DNA of 64,000 nt from positions 56,730,308 to 56,794,307 of the forward strand of contig OV884056.1 of the NCBI GenBank assembly GCA_930367215.1, read 5' to 3'. Positions 1 to 64,000 of this stretch are shown here, piece after piece. The DNA comes from Pollenia angustigena. Lineage: Eukaryota > Arthropoda > Insecta > Diptera > Polleniidae. Numbering within the stretch: the stretch's first letter is position 1; each line of letters opens with the position of its first letter. The position numbers and the translations under genes are program-made. The notes beneath the pieces were generated by a model. The model was not told the origin of the DNA, made no database searches, and saw only the letters and a list, made by a program, of their open reading frames with translations.

Positions 1-353
1 CCAAGTAAACGATTTCTGTAATGAAAGAACATAAACACAATATAAATTAATATAAATTTCCATTGAAAATGGCTTAAGCAAATAATATTATAAATACTGT
101 TGACAACATAATTTGTGTATCAAAAAAGGAATTGTAGTGTATCATTAAATTATTGTTTTTGTTGTTGTCATTGTCATCCAGTAGTTGGTAAAATTGACCC
201 AAATGAGCCAATTAAATATGGAATAATGTCTAAAAGGAAAATAATTGATAAACATACTTGTCTTGTTAACCATTTAAATTATGTTAATGATGACAATTAT
301 TAGTGTGTGTGTGCGGAAATACGTTTATACATTTAATGTTAGAATAAATATTA
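1..353. other. Unassigned AT-rich sequence
   Basis: No repeat, coding frame or RNA gene could be supported here; the short open frame at 115-303 has no Met context or family signature. Confidence 0.6.
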
Positions 354-766
354 GGGTAGGGTATATTTTTATCTATACCCTGCAAATAATATGACCAGTC
401 CAAACACGCGTGTAAAGAGTAGTCCACAAGGGACCAGGACTAGTCCAAAAGTAACCCAAACGTATGGAAAAAACCTGATCTATTTAACATTACGATGTCC
501 TGGAAGAGCACCATATAACCCACCTTTGGACCACTAAGGAGTAGTTTTAAAACTACTCCATGGTATACTCAAGAGGATTAGTTTTGAATTCGTTTAAAAA
601 CGAAAGCATGTCGTTAAAAAACGAAGACATGTCGTCTCACTACAAACACTTTTTAACAATGACATGGTCCATGCTTGCATTACATCGGACCAGTCCATGG
701 AGTAGTCCATTTTATCAAAATGGATCAGGTGGTCCAATTTTATTTGAAGGGTATATATAAAAATAA
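354..766. repeat. Short dispersed-type element bounded by GGGTATAT
   Basis: Begins near GGGTATATTTTTATC and ends near GAAGGGTATATATAA. Inside, variants of GGACCAGTCC/GGACTAGTCC and a palindrome AGTTTTAAAACT recur. The inverted short words suggest a non-autonomous DNA element; boundaries are approximate. Confidence 0.35.
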
Positions 767-796
767 GTTACATTGTGTTAGTAATTGATGTTTCTG

Positions 797-1075
797 CACT
801 GAAAAAATTTTCTTCACAGATCCAATGAAATTTACATTAAAATTCAACCTATGTAACCCTTCATTGGATTAATGAAGGATTAATAAAATCAATGACAAAA
901 TTTTCATTGATTTTATGAATCCTTATTAAAAAAATGGATAAAATAAACGTTTGTCATTAAACTAATGCAAAATTTGCATTGATTTTATGAAACATTTCAT
1001 AAATCCAATGAAGGGTTACATAGGTTGAATTTTAATGTAAATTTCATTGGATCTGTGAAGAAAATTTTTTCAGTG
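797..1075. mobile_element. Foldback MITE with ~73-bp inverted arms
   Basis: The left arm starts CACTGAAAAAATTTTC at 797; the right arm ends with its exact complement at 1075. The arms (about 797-870 and 1003-1075) are nearly identical as reverse complements, including GATCCAATGAAATTTACATT. A ~130-bp AT-rich loop lies between them. No coding capacity and no clear target duplication. Confidence 0.85.
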
Positions 1076-1099
1076 TGTAAAGTTCACGTGGAAGGTGAC

Positions 1100-1758
1100 G
1101 TCAATACCAAGGTTTTTATGTATCAACGGTCTTCAAATGTGTATTGGTTCATGAGTTATAGCCATTTTAGTGATAACTGCATTCATTCCGAAACATGTAT
1201 TTATATTCCCATACAGATATCAACAAAATGTCCTCCATTTTGAACTCCTCCGAAATGGCTTGACCGATTTTTATGAAATTTTGTATTTGTATTTGTTAGG
1301 TATGAGAATAGGTCGTAGAGTGTATTTTATATCGCTAGAGTGCGCAAAATATTGCAGTAGGGGTAAAAGCTCCCACTCCCCAACCTTCTAAACTAATCAA
1401 CCGGGTTTCTTAAAATTTGGCATGCAGACAATGCAACATCTGAGAGAGGATAGGGAATAGGGTGTGAAATTGGGTAAGAGGGTTAAAAGCTCCCCTCCCT
1501 CTATCTTCTTAGCTAATCAACCGGTTTTCTTCAAATTTGGCATGCATACACTGTAACATCGGAAAGAGGACAGGGCATTTAATAGGGCATATATCTTCTT
1601 AACTAATCAATTAATTTTCTTGAAATTGGATAGGCAAATAGTATAACATCTGGAAAGAACTAAAGATTATAGGCTTTGGCTAGCAGACACTGCTACTTCT
1701 GAAAGAAATAAGTAATGTGGCAAAACAACGTTTGCCGGGCCAGCTAGTTATTTATATT
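1100..1758 (+). mobile_element. Helitron-like remnant with hairpin + CTAGT 3' end
   Basis: The stretch holds diverged internal repeats (AGGGGTAAAAGCTCCC, then AGCTCCCCTCCC; AACTAATCAACCGG...TTGGCATGC twice). It ends at 1730-1754 with a 6-bp stem hairpin GGCAAA-ACAACG-TTTGCC, seven bases, then CTAG followed by T. A short GC hairpin just before a CTRR terminus with no TIR is the 3' signature of Helitrons. The 5' TC end was not found; no Rep/helicase is present. Confidence 0.6.
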
Positions 1759-1979
1759 TATAATGTGACGATAAATTTGGTAAGGATTTTTGTATTTAAT
1801 TTAAAACTCTGATAAATATTTATGTAGATATAACTGCCAAATATCCATATCTCAAAACAAACTTTTAAAAGCGCTTCAATTTTATCTTAGAAACATCGAA
1901 CTATTCTTTGAAGTATTCTTGAAAGTAACGGGATTATTATGTAGATCCTCCAATGAACAGTTATGTTCTATGCTTGCTT

Positions 1980-2065
1980 TTTATACCCACCGCCAAAAAG
2001 ATGGGGCGGGAGAGGAGTAGCCGTTCATATTGATTTTGTCCTTGTTCCTTGAGTACAGATGGTCT
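1980..2065 (+). repeat. Fragment of a TATACCC-type repeat
   Basis: Starts TTATACCCACCGCC and carries the short GC-rich inverted word typical of the TATACCC repeats elsewhere in the window; it breaks off at the next element. Confidence 0.35.
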
Positions 2066-2811
2066 GGGTGGTTACCGCGTATTCCTTTTCGAAAGAAATA
2101 ATTTTCGAGTTCGAACGATTTGTAGTGTTTATTAAGAATTTCGTACTATTTGTTTCGAGTGAACGGAAGTTGTTTATACCTTTTCGAAAACAAAAAGTCC
2201 CTTTCGTAGCGGCAACTCTATATTACGAACAAAAAAAAGTCCCTTTCGAAAATCCAAGTCTGTATTAGAACACAAGCGTCCGCTATGTAAAAAGCGTTAT
2301 AAAATTGTTCGAAAGCTATTTTGTTAGTGACAAAGTTCAAGATAAATAAAAGTGTAAAACGAAAATATAAGACTTAATAATATTAGATTTGACAAAAAAT
2401 AAATGTTCACTAATGTTATATTGAAAATTATTTAATATTTGTGGTCTTGAAATTTCCAAAAAAATTACATTTACAAATAAAAAGCAGTTTAAAGTAATGG
2501 CTGGATTTTTCTGTTGACTCTTCAAACCACAGGGAAAAACAATAAATTTTTATTAAAAAAACACAATTATAATATTTTTCATACATTGAATAGTATTTAT
2601 TATTTGTTTTGTTTTGGGATATTTTCTTCCCTTTTGGTATTTTAATAGCAGTTCTACCAACTTTAAATCAAATTTTCCATTTGTTTATAGATAAAAACAA
2701 CTCTGACATCGTTTCGAACGAGTTACGCAGTACGGTTTAACTTTCGATTCGGAAATTGCTTTCGAAAAATTTTACTTTTCGAATCGAAATACGCGGTAGC
2801 CCACCTGACAT
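2066..2811. mobile_element. TIR element with TACCGCGTATT ends
   Basis: The left end reads GGTGGTTACCGCGTATTCC and the right end, reverse-complemented, GGTGGGCTACCGCGTATTTC. Subterminal TTTTCGAA/TTTCGAAAG words recur. No transposase. A diverged partial copy of the right part lies at about 21480-21745. Confidence 0.65.
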
Positions 2812-4292
2812 TGAACTTCTGAGCCATCTAATTAAAATATACAGGCATGTCGGAATGATTTCGTTCGGAACCGAAGAACACATATTGGTTTATCGCTAGA
2901 AAGTGTATTTTAATAGTTTTTTGGCCTTTGAGTCCCATTCCGTTCATCAAAACAAAAATGGTTTCATTCCGAAAATTTTTTTCGTCATTTTCTGAAGCAC
3001 CAAAATACAGAATTAATTCCGTTTCCGAACGGAATTGTACTCTGTGACTTGGCTGATAATTAACAATCTACTGAAGGAGGATTAAAGCGCTGTAACTACA
3101 CAGTTCACTAATATATTTAATTCTCAAAATTATCTTTGAAGTTAGCACAGAAATTTTCTGTCTTTCCGATCTAATTCGAGCTAAATCTTACACAAATTCC
3201 TTTTAACAATGCACTACTTTATTAAAGCTTTTTCAATTTTATTATAACATCACAACTTAAATCCATTTATTTATACCAACCTAATATGCCTTACTTGTAG
3301 CTTTAACACATTTTCGATTTAACGACTGATTGGGCTTAATAATTTGATAATATTTTGAAATGATATGTATGCCGTATTAAATGCGAAATAATTGGGTCTG
3401 CTCGTTTTAAAGTAGGCCATTTTAATGTATGAACGATACATGAAAATGTCAACATATAAATTGATTTGACTTGAAGTGATTGAATTTTAAATTGGTAATT
3501 ATCCATTGTTTTAACTCAACTACAGGAAGTTTTTAATGTATTTTAGTTATTTAGATGATGTTATATTAAAGAAAGGAGTTTAGCCTTATTGTATGTGGGA
3601 GACAATATTACGCATATGGAAAATAATCTCTATTTATAATTGGAGAGATAGTCGCTGCAAAGATTTTGGTTAAGAGATTTGGTTTTAGGAGACATTGCAA
3701 AACAGTTATAAATCGGTAGTTTTTTATGCTGCATGAGCACTATCGATATGGTTTGATAGTTGGAAATGTTAAATTGTGTTGGCATTTCTGTACAGTACGG
3801 CTTGGCAAGTCATCATAAATCTTTCAAAGCTGGAACAACGCATCCAAATTGTGGAAATTTACTTTTGAAATGTGCAAGGGGCTGCTGTTACTTTGAATGG
3901 CGCCCCCTATCGAGCCATGCTGACTCAAGTCAAATTAATTGATATTGCAGTAAGTAAAATTAACGATATGGAAAGAAGAATAGCCCTACAAATTTAAAAA
4001 AAAAATCCAAAACGTTTTGCAAAAAAAATTAAGAATTTTAAAAAATTAAATAAATTTCAAATATTTTTGATATTTGATATGTTTTATTAATTACACTATC
4101 AAATACAAAGATTTTACAGCGCTAAGTTCAAAGCCGTTTTCAGTTTTTTCTATCAGGTCGTCCGAAATAAGGCGGTTTTGCTACATACATTTTATCATAA
4201 CTTGGGAACGATTTGTGCGATTTTGATCTTCTCATTTTTAAAATTTATTTTTAAATTAGTGGCGGGCATTTTTTCATGCAAATTAGTATGTA
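2812..4292. other. Unassigned sequence
   Basis: Contains repeated words related to ATTCCGTTC at 2845-3035 and otherwise AT-rich DNA. The open frame at 3760-3942 shows no recognisable motif. No gene supported. Confidence 0.5.
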
Positions 4293-5625
4293 CTAGGGTA
4301 TTCATTCGGTTAATCGTCAATCGGTTAACCGATTTATAACTACCCGATTAACTGATCGGTTAATTTCAAATTGGCTTTTTTCGATTAACGATTAAACCGA
4401 TTAATTTGAGTCGATTAACCGATTAACCGATGTGATACAATTTTCAATATTTTGTAGTATTATAACACATTTTTTTGTGATTTTAGAAAATATTTTTTCA
4501 TAAAAACAAATAAGGTGTTCAGTGATCTTCATTTTAACACATTTTCCGCCGACTGGTGACTAAAATTACAATGTTTTTTATCTTTATCATCGATCAACAG
4601 GAATGTGGCGAAAAATGGGTTAAATTTTTGATTACCAACACGTTTTTTCTGTTTTATGTACGTGTTAGTTATGTATTTGTTTCTTCTTATATCTTCTCAT
4701 ATTAGTCGTTTAACAGAATTACCCGAAACAATACGAAGTGTTAAAAATTAAAAAAAAAAACTCTAAAGGCATAATGGAGTATTTTATATGTTTAGAGAAA
4801 TCCTGGAAAAGGACTGAGAAATTATATATTCATCTATGATAAGTGAATGAATTTTTTCCAAGTCAAGTTTTGGCAAAAAAAAATTTTTTTTATACAAAAT
4901 TATTTTAAAAGAAATCCTATAACTACTGAAATTATCTAAGTTTATTTTTTTATAAATACATATTTGGGGGATATACAAGATAGTCATAAAGTCTTATGTT
5001 TTTAAAAAATTACAAGAAATATATATCGTCGGCTTTATATGCAAACCGGCTAAATCCACTTTTTATGTAAATTGAGATTTTGATGCCGTGTGGCAGAGAA
5101 AGGTACACCTCGTCGACCAGCATGTGGTTTTTATTGTATTTAAGTCTTGAAGGGTGTTAAATTAAATAGGAAAATTAAGAAGTTTTTCGTCTCTCCTGTT
5201 AAATGTGCTGAAAGGATATTAAGCCGACGATATAACTGTTGTGGGCAATTATGAAGAATCAATGAACACAGCATTATTTTGTTTGAAATACAACAATATT
5301 TATTTTAAACAATTGTAAAATATTATTTGGGATAATATGGCGATATGACTTGATAGCACACCCTGTGTATTAATTGAAAAATGCATATTAAATATTTATG
5401 AATTGTTTTTTTTTTGCTGGTTTTAGTTCAAGAATTTGGTATGTTATTGGTTTTTTACTAATAAACTCCAAGTAATAATTTTTATATATTGAAATTACTT
5501 AATTTACAAAAAAAACATTATTAATCGGTTAACCGATCAAAAACAAAATTTACCGATTAGTAACCGATTAAACCAAAACCTCGGTTAATTAATCGGGCGA
5601 TTAACCGATTAAATGAATACCCTAG
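4293..5625. mobile_element. hAT-like element with GGTTAACCGATTAA subterminal repeats
   Basis: Ends are inverted: CTAGGGTATTCATTCGGTTA on the left and its near complement at 5598-5625. The last ~130 bp of each side are crowded with variants of CGGTTAACCGATTA, the kind of subterminal motif hAT transposases bind. TATGTA flanks both ends directly (a 6-bp, possibly 8-bp, target duplication). The interior has no transposase and carries a second element at 5026-5232. Confidence 0.75.
5026..5232. mobile_element. MITE, ATCGTCGGCTT family, nested copy
   Basis: Ends ATCGTCGGCTT and AAGCCGACGAT are inverted, with GTTAAATGTGCTGAAAGG, GTCGACCAGCATG and GTGGCAGAGAAA inside. The same words in the same order occur at 53135-53388. 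It sits inside the hAT-like element at 4293-5625, so it is the younger insertion. Confidence 0.75.
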
Positions 5626-5789
5626 TATGTACACATTTTAATCATTTATCAGAAATTCAGGTATATTATGAATAAAATAAGACATGAAATTATGAAGATA
5701 AGTAAACAAAATGTTAACTAGACGTAATTGAATTTGGATTCAGCATGCTAAAGTCAATTTGTTTCTCGATGCAAGAAATTCGATTCTGT

Positions 5790-5811
5790 TAAAAAAAAAA
5801 AAAAAAAAAAA
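5790..5811 (+). repeat. Poly-A run
   Basis: An uninterrupted run of about 22 A. Could be a retroposed tail, but no element is recognisable just upstream. Confidence 0.8.
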
Positions 5812-5987
5812 ATAAAATCAGACTAATATTAAATAAATGCTACTTGATTTCGGAAATATCTTTCTTGTTATTAATAAAACTAAGCTACTTTTGTATTTCT
5901 TGTTTTAAGAAATTTTTGATCATATACCAAAAACGTGAATTTTTTGATCATGAGAAAATGTTTCTTTATTTAAAAAAGTTTTACTTA

Positions 5988-6215
5988 GTCTGGGATCACA
6001 CTATGAAAGTTTTCTTTCAGAAAGTCTGAGTTTATGGGTGAGAAGGGAAAAAGGAACAGCATGTTCTCTTCCCCTCTTACCAATAAACTCAGACTTTCTG
6101 AAAGAAAACTTTCATAGTATTGGTGAGAGGGGAAGAGAACATGCTGTTCCTTTTTCCCCTCTCACCCATAAACTCAAACTTTCTGAAAGAAAACTTTCAT
6201 AGTGTGAACCCAGAC
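5988..6215. mobile_element. Harbinger-type MITE with repeated inverted modules
   Basis: Ends GTCTGGG and CCCAGAC are flanked directly by TTA on both sides (5985-5987 and 6216-6218), as in PIF/Harbinger insertions. The body alternates two modules as A-B-A'-B'-A': A is ACTATGAAAGTTTTCTTTC..., B is GGGTGAGAAGGGAAAAAGG.... The second half is thus almost a full reverse complement of the first, with an extra A' in the centre. No coding capacity. Confidence 0.85.
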
Positions 6216-6218
6216 TTA

Positions 6219-6638
6219 ATACGAACAAAACAAGTTAAAATCAGGAAATTTTTTATGGATTTTTTTGTTTTAAGTAAGTCTGAGTTCATACGGCTCATGT
6301 CTTATTGACAAGATTCTTCCTTTTTGTTCTTTGAACATGAATTGGCAATCAAATGATTCATGTCAAGTTGACGACATGTTTTTTATTTTGTTTTATTTGA
6401 TATTGAAAACAAAAACAAAATTAAATAACGAATAAGAAAGCAAAACGTAAAGACAGTACATGCATCTGTGTACTCGTTTCTTTTCCCCTCGTCCCTCTCG
6501 CCAATAAAGTAGCAATCTTGTCAATTTATTACTTAAGAAAATAAAATTATTTCCTTGTATAGTATGCATTTCAGAGTACTATTTTTATAGCAAAAGAATT
6601 TTAATGTATGCAAATAAAAGTACAAAAATGTTGGGTGT
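6219..6638. other. Unassigned sequence upstream of the two-exon gene
   Basis: AT-rich, with a short echo of the preceding MITE terminus (AAGTCTGAGTTCATACGG near 6275). No gene or conserved element seen. Confidence 0.5.
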
Positions 6639-6646
6639 CTATAAAA
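6639..6646 (+). promoter_or_regulatory. Possible TATA box upstream of the two-exon gene
   Basis: A CTATAAAAG-type sequence about 500 bp before the ATG at 7148 on the same strand. The distance would imply a ~480-bp 5' leader or an unseen first exon. No initiator element was confirmed. Confidence 0.2.
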
Positions 6647-7147
6647 GAGCTCTTTTAAAAAAAGCGCTAAGAAAGAAATATGCGCCTTTTCGACAGTTAA
6701 AAAGTTTTAATAAAATTAAAAAACTATTTTTAATGCAAATTTTTAAAATTTTTAGTGCATATTTTTTATTTATTTAGTGCATATTTTGCATTTTTTAGTG
6801 CATTTTAAAAGATTTTTTTAGATTTTTTAGTTTATGAAAATCTCAGCTCTACTTATAATTGTATTTAAAACGATCTAAATTTCTTTCAGTGCATCAAAAT
6901 TGTTATCGACTTTTTTTTATCAGAAAGATATCATAACAATTTGGAAATTTAGTTATTTTTTTTTTAAAGAAGAAATTAAAAACAAAAGTCAGGCGAAATT
7001 ATTACTTTTTTTCTATGTATTTACGAAATGTTTATACGCAGTATATTCTAAGATTTTTTAAAACTTAATTGAATGCATACCATCAACGTTTTTGATTCAA
7101 TTAAATCTGTATTGACTTTGTTGTAAGTGTTCAATCTAACAAGAAAT

Positions 7148-8165
7148 ATGTCAAAAAAATCATCTTACAGCTGGAGCAGCAATTTCTTGCAATCGAATTT
7201 CAACAAGAAACCATTAACCAAAACAATTTGCAATTTTCATGCACAACAGCCTTTACAATTACAGCAATTTAAGGAAAATCTCGCAATTAATTCTCGCAGA
7301 AAATTGTATAAGAACGCAAATTGTAGCAAAAGATATGGCACTTCAAAAGAAAAATTCAAATGCCATAATTGTATGCCAAATAATCGAACAAGAACAATAC
7401 CTACAACAAGGAGAAATCTAAGAAGAACAGTGCATTTCAATGCAAATTTACTATGGCGCAGAGCAAGTCTAGATCATGGTACCCGAAAAGAACAACCATC
7501 CACCACCGAATCGCAGTATGACAAAGAAAAACAAAACAATCAAAATAAAAATCATAATCTGCATATGAAATGTAAATGTTCAGCTAAATTGTTAAATCAA
7601 CAATATGAGCAGTCGCAGCTAAATCATTTATTCCAACCGTTTCAACATCTCTTGAAAAAAGATAATACTCATAATTGCAAACATTTGGCTTGCGAAACAT
7701 TTTCTTCAGCCTTTTCTAACAACAAAACACACAAGTGCATTCCCTGTGATAATGTTTTACATCGACAGATGGATAAAAATCATTATCATCATCATTTGCA
7801 TTTTCGTAATGGATTCCCTAATTTGTTACAGTTACATGATGTATCATCAAACGATTCTTCATCCACCACCCAACTGAGGACATATCATTCTGATGAACAT
7901 AATTCCCAATTGATATGGCTGCCACAAGTGTCACCACATCAAGAACATTTATTAGGCATGTTTCAAGTTTTACCCCCACTTTTTCTTTTGAAATCAACAC
8001 CAGGATTTGAGTCAACGCATCAAAATCAAAATCATTGTCTTTTAGAAAGCATTCAACCTCAATGTCATGCCGAAGCGATTAGTGCAAAACCTGAAACCCT
8101 TCAACCGAAGACCCAGAGTCTAATAGAACGTTTAAATCAGGATTATGGCAGAGTTTTTAAATTTT
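7148..8165 (+). CDS. Uncharacterised Asn/Gln/His-rich protein, exon 1
   Basis: An open frame of 339 codons plus one base. ATG at 7148 has A at -3, and an in-frame TAA lies at 7124. The frame ends at a strong GTAAGT donor (8166-8171); reading through, a TGA follows two codons later inside the intron. The protein is low in complexity and rich in Asn, Gln, His, Lys and Ser. It has scattered Cys pairs (KCHNC near residue 71, MKCKC, HKCIPC), a His run near residue 211 and Cys/His spacing that does not match a zinc finger I can name. The last part (TQSLIERLNQDYGRVFKF) looks more ordered. No signal peptide or membrane segment. I do not recognise the family. It lies opposite to, and probably inside, the cyclase gene. 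Confidence 0.72.
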
Positions 8166-8314
8166 GTAAGTGAGATCTTATTTGAAAAAGAAAACGGAAG
8201 AAATAGTTTTAGCTGTTTTCAAATTCAGGAAGATTTTCAAAACTCATAATAAATATTCTGTCCGTTTAAAGAGGTTTTTACAGACACCCATATGCGGTAA
8301 ATATTGAAAGTGGA

Positions 8315-8845
8315 AGGCCTCTATACTCCTTTCTAAAAGATTCGCTTCGTATGATATCCTGCCTGAAGTAGTATGGTTTCTAGAAGGTATACATTTCTTT
8401 TCGGAAGACCTTCAAAAACATTCAATACACATTCGCTACTCCCTTCTTTAAGAAGGGAGAAAGGAAGTTGTTCAGTTTTATTTATTTTTTATTTTAAGTG
8501 ACCTTCCTTTTTCCCTTCTTTGGGAAGGAAACGAAGTTGTTATTAAAGGTTGTGTGGAAGGGCTTGCTCCCAATGACAACCTGTGAAAAAACAAGTAAGT
8601 ACGGCATGCGGTTATTTAGCAGACAAAATCCCAACTTCATTCCCTTCCTAAAGAAAGGAGTAAGGAAGGTAACTAAAAATAAATAAAACTGAACAATTTT
8701 TTTTCTCCCTTCTTATAGAAGGGAGTAGTGTATGTGTACTGAATATGTGGAAGGTATTTCAAAAAGATATTTATACCTTATATAAGGCATACTTCTGAAG
8801 GCAGGATATCGTAGGAAGTGAATCTTTTAGAAAGGAGTATAGAGG
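8315..8845. mobile_element. Foldback element in the intron of the two-exon gene
   Basis: The left arm (about 8315-8520) and right arm (about 8640-8845) are reverse complements with few mismatches: both carry ACTCCTTTCTAAAAGATTC, GATATCCTGCC and ACTCCCTTCT(T/A)(T/A)AAGAAGGGAG. The central loop contains GGGCTTGCTCCCAATGACAA. A one-armed relative with the same loop is at 36836-37330. Confidence 0.8.
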
Positions 8846-8885
8846 AATTAACCGTTGGATTGTAAATTGATTTGAAGCAGTGTTC

Positions 8886-9175
8886 GAAATAAACTTAATG
8901 GAATGTTCTTTAGTGTTCGGTACGGTAGAAATACGGAAAACACAAACGCTTATAGTGAAAACACTGAAGTAAATGCTTTAAAACGTTTCTCTGTCTTTGA
9001 TCTTCGTACACGATACAAATACTGCATTTATTCAACTCAACATAAAGATGGAAACATTTAATTGCCTTCGGTTTTTCGTAAAAAACCACAAACTTTGTTG
9101 TGTTCGGTTCAGAACATTAATTTTAATTAATTTCAGTTGTGTTCAGCGCCCTTTTAGCTGGTAAACACAACAAAA
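8886..9175 (+). mobile_element. Partial copy of the CAGTGTTCGAAA TIR family
   Basis: Starts CAGTGTTCGAAATAAAC and continues with TAGTGTTCGGTACGGTAGA, AACATTTAATT and TTGTGTTCGGTT in the order seen in the longer copy at 17233-18703. Its 3' end is not recognisable. Confidence 0.65.
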
Positions 9176-9927
9176 AACAAATAGTAAACAAAATTTTTTA
9201 ACAAAAAACAAAACATGGTGTGCGCATATGGCTATAGATAGCATAGTATCTCAATGTTAAAGTAAAGAAAAAACAAACAAAATTAAAAATTTTCGGAAAA
9301 TATTTCAATTTTGCGGCTACCTACCCGCTACCTAAACGGTGTTAAGAATCTTTCCAAGGAAGTTCATATGTTCAAGAAAGTTGTTAACTGAGAACTTAGG
9401 TACATTTTTGTAGTTGATTGTTTCCTTGAATTTCAAACGGTTTTCTACCTATGGACCTAAATAAGGGAAAAAAGGCAAAAAATAGAATTTTTTAAAGTGC
9501 GATCTTGATCTTTAAGAATAAGATTTTTTATTTGTTCACAGTTTTTGTTCTTTATGACAACTTTTCAAGCTACGGTTTGCAAGATATGAGCCTGAGAAAA
9601 TTATCACTTTTTTGCAAAAATGACACCGAGGCCGCAAATCTTTGGGGGCCCTTAAAAAAAAAGTTGCATGACTTTGGGAAAAACTGGGAGACACAGGTCT
9701 TTTTTTGGTCTTCTATCACGTAGTAGAGTCCTTATATTGTTATATTTTTTCTTGTTGCACTGTGCTATGAAACATTGTGTAAGTTCCACCATTTTATTCG
9801 AATGGTCAAAATTATGACTCAAAAATCAGGTTCAGAGTTTGGAAATCTATCGTGTTCTTTGAGTATTAAAACAGATAGACTACGCCAAAGACCACAATAA
9901 ATGTGTGTTAAAAATTTATATAGAGTA

Positions 9928-10760
9928 CACACAGAAAAAAATCAATTTAAAAACGTCGAAAACAAGGTTGATTTAAATTTTTTCGGTGGTGATTTTGCTT
10001 CATACGGGTTTCATGTTAATTCAACCTGATTTTACAATAACTGCGAACAACATTTTTTTCTTTTGATATAACTATAATTCATGTTAATTTAACATTGCAG
10101 TAAAGTTAGAGCAAAATGTAATTTATATTGAAATAACAATCGGAATCACGTTGAATGAAAGTTATTTCCAGTTGAAACAACGTGAATTTCATGTAGAATC
10201 AAATGGGTTTGAGTGTATTTTAACAGTGTGAAGAAGCTTCAGACAACATTTGCATTTATGTAAGAATAATTCAAAACCCTGTAACACATGTTTCACTTAT
10301 TTTGTATTCTCCTTTGTTAACAGAAGCATCAGCAGAATCGCCCGATATGGTCATCATTCTACTTTGAAAACTTGATGTACTATTTAAATAAACAATTTTA
10401 ATTAAAAGAATACGGGAATTGTCTTCTTTTTATAACATATTTTAAAAGTGAAAATAAAAAATGTACATAATTAAGTAGGTATGCATGTTAATTTAACAAG
10501 ATAAACTTTTGATTTTAATACAAAACAGGTTTTTATGGGTTCAATATTGAATCCAGATTTATTTATATTTTAATATTTTTTTTTTTAACAGTGAATAATA
10601 TTAAATAAACGTAATTTAAGGTTATTTTGATATTTTTTATTAAAAATTAATATGAAATAATGATAAATTTAAGTAAAGGGCATAATTTTTCTGAAATTTA
10701 ACATGATTCTCAATCAACATTTTTCCATGTTAATTTTACATGGGTATTTTTTTCTGTGTG
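9928..10760. mobile_element. CACACAG element with 15-bp TIRs and TA target duplication
   Basis: Left CACACAGAAAAAAAT and right ATTTTTTTCTGTGTG are perfect inverted repeats, each flanked outside by TA. Several copies of CATGTTAATTTAAC and relatives occur inside. 833 bp, no transposase. TA duplication fits Tc1/mariner-like mobilisation, although the interior motif repeats are unlike a simple deletion derivative. Confidence 0.7.
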
Positions 10761-10944
10761 TATATTCCTAAAGAAAAATCACTGTGATAGACAATAATAG
10801 CAGACTTCTCGTGAACTTAAACCTATTTAGCTTAGATTAAAACCAATAGAAATGTATATTGTGTTAAAAGTCCTTAACTTATTCCTTCAAATCTCTGTTC
10901 GTCACTTTATTTAATTGTTTCTCTGTAACTTAAATTTTTTATAG

Positions 10945-11108
10945 TACAAACAAAATCAAAGCTCTGTGACCGTGATGTGATTTTTGGTAATGCTTGTATT
11001 CTATTAAGTAAACGTTACGGTTGGGAAACATCACGTATAGAATGGCTTTTACAATTGGAACAAAAGAATCAAGCTCACAACCAAAAAAAAAAAAGAAAGA
11101 CCAACTAG
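10945..11108 (+). CDS. Uncharacterised Asn/Gln/His-rich protein, exon 2 (C-terminus)
   Basis: Acceptor TTTTTTATAG at 10935-10944. The first two bases join the T left by exon 1 into a Leu codon and stay open for 54 codons to TAG at 11106. The joined C-terminus reads as an ordered, probably helical segment (LCDRDVIFGNACILLSKRYG, then WETSRIEWLLQLEQ) ending in a basic KKKRK stretch that could be a nuclear-localisation signal. Its amphipathic, non-repetitive make-up contrasts with the low-complexity exon 1. The 2779-bp intron is mostly mobile DNA (8315-8845, 8886-9175, 9928-10760). The joined product is 393 residues. The splice is inferred from consensus sites and frame only. Confidence 0.62.
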
Positions 11109-12600
11109 TGTAATAAGTACTAAGAATCCGAAATGACTATCAACAAACGTATTATATTGTTATTAAAACACAAACAGCAGGTACAAAGAAAATATTTAAA
11201 TAAAACTTGTAGTTCATATGAATACGAATCTGTTAGTCTTTGGAATATCATCAACCCAAACCAAACCCTCCCCCAAAAAAAAGGAAGTTATTCTAAAAAA
11301 AGTCAGCAATTTAAATATAAGTGTCATGATAATTAAGTTTTTTCTATAACTGAAGTGACAAAAAGCATTTGAAAGAAGATTTAAAACAGTTGGGGAACAT
11401 GTTTATGTTAATGCTGCTGACGATGACATGCTCCTGTTGCTCGAATGAGTTAGTAACGATTTTCCTGATGTTGAGAGAGTTTCTGCTTTAAATGTTTTTT
11501 TGAAATTTTTTTTCATAATATGTGACTAATTTTGAATGTTTTATTTTTCAGAGAATCTTTTCTTTTTGGATTTTTAATTAAGTCGTTTTAAATTTAAATA
11601 TAATGAGAAGGGAGGACAAAACAAAAACTCATTTAAATGTTTCTTAATTGTCTAGTCATTAAATAAATAATAAAATGAAAGACTCAAATTACATAAATAT
11701 GTCAAAAGCTGTTCCAAGTTGATTTTACAGTTGATGTGGCTGATGCTTTCGAATTGTTTTGTCAAATTTTTAATTAAAATTAAACAAATTATCAATTTGA
11801 ACAAAGTGAAAATTAATAAATTGTTAGATATTATTGTTTTAATTGTCATGTTAATGAAATGTTGCGTTAGTAAAGTTTTGAAGTAGCGATAAGGATGAAA
11901 GAGCTTAATCTGACAGTATAGTTGAAAATTTCCTTCGGGGAAATCAAGTGCCAATACCTATAATGCGGCAGTTATTTGAAATTGACAGATCTCTTGGAAT
12001 CGTGGCTGACCAGAGATTCTATCTGGTACTACGGGAGTTAGTAGACCCTGGTGCTTCGGCACCAGACTGACTATTGGTTGAGGCCCCAAGGGCATCCTTT
12101 TTGTAAAAAAATATTGCTTTTGCAAGCAGCCTACTTTTCTTGAGAAGAGTTGTCTTTGTGCTTGAAGCGATACATTTTGTGAGAATTACACATGGGGTAG
12201 TCAAATGGAGGAGGATGTTGAGTTGTAACACTGAGCTGACTCTCTTGCTAGGTGGAGAGTGCTTAATAGTGGATAAGGGGTAAATACTTGGAGTTGGTGA
12301 ATGAAGAGGGACCGAGTATGAACGGAGCAGACTTTGATTTCGTGAATGAGCAAAGAGTCGTAGATGAGGAAGAGTGGAGTGTGTTGGTTGAATGGTGAAG
12401 ATAAGGATTTAGTACTGTTGCTATCCAACAGATGCTGCTGCCTATTCCTAAAACAGCGAAGCGATTTGATTCCAAACTATAAGGGCGTTCATGCGAACAA
12501 ATTTAAAACAATCAACTCGTTATTATGCGAAATTAATTTAGGTTGCCTTGAGTAAGATTTCGATGATCCTTAAGGGCTAATAAATCAGTGTAAGTTAAAC
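11109..12600. other. 3' region of the two-exon gene and unassigned DNA
   Basis: 11109-11640 is AT-rich and probably includes the 3' UTR. 11990-12450 is less AT-rich (a GGTGCTTCGGCACC hairpin at about 12050-12063; several overlapping short frames on both strands) and may be an old element, but no family motif was found. Confidence 0.4.
11199..11204 (+). promoter_or_regulatory. Possible polyadenylation signal of the two-exon gene
   Basis: AATAAA 91 bp after the TAG stop at 11106. Such hexamers are common in AT-rich DNA, so this is a candidate only. Confidence 0.3.
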
Positions 12601-12623
12601 TCTCTTTTTGGTTTTAAATGTGT

Positions 12624-12668
12624 TAAGTCAGTAAATTTATAAGTCAGTAAATTTATAAGTCAGTAAGC
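12624..12668 (+). repeat. 17-bp tandem repeat
   Basis: About two and a half direct copies of AAGTCAGTAAATTTAT. Confidence 0.8.
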
Positions 12669-12764
12669 ATGTAAACCATTTCTAAGCGCTTTAAATCGGG
12701 CCTTTAAACTCCCAATTCAGACCTTTGAATTTCATAATATTTATCGTAGTGTTTCCACAATATT

Positions 12765-12904
12765 CACCCTTATTGTGTTTGGCGTATTTAAAATACGCCT
12801 ACGACAGTTTGGTAATAGATTAAAGGAAAAAAATTCACGTTCTCTTCAATCTATAACCAAACAGTCGTAGCCGTATTTTAAATACGCCAAACACAATAAG
12901 GGTG
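12765..12904. mobile_element. Near-perfect palindromic MITE
   Basis: 140 bp. The left arm starts CACCCTTATTGTGTTTGGCG; the right arm is its complement ending at 12904. Arms of ~48 bp pair with only isolated gaps around a ~40-bp loop. ATT directly abuts both ends and may be a 3-bp target duplication. Confidence 0.85.
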
Positions 12905-14828
12905 ATTATTTTTTCAACTTCATATATGTATATAATAACATATGGAGCATTGGTTCACTGCTGTTGAGCTTAAACTACATATAAATTTAAGTTTATTTCA
13001 ACAAAACCAGCGTTGAAATATTTACTGATTCAGTAGCCCTAAGAAGTATTTACAGAAGTGGGGTCCAAATCAAGTCGTTCAATATCGAACGAAATTACTT
13101 TTTAATATGACTGTTACTGCACATTTGCAAGATTCCTAATTTAATGTAAAAAATGCGAAAATGCTTTTGGTTTAAGCGCAAAATTGATTAACTCAACTTT
13201 AACTAATGAGCACTTAAATGCAAAATAGACTAAATAAAAAAGGAAAAAGTCAGATAAAGAAATTTTGGTGACCTTTCACAACTCCAGTTGACAGAAAATG
13301 ATTTTTACGAGATCACTTCATTTGTAAAGTTTTTCACCACCAAACAGGACTATTTGCTTGAAGTTTTATTCCATGATTTTATTTTTAAGAATACGGAAGA
13401 GGTTAAGTGTTGAAGAATTAAAGCCGAGGAATGTCGAAATGCGTAAAAGGATCATTACGCCAATATCAAATAACATTATAACGAGTTTTTAAAGTAATTT
13501 AAATAGGATCAGGATTAGAAAAGTCCCAGCCAGTCGAAAATGTTTGAAGACGATGACCTGGATGCTTTGATTTCGAACTTGCAGAATTATTAAGAGAAGA
13601 TCCAGCTGCAATTTACAGAACAGAATTTAACGCCACACGAACTGAAGCCAAAAGCGAAATGATTCTTAAGCAGCACTTAATTTTCGAGAGATAAAATGAG
13701 AACTTTTACAAAACACCGTATGCCAAACCTCATAAGCCAAGATCATCGACGCCAAATCCTAATACCAATGATGTCTAGTTTAGGCGAAATCATCTGTTAT
13801 GAGGGTAAAACAAATACGGATGACCTGTACCGAACCAAATTGCTACGCTCAAAGATAATGTAGAACAAAAACCGCCCTGATTGTGCAACTTGGTACGAGT
13901 CCATTAAATGATGTAATAGAAATACTTGACCTCATTAAGCAATTGATATTGTGCAATCGATTCTTCGTTTAAAACGATGGCGATATAATTTTTTTTAAAT
14001 CAATTATACGACCTAAACGCGTTCAAAATTATTTTTATTTTCGAAAAACTGATTTCACCATCGCATTTGACGTGCGACTTTTTTTTTAGAAATGAGCTAC
14101 ATATTTGATACGGGAGCAAATACATAAAAAAAACAAAAAAGAGTAAAAAATAAAAAAATTTCTTTTTAGGTTAGTTTGAAAAAGTTATCGCTATTATTTT
14201 AAGCGTACGGTTCTAACTGGGAAAAACTTTAAAATTTGTCTCCTATTAGACATAATTAATTCTGACTACTCTTTATTGCATTTGAAGAGAAAACCATAGT
14301 AGGAATGCGCTTTCCCTAAAAACAAGGAACTAAACATTATTCTGATTCAATTTCGCTCTCGAGAAATGAAAAAAAAAAAAATAAATTTTCTAGTTTAAAA
14401 TAGACTTTATTACAAAGTATTTTGTTGAAATAAAATCTCCAACTATTTATTATTTATATTGCTAACAATTTTCGAACTCCTTGTCAACGTACAAAAAGAT
14501 AATCATCACATTCGTACACAATTTTATCAAGAGGCAACCAATTGACAAACAATTTAAATCAAAATAACAAGGTGTGTAGTATTTCAATATCATTGACAAT
14601 TGTCTTCAATATATAATAAATGACAGGTGTTGTGTTTAATTGCCAGCTGCATTCAGAAGCACAGTTGAAATAGAAAAATGTGAAAGTAAAAGGAATTTAT
14701 GGGATAGAGCAGAAAAATAAAAGTGATAGAGCCAATAATGTTAGAAAAAAAGAAAGTTAAGTTAGTGTGTTCTTTTGTAAGGTTTGTGATGGTGATATGC
14801 TAAGGCAACAAAATTTCAGTTAGCGTTA
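12905..14828. other. Unassigned; possible decayed retroelement
   Basis: 13500-13960 has short conceptual peptides broken by stops in several frames (for example FEDDDLDALISNLQNY) with slightly lower AT content, resembling decayed coding DNA. No catalytic or zinc-knuckle motif confirms a gag or pol. The rest is AT-rich without recognisable structure. Confidence 0.35.
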
Positions 14829-15833
14829 CACAGAAAAAATTATTTTTCCAATTCAAACAAAAAATTTGTAGAATCAAACAATTTTTTGTCTGAAATCGGT
14901 CCTATAAACAAATTCGCATATTCAAACAATTTATTTGCATTTTGTTTATTGAAAAAAACACTGATTTTTTCAAACAAATAATTTAACTTAATCAAACAAA
15001 AAGTTTACTGAAATTCATATACTAAATTTCAAAATCAAAAAAAAAAAAGGTTTTTGCACAAGCAATGATGCGCACACAAGCTGGCATTGTATTAGAAGAT
15101 GATGGCAGAGAGAGCAGAGCGGCCGGCTGGCTTTGAGACACATTTTTTTGATGGAATAATTTTTGAACGAAGTCTTTTTTTATACACACCATGTTTTTCG
15201 TCATCACTCACTGTTGCTGTATCCTTTCCTTTGCTAATGAAGAAGAAATGTAACCCAAAAACGGCGACAGACCAACTCGATATGTTTTTCGTCGTCATTA
15301 TATTTTTGTATTTGGTGTATTTAAGCAAACAGTTTGAAAAAATTGAATACGGGATTTTGGTTTTTTTATAATCAACTTTGAAACCAACCAAAAATTTATT
15401 TTGTTTCTTATAATGTTGTTGTTGTTTAAAAAGAGTGAAACGTTTTTTTACCTGTTATTTTTTTGTTTTTTTTTTTACTTCAAACCTCTTCATCTTTCTT
15501 ACTGTTGCACTTTTTTTAAAGTGTCCAAAAATAGACTGTATGTGTTTTTTGTTGTAGTTCTTATATTTCACATAAAGAAGTGTTGCTTACGATCAAATAA
15601 AAAAATGCAAAAAGACGATAACATTAAAAAGCGTTAAATATTTCATATAAAATTATGAAAACTTGAAACCAATAACGCGTGAATTATATTTTTGAATGGT
15701 TGTCAACATTTTTGTTCGCTAAATAAAAATCAAACAAAAATTTTAATTGAATCAGTAAAAAAATTTGTAGAAATTAAAAAAATTTTCAAACAAGCGTTTG
15801 TTTGAAAATAATTCGGCAATAATTTTTTCTGTG
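14829..15833. mobile_element. CACAG element with 16-bp TIRs and TA target duplication
   Basis: Left CACAGAAAAAATTATT and right AATAATTTTTTCTGTG are perfect inverted repeats with TA on both outer sides. Subterminal CAAACAAAAATTT-like words recur near both ends. 1005 bp. The two overlapping open frames inside (15092-15391 minus, 15099-15371 plus) are low-complexity and not transposase-like. Confidence 0.75.
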
Positions 15834-16099
15834 TACGTAGATACATGTAAACTATAAAGTTTTCTCTTTTTCTCTCTCTGGTTCTATCTAAAAGTACAAA
15901 AACGATAAATTTACTGAAATTTTTCTAAATTTAAGAAGATTTTTCTTAATACAAACAAAATAAGTTGAAATCAAAGAAATTATTTTTAGATTTTGGATTG
16001 CATAAGAAAATAAACTTCCTTCCGTGTTCTCTTCCCTACGCCCTGCTGTTTTTTAGTTGCTTTGTTTGCTATTTTTTTTACTCTTTTAAGATATATTTT

Positions 16100-16248
16100 T
16101 TTTATTTTTTATTTTAATTCCCTAAGGTTATCCCAGCGAAGCTCTACGCTTGTCTGCAGGAAAGTAACCAGAGTCCTTGGCAGGAATCGAACCCACAACC
16201 CCGGCGCTGATAGACTAGCTCACTACCAGATAGCTACCTGGGCACTCA
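16100..16248 (-). mobile_element. tRNA-derived SINE
   Basis: Reading the minus strand: a tRNA-like head (AGTGCCCAGGTAGCTATCTG, GTGAGCTAGTC), a perfect Pol III B box GGTTCGATTCC, then a shared tail with TTTCCTGCAGACAAGCG and an A/T-rich end. The same unit in plus orientation is at 27171-27320, with differences scattered along its length, so this is a dispersed SINE and not a functional tRNA gene. Confidence 0.82.
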
Positions 16249-16372
16249 TACGGTTATAAATATCGTAGTAGTTATGCCCACCACTAGTTAAATGAAAGAT
16301 TAAATACTAATCAAAGAAGTGGTTGTGTTGAACCCTGGAAAAAATTAATTTTTTAAAGTTCGTTAAATAACA

Positions 16373-16766
16373 CTGGTCGCAGTGATGGAAAATTCAGTAC
16401 TATGGTACTATTTTCAGTACTTTTTCGTTTCAAAAATACCACGGTACCTCCACGTACGTTTTAGTACTATTTTCTGGTTATTCTTCTATGTTTAGAAATA
16501 TAGTGTTGATATTTTTGTTTTACATTAACAACTAGGGCTAGGGAACTAATTCCGACTCCAACCGCTGAAATTTCAACTTCGACTCCTAATCTAACCTTAA
16601 TGCCAAATGTATATGAGACTGGTACTTATTTGACTTTAAACTCTTTTTTTAATGAAGTACCTTTTAAATGGTTAAATATAGCAAGAAAAGGATTCAGTAA
16701 AAATTTCGAATCAATATTTTAATTATTGCATCGCCAATTTCGAAGTCTTTTTATTTTGGAAATGAT
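16373..16766. other. Unassigned; repeated words
   Basis: Includes CAGTACTATGGTACTATTTTCAGTAC at 16399-16424, and GACTCCAACC/CTTCGACTCC words at 16554-16585 that echo 21310-21385. No element boundaries resolved. Confidence 0.35.
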
Positions 16767-17026
16767 CAGGCATGTTCTGTAAATCACAAGATTTCATATC
16801 ACTTGTGATTTTGAAATCACAATTGTGATTAATGGGGGGTTTTGAAAATAACAAAAAATTTAACTTAGTTAAAAATGCTGGAAACAAATAAGCAAGTAAT
16901 TTTGAATCGGCGGCCACTTAGCTGATTGGTTTCAAATCACAATTATGAAAAAAACCTATTTTTCCAGAACACCTTTTTTGTAAATTCAAATCACTTTCAC
17001 AAAAAGTGATTTTCAGAACATGCCTG
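16767..17026. mobile_element. MITE with CAGGCATGTTCTG ends
   Basis: Left CAGGCATGTTCTGTAAATCA and right complement CAGGCATGTTCTGAAAATCA form a 20-bp TIR with one mismatch. Subterminal AATCACAATTGTGATT-type palindromes recur. 260 bp. Target duplication not evident. Confidence 0.75.
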
Positions 17027-17099
17027 TATTAGAATATTTTTTAAAATTTAACAAAAGTTATCAACATGGGTTTCAAGAACACCTGTAATGAATTCGCCT

Positions 17100-17162
17100 T
17101 AATGTCACGTCTAGTTTTCGGGCGAAATATTACTGCCGCCCATAAAAAAACTAGACGTGATA
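17100..17162. repeat. Short hairpin repeat
   Basis: TCACGTCTAGTTTT...GGGCG and CGCCC...AAAACTAGACGTGA pair across a ~15-base loop. Probably a very small MITE remnant. Confidence 0.6.
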
Positions 17163-17232
17163 GCAAAAATTAAAAACGGATTTGATTAAAGCGCCTTAAA
17201 ACCTTTATATTCTGTATCTTTTTATTTAGAAC

Positions 17233-18703
17233 AGTGTTCGAAAATAAACACTAAATATCGCTCCTTAGTGTTCGGTTCAGTAGATTTGTGGAAAACATAA
17301 ACGCTAAAAGTGTTTGTGTTGAAAATCGTTAAAAAGAACGTTTCCCTGTTAGTCATCTTTCGGACACAAAAATAATCCGGTTTTTATCAAACTCAACAAA
17401 AGATGAGAACATTTAATTCATCATTGTGTTCGGTTAAGCTCATTAATGTTTGTCCCTTTTGGCTGGTTTTCTTAACCAAACATTTTTTACATAAACAAAA
17501 TACACATACGAAAAAAAAATAAAAAGCCAGCAAAATAATTTCACACAAACTATACATAAACACAATACACACACAAGCTAAGCTGTTCGTGGTGGGGTCG
17601 TTGCTAAAATTTTTTGTTGGTTCATTTCTTTATCAATGTAAACAAGTTAGAGTTTGATACCCTCCACCGACAGTTCGAATGTTTAAGGAGTTATATCTGT
17701 ATGATGTAATTATTATCTTAAACTGTGACGATTTGTTATTAATTATGGTTTTAGGCGACTAAACTGTTTTCCGGTAGGAGGGTTACAGCGTCATTTCTAG
17801 TCCTTTAAAACTGTAACGTACCAATTTCTGTTATGCTAGCATTATTAATTATGGCTTTACGTGTACTAAACTGTTTTCCGGGAGTAGGGTTTCTATGGGA
17901 CCTAGGGTAAATTATGTACCGATCTTCACCAAATTTCACAGTATCATTTATAGTCCTATAAAACTGTGACGAGCCAAAATTTGTTATGATTGCATTATTT
18001 TTTACGGTTTTACGCGTACTAAACTGTTTTCCGGGAGTTGTGTTTATATGGGGCTTAGGGTAAATTATGGACGGATCTTCACGAAATTTAACAGCGTGAT
18101 TTCCAGTCGAATAAAACAAATTTTTGCAAAATCTTATCTCATTCCGTGCCTTGTTCCAGCATTTATGTTATTTTTTGTAACAAAATTATCAATTTTTTTA
18201 GGTGGTGGTTCCACATTTTGATTCATAGCTCTGGTCCTACTGAACCGATTTTGCTGGATCCCAAACTGCTTAGGATAACTACAAGCAATTTGGCACCAAG
18301 TTTGTTCATTTCTTTTGAGTTGTTCGAAAGTGAGCGTGTTTTCAACAGACGGACAGACAGACAGACGGACATGGCTAAATCGACTTAGAATTACTCCAGG
18401 AACCAGGATATATATACTTTATAGGGTCTGAGATGAATAATAAAAAAGTTTCACACGGAATGACAAACTAAATATACCCTCTTCACTACTACTTGTGGTG
18501 GAGGGTATAAAAAGAAACATTATAGAACATTAAAATATAATGTTTGTTTATAGTATCACTACAATTGTTCGGCTCTTTTTTGAAAATATTTACGAACGGT
18601 ATTAAGGGTTGTGTTCGTCTACACAATCACTAAAAAAAACGAAATCGTTCTTGGGTGTGTGAGCCGAACGTTAAATAATGTACTGTTTATTTTCGAACAC
18701 TGA
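17233..18703. mobile_element. CAGTGTTCGAAA TIR element, interrupted copy
   Basis: Ends CAGTGTTCGAAAATAAACA and its complement TGTTTATTTTCGAACACTG (18685-18703) are perfect 19-bp inverted repeats. The left portion matches 8886-9175, and the right portion (GTGTGTGAGCCGAACGTTAAATAATG) matches the inverted copy at 22937-23829. A TATACCC element fills 17656-18511. No transposase seen; ends are hAT-like, but an 8-bp target duplication is not visible. Confidence 0.8.
17656..18511 (+). mobile_element. TATACCC composite repeat, full copy
   Basis: Opens GATACCCTCCACCGACAG and closes GTGGTGGAGGGTATA, so its ends are short inverted words. The left half is made of ~153-bp direct repeats (ACTAAACTGTTTTCCGG recurs near 17759, 17866 and 18019), the first with a ~46-bp deletion relative to the copy at 63695. 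The right half (CCACATTTTGATTCATAGCT, ...ACAGACGGACAGACAGACAG) recurs inverted at 62985-63355. No coding function: open frames here are translations of the repeats. Inserted in the element at 17233-18703. Confidence 0.75.
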
Positions 18704-19585
18704 CTTAAAAGGTTTATTTTTTTTTATTGATTTTTGTGTCGCAGCCCTTTTTTTAGAGTGTAGAACAGTCATTGATCAAAAAGTCTTCAATAAAAAAATA
18801 AAGGGTGTAAAATTTCAATATTTAATTGATGGTTTGTACAAATATTTCATAAGAACATGTTAATAATTGTAAGTTTGTCTTCTCTAAGTGGCTGTTATTT
18901 TAATTTTTTATTAAAAAAATAACTTAAAGTATTTATTTACCTATAATTACAGTTTAGAAATAATTGGAAAAGTAATAAAATTTTATTATTAAGATATAAA
19001 AACGTTCACGTGTTCTGGCTTAGAAATAGAATAGGCGTTACATATTGGCAGTTTAAATAAGTTATGGACGTGTTACAACAAAAAAATTGAACAATCAAAT
19101 TATTTTACCATTTGGTCTTCAAAAAAATTGAAAATTTTTAAAAAAATTGTTTTTTAATTAAACAGTAAATGTTAAATTTTGTTATACAAAACTTTTTGCA
19201 GAAACGTTGTTTTTCTTAATGGATGACTAATTGAACCAAGAAATGTTTGTCAGTGACAATAATTTGGTAAAAGCAACCATATTTTTGAAAATTCTTTGTT
19301 AAAAATAGTTTTGTCAGAGCAGACCATTTTGAATATATGTTTTCTTTGCGTGTGCCAGAACTGTACAATTGGCATGGAAATCAAAATAATTTCAACCAAA
19401 CTGATTTGAAACTGATTTTAACTTTCAAAATGAATTTTTGTCAAAATGGCAATATTTTTTGATCGAAATTACTTTAAAATTACTACTTTTAGAAATCATT
19501 AAATGCAGTTAATTTCATTGCAATCAATTCGATTGCAATACAATTTTTTATGAAATTCAATCAATTTCTCTTAAATCACAACTTA
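18704..19585. other. Unassigned AT-rich sequence
   Basis: No element boundaries or coding signature recognised. Confidence 0.5.
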
Positions 19586-20516
19586 CAGTGAGCCAAAAAA
19601 AACTTGTACACTTGTTAAATTAAAATAAAAGAAAATACAGAGATTAAAGTAAAACCATATTATAACTTTTATTTCACATTAATTAAATTTTAAAATCTAT
19701 ATTTTAATTTAATTAAACTTCTTTTTCATTTTGTATATTTTAACGTTGAAAAAAAAACAACAAAAACATAAATATGCTAAAACGCATTAACAAACAAAAA
19801 GTTGTACAGGACAAAAAACTTAACGTAACTTTAAAAAACATTAAAATATTTAGGTTTTCAATATTTTGTATGGTGTCCTTTATCGTCTTTAACAGAAAGA
19901 AGTCTTCTTGGCATCGAATGGATTATATTTTTTGTTACTTCTTGGGGAATAGAACTCCAGTTATCTTTAAGAGCGTTTTTTAAGGATTATTTTCCGGATA
20001 TGTGGTAATCTCTTAATTTTGTTTTTATATGAGCCCACAAATGCCCAATCGGATTTAAATCCGGGCTCTGGGGAGGATGAGGCAAAACTTTTTTTGTGTT
20101 ATAAAGCAACCATTCCCTTCCGATAACGGCCGAATGCTTTGGATCATTATATTGCATGAAAACAAAATCATTCCCAAAACCCATTTTTTTGGCGGATAAT
20201 GGCAATTTTTCAGGATATTTAAATATCTATTTTATTCATGATTCCCTCGATACACACAAGGTTACCTACTCCATTAGCACTCTTACACTCCCTAACCATA
20301 ATATTGCCGCCACCGTGCTTAACAGTATGAAGAATATTTCGTGGAATAAGTGCTTCTCCTAACTTTCTCCATACAGATTTAAGTCCATTACTTCCAAATA
20401 CATATTTGTCTGCACTTGGATTCGTAGATTAAGTGCTTCCCCTCTCCTTATGGTTTACTTTAATCTCTGTGTTTTTATTTTACTTTAACAAGTGTACAAG
20501 TTTTTTTTTGCAAGTG
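19586..20516 (-). mobile_element. Defective Tc1-like transposon
   Basis: The left end TA|CAGTGAGCCAAAAAAAACTT and inner repeat AACTTGTACACTTGTTAAA are mirrored at 20485-20510 (TTAACAAGTGTACAAGTT); the outer right end has decayed. At ~930 bp it is well short of a full Tc1 element (about 1.6 kb). Minus-strand coding remnants of the DDE transposase lie between. Confidence 0.82.
19987..20420 (-). pseudogene. Tc1-like transposase fragment, catalytically dead
   Basis: The upstream piece (about 20420-20240) reads HTVKHGGGNIMV and NGVGNLVCIEGIMNK, hallmarks of Tc1 transposases. It then hits a stop and frameshift and continues as the 72-codon frame 20205-19987. That frame has QYNDPKHSA and PQSPDLNPIGHLW, the second and third catalytic blocks of the DD34E domain. 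In the family the second acid is the first D of QDND and the third is E in PIEHLW. Here they are Tyr and Gly, at the correct spacing of 34. The N-terminal DNA-binding domain is missing. Confidence 0.85.
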
Positions 20517-20898
20517 AAAGTCCAGCGAAATAATACACACTTGGAACCTAGCGGTTGTCAACGAAATCGGACATGGTTGATAATTCAAAATTATCAGAGT
20601 CATCTGTATGTCTGGAAGAAGGAGTATCATTTAAAGAACACGAATATTTTGATTCTAATTCAATTTTATTGCTATTGCTGGATTTGTTTGCAACTAAATT
20701 AAACCGATTGCAATCAAATACTTATATGAATTGATTTGAATAAAGTTAATTAATTTTTACTCGCATACAGTCTATTGCCGATTTCGAATTCATTAAAAAG
20801 TTAGCAATCATGTGACTGCAATTGAATCCATTGAAATCTTTAACAGATCCAGCGTGTTCTCTGTGAAACTTAAAAGCAAACGTGCCCTCTCTGTATTT

Positions 20899-21032
20899 GA
20901 CACAGATCTCTATCAAGTAATTTCAGAATTTTCAACATAATTTTGATGTTGAAAATAAAGAACGCTTGTCAAAGAAGGAAATTTAGAATTCGGGAATTAC
21001 TCAAAAGAGATCTGTGTGAAATACAAGCAGAA
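20899..21032. repeat. Hairpin MITE-like inverted repeat
   Basis: TGTATTTGACACAGATCTCT...AGTAATTTC pairs with GAATTACTCAAAAGAGATCT...GTGAAATACA across ~60 bp. No target duplication identified. Confidence 0.6.
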
Positions 21033-21480
21033 CTTGTACCATAATTAAGAATAACAGAAAACATTATTTCCTTTAAAATCTAAAACGCGCCGCATTGAGC
21101 TTAAATATAGTTATTTACATACATATGTAAAGTAGACTGGTCCCTTTTTTCCGACTTTAAAAATTTCAAGGCAGATCCTCTTAAAATTTATTTTGAAAAA
21201 TTATCAAAAATTTCTTTTTGGGAATACAATATATTAATTTAAAAGATTTTGTTATTCGCGCTTAATTCCCAATTTTTATTCTTGATAAAAACACTGAAAA
21301 ATTTTAGAGTCGGAGTCGCGAGTGTTTTTTTTTGGTTACTTCGACTCCGACTTCCGTACATAAACCGCAACTCTGACTCCACATCTTTTTCAAAAATAAT
21401 AAAAATTCATTTAAAAGCAAGATATTTGGAAGCCTCAAAACAGAAGGGTTACCGCGAATTGCGATTCAAAAGAAAACATT
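21033..21480. other. Unassigned sequence
   Basis: Carries AGTCGGAGTCGCGAGTG and CTTCGACTCCGACTTCCG in inverted relation at 21308-21355, echoing 16554-16585; otherwise featureless. Confidence 0.35.
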
Positions 21481-21745
21481 TACGAGCTCAATTTGTTCTG
21501 TGTATAACGGCTTTCGTACTTTGAATAAAAGAAAGTTTTTTATATTCTTTATCGAAAATAACAAAATCCCTTTCAAAACAGAAATTCTCTTTTACGAACT
21601 ATAACTTAACCTCAAATTTCCCATTTGTTTATAAATACAACTCTGCCATCGTTTCTAACCAGTTCGAAAATCGTTAAACACAGTAAGAACTTTTAAATTA
21701 TTTCTTTCCAATCGAAATACACTGCAATCCCCCAGAAGACGTTGA
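21480..21745. mobile_element. Partial diverged copy of the TACCGCGTATT element
   Basis: Shares TTCCCATTTGTTTATA, ACAACTCTG(C/A)CATCGTTTC and the AATCGAAATAC end with 2660-2800 in the same order; the left end is missing. Confidence 0.5.
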
Positions 21746-21813
21746 AAGATTAAAATGCGAATATTTCTTGAATGTTGCTCAAAAACTGGATCCAATTTTG
21801 ACAAATGAATACA

Positions 21814-21905
21814 GGGGCCAAATTACGCCATTCGATATCGATCGAAATTTTTATTCAAATTATATTGTAATTTTGATCGATAGTGAATGCCGTAATTTGG
21901 CCTCA
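21814..21905. mobile_element. Hairpin MITE, GGGGCCAAATTAC family, copy 1
   Basis: The ~36-bp arms GGGGCCAAATTACGCCATTC.../...GAATGCCGTAATTTGGCC are inverted around a short AT loop, and include ATTCGATATCGATCGAAATT. A near-identical unit lies at 52486-52576. Confidence 0.85.
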
Positions 21906-22069
21906 GAATTCAAATTGAATTTCCAAAGTTGTATATCATTCTTCGATTGTAACATAAATACTACAATTGTAGCAAAACCTTAAATTCTCTGAAATTTCAC
22001 ATCAAAAGATTTCCCAAAATTCATAAAATATATATAATATATTTTTGTCGATAAGAAACCATACTCTTA

Positions 22070-22812
22070 AGCTCGATTCACCCATGCGTTCCGAACAATA
22101 TTTTTGTCCGAAAAATAATTTTTTTACAGAGAGTGTTCTGCAACACGATTCACCCAGTTCGGAAAATTTGTCCGGACAAACAAAGCTACCATAAAGTTTG
22201 CTGATGTAAACAATTATACAAAATGGCTGCACAACTAGCAAACCACTTATTTTGAATTGTTTTCTAAAAGTGTGGTAAAGAAAATGGACGAAAAAAGGAA
22301 AGTGATTTTATTTTTTTTAATTATATTATTTTTTTTTATTTAATTATTCAGCAGAAAACAATCATTTCAACATTTATGTACAAAAAGAAAAAAAAGTGGC
22401 AACTCAGTTCATTTTGTTCTGAACAAAAATTAAAATTAAACACTTGCCCAAGGCCCATTGAATAGGCCTGCGCAAGAAGCCTAATGATCATTGTTTATGT
22501 TCTTTTTAGTTGTCAAAAGTTGTTTACATTTTGCTTACATGTGCATGTATATGTTTGTTTACGTTTATTGTTTTTTCCCACACATACACGTTTTTTCCTT
22601 TTGCTTTGTATATGTGGTAGTAAGTTTTTGACAACTAAAAAAAAATTTACACAAACAAAATACATGTCGTTTTTTGTTTTTGTTCAAGTAAGCAGACCTG
22701 ATAGATGGGCCTTGTACTTGCCATACAAAATAATTTTTCTCTCTCTCAGAAGTAAGACGTCAAACTCAATTTTAAAAAAAATATTGTTCGGAACTCATGG
22801 GTGAATCGAGCC
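22070..22812. mobile_element. TIR element with GCTCGATTCACCCATG ends
   Basis: Left GCTCGATTCACCCATGCGTT, right complement GCTCGATTCACCCATGAGTT; both continue CCGAACAATATTTTT, giving ~37-bp TIRs. TA lies immediately outside each end. A second subterminal GATTCACCCAGTTCGGAAAA occurs at about 22148. 743 bp, no transposase. Confidence 0.8.
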
Positions 22813-22936
22813 TAAGAAGCCCTTGCGTTTTAAGCTTTCATTTATTTTAATCCTTTTCGAACAATCTAGCTGGGGAAGTATTTTCTTTCATAGTCTTAAG
22901 TATGGACAATTTTTGTTGATTGGCACATTTCTGATT

Positions 22937-23829
22937 AATGCGAAAATAAACGGAACATTATTTAGCGTACGGCTCACACACCCAGAAACGATATCTATAC
23001 TTTAAGTGTTTGTGTATTAACAAACAACCCTTAATTCTGTTCATAACTATTTTCAAGATTGTAACGAACATTATTTAGTGTTCTGTGGGGTAATTCAGTA
23101 ACTTTTTTTGTCGTTAAGTAGAACATTTTGACTTAAAAACACTTAAAATTTACTACTTAACGACAAATTTTTGTCGTTAAAAAGTTACAGAATTACCCCA
23201 CTGTTCTTTGTTATAAAACAGAACAATTGTAGTGGTTCTGTAGACATCCATTATATATTTATGTTCTATAGTGTTTTTTTTTAATGATGAAGGAATGGGC
23301 AAACAAAAATTTTTAGCAGCAACCACAGCACGAACAGCGTGTGTGTTTATTGTGTCACATTTTTTGTTGCCTTTTTGTTTTTTTTTCGTATTTTTTTTTT
23401 TTGACAATTTTTTGGTTTCTTTACTAGTCAAAAGCATGCTAAGCACAATTGAAACGAACGAACAATAATATGCTTAACGAACACAACGAAATTTATGGTT
23501 AAAAACACAGAACGCAATAAAATGTTCTCATCCTTTTCTTCAGTTGGATGAGTACAGTATTATTTATCTGTTCGAAGATCACAAACGAAGATACGTTTTT
23601 TTAATGATTTTGATTTGACACATTCGGCTGACAACTTTTTATCAAAGCTGTAATATTCTCTTTTCAATCATCAAATATAAGAAAAACTATTGTAAACTTT
23701 TTGTATTACTGATTTTTGAAAATAAAGAAGAACTAGAACTACATGCATTATTAGCGTTTGTGTTTTCCATATATCTACCGAACGGTACCCTAAAAGGCAG
23801 TATATAATGTTTATCTTCGAACACAGTTT
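22937..23829. mobile_element. CAGTGTTCGAAA TIR element, inverted copy
   Basis: Begins GCGAAAATAAACGGAACATT with GGCTCACACACCCAGAAACG, the reverse complement of the right end of 17233-18703. It finishes near 23829 with TGTTTATCTTCGAACACAG, the family's other end. Inside are AGCGTTTGTGTTTTCCATA and ACCGAACGGTACC, complements of left-end words in the 8886 and 17233 copies. A separate MITE (23086-23201) interrupts it. Confidence 0.75.
23086..23201. mobile_element. Hairpin MITE with 6-bp target duplication
   Basis: GTGGGGTAATTC...GAATTACCCCAC with inner GTCGTTAAGTAG/CTACTTAACGAC. The 116-bp unit is flanked directly by TGTTCT on both sides (23080-23085 and 23202-23207). It lies inside the TIR element at 22937-23829. 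Confidence 0.85.
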
Positions 23830-24140
23830 CTGGTCTTAAAATAAGAATCGTTTTTCTAGAGCAGAACACATTTTTGCAATAAAGTTATATTCTACGAAAT
23901 TCAATTCTTTAAAAAAGGTCGTTTTTTAAAAGTCCTATTAAAATAAAGCAATATAATTTTGTTAAAAAAAACAGCGAGAACTTTTTTATACTACCAGTAT
24001 TATAATCATTATTTGTAAAGTACCTTTAAAAAACTTTTTTTTTTTATCAAATAACATTTAATTACATGTACATTCAATTCTTGTTATTAACATTTTTATT
24101 ATGACCATCAGATTTTTAGATTATTTTTCTTTTTGCTTAC

Positions 24141-24305
24141 CTTGTGGCGGTTTCTCGTCTTCCAATTTACCCAAATAAAAGGGTCCTTGTCTGGTTGTTA
24201 TTTCATGTACAATTATTCCAAATGAATAGACATCACCTTTTTGCGTGCCCTCGGGTGGACGATTACTTTCCATTTTTAACAGCTCAGGTGCTGTCCATAA
24301 TAGTT
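24141..24305 (-). CDS. Gyc76C: Receptor guanylyl cyclase, kinase-homology exon 2
   Basis: Acceptor TTTTTACAG, donor GTAAGC; the first two bases (AA) complete the Lys codon left by the exon ending at 33898. The product reads [30 protein letters not shown] and [16 protein letters not shown], the APE-like and DxYSFG segments of the kinase-homology domain C-lobe. It ends with one base of the next codon. No following exon (rest of the C-lobe, dimerisation helix, class III cyclase domain) could be found between 1 and 24140, so the gene probably continues left of the window. The 9.6-kb intron before it holds LINE, SINE and TATACCC repeats. Confidence 0.92.
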
Positions 24306-25040
24306 CTGTAAAAAGAACAAAAAGTAAATTAAGGTAAATAAAAAAGAAATTAAAGGAATAAAAAAAAGACGTATTTGCAATTTAAAAACTTTGAAGGAAT
24401 TGCAAAAAAAAAAAAATCTTTTAAATAACTTCTAAACTTTTATACAAAGACTGTTTGAGACATAAGGCCATCAATTAAACAGTTAAATGGCGAAACGATA
24501 GGACATTTTTGTTTTTTTTTTGTTGCAAATTTTAAGCGTTTGTTGTTGAACATTCATTTTAAAGGACATGAACAAATCAAGCCAATTTGGGATACCCTGT
24601 TGTGAAGTGAAGCGTATGTATTTTTATTGGAGCGTTATGCGGATTAGGCAAGAATCGGATTTTGTATTTGAAGGGTGTGGGAAAACTATCCAGTCAAACA
24701 GTTTTTAACTTTACTGGTGCACGATGTGACCGAGCGGTGCCATTATCGGATTTTAAATCTTCATGTCTGTTGGCATATTTCTAGTATTTTTCGGTCAATG
24801 CTAGCTTTCAATGAATTAGTTCTATTCTATTGAGATCACTCTGTGATCGACTGGTTCGATTTCAACAGCTCAAAACAAATAATACCCTTCGTCCGCCTAT
24901 ATACAGAGAGTTAGCTTGGTGCTATAGATATTTGACTTCGTCGTTAATTCGGCTAGTTTCCCGGACTCTGTATACGACTTTTTACACAATTGATCCAGTT
25001 TTATTCGCCACTACTGATTAAATGCAAAAACTCTTTTTAA
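24306..25040. other. Intron sequence without recognised elements
   Basis: Starts at the acceptor of the cyclase exon ending at 24305 (minus-strand upstream intron). The frame at 24830-25021 has no family motif. Confidence 0.5.
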
Positions 25041-25245
25041 AAACACACCAGAATAGTGGAGAGAGTATTATGCGCTTGTGCTGATGTTTGTTACAACTTT
25101 AAATTTAGTATACGGATTGGCTCAGCATCACTCAGTCGATCACACGATGTGCGTTTGCCAGGCTGGCTGACTGTCCATGAAAACCTTGTGCGCAAACTAA
25201 ACGAATCCTAAAAAATAGGACCAAGGCCATAATACCCATAATTTC
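25041..25245 (+). repeat. 5' fragment of a TATACCC family-1 repeat
   Basis: ACACACCAGAATAGTGGAGAGAGTATTATGCGCTTGTGCTGATG parallels the opening of 28111 and 29698, followed by the Ser/Thr-rich GGCTGGCTG word and CCTTGTGCGCAAA. Truncated after about 200 bp. Confidence 0.6.
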
Positions 25246-25544
25246 TTTCCGTAATAGGGATTTTTCCCTTTTCGTAGGGATGAATTTTAAAAATTTGACA
25301 TGCAGAAAAAAATGGGAATGATTTCTAACTTCTTTTGAATTGTAGGGATTTTTCTAAAAATTTCCAATTGTAAACTTAAAAATTACATAAAACAACATTT
25401 TATTCAATTACAAAATATTTGAGCGACAGGTATTTAAAATACAAAATACAAAATACATTTTGGGAATGAATTTGAAATACTAATACGGATTCCTACCCAA
25501 ACCTGATCATATCTAAGTGATGTTGTGAATTCCGCATTAGGCGC

Positions 25545-27030
25545 CTCGAAGTTCCGACCTGAGACTTCTTCAAGGAGGTGTACTGTCACCATTGCTTTAG
25601 AATCTGAATGTCAATACCCGGCTCAAGGTCATGGAAAGGATTTGCTGAAGAACTGTTGCATATGCGGATGACATGGCACTTTTCACAAGGAGATACGAAA
25701 TTCTCCAATTTGCTACCCCAAAAATAAATGGGATCATTCTGAAACTATCCGATAATGCCAAATATCTTGGACTAATATTGGATAGCAAACTGAACTAGAA
25801 GATGAACAGCATTTCCTGAACTACACCACTTTATTGGTGTAAAAGGGCAGTTGGCCTAAGCTAGGGAATTAACCCAAGGAATGTATACTGGTTATAAAAA
25901 TGTGTTATCAAACCCATTTTATTCTACGATGCAGGTGTTTGGCAGTTCGCACTCAAGGGGAAGAATCATCAAACTAAGTTTGAAGGTATAGATAGAATGG
26001 TGGCAATAACGGTAATAGGTGACATTATGACCATTCCTTCTGAGGCATTTTTACGATCTTGAACTGGCTACCACCGGATATTTTGGCGGAAAAGTTAGCT
26101 GCAGACGCACCAATTAGAAAGATTACCACATTGAACATGCTTAAATCCTGTATGAGATAAATTGGCACTCGTACGTTGATTATATTACACCTGAGCCAAT
26201 CTTTGAAGCTGGCTCCAACGTTAGCAATTTGGATAAAGTAATTCACTGCGATAAACTACAAATTCCTGCGGATGCGATACAGATATTCACTGACGGGTCT
26301 AAGGCGTTGTATGGTGTCTGTTCTGACATTTACTCCTAGCAATTATTCTGGACAACTTCCTAAGGCTGCCGGATCATTGCAATGTTGTGCAGGCCGAGAT
26401 AATGGCCATCAACACCCTTACTTTGAAACGGAACTGTTCAACATAATATATCGGCATTTAATTCCCGAGGAGTTAGCAAATTAATACACACAAATGTCAT
26501 CCTATTGCCAGTCAACGATGGTTTGATAAAACAACCTGTGGGGAAATCAGAAAAAATCGTCTCATTTTAGATGAAAAAAGAATTCGGCGGGCTTTGAAGC
26601 TGTCTAGACTTCACCTCAGGAATCTAATTGGAGGCTATAACAGGCCACCCAAAACACGACAAATTGCTAGGGCTCTCTTACACTAGCTTATGTAGAAATT
26701 GCGGCGTCAACAGAATCTCTTCTCTGCCATTGCCCCGCGTTTGAAGATCTAAGACTCGAGCTGTTTGGACGAAGAACCCTTAGGGACAAAACAAGTCTCT
26801 CTAACATGACTGAATGGTTGAGTAAGAATGTCAGCAGTAAGGTAACATAGGACCTCTGGGAGACGGTGAAATATGGTAACACAACGGGAACTAATTGCTG
26901 CACTAATGTGAGCTGTGCTTGATTGCGGCTGCCAACGGAACCTAATCCAACTTAAGTTATATTATCCAATATACTAATATTAACATTTTGTGCACAGACT
27001 TTTGTAAATAAATAAATTTTTTAAGCCCAA
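25545..27030 (+). pseudogene. LINE (non-LTR retrotransposon) ORF2 remnant, I/R1-like
   Basis: GGVLSPLL and then VAYADDMAL (25655-25681) are the reverse-transcriptase blocks containing the YADD active site. AKYLGLILDSKLN follows. IFTDGSK at 26283-26303, and HCNVVQAEIMAI ~100 bp later, mark an RNase H domain, which points to an RNase H-bearing clade such as I, R1 or Loner. A C-terminal CHCPAFEDLRLELFG block resembles the Cys/His tail region. Many stops and frame changes; only the 3' half remains, ending near a short A/T-rich tail. RT is pre-empted by truncation upstream of 25545. Confidence 0.8.
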
Positions 27031-27170
27031 CAGAATTGTGTTTCTTATTTAAAGAATGTAATTGCAATGAACAATTTAAGGATTTAAGTGAAATTTAATA
27101 TTTTTCGAGTTCCTTGCAGAATTCTAAATTAAATTTTAATTTTAAGAAAAAGATTTTATTATTATAAATG

Positions 27171-27320
27171 AGTGCCCCGGTAGGCTAGCTGGTAGTGAGC
27201 TAGTCCATCAGCGCCGGGGTTGCGGGTTCGATTCCCGCCAGAGACTCAAGTTTCTTTCCTGCAGACAAGCGAATAGCTTCGCGGGAATATCTTAGGAAAT
27301 AATAAAACAAAAACTAAAGA
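27171..27320 (+). mobile_element. tRNA-derived SINE, second copy
   Basis: AGTGCCCCGGTAGGCTAGCT head, B box GGTTCGATTCC at 27225-27235, then TTTCTTTCCTGCAGACAAGC and TAGCTTCGCGGGAATATC, ending in an A-rich tail. Matches 16100-16248 over its whole length in opposite orientation. Confidence 0.85.
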
Positions 27321-27762
27321 AACAGGATTTTAACTGAACTTTTAAAAAAATCATTTCGTTCATATTAGAAATATTAATCAATTTGTGATCAGCATGGCAA
27401 AATTATACATATGCATATACATAAGAGTTGTCAACCGATTATTAATAATTCGATTAATCGATCAAACAAAACCAAACTCTTATTCGAATAATTTCAAAAC
27501 GACGATTTTCGAATAACGAGTAAATCGATTAATTTATGTCGATTAATCGAACAATTTTTTTTATTAAAAAATAAATTAAATAAAAGCTTAGAATTTTATT
27601 TATTGTCATACGTTTTAAGTGATTTAAGGAAAGTTAAAAATATTGTTGCAATAGCCCTGGTTATAATTAATCTTAATGTTTAGTAAGCAAAAACCGTGTT
27701 GAGTACTCTTGTATTTCAAAAATGTATTTAATGTTCTTATTAAACAAATCTTAACAAACAAT

Positions 27763-27970
27763 TGAGTAGGTGAGTTGCAAAATTAAAAATACGAGATGAC
27801 AATTGATTCTAACAGTTCTTTTGGCGCTTTATGAGAAGGATTTTAGCATGGACATGCATTGACGCAATCCGAATATTTCGTCTGATAAAGCGCCAAAAGA
27901 ACTGTAAGAATCATTTGCCATCTCGTATTTTGAATTTTACAACAAACGAGTTTTGCAACTCACCATCTCA
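27763..27970. mobile_element. MITE with GGTGAGTTGC arms
   Basis: The left arm GGTGAGTTGCAAAATTAAAA...ACAGTTCTTTTGGCGCTTTA is complemented by TAAAGCGCCAAAAGAACTGT...GCAACTCACC. The ~70-80-bp arms surround a ~60-bp loop. Nested in the hAT-like element. Confidence 0.8.
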
Positions 27971-28110
27971 ATTGTATCAGATGTTTTATTTTTAAATCAA
28001 AAGTTAAAAAAGTGAAAAATTTAGAAATAAACAAAAAGCTTAAAATTAAAGAATTGTTTTATTTAAATCATATCTTGAAAGTAGAAAATGTTGTTATTGT
28101 ATTGTATTTT

Positions 28111-28830
28111 TTATACCCACACCACAATAGTGGCGAGGGTATTATGCATTTGTGCTGATGTGTGTAACGCCTTAAAATATTGGTCCTAGACCCACCTTAA
28201 AGTATACCGATCGACTCAGAATCACTTTCTGAGTCGAACTAACGCTGTCCGTCCGGCTGGCTGGCTGGCTGGCTGGCTGGATGTCTATGTAACCTTGTGC
28301 GCAAAGTACAGGTCGCAATTTTGGAGATAATTTGATAAAATTTGGGACATAGGTTCTTATTGACACAAGGACCAAGCCTATGGAAAATGGGCCAAATCGT
28401 AGGACCACGAGGGAAGATAGGGGGAAATTTCTTCCTCTCAGAAACTATCAAACCGATTTTAATGAAATTTAAAACTTACATAGAACCATATCTTCATGGA
28501 CACAAAAAAGATGTATTTTTTAAAAAATAGGACCACGAGGGGAGATAGGGCCAATTTCTGCCTCTCAAACCGATTTTAATGAAATTTACAACATAGATAG
28601 ATCCATATCTATATGGACACATAAGCTATACAGTTTTTCAAAAATAGGACCACAAGGGGAGGTAGGGGGCAATTTCTGCCCTTCACAAACTTTTAACCCG
28701 ATTTTAATGAGTTTTATAAACATAGATAAATCCATATTTATATGGACATATAAGCATGATGTGTTTTTTAATGCTGTGGTGTAGGGTATCATATGGTCGG
28801 GCTTGACCGACTATACTTTCTTACTTGTTT
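28111..28830 (+). mobile_element. TATACCC family-1 element, copy A
   Basis: Starts TTATACCCACACCACAATAGTGG (an internal CCAC/GTGG hairpin) and ends GGTCGGGCTTGACCGAC plus TATACTTTCTTACTTG. The centre has three ~115-bp direct repeats (AATAGGACCACGAGGGGAGA... with CGATTTTAATGAAATTT). A (GGCT)n tract sits at 28254-28281. The open frames here on both strands are repeat translations. Confidence 0.75.
28254..28281 (+). repeat. GGCT microsatellite
   Basis: Six or more consecutive GGCT/TGGC units. Confidence 0.9.
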
Positions 28831-29697
28831 TAATTATATATGTATAACTTTACCATTTGCGCAAGTGTCACAATATTACCATTGAAAACGATGTAGTGGA
28901 AGACAATCCAACGACATCAATAATTGAAGTACAGCCGCGAATAACGTTTTAAGTTACAAAATAATAATTTTTCAGGATAGCAAAAAAACGTTTTTTGACA
29001 GGCATCATTGTTTGTTTTAAGAAACGTTTTTTTCTATTATTAAAAATAATGATAATAAAAACTTTTATGCAAAAGGCTTTTAAAACATTATTCCGCACTG
29101 CAAGACCATTTCGGTTACATCATTTTAATAGTAACTTACAACGTTCTTCCACTGTCTGTCACTTTGTATGCCATTTTGAAAACGTTAAGGTGATTAATGT
29201 TGGGTGATTTGATGTTTAAACTGTAAAAGAGAGTTAGGTCAACGGTTATCTGCAAGAAAACAGTTTTTGCAAAATGTGGCGTTTGCAACGTTATTCGCGG
29301 CTGTGCTTCAATTGCCGAACTTGGTCCAATGGAAAAATACATTAAGAGAGACAGCGGCTGTTCTATAGAATAAATTGTAGACAGAAGTTTAACTGAAGAT
29401 GGTAGGTCTGCCAACGTCTTTCGAAAATTCAGAGTAATATCGGATTATTGAGGAGTTAAGAGTTTTACTATGCTTTAAGAAAAATTTTATGCATCAAAAA
29501 AAAAGAAGAAGTCAAAGCGGATGGAATGGAAAATTTTCCATAGTAATTTTTTTGTAAAAAATTTATCGAATAATTTTTTAGATTTAATCGTTTGATTGAA
29601 CCAACAAAAACAATTACTTGAATAATTCGAACAAAGTTGAAAGGCGAATAATTGACAACTTTAATATACATATGATGTTTTTCTAAAAACTTATTAA

Positions 29698-30346
29698 TTA
29701 TACCCACACCACAATAGTGGAGAGGGTATTATGCATTTGTGCTGATGTGCTTAACGCCTTAAAATATTGTTCCTAGACCCACCTTAAAGTATACCGATCG
29801 ACTCAGAATCTTAGTCCATGTAATTTGTGCGCAGAGTACAGGTCGCAATTTTGAAGATAATTTGATTAAATTTGGGACATAGGCTCTTATTGGCACAAGG
29901 ATCAAGCCTATTGAAAATGCGCAAAATGGAAGGACCACGAGGGAAGATAGGGAGAAATTTCTTCCTCTCAGAAACTATCAAACAGATTTTAATGAAATTT
30001 GAAACATAGATAGAACCATATCTTTATGGACACAAAAAGGATGCATTTTTTAAAAAATAGGACCACGAGGGGAGATAGGGGTAATTTCTGCCTCTCAACC
30101 CGATTGTAATGAAATTTAAAACATAAATAGATCCATATATTTTTATGGACACATAAGCTGTATAGTATTTCAAAAATAGGACCACAAGGGGAGGTAGGGG
30201 GCAGTTTTTGCCTCTCACAAACTTTCAAACCGATTTTAATGAAGTTTATAAACATTTATATGGACATATAAGCATGATGTGTTTTTTAATAATGTGTTGT
30301 AGGGTATTATATGGTCGGGCTTGACCGACTATACTTTCTTACTTGT
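29698..30346 (+). mobile_element. TATACCC family-1 element, copy B
   Basis: Same start, internal ~115-bp repeats and GGTCGGGCTTGACCGAC end as 28111-28830, in the same orientation, but lacking the GGCT tract. It begins 36 bp outside the right end of the hAT-like element. Confidence 0.75.
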
Positions 30347-31588
30347 TACAAATTTGTATTTGTTATTAAGATTTCTAAAACTTTTTGTAATTATAATATT
30401 ATTGCTATTGTGGTTTACTTAGAAACTTTAAGTAATATTAAAAATCCTTTTAAATATTTAATTGACTTTTATTTTAATATTTACTGAAAGCAACATAGTA
30501 TATTATTTTTATAATCTTTAAAAATTTTCATTCTTTCATCATGAACATATTTGTTATTTCTTTTAAACGTTTTGTGTTATATTTTTTGTTTAAAGTTTGC
30601 AAGATTTTTTTTTTATTTATGTAACAAAAGCCTTCGAAGTTGTTTATTTAAAATGAAAAAAAAGAAATAATCGATTATGTTTTCATTTTAAATAGAAATA
30701 AAGGAAATTATTTTTGTCTGAAATGTGGGCAGTTTCTATTGAAGTGCAAAAAAAGAAAGAAAAACTTTTAACATTATTAGTTTTTTTTTGTTGCCTCTTT
30801 ATGGAAAATATGGAACAATTCAAATATGAAACGTCGAAGAACTGTAGTAAAATGATTAGATATTAAGGGGTTATTGCATGGCAATACTCCATAGGTACTA
30901 ACAACAATAGCACTTCATCTTTTATGAAAGGCTTCTGGAACAAACTTTTTAACTTTTATACACTAAATCATAATAACGAACTAGTAGAATCAACTGCTTA
31001 ACTTGTGTAGCATAAATTTATCTTGGACCAGACTTGTACAACTCTATCATCTGTAAATGATGAACATCATTTAACAGGAAGATCAAGAGAAAGTTCTGAT
31101 GACATCCGAAAATTACTTCCATTTTCATTTGTCTGTAGAAGACAATTAAATTAAGTCAATTAATGAACTAAAGTACTGCAGTTAAACAATTCCGGTGCCT
31201 TTCTAGCGCACAAAAACAGGTAGCAAAAGGACTGCGATAAAGTTTGAAGATATCAGAAAAAAAAAAAACGCCAACATTTAAAATCATAAAATTTTGACAT
31301 TTGGAAAAAAGAAGAAATTTATAAAAAAAATTTAATAGGTAACTAAACCTAAAACAAAGATATTAGCTAGCTCTATGGCTCTCTAATACAACCAAGAAGA
31401 AGGATAAGGTCGCAAAAAACCTTGAAGAATACACGACTTCTGACCTTATACCTTCTGATTTTAAGGAAAACACTTAATATTCTTAGACAATAGAGTCTAA
31501 AGGCCCAAGTAGGAGCCTTTAGAAGTGTTTTGCTAAAAATTGATTTCAATAAAAAAATTTAAATTTGCACCAGAAAACAATTTACTAG
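30347..31588. other. Unassigned AT-rich sequence
   Basis: No repeat or gene recognised. Confidence 0.5.
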
Positions 31589-31972
31589 CATCAATCAAAC
31601 ATTTAGTTCACTTGATTAAACGTTTAATTCACTTTATTAAATTGTTAATTAAAACTGATTTTATATTTGATTAATTCTTTTACTGGTAAACAATTTTGAG
31701 GAATTTTTCTGTGCTAAGGATCTCTATTGCCCACAGAAATGTTTTAGGTTAACGGGAACATTTATAAAGGCTCAGTTAGGCATCAATCAAACATTTAGTT
31801 CACTTGATTAAACGTTTAATTCACTTTATTAAATTGTTAACTAAAACTGATTTTATATTTGATTAATTCTTTTACTGGTAAACAATTTTGAGGAATTTTT
31901 CTGTGCTAAGGTTCTCTATTGCCCACAGAAATGTTTTAGGTTAACGGGAACATTTATAAAGGCTCAGTTAGG
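31589..31972 (+). repeat. 192-bp tandem duplication
   Basis: Units 31589-31780 and 31781-31972 are almost identical (two or so substitutions). Each starts CATCAATCAAACATTTAG and ends AAGGCTCAGTTAGG. The last ~13 bases are the outer end of the neighbouring TIR element. Confidence 0.92.
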
Positions 31973-32704
31973 CGAACGTTGCTGTACCCGTAATGTACCG
32001 CACCGTACTGTAAGCACGTTGGTGCACTTATAGAACGTTTAAAAACGTGTCATATGTTTTCCCATACATAAACAAAAAGCAATAGTATACATAAAACAAA
32101 ACACACAGTGATGGGAATCAAAAATGCTGAAATGGTGACCATTGTGCAGAAAAGGTTCCACGTGATTTAAATGGTATTAAAACAGTATTTTGGGTATGTA
32201 AAGAATTTTAATAATTTAATATTTTTATTATAGATTTACAATAAATAAATTTGTATTTTAGCATGTATAAATTTTTAGCATACATATATTGTAAATGTGC
32301 ATACACCAAACATGGTTTTAATACCATTAAAAGTCTTGTATATGTTTCACATTTCCATTGTATGTGTATATGCATTTGTTTATTTTAAACATCTAAACAT
32401 ATGTAGATTTGGAAATATGTTGTATTGTAAGTTGTTTTGTCGCAATTCCATAGATATACTGAAAAAAGTACCAACAAAAAAGAGCAAAATTACCCGCAAT
32501 CAATGTAACATACAAGCCGCCCATCACTGTCTTACAAATGTCAAGTAACAACGGCATTAAATTCTACTTTATACAGATTGGTACGTTGCAACTACGGTAC
32601 ATTGCATTTCGGTAAGCTTTTGTATTAGTTTTAATATAACAAAAAGCGAACAGCTGATGGATACAGTACAGATACGGTACAGCAACTTTCGCATAACTGA
32701 GCCT
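31960..32704. mobile_element. TIR element with AGGCTCAGTTA ends and TAA target duplication
   Basis: The left AGGCTCAGTTAGGCGAACGT and the right complement AGGCTCAGTTATGCGAAAGT continue as TGCTGTACC (about 30 bp of TIR). TAA directly flanks both ends, as in PIF/Harbinger-like insertions. 745 bp; the inner frames are not transposase. Confidence 0.82.
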
Positions 32705-33897
32705 TAAGGGGCCTAACTGTACGGTGCTTAATTAAGAGAGAAAATAAAATGCGCCTACTCACGAATCCATGTCTGAAACAATCACACCTGTCAATTTTAT
32801 CACATGACTGCCACAATCATACATTTACCTCTTGCTTAAGAACCGTCGCTATCCAACTTTAACTACAGCTGCAGCTTCTGTTGTATAGCAACAGCCAGCT
32901 GTCCTTATTCTGTTCTAGCAAAAGTAAGTTCTTTCTTCTCCGCGATTTTCTTTTTAACCACAGCCATCGCGTTATCCTATTAGTTAATTACTAGTTCAAA
33001 ACCAACGGAATATTGACTTCCGTAGTAACAGATAGAACTCTGTTCAGATGTGGTAGATCTTAACCACTGGATGACAAATAATGCGTTTGCCAAACGCCCC
33101 TGAGTGCGAGAGCAACCAACACACCCATTTAACGATTTGAGTGCATAATCAGAGAATATAAGCCACTCGCCGCCTTGTTTAGGAGCTGAAGCTATCTTAC
33201 TGCTGTTTTTCGAAATATACTAGCAGCATCACTATGTTATGGAAATTCAAAAAAGCATTTTCCGCAAGAAGCATAGTAAAGAAGGCATTAACTAATAGTC
33301 CGTGCCAACTCACCCCAGGGGGAAAACTCTGGGCAGATACGCTCTAGGAAATCCGCCAATTTCAAGTCTCCAAAAAGCTTCAGGTATTAGCTGTAGCTAT
33401 TTTCTCTTGAAAGTGCATAACAAAACCGTGTAAAACTAAATAAAGAATTCCTCAAAAAACAATCTTATCATCTCTTAAATAAACTTCTTCACTAATTGTT
33501 TAATGGTAGCAGGTTAATTAACTACGATCATTCAGCGCCCTATCAGTTTTAAGGTCTCAGACAAGCCTAAGGATCTGGTTGGACTTATAACCTCGGGAGA
33601 GCAAAAAAAGATGTTGATTATAACTCATATGCACACTTCTGGGCTATAAAAAAATGTGCACCCAGAGAAAAAAATGTTTAAATATGGTCACCTCCAACAA
33701 AACAATTTTTAAAGAAAATTAAAAAAAAGAGTAATTTCCAACCAGCATATGTTTGGGTCCTTACAACATCCAGCTTTCCCAAATAAGGATCAATAAGTAC
33801 AATTAATTTTAAAAGGTCTACTGATAACATACAGCGAGTGCCAACTTCAATAAAATTCTATTTCTAACTTTAATAAAAACCTTAGTATTATACTTAC
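32705..33897. other. Intron DNA; possible LTR-like segment
   Basis: About 32870-33540 is less AT-rich and includes GAATATAAGCCACTCGCCGC and a later AATAAAGAATTCC, an arrangement like an LTR promoter and polyA signal. No paired LTR, primer-binding site or coding remnant was found, so the identity is open. Confidence 0.25.
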
Positions 33898-34620
33898 TAC
33901 TCCAATATGCGTGACTATTACAATTTTCAATGTCACTACATATATCCTCGTTTGTCCTTCTCAGCGTATGTAAACCAAAATCACAGATCTTCAGTACAAA
34001 TCTCGAATCGACTACACAATTTGATGACTTCAAATTTCCATGTGATTTAATATCAGAAGTGTGTAAAAAATGCATTCCCCTTACAATATCATGCATTAAC
34101 GATAATTTAAACATCCAGTCCAGCTGGAATTGATCATTCTCTAAAATGTCCTGCAGCGAACCCTTTGGGCAGTATTCGGTCAATATAAAACTTTTGGCCG
34201 GATCTAAACACGCGCCATAAAACTTTACCAAATGCTCATGTTGCAGATCTTTCATACGTTTCAGTTCCAACATTAAGGAACGTGTTAGATTTATATTACG
34301 CTCATCGATAATTTTAACAGCAGCCTTGCAGCCACGAAATAGTCCAACGGGTATAAAAATTTGCCGGTCACCGCTAAGCGAGCCCATATCATCAGACATG
34401 AGTGTAATTTGGGAGTTGTGTTTGACCAAGGAATGTAAAGAACCACGAAAACATCGGCCAGCCGAATTGTGAAAAACAACATCATCGATGGTGACACGCC
34501 AAGCCATGGAATTAATTTCGGCTTCGGACTTATAATGGCGATAGCCGAAGAAGAAACAAATGCTCATAATGACTACCATTGCGCCGAGGACAATAGAAAG
34601 TATGGCATAGCCGGGTAGGG
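33898..34620 (-). CDS. Gyc76C: Receptor guanylyl cyclase, transmembrane and kinase-homology exon
   Basis: Acceptor TTTCTAG, donor GTAAGT; the 723 nt complete the Ser codon and leave one base open. Near the start a ~20-residue hydrophobic run (AILSIVLGAMVVIMSICFFF) followed by GYRHYKSEAE is the single transmembrane helix with a basic stop-transfer. Then comes the kinase-homology domain: AAVKIIDE with the Lys of the ATP site, ELKRMKDLQHEHLVKFYGA, FILTEYCPKGSLQDIL, and HGNLKSSNC in place of the catalytic HRDLKxxN, so the catalytic Asp is missing. DFGL is retained. This is the usual pseudokinase pattern of receptor guanylyl cyclases, where the domain gates the C-terminal cyclase rather than phosphorylating. 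Confidence 0.95.
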
Positions 34621-34632
34621 CTAGAAATATAA

Positions 34633-34648
34633 AGAGAGAGAGAGAGAA
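34633..34648 (+). repeat. GA microsatellite in the short cyclase intron
   Basis: About eight GA dinucleotides in the 97-bp intron; on the gene's strand they form a CT-rich tract upstream of the acceptor. Confidence 0.85.
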
Positions 34649-34717
34649 GAGTAAAATATAAAATTAGATATAAAAACTATGGACCTTTAAACAACTTTTC
34701 TTAAAATCAATACTCAC

Positions 34718-35144
34718 AGTTATCCGGACACAAGGAACCATCATATCCACACACTGGCCTATCTAGTGGTGGCTCAAGACGATTGCCAGCCCAATGTATT
34801 TCCTTGCCCGGCACATATTCCAATTTATTATGATGAAAATGCGCCACTATTTCAAACCTCCCTGTTGTAGGATTCATATCCAGCAAGGAGTATGCGGAAA
34901 TTCTATCACCGTTAGCATCTATGGTCACATTACCTGTAATGCCCATAAAACTGCGATTCCACATGCGCCTAACCATATCGGTGCCATTTATTGGCCTTGT
35001 CAACACCGAAGGATCCTCCCTTATGCTGTCGTTTAAGGCATTCGCATACAGTAGAACACCATCAAAGAACGATGTGACAAATGCTGAAATTGGCTCATCA
35101 TCTTGAAAGGTATAATTGTATTTGGCAGCAGCAATGGCCTTAAT
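34718..35144 (-). CDS. Gyc76C: Receptor guanylyl cyclase, membrane-proximal receptor exon
   Basis: The exon opens on a codon boundary after a CATCAG acceptor (IKAIAAAKYNYTF) and closes with one base of a Ser codon at a GTGAGT donor. Its 142 codons give the end of the receptor domain: TSFFDGVLLYANAL, RPINGTDMVRRMWNRSF, GNVTIDANGDR, YSLLDMNPTTGRFE and GSLCPDN just before the membrane. Asn-X-Ser/Thr sites (NGT, NRS, NVT) agree with an extracellular, secreted-pathway location. Only a 97-bp intron separates it from the next exon, the single short intron of this gene in the window. Confidence 0.93.
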
Positions 35145-35520
35145 CTGATGTCGTTAAGAAGCGTATAGGATGTTGACACAAAACCAGAAAATGTTAAAAG
35201 ATAACAAGAAAGAAAGAAAAAACAATTTTTTATTGAATTATAAAAGTAAACATAATAAATAAGTTTATTTAACAACTTTGGTTGCCACATAAAATTGGTG
35301 ATTTAAAGGTAAAGACTTTTTTTTTTAAATTCTTGCATGGTTACGAGTAAAATAAATACATATGAACGTTAAGGCAGAGTTGTAAAATAAGGTATTCTTG
35401 AAAATTTTTAAACAATAATGAACAAATAGGCAATTGAAAGTATAATAAATAATGGATGTGACAAGGAATTATGAAACTTGAAATTCTAATTAATTTTAAA
35501 ATATTCCACGACGCAACCTG
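35145..35520. other. Intron sequence, nothing recognised
   Basis: AT-rich; frames here extend from the exon and are intronic. Confidence 0.5.
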
Positions 35521-35700
35521 GTATATCCATGGAGTGCAAAGGCGTGCCGAGAAAGTTGATCAATCTTACGAAAGCCTTGTATGACAATGCCTCATACAAA
35601 ATCCTACACGAAGATCAAATGAAAAGCGACAGAATTTGCATCCTTGCAGGATTAAGGCAAGGCCGTGTACTTTCCCCTTTCCCCTTGGACTAACTTTCTT
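35521..35700 (+). pseudogene. LINE reverse-transcriptase fragment (RTE/Jockey type)
   Basis: About 50 codons open on the plus strand: GVPRKLINLTKALYDNAS, then LAGLRQGRVLSPF at 35646-35681. These are the block preceding and the GxRQGxxLSP motif of non-LTR reverse transcriptases; in this copy the motif Cys/Asp position is Arg. Only this short piece survives; the YxDD block is absent. Confidence 0.75.
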
Positions 35701-36835
35701 GTGACCCTATCGGTACAAAGACAAATCCTCAATTCAGTTGGAATTTGTAAGTTAACAAAACAAGATCTTTGTTAAAAAATCCGAATCAAGTAATCGCGCA
35801 AAGTGCTGACTATAGATTGTTCAGATTGTTAGATTGTTAGTCTCGTCCTATCGTATCGAGGGATATTATCTATTATTTAATTTTGGATGTAATTGTTCGG
35901 TTGTTGTCATACTTAAATTTACATCCTGGTACTATTTCAAGCACATGACATTCTAAATCTTATACTAGAATTTAGGAGTACATAAGAAATCGATCTCTGT
36001 TGAATAGAAATGACCAACGGAGAAAATCTTTATAACCCGAATATTGTCGCTAATAGTAGGACATTTATTAGCTCTAAAGATAATTTAATTAAAATAAACT
36101 GCCACCGTATGATTCTCGAATGCTCCTCACAAATGATTGGTCTAGAATTCTTAGATCTTGCGGGCTTCAGGTTCCCCGTAATAACAGGCTGTTTAGGCGT
36201 TATTAGTCTACTTTAAACCCAAGAAGCACCTACTGCTTTCAACTGTTCTTTAAAAGTGCAACAAAGCGCAGACGGTTATACTTTGAAAGACATAAATACC
36301 AGACAACAAGGACTTGGTGAGGTCATTACTCAATATTCATATCGATCGATCCAGGATCGTTTTTAATGAAAAAACTTTTATATTCTGGATCAGAACTTGC
36401 CACTAGTGTTTGCTTTACCCCTAAAGAAATTCAATAAATCAATGTTTCGCATTCTTAGCAGTGCCTGAACTTGACATTTTCTATATTCACCTGCGGGTTT
36501 TAACAAATCATCTGATAAGAAAATTTAGTTTTTGACTTTGTGGCCGATGATGAAAAAATGCGTCTTGTCAGTAATTTTTTTTTTTGTGAACCTAAACGAA
36601 TGGTTTTTTATTCTGGATAATCTTTGATCTCTCAAAAAAATCTCTTTTTTTTTACTTCAAAATAATTAAGTTATCAGCACTGGTATTAATCGATGATAAC
36701 GTTTACATTTTGACCGGCAGAACGAATTAATTCTTTTCCACAAACTGTCTGAACAAATACAGAAATCTATTTACAATTATTTATATACATACATTTACAC
36801 TTTTCCACCTACTTAACTTCCATAGGTAAATTTTG
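35701..36835. other. Unassigned sequence
   Basis: May include more decayed LINE DNA just downstream of 35700, but no motif supports it. Nothing else recognised. Confidence 0.4.
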
Positions 36836-37330
36836 AAAGGACCGAAAGTGGAGGCCCTTTTTGAAGGCCACCATACTCTTTCCTGAAAGATTCTTATGAT
36901 ATCCTGCTTTCAGATATATACATATCTATTAGAAAGACCTTTCAAAATATTCATAACACATGCACTACTCACTTTTTTAAGAAGGAAGAAACGAAGCTGT
37001 TAAGTCTTCGTTTTTTTTAAGTGGAGCAAGAATCTCCCTTATTTGGAAGGGAACGAAGTTGTTGCGGATACCTGATAAAATTAATATTCTTCTTTTTTTT
37101 AACGTTTCAGCCGTTAAAGAATTTTGTGTTTGTTGACATGAAAAAGCGAATGGTCTCGACATACACGAAGTTTTTTTTAAATGAACAAGCAACAAAAGTT
37201 AAGATACATTCCCTCTTCCTCATTCCTTTATCTAAAAGCCTTTAAGACTGCCTGTAAAATTTTGAAAGTGTGGAAGGGCTTGCTCCCAATGACAACCTGT
37301 GTAAAAAATAAATAAGTATGGAATGCGGCG
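36836..37330. mobile_element. Partial copy of the foldback element at 8315-8845
   Basis: Shares GAAAGATTC...GATATCCTGC, TTTTTTAAGAAGGAAG, TTGGAAGGGAACGAAGTTGTT and GTGTGGAAGGGCTTGCTCCC followed by AATGACAACCTGTG in the same order. The right arm is missing. Confidence 0.7.
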
Positions 37331-38070
37331 AGGAGTGCTTAAGTCTGCTAATTAAGGCCTTCTATTGGGCCTCTTTACTCATTCTTTTTACCGCTGTTGT
37401 TAAATATGTCACTGTGTTCATAGATTTATGTCACAATAACATAAACTGGTAAACATCTGTATTCCTGTGCTGTTGATTTTTTTTTTTTTTGATTTTCCTT
37501 AAGTATAACAAAAATTTTTTAACGTAGAGGAAGGATGTTAAGGATTTCAAGAAAGATAAGTTTATTACATTTGAGAAATGAATACATATGCACATAGACA
37601 TAAGTTTGTGTTTGAAAAACTCATATGATTGAGTGAAATATTATCTTAACATATTTGTAAAATTAAAATAATTTATGTTAACAATATTAATGAAAGAAGC
37701 AGGCAGATCTTTTGACAGGTTGCTTTTTAATTTGTTGTTGCTATCGTTTTAAATATGTAAGTTTGTGTTGAGATTCATTGTTCATGTATTTTAATTAAAA
37801 TTTATTTGAAATGATTAACTTTATTTAAACAAATGTTTTAACGATTTTTTTCGTTAGGAAGAAACTTTGAGAGTATGAAAGACAATTTTTGATTGTTTTA
37901 AATGTTAAGAAGGGCGATTTGTTTTACATGCAAAAGCAAAAAATTGCTAAAATGCCAAATATAGAATTGTATGAATAAAAGCATTTTCTTATAAGTTTTG
38001 CTAAATATCCGAAAACTTTTATTCAAGCAAAAAGCTTGAAATGTTTGCGCTGGTGATTACCTTTATATTT
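37331..38070. other. Unassigned AT-rich sequence
   Basis: Nothing recognised. Confidence 0.5.
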
Positions 38071-39084
38071 ACAGTTGACGCTCGGTTATAAGAATATCGA
38101 GTTATATGAACATCCAGTAGCTCGTTTCTGTATTTCTCGCATCGTAAAATTTCTTACATGAAGTGTGAAACAAAAAATTCCATCGTTTCTCGATTTGTGA
38201 GAAAAAAGTGTTTCTGTATTTGAATGCGAAAACAGACAACACAGATTCTGTTTTAACTGGAATATTTCCAGTAATTAAGTGTCAAATAAGAGCGAAACGT
38301 CAACAAAAGAAATAAATATAATAGAAACAGAGCAGCCAGATTTGGCGAGTTATCGTCATTTTGACGATTTTTTGTTCCGAAATTAACAAAATGACGTTGT
38401 GATGATTTTTTCTAAAAGCAAAAGCAAAAACAAAATCAAAAATATTTTATAATTTTGTTGTTACTTTCTATAAAAATTCATACTGAATTTTTAAATTTCA
38501 AACACTTCATATTTTGTGGCGTTAAAAACTGAAAAAACAATATGAATGTCTGTAGAAAGCAACAACAAATTTATAAAATATTTTTGATTTTGTTTTTTCT
38601 TTTAATGAAATTGTTGGCGTTGCGTTTTACACTATAAGCCCCTTAGTCTTCATAATAACACAATTTTAATTTTATTTTTTTTTAAATGTTTGTTTATTAG
38701 GCACCACAGAAAAAAGATATCTTTAGAAACAAGGCAGCTTAAATTTTTATTTTATCCCTATTGCGAAAATTGTCCTCGAAATTGTTTGTCTCTTCCCTGA
38801 AAAATGTATCGGCAAAAACAAAATTTCGAGGGAAAGTAAAGGACCGACTTGTCTTTTTTTAACTTTCTTCTATAACAACTTTGATAACTTCTTTTTTCTG
38901 GATGTATTTAGATAAAAAAATAATGACTTACTTTTGAATTCGTTGATTTTGGCACAACCCTTGTAAAATTTATTGGTTTTTTCAGTAGAATTGTAAGTAG
39001 TGCTTTTATGTGTTTCTTGATACGTTTATACGTCGCCTATTCGCGAATAAAAATTATTTGCGATTAACTAACTTACTGTTTAAG

Positions 39085-39684
39085 GTGCCTATTATGAACT
39101 AAATTCGATTTTCGACAGCAGTCGAATTAGCTGATCGAACGAATTTTCATTTGGTATTATGGCGCGCATTCGATAAAAATTTACTATTGTGATTTTATTA
39201 ATTCACAGTAGTACATTTTCGATCAGCTGTCACTTAAAATAAAAAAATAAAATTAAAGTTAAACGTGATTACGGCGAATTATGGTTGTTTACAAATAATT
39301 TAGCTTTAGTGGGGTTTCATCCCATTTTTTACATGCTGAACTTTGCTGCAAATCATTTGGTGAAAAAAGAATTTTGTTTCATAAGGAATATGAGCGCTTC
39401 CAATTGCTGTTAACGACGTTGGACTTGCTTAAAATGAACAAAACAGATCAAGATTATTGCATTTGGTATACGAACACCAAAAAATTTACAAATAGTTACA
39501 TTTTCAACAAGTTTTTTACATTTATTTGCACAGTCGAAAGCAAATTTGTTTTCGTTGAAAAATTCGATGCACAACGAAACTTTCGACAGTGCTGCCAACT
39601 CATAATACCAAATTAAGATTCGATAGTCGATGTTCGATAGCCAGCGAAAATCGTTTATCGAATGTAACTCATAATAGGGGCCTA
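39085..39684. mobile_element. Inner element with CCTATTATGA ends
   Basis: Left GGTGCCTATTATGAACTAAA, right complement GGCCCCTATTATGAGTTACA, both leading to ATTCGAT words; GCGATAGTCGAT-type words recur. No transposase signature in the 80-codon frame at 39374-39616. Confidence 0.6.
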
Positions 39685-39931
39685 TATGTTTATATGAAAA
39701 TTCTTATTTTTAAGTGATGCCAGATGGAAAATTTATTCATTTAGTAGCACTGTATGTATATAAACTTTTTATTTTTTAAATGAAAAAGATCAAAAATTAT
39801 TGTGTATTTTTAAATTTATTTGCACATTTTTAATTTAATTTTACTTTTGTTGTCATATGAATGTGCCACATCGAAATAAAAACGTAAAACGGTTAAAAGT
39901 GTGGCAATGCTTAAAATCTTATTTGCAAATA

Positions 39932-40396
39932 CAGTACTTTTCGGTTGTGGACTATAAGCGAATTTGGACTATAACCGATTTTTTTTATAAGCCATTTTAT
40001 GGATAATAAGTGAAATCTATTATAATCCACATTTTGGACTATAAAACCATTATTTTTAAACAAAAGAAAAGTTTATTTAAAACATTACCAAATATTGATT
40101 TAATTGAAATAAATTGTCAAAAATAATAGTTGCGAGAAAGGTAAATAAAAACATATTGCCTGTTGATTAAAAAATATAAAAAACAGAGTGGACTATAAGC
40201 GACCATTTTTGTATAAAGAATTATAAATGCGTGCTAAGAAAATGTGGCTTTTAAACGAAAATGGACTACAAGCGAAATGGACCTTAGAACAAATAATTTG
40301 TATGAAATCCGAAAAAATGTGCAGGTGAATATGACAGTTTTGGCTTTAATCCGTTTTTGGCCTTTAAGAGGAATGGACTATAAGCGAAAAGTACTG
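39932..40396. mobile_element. Inner MITE with CAGTACTTTTCG ends and TA target duplication
   Basis: CAGTACTTTTCGGTTGTGG and complement CAGTACTTTTCGCTTATAG; TA directly outside both ends. At least five copies of GGACTATAAGCGAA or close variants are spread through its 465 bp. Ends and TA duplication suit the pogo/Tigger group. Confidence 0.8.
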
Positions 40397-40583
40397 TAGT
40401 GTCGTTAATCAGGAATTGTTTTCATGAGTTAGCTATTCGCAAATAAAAATTTAATTCACTGTTTATGCGGCAATATTCTCTACTTGCAATATATTTATTT
40501 GCGAATAAGTGGTGCGTATAAACGTAGTATCTGATTACTCAACGTATTATTTTGTAGGCGAAGTTTCACTGGGTCTTCCACTA

Positions 40584-40862
40584 CACTGTTGTTTATTGTT
40601 GATGTGTTTTGTTTTAACTTTGATATTATTAACAGTTTAATAGTTTTATTTGGTTTAATATCTTTAGTTTTTCTAAAATCTTTATGGATGAAGTTTCCTG
40701 ATGATCTGGCCTAAGCAACCAGTGAAATGCGCATAGGAATAGCTTATCCCATCAACAATGAATTTCAAGTGTTTTTGTCAAGAATAAAAACTGGGAATTA
40801 AGCATGAATAACAAAATCTTTTGAAATTAAAATTTTGTATTCCAAAAAATTGAAATTACTTT
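40584..40862 (+). repeat. Hammerhead-bearing repeat, copy 1
   Basis: Starts CACTGTTGTTTATTGTTGAT and runs through AATTAAAATTTTGTATTCC. It carries the ribozyme fold at 40686-40749. Copy 2 starts 442 bp downstream and repeats the sequence with an extra ~27 bp before the ribozyme. The right portion is also shared with the third copy near 56200-56400. Confidence 0.85.
40686..40749 (+). ncRNA. Predicted type I hammerhead ribozyme, copy 1
   Basis: Core CTGATGA (40698-40704) and GAAA (40724-40727) flank stem II CTGG/CCAG (40706-40709 with 40719-40722), capped by a 9-base loop. Stem III is minimal: the A and U after GAA pair with the A and U at 40733-40734 around GCGC. Stem I joins 40694-40697 to 40736-40739 (one G-U), then 40691-40693 to 40743-40745 and 40686-40689 to 40746-40749 across small bulges. 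Predicted cleavage follows A at 40735 (UA, an allowed UH). The weak point is a U-U mismatch at the base of stem II. The layout matches hammerheads reported in Penelope-like elements and retrozymes. Confidence 0.65.
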
Positions 40863-41025
40863 TTGATAAAACAGGCAAGTGCACGGCCTAAAAAACACTT
40901 AATTGACAACATCTTTTGTAAGTTGTTGTTGTTTTTATTTTGTTTTTCTTAACCTACTTACAACTACAATTAATGCTGAGAGAATTTCAACTAATTGTAG
41001 TGGGGAATGTAAGATGAGATAAACC

Positions 41026-41297
41026 CACTGTTGTTTATTGTTGATGTGTTTTGTTTAAACTTTGATATTATAACAAGTAGAACTGTTGCTATAATTCTTA
41101 TACGTTTAACAGTTTTATTTGGTTTAATATCTTTAGTTTTTCTAAAATCTTTATGGATGAAGTTTCCTGATGATCTGGCCTAAGCAACCAGTGAAATGCG
41201 CATAGGAATAGCTTATCCCATCAACAATGAATTTCAAGTGTTTTTGTCAAGAATAAAAACTGGGAATTAAGCACGAATAACAAAATCTTTTGAAAAT
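41026..41297 (+). repeat. Hammerhead-bearing repeat, copy 2
   Basis: Nearly identical to copy 1 from CACTGTTGTTTATTG through AACAAAATCTTTTGAAA, apart from an added AAGTAGAACTGTTGCTAT... segment at about 41073-41105. The ~160 bp between the copies contains no open frame. Confidence 0.85.
41155..41218 (+). ncRNA. Predicted type I hammerhead ribozyme, copy 2
   Basis: CTGATGA at 41167-41173, GAAA at 41193-41196, predicted cleavage after A at 41204. The sequence through the whole fold is identical to copy 1, 469 bp downstream on the same strand, so stems and caveats are the same. Both are antisense to the cyclase pre-mRNA. Confidence 0.65.
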
Positions 41298-42092
41298 GAA
41301 AATAAATAATTTTATAAAAAATAATCCTCCAGTTTAACAGAATAAGTATAAATTTAAAGAAATTATTAAATACCCATGAACTTTAACTAAGCTTTTGTTT
41401 GATTTTATGTTTAAAAAAAAAAAATCGAACAAGATTTGTTTAAAATTAATTTTAATTATTTTAAACAAAAAAGACGATCTTATTATTTTTTTTCCGGAAT
41501 TTGACGATTTTTACACAAATTTATCTGGCAGCACTGAACAAAACCAAGGAAAGGCAAAAAAAAATTTAAAATAACAAAATATAACAATTGTGTTTTGTTT
41601 ATTTTGATCATATAAATTATGCATTCATCATTTAAATTCCTTATATTTTTTATTTATTTTAAAAAAATAATATATAAACATATTTTAAATTTAAAATATC
41701 TACATTTTGTTTTTCTCGCATCAACTTCAAATGTGACTTATTTTGACAGTTCTTGTAAGAAACTTTTCGCAAAATATTGTTTCAGAAACACTTTATCCCA
41801 CATCCTTTCAATAATTGCTTGAAAATTTTTTAAATGACAGATAATTCTCGCAAAGAAAAGATACAGAAATACCTGTGTGAGAAAAACCAATTTTTTGTTT
41901 CATTTCACACTATTTTTGTTGCTATTCACACGTTTCATGCGAAAAGTTTTACGATGTGAGAAATACAGAAACGGGCTACAGAATAGTGAACAACAAAATT
42001 TTTACACATGAGATTCTTAAGAGTGAACACAACCTATCTCTATTATGTGAACAACTTGCAACCGTTGATTTTTTTTGTAACTATTTGTTGTA

Positions 42093-42687
42093 AAGGGTGT
42101 TTTTTAGAGTATCACAACTTAAAGTTGGCATCACTGCTTTATTTGAGCACCCATTTAACAACTGATAGTTGCTTTTTGCTTAGTTTGCTTTGAAATTTTA
42201 TTATGAATCGAATTACACCAGAGCAGCGCGTGCAAATTGTGGAAATTTTTAATCAAAATAATTCGGCGAATGGGCTAAAGCACAAATTGATATTGATTTT
42301 GAATTTCCACTCAAAATTTTTTTTCCGATGAAGCCTATTTCTGGTTAAATGGGTACGTAAATAAGCAGAATTGTCGCATTTGGAGTGAGTAAAATCCACA
42401 AGCTTTTGTCGAAACACCATAACATCCACAAAAATTACTGTTTGGTGCGCTTTATGGGCTGGCGGAGTCATTGGCCCATATGTCTTCAAAAACGATGATG
42501 GTCAGAATTCGAAAAGTTGTTGAAAATTGTCGCTTTCTACACGCCAGCCGTGGCGGCCACATGGCAGAAATCATATTTAAATTTCATAAAATTTTCTTTC
42601 CAATAAAGCCCGTTTCATTGATATTAAAAATATATTTCCTTGTTTTAATATGATTTAAACTTGTGTCACTCTATAAAAAACACCCTT
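42093..42687 (+). mobile_element. Internally deleted mariner-like element
   Basis: AAGGGTGTTTTTTAGAGT and complement AAGGGTGTTTTTTATAGAGT are TIRs flanked by TA on both sides. The interior keeps three transposase pieces in order (next entry). 595 bp against ~1.3 kb for a full mariner. Nested in the 38072-43788 element. Confidence 0.88.
42204..42600 (+). pseudogene. mariner transposase remnants
   Basis: From ATG at 42204: MNRITPEQRVQIVEIF, the N-terminal helix-turn-helix start. A deletion and frameshift leads directly into FFSDEAYFWLNGYVNKQNC, the first catalytic Asp block, then NPQAFVETP with stops. It ends with the C-terminal ASRGGHMAEIIFKF. The second and third acidic blocks are deleted, so no active enzyme can be made. 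Confidence 0.88.
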
Positions 42688-42890
42688 TATTATAAATCTT
42701 TTCTTCCCCGAAATAAATGTGTATATTCGGATGCAAAGGAAAATTTATAAGATTATTGGTGTTTGTAAAGGTCAAAGACAAGGCATTACAGAAATCCCTT
42801 GAAGCAAAAGAATATAGCCGACTACTTTCATGCACATTTATTATTAACAAACTAACAAAAAAAAAAAACTTAATTTAGGTTATGTATGTA

Positions 42891-43673
42891 CACTTGAGCG
42901 ACTCACCAAAAAAAGTGCTCGATGTACCCTCCTAAAAATTAGCCTTGGACTTTTTTAAGATGACATTTTAAATATTTCGGCTCCAGCTTTGACCTCTCGT
43001 GAGCTGGAACAGTTTGAAAAGGGGTTTTTTTTTGCATGTTTTGTTAACTTGAGAATCTGTTTCCTTACCAACATATGCAAATTGGGTATCGTAAGAAAGG
43101 TTTTTTAAGGCGCGTCCAACTGTATATACAATTTTTCGAAGGATAAAAGATAAAAAGAAAGATAAAATTTGATACCCATATTGCCCTATTTAAAACGAAG
43201 GGCTACCACCCCATAACATTTTTGCCAAAACGCGAACTAGCACGAATTTCAAAAAAAGCTGAGACACGTATTTAAATAAATCGACTTAAGATTAAAATAT
43301 GTTAACTTGGCACTTTTAATTCAAACAACCCCGAACAAAAAATTCAAAAACCGTTTTTTTACAGAAAATCCTTAAAAAAAAGGTCATGGATGATCGTCCT
43401 TGGACAAATTGTATACACAGTTGGACGCGCCTTAAAAAAACCTTTCTTACGATACCCAATTTTATTAAATATTACATATGTTGGTTAGGAAACAGAGTCT
43501 CAAATTAACAAAACATGCAAAAAAATACCCTTTTTCAAACTGGTCCAGGTAACGAGAGGTCAAATCTGGAGCCGAAATATTTAAAATGTCATCTTAAAAA
43601 ACTCCAAGGTTCATTTTTAGGAGGGTACATCAAGCACGAATTTTGCTTCCATACAACTTGAGTCGCTCTAATG
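42891..43673. mobile_element. Long-armed foldback element with TA target duplication
   Basis: Left CACTTGAGCGACTCA, right complement CATTAGAGCGACTCA; TA outside both ends. Arms of ~250 bp are complementary, including GGTATCGTAAGAAAGGTTTT, AAGGCGCGTCCAACTGT and AATATTTCGGCTCCAG. 783 bp, non-coding, nested in the outer element. Confidence 0.88.
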
Positions 43674-43788
43674 TACACATATTAAAAATGATTTGAAATA
43701 CTTATTTTATATTGTCTCGATTATGTGAACTTTTCCATTTAGTGAACAGGCCCTGTCTGAATTAGTTCATATTAGCGAGCGTCTACTC

Positions 43789-44104
43789 TCTATTTCAAAA
43801 TTGCCAATGGAAGGCCAATCTTAGGACTTAGACTTGAGGGCTGTTGTTGAGTATGTTGTTTTAGTTTAAATTGTGGATGAGGAGAGCATTAAGATATTGT
43901 CTAAGAACAACAAATTTTGTGTTCATAAACAAAATGTATTTTTAAGAGGTCTAAAAAACGTCACCGATCCTACAAGAGATGGCTTTGCTGCAAGCGATTT
44001 TGACAAAGAAGACAAAGAAAAATATCTGTCATTGTTGATTGATTTAGTCATTATGTTCAAGAAAAGATTTAACACACTTACATACATACATACATAGGAA
44101 TGTA
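43789..44104. other. Unassigned; short TACA microsatellite
   Basis: The 74-codon frame at 43873-44097 has no recognisable motif and runs into a (CATA)n tract at 44078-44096. Confidence 0.45.
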
Positions 44105-44545
44105 CATTAGGGCTATAACTTTTTCACACTTTTTGCGAATATCAAAAACGTCATTGTTTAGTCGTGTAGAACATTAAAATTTATTAAAAAAGATTTGATA
44201 ATTTTTCGATTAGCTAAAAAAGTTCACGCAGGGATCGGGGTGAAGTTTGAAAACAACCATTTTTATCTCACGGAAATTTTAAAAATATACACCTGATATT
44301 TGTATATATGTATTCCTATACGTATCACTTAAATGCTATTTTGTAATTTATCCACTGCTTTAGATTAAAAAATTTTCCTACGGTTTACAATTCATCGCGG
44401 TTCAAAATTTCTTGGAAGGTTTTAGAAATTTGCGTCCCTGCATCAGGTTTTTTTCGCCAAACGACGGGAGACAGGGGATTTCATTACTAAAACATTATTG
44501 GTCACTCCGTGGTAATATGCCAACAATTTGGTTATAGCCCTAATG
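44105..44545. mobile_element. MITE with CATTAGGGCTATAAC ends
   Basis: Perfect 15-bp TIRs CATTAGGGCTATAAC/GTTATAGCCCTAATG with TA on both outer sides; 441 bp, no open frame. Ends resemble those of the foldback element at 42891-43673. Confidence 0.85.
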
Positions 44546-44894
44546 TACATACTCATACATCAATTTAATTTACAAAGTAGGGATCGTAGTTTGATTTCTT
44601 TAAACTATTCCTGTTTGCTTAGTAACAATATTTTTCTAAATTTAGCCAACAGATGATCATAAACTTTAATCAAATTATAACACTCTCGTTGAACATTAAA
44701 TAGAGTCTTCTGTCATTAAGTAGATATAAAAAAATAAGGTCAATCATTAAGCAAACATTTTTATACAATTATTAACTTTAACTGAAATGAGCTTTTAAAA
44801 ACAAACAATTTGCTTACTTGTTGTTAAAAATCACTTGCTAGAAAAAATATAAAAATAAATAAAGAAAATTAAATATTTCTTAAAAAAAGATTAA

Positions 44895-45330
44895 GAACAA
44901 GTAAAAGAGCTATGCCGAATCTTGTAAACCCCTTCACCATGGTGCGAAAAGGTCATTTAAATAACGTTCCTTAGATATGAGAAAATATATTTTATTTCAC
45001 GCCCACTTCATCAATCCTTTCATTTCATTTGTGGGATGTTTGCATCTAATGCGAGAAACTATCCTTTCGTACTCCAGATATACAGAAAAAATAAGTCAGA
45101 AAGTAAAACCGGTCGAGCCCGACCATATGATACCCTTCACCATGGTATATAAGGAGAAATTTTTGCAAGTGTGCCCTTTTTGGGACTCATGGGCAATGAC
45201 GAACCCGCCAGAACAAAATTATGCAAACCCTTCTGAAGAGATTGTGTGGTTACAATCGAAACGTCAGGGCAACCTGTCTGTGAAAACCTGGGTTCAGTCA
45301 AGAATGAAAAATTATCAATAAAGTTTGATT
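44895..45330 (-). repeat. Ends of TATACCC/GCCGAAT-type repeats
   Basis: GCTATGCCGAATCTTGTAAA followed by CCCCTTCACCATGG at 44910-44942, and GTCGAGCCCGACCATATGAT followed by ACCCTTCACCATGG at 45110-45144, are the inverted ends of the repeats seen at 61750-61795 and 28800. The 114-codon frame over this region is not a gene. Confidence 0.5.
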
Positions 45331-45383
45331 CATTTAATGATGTAAAACTCCTTTTTTAAAAGAAAATGATTTAATGAAAATAG

Positions 45384-45745
45384 AAAAAGACGTTTGGGAC
45401 AAACTTTTTAGAAAAAAGTTCTATAGAAAAAAATTTGTCTAAAACGATTTTTTGCTATAGAAAAACGTTTGTCTCAAACGATTTTTTTCAATAGAAAAAC
45501 GGTTGTCTCAAACGATTTTTTTCCATAGAAAAGAGCTTGTCCCAAATGATTTTTTCTACACAAACATTTTTGTCCCAAACGTTTTTTTTCAAAAGAAAAA
45601 AGTTTGTCCCAAACGTTTTATTTCAATAGAAAAAAGTTTGTCCCAAACGGGTTTTTATAGAAAACAGTTTGTCGTAAATGATTTTTTATATAAAGGTTTT
45701 TTATAGAAAAAGTTTGTCCCAAGGATTTTTCTTAGAAAAAATAAA
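45384..45745 (-). repeat. Minisatellite array A (inverted orientation)
   Basis: About ten units of ~35 bp of the form AAAAGTTTGTCCCAAACGAT plus a TTTTTTCNATAGA stretch. Read on the minus strand the unit is TTTGGGACAAAC + TTTTTTCTAT-GAAA, the same motif as arrays B to E on the plus strand. Confidence 0.85.
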
Positions 45746-47721
45746 CATACTGAAAATATTCACATCTCCTCCACATTGAAAAAAATCACCAAATTTGGTT
45801 AGAAATAACCAAAAATTTAAAATTGATATTCGTAACATGACTTTTACATATGGGCATTTCTTTCTAAAGGTCCACCGTGACCCAAAATTTAACGGTTATT
45901 AAATGCATATTTTTTTATGATTTTGTTATAGAGAAATATTAAGATTTTACAAATTTTTTTAATTCCCCAACCAGATTTTACAAATGTTATTAATTCCAAC
46001 AAGCAGACTGCAAAGTTGCACAAACGTAATATCTTATTTGTGCGAAAGTTTTATTGTATGTTTTCTTTAATTATATCTTCTTTAAAAGAGGTGATATATG
46101 ATAACAATTATTCAAAAAAAGTTCCGTACTTGGTCTGTAATCTAAGAAAGAGTTCGAAGAGAAATATGTTATTCGGATTAACGGTAAATTTTTATTTTGT
46201 TTTTATCATTATTCTGTTAAATTAGTATGGAAAAATTTCACGCATGTATCGACACAGATTTTGGCTAACAAAAATACAGAAGATTTTGGAATCAAACCAA
46301 AGACATTTTAATGTTACATTGTTAGGTACGTAAAATTCTGAAAGTAGTTTGACTATAAAATTGTGCCAGGTTTCGCTGAATTGCACCTTTTTATACATGG
46401 CTACAAAAATTACTTATATTTTGTCACCTTCTAACCGCTACCCACGCCCTCCATAGATCCAGTGCTTTCTAAGTGCTATAATTTAAGGGTCAAAAGAACG
46501 CAAAAATATTTCTTTTTTAAAATGTTATTGCATTTTTGATGCGTACGACTGTCTCGTTCAACACTATGGAATTACCCATATTACAAAAAACATGTTTTAC
46601 TTAAGAATGTCTTAAATTAATTGAATTAAATGAACGAAATTTATATATTTTCTTTCTTCATTGTTTTATTAAAGCAACAAACTTGGCTTTACATCAGTGC
46701 GCTCTTAACTAAGTTTTGCTTTATAAAAATAATTAAAAATTTAATTATATGAATAAAATTGAGTACCTAATTGAATTTAACTCAACTTTCTTTGAAATTA
46801 AATATTCAACGAAACCATTTTGTTGCATCAGTCAAATTTTTCGTGTTCTTGATTGTTTTTATAAAAATTTTAATTAAGCAATGTTTGTTTGACAATAGTG
46901 CGTCTATGGTTAAGTTTCTTTGTTACTGTAACTAAAAAAAATTGAATAAGATGTACGAAAAAGATATCTTGGGCCTCTCTGGTATGCAACATTTAAACTT
47001 TTTTGTTTTAAATATTTGTCATTTCTTTTAACTTTTTATTGTACTTGTCATGGCAGCACTACATTCTGAAGGGAGTATTGAAAAATTTTCCATTCTATAC
47101 AACATTTTGTTGAACTTTCATTTTATGGCACACAATGCTGCGGTTGTAGTAGTTGACAATATATTTACTAACAATAAAAATAGCAAAACTAAGTTCACTT
47201 TAACCGTGATGGACAAAATTAGGGTGGTAAAAAGGTTCCAAGATATTTCTCTTAGACAAAATATACAAAATCAAAATTAAAACAATTGTTATTTAAAAGT
47301 CAGCTAGAAGTAAAAATGTCAATCAAATCAAATTCGTCTGCGTTCAGTTCCTAACAATGAGTATCACCCTAATGTTTACAATCTGCTAGAGACAACCTGA
47401 CACTTTTATACTATCATTATAAATAAGAATCTTGTTTAAGACAGATTGTAGCTACAGGTATGAAAAAAATATGGCGAAAAATATCTTTTATGTCGGGTAC
47501 TTGTATAGGAATTTGAACAAGTTTAAGTTTTCCCTCTTTTTCAACATAAAGGTCGTTTGCAGTAAATATGTACAGTAAAATAATTGGTTTACTTTAAACT
47601 TTTTTATAAATTTTATTTTACACTTTTTAACTATAAATAATTGAGAAAAATTCTATGTAGTTATTGTTCATTTTAGCTAAGAGGGAAATTTAGAAATTTT
47701 AAAGGAATTATAGTTACTCAC
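45746..47721. other. Intron DNA, nothing recognised
   Basis: AT-rich; frames at 46016-46225 and 47050-47280 show no family motif. Confidence 0.5.
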
Positions 47722-47866
47722 CTCATTAGACACTCGAGTATATTCATCATCATTCGGCTGCTTTGGTGTCACTGTCAACATGGCGGTGTAGGCTTTACGT
47801 GCTCTTAAATTATTCTCTTTTGTATCGTTTTTATCATACCAGGGTTGGGATGTAAGATGAGGAACT
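47722..47866 (-). CDS. Gyc76C: Receptor guanylyl cyclase, second visible exon
   Basis: Acceptor TTTTTTTAG and donor GTGAGT on the minus strand. The first base completes the Arg codon left open by the exon at 55740-55854, and the exon ends on a codon boundary (SNE). It encodes about 48 residues including SQPWYDKNDTKENN and YTAMLTVTPKQPNDDEY, the continuing ligand-binding domain. The preceding intron is 7.9 kb and contains two minisatellite arrays; the following intron is 12.6 kb and contains the nested transposon cluster. Phase agreement across all three neighbouring exons supports real splicing rather than chance open frames. Confidence 0.85.
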
Positions 47867-48049
47867 CTAAAAAAAAGAAAAAAAAAAATATTTAAATAAA
47901 AAAAAATATACAAAAGGGAAGCACAAACAATTTTTGCGACAAATATTTTGTTTAGGAATAAGCTTTTGCGAGAAACAGAAAAATCTTTTTTCTTAAGAAA
48001 TCGGTATGGCTGTAAAGTTAACAACTTTTTGTAAAAAGTTTTAAGATAA

Positions 48050-48620
48050 ATAAATTTTCAAGTGGGCGTGGCATCTTTCATACAAGGACAATACAAATAA
48101 CACTCTATTTGGAGAACGGTTACAGTAACAGTTTCCAAATTTGAAACAAATATTTTCGCTATCAAAACAAAAAATCTGGCAAGAAAAGTGGATTGGAATA
48201 GAGAAGTGGGCGTGGTATTTTCTAGTTGAAAGTAAATTTATTAAAATTTTTTACAAATAGCTTGGATATTAATACATAACATCTGTGGGCAAAATGGGCG
48301 TGGAATTTCCCAAGCAAAAACAATATATATTTCTGTGGGCAAAATGGGCGTGGTACTTCCCAAGCAAAAACAATATATATTTCTGCATATATTAGGAGCC
48401 GTTATAAGAAAAGTTTTTAAACTTGGTACAAATGGCTAAGGTTATTAATGCAAAACATCTGCCAAGAAGTAAGATTGATTTGAGAAGTGGGCGTGGCACT
48501 GTCGATGAAAAGACAATATAAATTTCTGTATATCTGGAGACCGGTTACAGCAAAATTTTTCAAATTTGAAACAAACCCACCCACTCTACAAGCTGGTACA
48601 AACTGCTTCGATATCAATAT
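48050..48620. repeat. GTGGGCGTGG repeat block
   Basis: Five occurrences of (A/G)TGGGCGTGG(C/T/A)A at roughly 48062-48490 within diverged ~90-150-bp units that share ATTTCTGNATAT and TTACAGNAAA words. A 50-bp stretch (48281-48331) is directly duplicated at 48332-48381. The same words occur in 60940-61110. Confidence 0.65.
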
Positions 48621-49079
48621 TCGAGGTCTGTTTTAAGAAAGTTTTACTAAATTTATTTCAATGGGGCTAGCGAAGCGCACAGTTTTGGATCACAAACTTT
48701 TTAAAAGAAAATTTTTGGCATAACATTTTTATAAAAAAGGGCCGGAAATGCTTACAACAACAATTAGGTGTCATTTCTTATTATGTTTATTAATTATATG
48801 TCGATAATTGAGTGCAATTGTCTGCCTTATAATTAAGTCGTGTGTTTGCTGGAATATTTATTATATGTAGTTTTAGTTATAGTTTGAATAACAACTTATC
48901 TTGTAAATAATAGTTTATGTCCTATTAGTTTAAATGGGTATTTGCTCCACTGTAATTGTAGGTTTAAGATTTCGATGTATAACAGTCATATTAAAATAAT
49001 TCCAACAGAAGGTAATAGAATCCACTAGAAGGTTCTTGAATCTACAAATGCTACTGCTACTACCGGCTTAAGGGCATAA

Positions 49080-49547
49080 TAAACCACACAAATGGCTTGG
49101 CAAACATGTCAAATTTTTACGTTTGTACAAATTTTTTGTGTTGTTTATTGGTGTTTTTGCTGTTTGGACAAACCTATTTGTCAAAGTTTTTGTGGCGTCT
49201 AAAGCTAAATGTATTCATTTCAGCGAAAACTTTGCAGAGTGAAGACGTTGAAAAGGGAAGCATTAAAATAAATTTAAATAGTAAATTAAATTTTTTTATC
49301 AGTATAGATAGCCACAAAACAGCTCGTTATTTAAAACACCTTTTACTTTAAATTCTTTGCGTTTTTTTTTTTTTCTCTTTTTAAAGCGAAACAAAACAAA
49401 ATTGCCGCAGCACTATCGGCGTCTGCATTCATTAAAAACAGAACAAAAATGAAAAATTAATGTTTATACGGAGTATATTTGTGTTGTTTATTGGCAAACA
49501 CCAAACGGAAACAATGTGTGTGTTTGTCAAGCATTTTGTGTGGTTTA
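49080..49547. mobile_element. TIR element with TAAACCACACAAA ends and 9-bp direct flanks
   Basis: TAAACCACACAAATGGCTTG on the left, complement TAAACCACACAAAATGCTTG on the right. AGGGCATAA precedes the left end (49071-49079) and follows the right end (49549-49557). A second fragment of the terminus (TAAACCACACAAATGCTTAG) directly follows the right flank at 49558. Confidence 0.7.
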
Positions 49548-49799
49548 TAGGGCATAATAAACCACACAAATGCTTAGTGTAGTTTGCTTGGAGACAATAA
49601 ACGGTTCAGTTCGTTACTAACAATATTGAATTAATTGCCTGGGTATTATAATTAATTTCAATGAAGTTTGTTAAGTTGAGTAAGTGTGGGTATTCAATTT
49701 GATTTGCAGTTTAAAGAACTCGAAGGTGTTTTGTAAAGAAGTAAGCCGAAATGCGTTTATTACACAATATAGAAAATTATAAACATGTGTCCTAAATAA

Positions 49800-51290
49800 A
49801 AAACAAATTTTTTCTATCGAAAAACATTTGAAACAGATATTTTTTATTTAAACTTTTTTTTATTGATATAATTTTTGGAAAATTTTTTCCATTAAAAACT
49901 TTTGAAGAAAACTTTTTTTATTGGAACTATTTAGGACAAACTTATTGTTTTCGTAAAACAAATTTTTTCTATTAAAACGGCAGTGCGGCAAACTTTTTTT
50001 TATAGAAAAACAGTATTGGAATAAATTGTTTTCTTTAAAAACAATATTGGAGGAAAGTTTTTTATATAATCATAGAAAAAATTTTGGCATAATTTTTTTT
50101 TATTATAGAATACACTTTGGCTCCAACTTTTTTCTAAAGAAACAACTTTGGCACAAATTTTGTTCTAAAGAAACAGCTTTGGCACAGACGTTTTTCTAAA
50201 GAAACAACTTTGGCACAAACTTTTTTCTAAAGAAAGAACTTTGGCACAAACTTTTTTCTAACGAAAGAACTTTGGCACAAACTTTTTTCTAACGAAACAA
50301 TTTTGGCATAATTTTTTTCTAAAGAAACAATTTTGGCACAAAGCTTTTTCTAAAGAAACAATTTTCGCACAAACTTTTTTCTAAAGAAACAATTTTGGCA
50401 CAAAGCTTTTTCTAAAGAAACAACTTTGGCACAAATTTAGTTCTAGAGAAACAGCTTTGGCACAGACGTTTTTCTAAAGAAACAACTTTGGCACAAACTT
50501 TTTTTTTAAGAAACAATTTTGGCACAAACTTTTTTCTAAAGAAACAACTTTGGCACAAAGATTTTTCTTAAGAAACAACTTTTGCACAACTTTGGCAACT
50601 ACTTTTTTTTAAAGAATCAACGTTGACACAAAGCTTTTTCTTAAGAAACAATTTTGGCACAAACTTCTTTCTAAAGAAACAATTTTGGCACAAACTTCTT
50701 TCTAAAGAAAAAATGTTGGCACAAACTTCTTTCTAAAGAAACAATTTTGGCACAAACTTTTTTCTAAAAAAAGAATTTTGGCACAAACTTTTTTCTAACG
50801 AAACAATTTTGGCACAAACTTTTTTCTAAAGAAACAATTTTGGCACAAACTTTTTTTAAAGAAACAACTTTGACAACTACTTTTTTTTAAAGAAACAACT
50901 TTGGCACAAACTTTTTTCTAAAGAAGCAACTTTGGCACAAACTTTTTTTCTAAAGAAACAACGTTGGCACAGACTTTATTCTAAAGAACAATTTTGGTAC
51001 AAACTTCCTTCTAAATAAATAATTTTGGCACAAACTTTTTTCTAAAGAAACAATTTTGCCACTAACTTTTTTCTAAAGTAACAATTTTGGCACCCTTTTT
51101 TTTTGTTAAAGAAACAATTTTGCAACAAATTTTTTTTAAAGAAGCAAATTTCGCGCAAGGTTTTTGTATTTAGGCAACTTGAAACACACACTTTTTTCTA
51201 TAGACACGACTTCGGGACAAACTTTTTTGCAATAAAAAACTTTGGGACACACTTTTTTCTATAGAAAAAACGTTGGGACATACTAAAATA
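49800..51290 (+). repeat. Minisatellite array B
   Basis: The largest and most regular array. The core from about 50090 to 51150 consists of thirty-odd ~30-bp units like CTTTGGCACAAAC + TTTTTTCTAAAGAAACAA, with single-base variants (GGCACAAAGC, TTCTTTC); the edges are more diverged. Intronic. Confidence 0.92.
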
Positions 51291-52485
51291 TTTGCATTAC
51301 ATTTTTGTTAAATATTTATAAATTCAACCTTGCCTTAGCCATTAGTTGTCATTTTGTTTCTGTTTTGCTGTTGAAATTCTGATTGATTCGTTTTATTAAG
51401 CTGTCAAGAAATTGTATTTTATACCTTGACAATATATTATTGCACCCATGTTAATTAGCCAATAATAAATTAAATTATACGAGCATGAAATTTGATGATT
51501 TGTTTATCGAAAATATTTATTACATTTTAGTAATAATTTTGTTAATCAATATTCTCGATGGCTAAGCCAGCTAGACTTTCGGTCAATTAGTATCAATATT
51601 TTTTTTTTATAAATTTTGTATTAAAATGTTCTATAAAAACATTAAGTCTATAATTACAAATGTCTAGAAGGTAAAAATATTGATTTGATGAAAAATGTAT
51701 GTTCTTATTAAATTGAGTTGTAACAAAATTTTTTATAAGATGAAGTCTGGACATCTGTGACGTATGATTAATATTTATTAGAAGTTATTTTTAAATATTG
51801 AGTTATATTTCCCAAACTAGAAGAGCTAATCAAATTATATAAAATGGCATTGAAAATTAACAAAATCAGATTTTAAAACAAGATTTTTCTTTAAAAAATT
51901 ACAAGCCATTTTTTTGGTTAAATAAATTGATTTCATATTAACCATTTTTTCGAATATCTCAATGTTAGTCAAAGGTTGTCTTAAGCATTTTCCATTAGGT
52001 TTGATTCCCTGAGATCGAGGGGTTTGGACACAGTGGCCATATCCCTCACACAGCACTTTCATGTGAATTTCACTCTAAGTCGTATTTTTTCAAAAATCAT
52101 AAATTTTAATATAAAAAGACTAACTAAATATCTAAATAGTTTTAAATATTAAATAAAAATTATTAATTATTAATTCATAAAAACTGTAAAATTTCGTATA
52201 AATAGTCGTATTTTCTTTATAATACGCATGCGATATTTTTTTTAAATATTTTTTAACGCATGCGATATTTTTTAAAAACATATTTAACTTTTCATATTTA
52301 TCTTCACACACGTATATAATTAGGGTATTCACAAGGTGTACTATCATGTTATATTGTCATAATGTTCTAACATTTTACAATGGTTTAAAAATATTGTTGT
52401 TGCTTTGTAAACAAAAAGTGTCTTAAATTAATAGAACTTTGCTTGCTATGTATATTGTTCTGTCGTAATTAATCAGAAGAGACCT
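51291..52485. other. Intron DNA, nothing recognised
   Basis: AT-rich. ACGCATGCGATATTTTTTTT occurs twice (about 52225 and 52256); otherwise featureless. Confidence 0.5.
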
Positions 52486-52576
52486 GGGGCCAAATTACCG
52501 CATTCGATATCGATCGAAATTCCTATTTAAAATGTATTGTAATTTCGTTCGATATCGAATGCGGTAATTTGGCCCC
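52486..52576. mobile_element. Hairpin MITE, GGGGCCAAATTAC family, copy 2
   Basis: GGGGCCAAATTACCGCATTC...GAATGCGGTAATTTGGCCCC: the ~38-bp arms pair almost perfectly and include CGATATCGA. Matches 21814-21905. Confidence 0.88.
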
Positions 52577-53134
52577 TGCGCTGAGTGGCTGAGCCGAGCC
52601 GCATTTGTTTTTGTAGCCGTCGCCGTTGAAGGTATAGTTTTATCCGGCTAATATCCGAATTTAACCTGCGGCTAGCAATTATTGCAACAAAACACTTGCG
52701 ACTTCTAATTATATCGGCTTAGGACTCTGATGTTTGGTAAACAAACAAAATAAAATTTATTTGTGATTTGCGTCTAAAAAATAGAAAAAAGTCATGTAAA
52801 ATCTAATTGAATTTGTTAATTCATGGATTAGAATTAAAAAATATTTTTTTGTAAGGAAATATTTATTATTTATATTTGTTTTAAATCAGCGGACTTAAAT
52901 TCAAAATAGCACACCAAATTATGAGGGGTTGTTCACAACTGTCGTATTTTTTTATGTTATTATTTTAGGACTTGTGACTTTATGTTCGAAAAATAATTAA
53001 TTATTTTCAAATGAACCATACTCAAATTTATGATTGCGATAAACATTAATATGTTTTCAGTAACTAAAGTATTGCTGATATTAAATAAACATTTTTTTGT
53101 ACGACAGCAATATTTTGTTACAATAAACAAACAT
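52577..53134. other. Intron DNA, nothing recognised
   Basis: 52577-52680 is GC-richer (GAGCCGAGCCGCATTTG), without a recognisable element. Confidence 0.45.
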
Positions 53135-53388
53135 ATCCTCGGCTTAATATGCCAACATGCTAAATCCACTTTTAAGTAAATTGAGATTTTTATGCCGTGT
53201 GGTAGAGAAATTTACGCCTTGTCGACCAGCATGTAGTTTTTCTTCAATTTGAGTCTTGAAGTGTGTAAAACCAACTATATTTTTTGTTTTCCTTTCAAGC
53301 TACAAATATGAAATATAAAAAGTTTTTTGTCTCTCCTGTAAATGTGCTGAAAGGGAGTTAGCAGGTTTGCATATTAATCCGACGATAT
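53135..53388. mobile_element. MITE, ATCGTCGGCTT family, second copy
   Basis: Begins ATCCTCGGCTTAATATGCCA and ends with GCATATTAATCCGACGAT. Shares ATTTTTATGCCGTGTGG, CTTGTCGACCAGCATG and TCTCTCCTGTAAATGTGCTG with 5026-5232, and is ~47 bp longer. Confidence 0.82.
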
Positions 53389-53934
53389 ATAGACATATAT
53401 GTACTATATATTTTGTGCTTAAACTAACTTCCATAGAAATTGATTTTTCTCATTTATTTTAATTCTTAATAATAATTTGATTTGGCTTAATTAACATTTC
53501 CTGCAAATCTGTGAACTGCTATTAATTAGAAATATATTTTTTTATTTTATTTAAAGTTAGAAGTCAAATTGCTTTTTTTACTTTCAATGTTTGAATTTTA
53601 ATTTTAAGCAAAATTATATAATAACAAATTAATCATGTTTATTTTTGCCATTCATTTCCCCTAAAGGAAATGACTACATACATACATAGATTGATTTGTT
53701 TTGATATTCGGTCACACCTGCAGGTGCTGTATGTTTAAATTGCTAGATTCATCTTGATAAAAGAAAAATTTCATCATCAAACACAAATGTAAGAAAGAAA
53801 GAATAATATACATACATATATTTACAGATGAATCATCAACACTATTAAATAATTGTTAAAGTGTTTTAGCATTTATAGTTTGAATTAAAGTTCAAAAAGG
53901 AATGGCATACAAATTATATCAACTAGCTTTTGCA
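53389..53934. other. Intron DNA, nothing recognised
   Basis: AT-rich, with a short CATA tract near 53676. Confidence 0.5.
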
Positions 53935-55715
53935 TAGAGGAAAAGCTTTTGGGCAAGCTTTTTTTCTATAAAACCTATGGGATAAACATTTGCCTTATAA
54001 AAAGCTTCAAGATCATTTGCTGACTTTTAAATCCTTAACAAACCTTATTTACTGTACAAAAACTTAAAGACGGCAGATTTTTCAATGTACGAAAAGCTTT
54101 TAAGCAAGCTTTTTAAAAATACTACATATTAATATAGTGAAAGCTATTTTTGGAGAAACTTTTTTCCACAGAAAACTTTATTTTAAAAACATATTTCTGT
54201 GGGAAACAATTATTTTTTGAGAAACCACAAGAGAAACCAGAGAGAGAGAAAAAAACTATAAAGCAGAAAAATCTTTTATTAAAAACTTTTTGAAAAACAT
54301 TTTGGACAAAGATTTTTTTAAAGGAAATCGTTTGGAACAAAAACTTTGCTATTGAAAAAAATCATCAACAATTTGATGATAGAAAAATATTTGGGGCAAA
54401 GATTTAATATTAAGAAAGCATTTGGGACATAGATTATTTTTAGAAATATATTTGAGACAAAGTTATTTTATGAACAAAATATTTGGGATAAAGAGAAAGA
54501 AAGAGAATTTTGGACAAATATTTTTTTAAAGAAAATCATTTGGAACAAAAACTTTGCTATTGAAAAACATTTTGGTCAAAAATTTGTTGATAGAAAAATA
54601 TTTGGGACAAAGATTTTCTACAGAAACATTTTGCTAAGATTTAATAGTAAAAAGCCTATGGAACATAGATTATTTTTAGAAATATATTTGAGACAAAGAT
54701 TTTTTATAAAAAAAAATATTTGGGATAAAGAGAAAGAAAGAAGGAGAATTTTGGACAAACATTTTTTTTTTTAAGAAAATCATTTGGAACAAACACTTTG
54801 CTTTTGAAAAGCATTTAAGTCAAAAATTAGTTGATAGAAAAATATTTGGGACAAAGATTTTCTATAGAAAAACATTAAACAACGTTTTTATATCAGAAAA
54901 GCATTTGGGACATAGATTATTTTTAGAAATATATTTTTGAGACAAAGATTTTTTATAAAAAAAAGTATTTGGGATAAAGAGTAAGAGAAAAAAAAAGAAA
55001 AAGAATTTGGGACAAATACAAAAAAAAATTGTACAAAAAAATGTTATAGAAAATTATTTGAAGCGAAAATTTTTCTACAGAAAAAATTTCGTTAGAACAT
55101 TTGATTTATAAAAACATTTGGGACAAGATTTTTTAAAGAAAATCATATTGAACAACATTTATTCCATTGAAAAACATTAAGGCACGGTTTTTTTAGGAAA
55201 ACATTTGGGAAAATTAATTTTTACATAATCATATTTGGGACAAAGGACTTTTTATAGACTAACAAATTTGGAAAAAATATTATATTACAGAACAACTTTT
55301 GCGACAAATCTTACTTACAGAAAATAATTTTGAATAAAAAATGTTCTATTGAAAGCATTAAGGAAAAAAATATTTTCAGAACACACCTTTGGGACAAAAA
55401 ATTTCATAGAAACATATTTGGGACAAAGAACTTTTTATAGAAAAACAAATTTGGAAAAAATATTTTATTGCAGAACAACATTTGGGCAAAGATTTTTAAT
55501 TGAAAAGTATTTGTGACAAAGTGTTTTAATAGAAAAATATTAAGGACACAGATTTTTAATAAAAACATATTTGGAACAAAGATATTTAATAAAAAAATAT
55601 TTGGAACAAAGATTTTTAATAGGAAAATATTTGGGACAAAGAATTAAAACAAATAAATATTTGTTTTTTGATATATGCTACCAAAATATTTTTTAATGGA
55701 AAAACATTTAAGACA
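53935..55715 (+). repeat. Minisatellite array C
   Basis: Dozens of irregular ~30-40-bp units of the form ATTTGGGACAAAGA + TTTTTNATAGAAAAA, strongly diverged. A ~200-bp higher-order repeat (GGGATAAAGAGAAAGAAAG recurs near 54485, 54722 and 54970) is visible. It ends about 20 bp from the donor of the cyclase exon at 55740-55854. Confidence 0.88.
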
Positions 55716-55739
55716 AAGAAAAAGAAAGGTGAAACTTAC

Positions 55740-55854
55740 CGTGAAAATAATTCAATATTGATGAATACATATTCGCCACTGTCAATCATATTCAATTCCT
55801 CAGCAGTCAGCATAATTTGCCGTATCGACTGGGGATCGGCACACATAATGACAA
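55740..55854 (-). CDS. Gyc76C: Receptor guanylyl cyclase, extracellular-domain exon
   Basis: First (most 5') cyclase exon visible. It follows a TTTACAG acceptor and ends at a GTAAGT donor. It starts with the last two bases of a Val codon and ends with two bases of an Arg codon. It encodes about 38 residues, including VIMCADPQSIRQIM and SGEYVFINIELF, typical of the periplasmic-binding-protein-like ligand-binding (ANF receptor) domain of insect receptor guanylyl cyclases. Such receptors are single-pass plasma-membrane proteins that make cGMP from GTP. Earlier exons (signal peptide, first receptor lobe) were not found up to 64000. A minisatellite array begins about 20 bp past the donor. The match to Gyc76C is from memory of the family; another paralogue is possible. 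Confidence 0.85.
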
Positions 55855-56194
55855 CTGTAAATATAAATAAAGTTAAAAATAGAAATTAATTAACATATGC
55901 GTATTTATTTATTTATTTGTAGAATTTAAAATTAGAAAAAATGTTTAATTCAAACAAATATTCGTTTTGTAGTTAATTAAATAATTAAAATTTTGGAATT
56001 TTATTATAAATTAAATAAGCCACATGCCAATAAGTAATCGTTTGTTTTTTTTTGGAATACAATTTAAAATTTTTTGTTTTAATTTATTAATGAGCAATTA
56101 TTTTAAAGTAATACACCATTTCCAACAAAAAATAAAAATTTAATTGAGCCTTTTTAAGCTTTGATATCGTTGTAAATAAGGCTTTTTTGAGTGT

Positions 56195-56400
56195 TAGCAA
56201 TTCTCATTTCTTCCAAAATTTTTGGGAGAATGTTTCCTGATGATCTGGCCTAAGCAACCAGTGAAATGCGAATGGAAACTAGTTTATCCTCCAACAATAA
56301 ATTTCACTGTTTCTATCAAGAATAAAATAAATTGAGATTTAAGCACGACAAACAAAATTTTATTAAGTAAAAATTTTGTATTCCCAAAAATTACTTTGAT
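56195..56400 (+). repeat. Hammerhead-bearing repeat, diverged copy 3
   Basis: CTGATGATCTGGCCTAAGCA through CAACCAGTGAAATGCG is unchanged from copies 1 and 2, with divergent flanks (AAGAATAAAATAAATTGAG, AAGCACGACAAACAAAAT). CTGATGA is at 56237 and GAAA at 56263. The base after the conserved U is G (56274), which hammerheads do not tolerate at position 17, so this copy is probably inactive. Stem I is a perfect 5-bp GTTTC/GAAAC. Confidence 0.7.
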
Positions 56401-56439
56401 AATAAATTTAATATTTTCAGAAATGTAACAGAATTTTCT

Positions 56440-57580
56440 AGGAAACATTTTGAGACGAAACATTTTCTAGAAAGACCAATTATTGAAAAGGATATTTTGT
56501 ATAGAAATATTTTAAGAAGAAAATCTTTCTTAAAAACCCATTTTAGGACAAACTATTTTGAAATTTTTGCGAATTTAAAACATTTTTAGGCTTAAATAGT
56601 TTTTTTGTGAAATCATTTTGGCACAGAAAAATTTCTTAAGAAAACATTTTGGGACAGAATGCAGTACTATTTTGTAACAAAATATATTTTTAGAAAATGT
56701 TTTTGTATTTATTATTTAAGAAAATATTTTGGGACGAAAATATTTTTGAAAAAAGCATTTAAAGCAAAAATATTTGATTAAAAAAAGATTTTGGGACAAA
56801 AATATTTTCTAAAGAAAATTTTTTTTTAAATAGAAATAGTTTTTATAGAAAAACAGTGTGAGTTCAAAATATTTTCTAAAGAAAACTTTTTGTGACAAAA
56901 TAAATTTTTATAGAAAACATCTTGGGACGAAAATATTTCTTAAGCAAAACATTTACAAATAAAAATATTTTCTAAAGAAAACATTTTGAAATAAAAATAC
57001 TTTCTAGAGAAAAGTAGTTTGGTACAAAATAAAAAAAACATTTTGGGACAAAAATATTTTCTATAGGAAGCTTTAAGAAATAGCTAATTTTTTTTAGAGA
57101 AGACAGTTTGGAACATAACATTTTTCTAAAAAAAAAGTTTGAGTATTAAATATTTTAAAGGAAAACTTTTTAGGACAAAACTATTTTTTAAAGAAAAACA
57201 TTTTGGGACGGAAATATTTTTTGAAGTAAAACAATTTTTAAGGAAAACTATAAGGGACAAAATTATTTTGGAAAGAAAAAATTTTGTTACGAAAATATTT
57301 TTGAAGAAAAACTTTTTTAAGGAAAACTTTTTAGGACAAAATTATTTTTTAAAGAAAAAATTTTGGTACGAAAATATTTTCGAAGAAAAACATTTACAAA
57401 TAAAAATATTTTCCAAAGAAACATTTTGGAATGAAAATATGCATTAAAATTTTGGGACAGATAAAAATACATATTTACTTACTAGAGAAAACAAGTTCGG
57501 TACAAAATATTTTCTAAGAAAATTATATTTTAACGGAAACTTTTTGGGACAAAATATTTTCGTAGTCTTTTAAATTAAAA
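56440..57580 (+). repeat. Minisatellite array D
   Basis: Units of the form CATTTTGGGACAAAAATATTTTCTAAAGAAAA, ~35 bp, diverged. The 102-codon frame at 57139-57447 is a translation of these units (periodic Phe/Lys/Glu). Confidence 0.85.
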
Positions 57581-58204
57581 ATTGTTTTATCCATTTGGGA
57601 TTGATGTAGTCAGTGTAAATTTATTGAAAGAAATAGAAACTGGAATTTAAATTAAAATTTATTTTTAGTTTTTAACTTAATGCTTTTTAATTGTTTTTTT
57701 ATTCTTTTGTTTTGGCATTTTTTTTTTTTATAATTTTAAAGTTTATTGTTCGTTTTAATTAATTTAGAAAAGCGCGTAATTTATGCCAAAGCAAATGATT
57801 GTGTAAATGTTAACGTAATGTTTAACGAGGGTGGTTACTATAAGAAAGAATATTGTTGGATTCTGGAGAATTGAAATTCTCGACTGAAATTTATTACATT
57901 TTTTTCATAATATTTACCGATTAATATTTTAATCAATCTCTAAAAAATTTTTTTTATTAAATTTGTTAAATTAATTCGAAACTGCTTGTCAATATTAAAT
58001 AAGCTTTTTTATACATGCAATTTTTTTTTATATATTTGATGAAATAATTAGTATTGTGGTTATTTTGTTGAACTATTTATGGTTTTTAATCCAAATTTTT
58101 AATATTTTTAATTAGGCTTAAGTTCATGAAATTTAATTTTTATTAAATTATTTTTGTGAAGAAAGGAATTTTACAACATGAAAATTAACTAAAATTGTTA
58201 TTGA
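57581..58204. other. Intron DNA, nothing recognised
   Basis: Very AT-rich. Confidence 0.5.
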
Positions 58205-58335
58205 TAATCCTTCATTCTTGACGTGGCTTGGGCTCGAACCCTGGCCGGCAGGTTACCATGACATGTTTCGATCGCAACCACTCGATCTCCTCAGATGGAT
58301 TTGCCGTCTTACACTCGCAGCCATCGACGACTGCT
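58205..58335 (-). mobile_element. Possible second tRNA-derived SINE family
   Basis: Minus strand: GATCGAGTGGTTGCGATCG (A-box-like) and, ~35 bases on, a perfect Pol III B box in GGGTTCGAGCCC, then CACGTCAAGAATGAAGG. No cloverleaf with paired acceptor stem could be drawn, so it is not called a tRNA gene. Only one copy in the window. Confidence 0.4.
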
Positions 58336-59390
58336 GACGTCACTAGTCAAACATCAATCCTTAAACCAAATTGTATTTTAACATTTGGTAGATCGAAATA
58401 TGCTTTCCTGAATGATTATCCATTTAATTGATTTTACATGTTTTTTCCTTTACTTCTGAAATATTTACATCTTTTTTTTTAAATATTCATCTAAGTTCAA
58501 AACCCTTAATTCAAAATTATTAAACAAAATTCTGAAATTAATTTTAAATACAAATTTCTCTTTTAATGACACAAATTTTTATATACTTGATTAAATATTT
58601 TGATCAAATTCTACATAAATCTTCATCAATCGTAAAATACTTAGGCGATATTAAAATTTTTAAAAATGTCGTTTTAAATTTATTTCCTTTTTTCAAAATC
58701 CTTCTCCCACACGTGGCACTTGATATTCTGATTAACACAACGTAAAAATTGTTTTAATATTAAAACAAACAATCAGAAGTGACATTTTCATATTTAAAAA
58801 AAAAATTGATTTTATAAATCATATTTTTCTTGTTTTAAAACAATTTTCTCGTGCATCTTTATTAATTTTGTTGAAGACGAAAGTATTTATTTGCATTTTC
58901 CACCTGTTTAGGAATGAATGTAGTGTGAATTTTTATTTCATTCCTCATTCATTTTTGGCAACATCTTTCATTTGCAAAATTATTAATGCGATTCTTGGCC
59001 GGAATACAGCGAAAGCCCAACCAACCATCGCAGTGCACAATCCACCGCCACCACTGACCACAGACAAATACATACGTTTAAAATAATTGTGATGGGAAAT
59101 TCTTACTTAAAGTCATTTTTCATTTCAATAATTTTCGTTTTGCTAGATTAATTTGTGGGGTTTTGCGGGCGGCTGTTTAATGGATGTGCAAAATATAGAG
59201 ACATTTTTTACATTATTAAACATAGCGAAAAGAAAAAAAAAAAAAACAAATTACAATTCTTTAGCGTCAATGAATGAATTAAGAACGTGATGTAAAAGGA
59301 ATTTTAAGCAGCATGAGAACACCGAGGGTGGGTGGGAAATTTAAAACAATTTTGGTTGGAGAATTATGCTAATTTTGACTATTATTAAAG
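58336..59390. other. Intron DNA, nothing recognised
   Basis: The frame at 58868-59086 and the CCACCGCCACCACTGACCAC stretch near 59040 have no supporting motif. Confidence 0.4.
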
Positions 59391-60540
59391 AAGTTTGGGA
59401 CAACATTTTCCCTAAGGAAAACATTTTTGGACCAAAATTTTTATTAATAAATTTTTTGCCTATGAAAGTTTTTTTGGACAAAAAATATGCTACCGAAATA
59501 ACTTTTGAACGAGAATATTTTCTGAAGAAAACGTTTTAAGGCAATAAGAAAATATGACCCAACATTTACCAATCTAAAAAACCCCTAACAAAGAAAAAAA
59601 TTCAAATCTTGCATACATTTTTGGACACCCTTTGTATAAAGAATTTAAAGAATAACAAAATTTAAAAAAATTATTTTGGACTGCAAGTATTTTCAAATAA
59701 TTCCTAAGGAAAACACTTGGATTAATATATTGGGACATAATAGATATATTTTCGTGAAACATTTTTGTAGAAAATACAAATATATTATGTTCCTTAGAAA
59801 ACATGTTTCTGCATACTATTATTTTAAGGAAAAGAACACATCTTTAAACGAAAATATTTTCTAACGAATACATTTTAGGACGAAAATATTCTGCCCTCTT
59901 GTGTTAGCCGTATGATGAGTAGTATTTTTTAATAGATAAAGGTAACACACAACCTGTCTTATTTGATCTTTTACAAAAAACGACGAAGGCGTTAACGACA
60001 ACGCCTTACGTAATAAGGCCGATTATGTATTGAAAACATTTGGGTTGAAAATATTTTCTTAAACAAACAAAATATTTAAAAAAAAAAACATTTTAGCACA
60101 AATATATCGAGCCCTAATAGCAAAAATTATGAAACCAACAACATTTTAGATTTGGTTTTTTGATGAAAATCAATAATTTATGAACATTTGCATCATCTCT
60201 AATAAATCTCATATCTCTGGGAAGTACCGTTACGACATAAGAGCAAAAGCAATTTCAAACGAAACCCTATACTTGAAGCAAAAATATTTAAAAAAAACCT
60301 TCTTCTGTAAAATTTTATTTTTGTTGGTTACATCATTTTTGCTATTAGGGCTCGATATTTTCTAATTTCCTACAAAATATTATGGCACAAAATATTTCTT
60401 TCTAAGAAAAAAGTTTCGGAAATATTTTGTCAATAAAATTTCTATTGAAAAAAATTTGATGGAAAAAATTTATCTTTTAATATATTGGGAAAGTTTTTTT
60501 TTTTTTGACAAAATGTTTTCTAAGCAAAATATAGTCTGAG
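59391..60540 (+). repeat. Minisatellite array E, interrupted
   Basis: Scattered, strongly diverged units such as TTTGGGACAACATTTTCCCT and GGACGAAAATATTCT, interspersed with non-array DNA and with the MITE at 60106-60356. Confidence 0.6.
60106..60356. mobile_element. MITE with TCGAGCCCTAATAGC ends
   Basis: TCGAGCCCTAATAGCAAAAA on both sides (inverted), continuing AAACCAACAA/TAACCAACAA, giving ~40-bp TIRs; TA directly outside each end. 251 bp, inserted in array E. Confidence 0.82.
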
Positions 60541-60925
60541 TTTTAAAATATTACAATGTCTATCAAAGTCTAAAATGTATCATCCAGCTTAACGATGCAC
60601 AGCTTGGTTATTGTGTACACATTGGTCTGGGTCATTATGAGAAGTTGATTCTACTGTCCGTGTGTATGTTGAAATGGGTTTTCCGAAGACCCCAGAAATG
60701 ACGGGAAGTAATTTTTTATAAATGTGCTTATGTTTCATATACTCTGTTAAAATTTGACATTGAAATTCAGCCAGACCGGTCCATAAATCATTGAGATTTG
60801 AGCGAAAAACCACGACTGCCTCTAATTTTACTCATAAATCCCTTGTTGTAGTTGTTTTTTTATTTCTGTAAATTTGGAGAAAGGCAAGAGACAAGAGGAA
60901 GTATCTAGGTTATTAATATACAATC
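60541..60925. other. Unassigned; 74-codon minus frame
   Basis: The minus frame 60813-60589 (FRSNLNDLWTGLAEFQCQIL...) is less biased than neighbouring frames and could be decayed coding sequence of an element, but I cannot assign it. Confidence 0.3.
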
Positions 60926-61719
60926 TCTTTTAAAAAATGGGCAGGATAAGAGATGTGGGCGTGGCACTTCTCATGCGAACACATTATAAAATTCTTTATA
61001 TCTAGAGGACGGAAGAAGTCAAGTTGGGTACACAAATCACGGCTATAAACATCCCACAAAATGTGGGTGGGATTGAAGAAATGGGCGTGGCACAAAAAAG
61101 TCATAATTCACTCATTCATCATCGCCCAGACCAAACCGCTGACCCTAGAAACTTGAAATTTAGACCATAGATTGGTCACTCCCCAAATCGATCAACTAAG
61201 ACGGGATTTTTGGAAATTCTAATGTCTAGGGGGTAAAAAATGGTAAAAACGGGAAAATTCGGTAACCTTATATCTTGAAAACTAAAAGAGATACAAAAAA
61301 ATTTAATACTTATTGTTGTTCCTTAGAAAAATAAGCGGACAGGTGTCTGGTACTTTTTTGAAATTCGGCCCTTTTAGGGAGTAAACGGGTAAAACCTGAA
61401 TTTTGGAACTTTTTTGACACCCCATTTATCTTTTGAACCAATAAACATAGAAACAAAGTTTATACCACATTCGATACTTATCAAAAAAATACGAACACGA
61501 ATTTGGTACTTTTGCGAAATTCGAACATTTAAGGGCGGAAAATTTTAACTTTTTTTGGTACTTTTTTACAAAACATTTTCCTCCATTCATTGACATATTC
61601 GTACTAAATTATGGGCTGCCACTACAAAACTGAAATTTTTGAACCTAGAAAAATAAACTTTGGCATAAAAATATGTCCACGAAGAAAAAGGAGACGCTAA
61701 CGAAGTAGCGGGCATATGC
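60926..61719 (+). mobile_element. Helitron-like element with hairpin + CTAGT 3' end
   Basis: Contains GTGGGCGTGGCA words and typical non-coding Helitron filler. It ends CGCTA-ACGAAG-TAGCG (a perfect 5-bp stem at 61694-61709), eight bases, then CTAG followed by T. 5' end not defined; no Rep/helicase. Confidence 0.55.
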
Positions 61720-61739
61720 TAGTAATTTATATAACTTTC

Positions 61740-61800
61740 GGTTCTTATCGCCCCATGGTGAAGGGTATATAAGATTCGGCGTAGCCGAATAAAGCATTCG
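61740..61800 (+). repeat. TATACCC-type repeat end with GCCGAAT hairpin
   Basis: CCCCATGGTGAAGGGTATAT leads to AAGATTCGGCGTAGCCGAAT, a 6-bp stem hairpin; the inverted version lies at 44905-44945. Confidence 0.6.
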
Positions 61801-62112
61801 TATTTGTTTGCACAAAAGTATTTTCCTAAGAAGGACGTCTTGAATAAAAACTTAAATTTTTAATTAATGGCAATTTTTCTGGAAAAAGGTACTTTCTTAT
61901 AAAAAATTTATTTTTTTGTATTAAAGTTATTTTTTTAATTAAAAAAATATTTTATTAATAGACAAAGTAAATAAGCAAAAGTATTTTGTTTTTATATAAA
62001 AGCAGTTTTTTTTTTGTGAAAATGGTACATTTTCGTATAAAAGGTACTTTTTTTTTTGTTAAGAATGCACTTTTGTGCATAAAAGTTACGTTAAGAAAAA
62101 ATGTACTCTTTT

Positions 62113-62426
62113 TATACCCCGCACCACCACTAGTGGTAAATGAGGGTATACTATGTTTGTCATTCCGTGTAAAACTTTTTTATATTCATCTAAGAGCTCA
62201 TAAAGTCCTTGAGTAATTCGAAGTCGATTTAGCCATACCCATCAGTCTGTTGAAATTAGGTCTACTTGTTTACGACTTAAAAGAAAAGAACAATATTGGG
62301 GTCCCATTGTTTCCAGTTCTCTTGAGTAGTTTGGGATTGAAATCTAGTCCAAAAGGTTCAATAGGAAAAGAGTTATGAATCGAAATGTGGACCAAACACC
62401 CTAAAAATTGATATTTATGTATTACT
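62113..62426 (-). repeat. TATACCC family-2 right part, inverted, truncated
   Basis: Starts TTATACCCCGCACCACC and follows 62985-63355 word for word with many substitutions (TTGTCATTCCGTGTAAAAC, GTTTGGGATTGAAATC), then stops at the Helitron-like terminus. Confidence 0.65.
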
Positions 62427-62975
62427 GGCTGACCCGACAGACGTTGTCCTGTCTAAATTAGGAAAAATGTTTGCGTTCGATTTTTAAAATCCGTTAAAAA
62501 GATACGAACATTTGAAAGGCAAATGGGTCAAATCGATGGAGCCGATGAAAAAAGTGGGCGTTAAAGTGGGATTTTAAAGAAAAATCATCCAAATCGGTCA
62601 AGCCGTTCTCAAGTTATTCGCTTAATAGAAAAAGTGGACGTAAAAAAAGGCGTGGTACGTTTTTCTTTCGATGAAAACTTAAAACTGATTAATACGAAAA
62701 TTTGAAAGAGCCGTTTTCTGATTTTAGGTTATTCGAAAAAAGTATAAATCTAAGTTGGACCATGGCGATCGTTTTAAAGAAAAAATCGTCCAAATTATAT
62801 AGATGTCATTGGTGGTGCAATATAAAAATTGGATTTTGCCACGCCCCTCCGCCCGCAGACCGAAAATCAAAAATCAGACTTCACAGTGTCACCCGCCTGA
62901 ATATTCTGAAGATTCCCTGAAAATTTTATCATACACACATCCGAACCGCGAAAATAACGTAAGCGACAATTTTCT
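62427..62975 (-). mobile_element. Helitron-like element, minus strand
   Basis: On the minus strand it ends GACAG-GACAACGT-CTGTC (perfect 5-bp stem), GGGTCAG, then CCAGT, a one-base variant of CTAGT. The body has CAAATCGGTCAAGCCGTTCT and GGGCGTTAAAGTGGG, filler typical of fly Helitron derivatives. No coding capacity. Confidence 0.55.
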
Positions 62976-62983
62976 TTTTTATA

Positions 62984-63356
62984 CCCTCCACCACAATTAG
63001 TTGTGAAGAGGGTATATTAAGTTTGTCATTCCGTGTGAAACTTTTTTTTATTCATCTCAGACCACATAAAGTATATATATTCTGGGTCCTTGAGTAATTC
63101 TAAGTCGATTTAGCCATTTCCGTCTGTCTGTCCGCCTGTTGAAAACACGCTCACTTTCGAAAAACTCAAAAGAAATGAACAAACTTGGTGCCAAATTGCT
63201 TGTAGTTATCCTAAGCAGTTTGGGATTGAAATCCAGCAAATTCGGTTCAGTAGGACCAGAGCTATGAATCAAAATGTGGAACCACCACCTAAACAAATTT
63301 ATAATTTTGTTACAAAATAACATAAATGCTGGAACAAGGCACGGAATGAGATAAGA
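62984..63356 (-). mobile_element. TATACCC family-2 right part, inverted
   Basis: TATACCCTCCACCACAATTAG then GTTTGTCATTCCGTGTGAAA, through CCATTTCCGTCTGTCTGTCC and ACAAGGCACGGAATGAGATA: the reverse complement of 18120-18511. The frame 63323-63057 is its translation. Confidence 0.75.
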
Positions 63357-63694
63357 TTTTGCAAAAAAATACAGGTAATATAACTTTCCTCTTTTAATGT
63401 TTTAATTTAAATTTGTTTTAATTTTGAACTTATAATTTTTTATTGCTTTATTTTTGTACTTTTTATCTTGTACGTTTTAATTTTGTACTTTTTAATTTTT
63501 ATTTTGTACTTTTTAATTTTGTTTTAATTTTGTACTTTTAATTTTAATAAAATTTTTTTTATTAATTTTAATTTAATTTTATTTATTAAATTGTTGTGGC
63601 TTTTTTCTATTAACATTAGTACTCTTGCTCTATAATTATAAGATATATTCTTGTTGAGCAGGATTTCAATAAATAAATAAAAGAATCTTTGATA
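63357..63694. other. Low-complexity AT-rich spacer
   Basis: Repeated TTTTAATTTTGTACTTT words (period ~18-30) between two oppositely oriented halves of the TATACCC family-2 repeat. Confidence 0.6.
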
Positions 63695-64000
63695 CCCTTC
63701 ACCGACAGTTAAAATGTTTAAGGAGTAATATCTGTATGATGTTATTATTATCTTAAACTGTGACGATTTGTTATTAATTATGGTTTTAGGCGACTAAACT
63801 GTTTTCCGGTAGTAGGGTTTATATGGGGCCTAGGGTAAATTATGGACCGATCATCACGAAATTTCACAACGTCATTTCTAGTCCTTTAAAACTGTGACGT
63901 ACCAATTTCTGTTATGATAGCATTATTAATTATGGTTTTAGGTGTACTAAACTGTTTTCCGGGAGTAGGGTTTCTATGGGGCCTAGGGTAAATTATGTAC
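63695..64000 (+). mobile_element. TATACCC family-2 left part, runs off the window
   Basis: GATACCCTTCACCGACAGTT then the ~153-bp direct repeats as at 17656, without the deletion seen there. Cut by the window end. Confidence 0.75.

Follow-up and report, generated by a model that had tools for sequence, protein, structure and literature searches.

A family of retrozyme-like repeats with predicted hammerheads and Penelope-like insertion ends in the genome of the fly Pollenia angustigena

The pair of hammerhead-like repeats in the window, the 64,000-nt stretch of Pollenia angustigena DNA analysed here, is one copy of a mobile, non-coding repeat of 469 letters that is present in thousands of copies in this genome. 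This repeat, family A, probably represents a non-coding, non-autonomous metazoan non-LTR retrozyme with one type I hammerhead per 469-nt unit that is mobilised by Penelope-like elements. Its copies occur in arrays, share a conserved core, have clustered 3'-ends and form head-to-head insertions with common flank words, and Penelope-like elements are present in the same genome. A copies end as Penelope retrotransposons do and therefore hint at the enzyme that copies animal ribozyme repeats; these ends suggest an enzyme of the Penelope type. The mobilising enzyme of animal retrozymes is presented as a hypothesis in PMC7229834, with Penelope-like elements named there as strong candidates on other grounds. 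If our reading is true, this genome with its two families and thousands of copies lets the suspected Penelope link be read from insertion structure, which at such copy numbers would provide a direct test of the mobiliser of animal retrozymes.

The window insertion and family A across the genome

Two near-identical repeats on the same strand (40584-40833 and 41026-41303) carry ribozyme cores of identical sequence that are 469 bp apart, as the initial annotation of this DNA had described. The approximately 160 bp between the repeats had been taken for non-coding sequence separating the copies, but belong to the repeating unit and do not form a spacer. The following family A features were located in the window:

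40584..41303, + strand: family A insertion of 1.53 units (unit 291-469, then 1-469, then 1-98)
40736..41204, + strand: complete 469-nt unit between two presumed cleavage sites
40686..40749, + strand: hammerhead 1 (predicted), cleavage expected after 40735
41155..41218, + strand: hammerhead 2 (predicted), identical to hammerhead 1 in sequence, expected cleavage after 41204
40727..40734, + strand: helix III palindrome ATGCGCAT, copy 1
41196..41203, + strand: helix III palindrome ATGCGCAT, copy 2
21197..21315, - strand: 5'-truncated A-family copy, ribozyme core absent
56181..56409, + strand: older copy of the sister subfamily A-prime, core retained, H17 = G, one helix III change

The first copy in the insertion lacks a stretch near unit position 340-358, and the 3'-end of the insertion lies at unit position 98. 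A flank duplication was looked for at 40584..41303 and none was found. Unlike Penelope-like elements, this copy contains neither a reverse transcriptase nor a GIY-YIG frame, as had been noticed from the sequence, since no stop-to-stop frame of at least 90 aa is present in 40584-41303. Judged by its sequence the A-prime copy is probably inactive, owing to G at H17 and a single change in helix III.

The genome searched was the window's own (1.37 Gb). The search for further tandem copies proposed by the initial annotation yielded both arrays and dispersed copies. The full 718-bp stretch including the part between the repeats recurs many times, with at least 83 matches (40 of 1,866 candidates scored), among which are arrays with a period of 469-470 bp. 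The overall period of the arrays, 467-473 bp, fits the 469-nt unit that had been postulated between the presumed cleavage sites. A total of 4,881 exact 38-nt cores and 13,724 exact 30-nt tail segments were counted genome-wide, each with a backward control of 0. The suggestion of a retrozyme-like family was thus supported, whereas a small one, as had been considered, is at odds with these counts. The gap between core and tail counts is explained, at least partly, by a subfamily with ATGCAT in helix III, a form present in all five sampled array units. The first 100 listed tail sites all lie on one chromosome. They include 61 same-strand neighbours at distances below 1.3 kb, of which 56 are spaced 467-473 bp, as well as 7 head-to-head but no tail-to-tail pairs. 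Correspondingly, the first 100 listed core sites comprised 92 clusters, 85 of these with one exact core, and included 4 head-to-head and no tail-to-tail pairs. Eight units of one array showed a mean difference of 1.9%. A plain tandem duplication as origin of the window pair was ruled out, since the repeat does not extend into the flanks and its unit occurs genome-wide. Exact-pattern scans of viral contigs and of prokaryote contigs gave 0 matches each.

The predicted hammerhead of family A

Each core of the pair consists, in this order, of CTGATGA (at 40698 and 41167), stem II, GAAA, the 8-nt palindrome ATGCGCAT, A, and the stem I strand. Stem II comprises 4 bp (CTGG/CCAG) above a T-T (U-U) mismatch (40705/40723). 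Stem I is formed by GGATGA and GTTTC with GGAAT and TTATCC; with the hammerhead fold imposed, these strands give 5 + 6 bp that flank a bulge. All parts that had been recognised from the sequence, including the self-complementary stem III and the 11-bp bulged stem I, are present, together with U-U below stem II. The core of a type I hammerhead (CUGANGA ... GAAA ... UH, open stem I) is found in A and is kept in the consensuses of A and A-prime. At 10.1-11.1 the standard pair is replaced by U-U in A, whereas this position is paired in the two family B copies of the window, B1 and B2. A U10.1-U11.1 mismatch is described in PMC3088659 as natural in some hammerheads and as the most active mispair. 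A predicted dimer-type hammerhead with U-U that is exact in 4,881 copies suits the question of how weak hammerheads work in cells.

A type I hammerhead descriptor was applied in a strict version and in a version with relaxed stem II; it is post hoc, because it was chosen after the motif had been seen. It resulted in four matches in the window, namely the A pair (relaxed stem II) and the sites 45233 (+) and 58294 (-) (strict), compared with 2 matches per version in 300 random first-order Markov windows (0.0067 per window). The Rfam hammerhead search recommended in the initial annotation brought no support for A: an Rfam scan of the window gave nothing at the gathering score, and for the A stretch no hammerhead family appeared at E<=10 but merely low-scoring matches to unrelated families.

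In the folding computations, the stability of the monomer fold was ordinary (z -0.17). Free folding was better than the enforced hammerhead in all cases computed (A1, A3, B1, and B2). Values were -14.3 vs -7.8 for the A1 monomer, -33.8 (with a slipped stem I) vs -26.6 for the linked A1 dimer, -30.3 vs -13.9 for the A3 dimer, -33.2 vs -13.7 for B1, and -40.8 vs -33.2 for B2. For the 1.53-unit window transcript the free-energy model showed no paired-hammerhead form, and the helix III copies paired at a mean probability of 0.065.

Sequence comparison of copies and subfamilies gave further information on the core. The window copies A1 and A3 share a 39-nt identical run over the core (permutation P 0.00025). 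A search with the diverged window copy at 56181-56409 retrieved the A-prime subfamily. Its consensus, built from 28 copies, matches that of A without any difference in a run of 44 nt that spans core, stem II, and helix III. Two differences in inner stem I between both consensuses still pair with GUUUC. In 33 aligned sequences, 92.1% of the stem I cells were paired in the hammerhead register vs 67.0% in the slipped register, which is the one that free folding prefers for A1. There were no two-sided stem pair changes among these 33 sequences and the shuffle control was never exceeded; hence, single copies seem to have decayed neutrally, and it is the subfamily comparison that provides the support. 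Stem I pairing of the single copies A1, A2, A3, and B1 was no better than that of shuffles at 5%, and for B2 a P of 0.042 was obtained. Helix III is self-complementary in four subfamily-level forms, ATGCGCAT, ATGCAT, ACATGT (B2), and ACGT (B1), although single copies can lose this property, e.g. the copy at 56237. In PMC3088659, palindromic stem III sequences of Aedes repeats are taken to indicate possible dimers, and our genome data fit the dimer-capable hammerhead with short stem III that had been proposed from the window.

Family B

The two strict descriptor matches belong to a second family, B, with a tandem unit of 561 nt and a GC content of 0.326:

58043..58458, - strand: family B copy B2, 0.74 of the 561-nt unit (unit 362-561, 1-217)
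58294 (start), - strand: strict type I hammerhead of B2 (predicted), cleavage expected after 58260
45223..45381, + strand: older family B copy B1, two pieces at ~80%, hammerhead core start 45233

The predicted type I hammerhead of family B is more canonical than that of A. With the Rfam model RF00163 (Hammerhead_1), B2 reached 15.3 bits vs a cut-off of 34, and B1 had no hammerhead match in Rfam. Exact B cores were found 14,796 times genome-wide (control 0). A spacing of 540-581 bp separated 36 same-strand neighbours among the first 100 listed sites, which also held 11 head-to-head pairs and 1 tail-to-tail pair. Five head-to-head loci were read, and all five used two sites, one end being located at unit 213-222 and the other at ~130-194; the ends near 130 (L095, no BLAST match) and possibly ~174 (L099, 194 according to BLAST) were read by eye. 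One of these five insertions, 478 bp long, lies within the 3' part of a Penelope-like element and is accompanied by an 11-bp duplication, TGTTTTTTATA; another copy of this Penelope-like element shows the empty site.

Two other readings were tried and rejected. A coding function of the B cores (NPSEEIVWLQSK by eye) was discarded, as the B1 frame has no Pfam match and the B unit is a tandem repeat. In the case of a tRNA gene, ARAGORN found none in the window, and a permissive run on short pieces returned poor candidates alone. B2 includes an exact match to the Pol III B-box GGTTCRANNCC, of which the window contains 3 vs 0.32 expected. The stem II loop of family B resembles, by eye, a Pol III A box, and GGTTCGAGCCC further downstream a B box.

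Local alignment of A and B tails gave P values above 0.05 in 7 of 8 comparisons and 0.031 in one. A box, TCAAGAATRAA, is common to A and B (column-shuffle P 0.0017). Each of the six A and B copies in the window has it, at 40777, 41246, 45297, and 56315 (+) as well as at 21286 and 58222 (-). These six sites are the sole window matches to GTCAAGAATRAA with at most 1 mismatch, 2.41 being expected, and 5 of 100 shuffles had at least 6. A 34-bp repeat array (45385-45690) is situated immediately downstream of B1.

Insertion ends of family A

From 47 A loci, 39 were mapped and 8 overlapping loci were omitted. This sample favours long copies, because the loci are the top-scoring matches, and two of its members (L022 and L023) look like one duplicated locus. 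The 56 outward 3'-ends fell into two clusters about 40 nt apart, 25 at unit 82-101 and 25 at unit 124-136, and 6 were found elsewhere (unit 38, 38, 142, 151, 344, and 469). The 22 5'-ends were scattered over unit 5-412. At 17 of the 39 loci copies were arranged head to head with both 3'-ends outward, and at none were both outer ends 5'-ends. One proximal and one distal end were combined in 12 of these 17 loci. If only those 14 are considered in which both ends lie in the defined zones (proximal, unit 82-101; distal, unit 124-151), 12 use one of each (binomial P 0.0065). Clustered 3'-ends, 5'-truncation, and flank duplications fit any target-primed mechanism, including copying of the units by a LINE reverse transcriptase with head-to-head copies as ordinary twin-priming inversions. 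We consider this improbable, since the ends prefer two different sites (12 of 14 loci in A, 5 of 5 head-to-head loci in B), which matches the one-sided tail of Penelope.

A word of at least 10 nt common to both flanks was detected at 15 of the 39 loci, compared to 1.2% of mismatched controls. These words are AT-rich and may include up to 6 nt of the element per side. Of the 15 loci, 12 are head-to-head, whereas only 3 of the 22 loci without this arrangement have such a word. One-tailed head-to-head insertions of the Penelope kind thus characterise a part of family A to which the window copy does not belong. A satellite-like repeat spread by recombination, its hammerhead likeness being due to chance, would agree with the existence of tandem arrays and with the missing Rfam match of A. 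Such an origin is hardly credible in view of the dispersed A copies with clustered 3'-ends and shared flank words, the empty site of a B insertion, and hammerhead-like cores in both families, for which the post hoc descriptor gives an expectation of 0.0067 per window.

Almost all A cores in the 39 loci (111 of 112) run on through the cleavage site. The cleaved linear unit therefore is not the usual template, which is a circle or an uncut multimer. Arrays of several laps with the same 3'-ends suit a circle without proving one.

Penelope-like elements

A Penelope relative, for which the initial annotation had proposed a genome search, exists in this genome. At least 19 GIY-YIG matches were found (150 of 493 candidates scored), and 18 of the 19 loci (L049-L066) form three sequence groups; two of the loci, L052 and L053, are 99.9% identical. 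A minimal hammerhead (CTGAAGA, stem II, GAAACGT) was found in 15 of the 18 loci; in the one representative measured per group, the 3'-end follows it at a distance of 74-79 nt. Two of the groups have GTCAA/TTGAC as stem II of this hammerhead and the third has GTGAA/TTCAC, so that pairing is preserved. At L061 a reverse transcriptase-like frame was found just upstream of the GIY-YIG frame (RVT_1, E 2.2e-5, 24.7 bits, below the curated 29.6); the GIY-YIG match of this element resulted from the genome search and was absent from a later domain check of the same element. At L059 the GIY-YIG domain is located in a 341-aa frame, and no reverse transcriptase domain was found there. Accordingly, one of the two Penelope-like elements tested has a reverse transcriptase domain, which neither strengthens nor weakens the Penelope reading much.

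Sequence of A or B occurs in three of the 19 GIY-YIG loci. In L050 it represents a separate insertion, with an empty site elsewhere. In L058 (2636-2880) an A-like copy (84%) starts ~10 nt past the end of an element of the third group, and in L059 an A unit is placed upstream of the Penelope-like element. The 3' tails of A and B shared no significant similarity with three Penelope-like tails in any of nine comparisons (P 0.07 to 0.96).

In PMC3846280, Penelope insertions are described as often head-to-head (pLTRs). The examples given there have target site duplications of 8-10 bp, and one inverted copy may bear an additional 31-bp tail at its 3'-end. Some insertions have no duplication or no inverted copy, and partial tandems are reported as well. 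Family A resembles these elements in head-to-head arrangement, short duplications, an extra 3' tail on one copy, 5'-truncation, and partial tandems. The tails measure ~40 nt in A, ~23-87 nt in B, and 31 bp in Penelope as given in PMC3846280.

These shared insertion features would also be expected if A and B were pLTR-only derivatives of Penelope-like elements, in which linear read-through multimers are reverse transcribed without a circle and the hammerhead merely trims transcripts. The partial tandems of Penelope itself (PMC3846280) and the minimal hammerhead near the 3'-end in 15 of 18 Penelope-like loci are in line with this, and a linear template equally explains the continuation of 111 of 112 A cores past the cleavage site. 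Nevertheless, such a derivation seems unlikely, because A or B sequence was found in just 3 of 19 GIY-YIG loci, the L050 case being a separate insertion, and no significant tail sequence is common to A or B and the three Penelope-like groups.

Proposed mechanism and comparison with known systems

For family A as a Penelope-mobilised retrozyme we infer self-cleavage, RNA circles, and the identity of the enzyme. Multimeric transcripts would self-cleave in every unit, most likely with two hammerheads paired via the self-complementary helix III, and the unit RNAs would be closed into circles. These circles may then serve as templates for a Penelope-like reverse transcriptase/GIY-YIG endonuclease that inserts the copies at staggered breaks in the target. 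Copying would begin at either of two fixed positions, ~93 or ~133 nt beyond the cleavage site, and often run for more than one lap. Where both broken DNA ends are used, the two copies would meet in head-to-head orientation, and a single one would bear a 40-nt 'tail'. For animal retrozymes in general we see an even chance that they are satellites of Penelope-like elements, whose enzyme would copy dimeric-hammerhead circles, with two fixed starts and one-tailed head-to-head multimers as the outcome.

With a GC content of 0.292 and dispersed tandem units, from dimers to multimers, that carry one type I hammerhead each, A agrees with the metazoan non-LTR retrozymes (Cervera and de la Pena 2020, PMC7229834). 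These are likewise tandem repeats of low GC content that range from dimers to multimers and contain a single type I hammerhead in each unit; no LTR features are described for them in the sections considered. Duplications of more than 4 bp, where present, are another likeness to A and B. The unit lengths of 469 (A) and 561 nt (B) compare with 150-450 bp given for retrozymes in PMC7229834, A being slightly outside this range. Clustered 3'-ends at two sites and head-to-head insertions are features of A and B, whereas none are described for retrozymes in the sections of PMC7229834 considered. RNA circles have been shown for the retrozymes of PMC7229834; for A and B they are predicted.

Similarities by description rather than by sequence exist to the dimer-type hammerheads of Aedes aegypti (Perreault 2011, PMC3088659), which share with A self-complementarity of stem III and loop III and a location in interspersed dipteran repeats; for the Aedes example tested in PMC3088659 no cleavage was detected. 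The SINE-like SMalpha retroposons of Schistosoma (PMC8490949, PMC6155905) are, again by description, like A in being short and carrying a type I hammerhead. Retrozyme-like repeats are stated to occur in insects (PMC7229834), and type III hammerheads are reported in dipterans (PMC7936874). Among the titles and abstract openings listed in literature searches, none dealt with a fly retrozyme family or with retrozyme insertion ends of the Penelope type; such papers may nonetheless exist.

Other features of the window

Several GGACTATAAGCG-type repeats (39930-40398) are located directly upstream of the A insertion, and next to the A-prime copy are degenerate repeats (56439-57560) spaced about 16 and 32 bp apart. 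A gene resembling receptor guanylyl cyclases, with ANF_receptor and kinase-like domains, has exons at 33818-35153 (-); the intron location given for the A pair in the initial annotation is a tentative assignment. Similar open frames (NKIINxFRWWFHILIHSSGPTEP...) at 18092-18388 (+) and 63057-63401 (-) probably represent a dispersed repeat. Two 85%-identical copies with an exact GGTTCGATTCC B box, at 27168-27322 (+) and 16097-16249 (-), constitute a probable tRNA-derived SINE.
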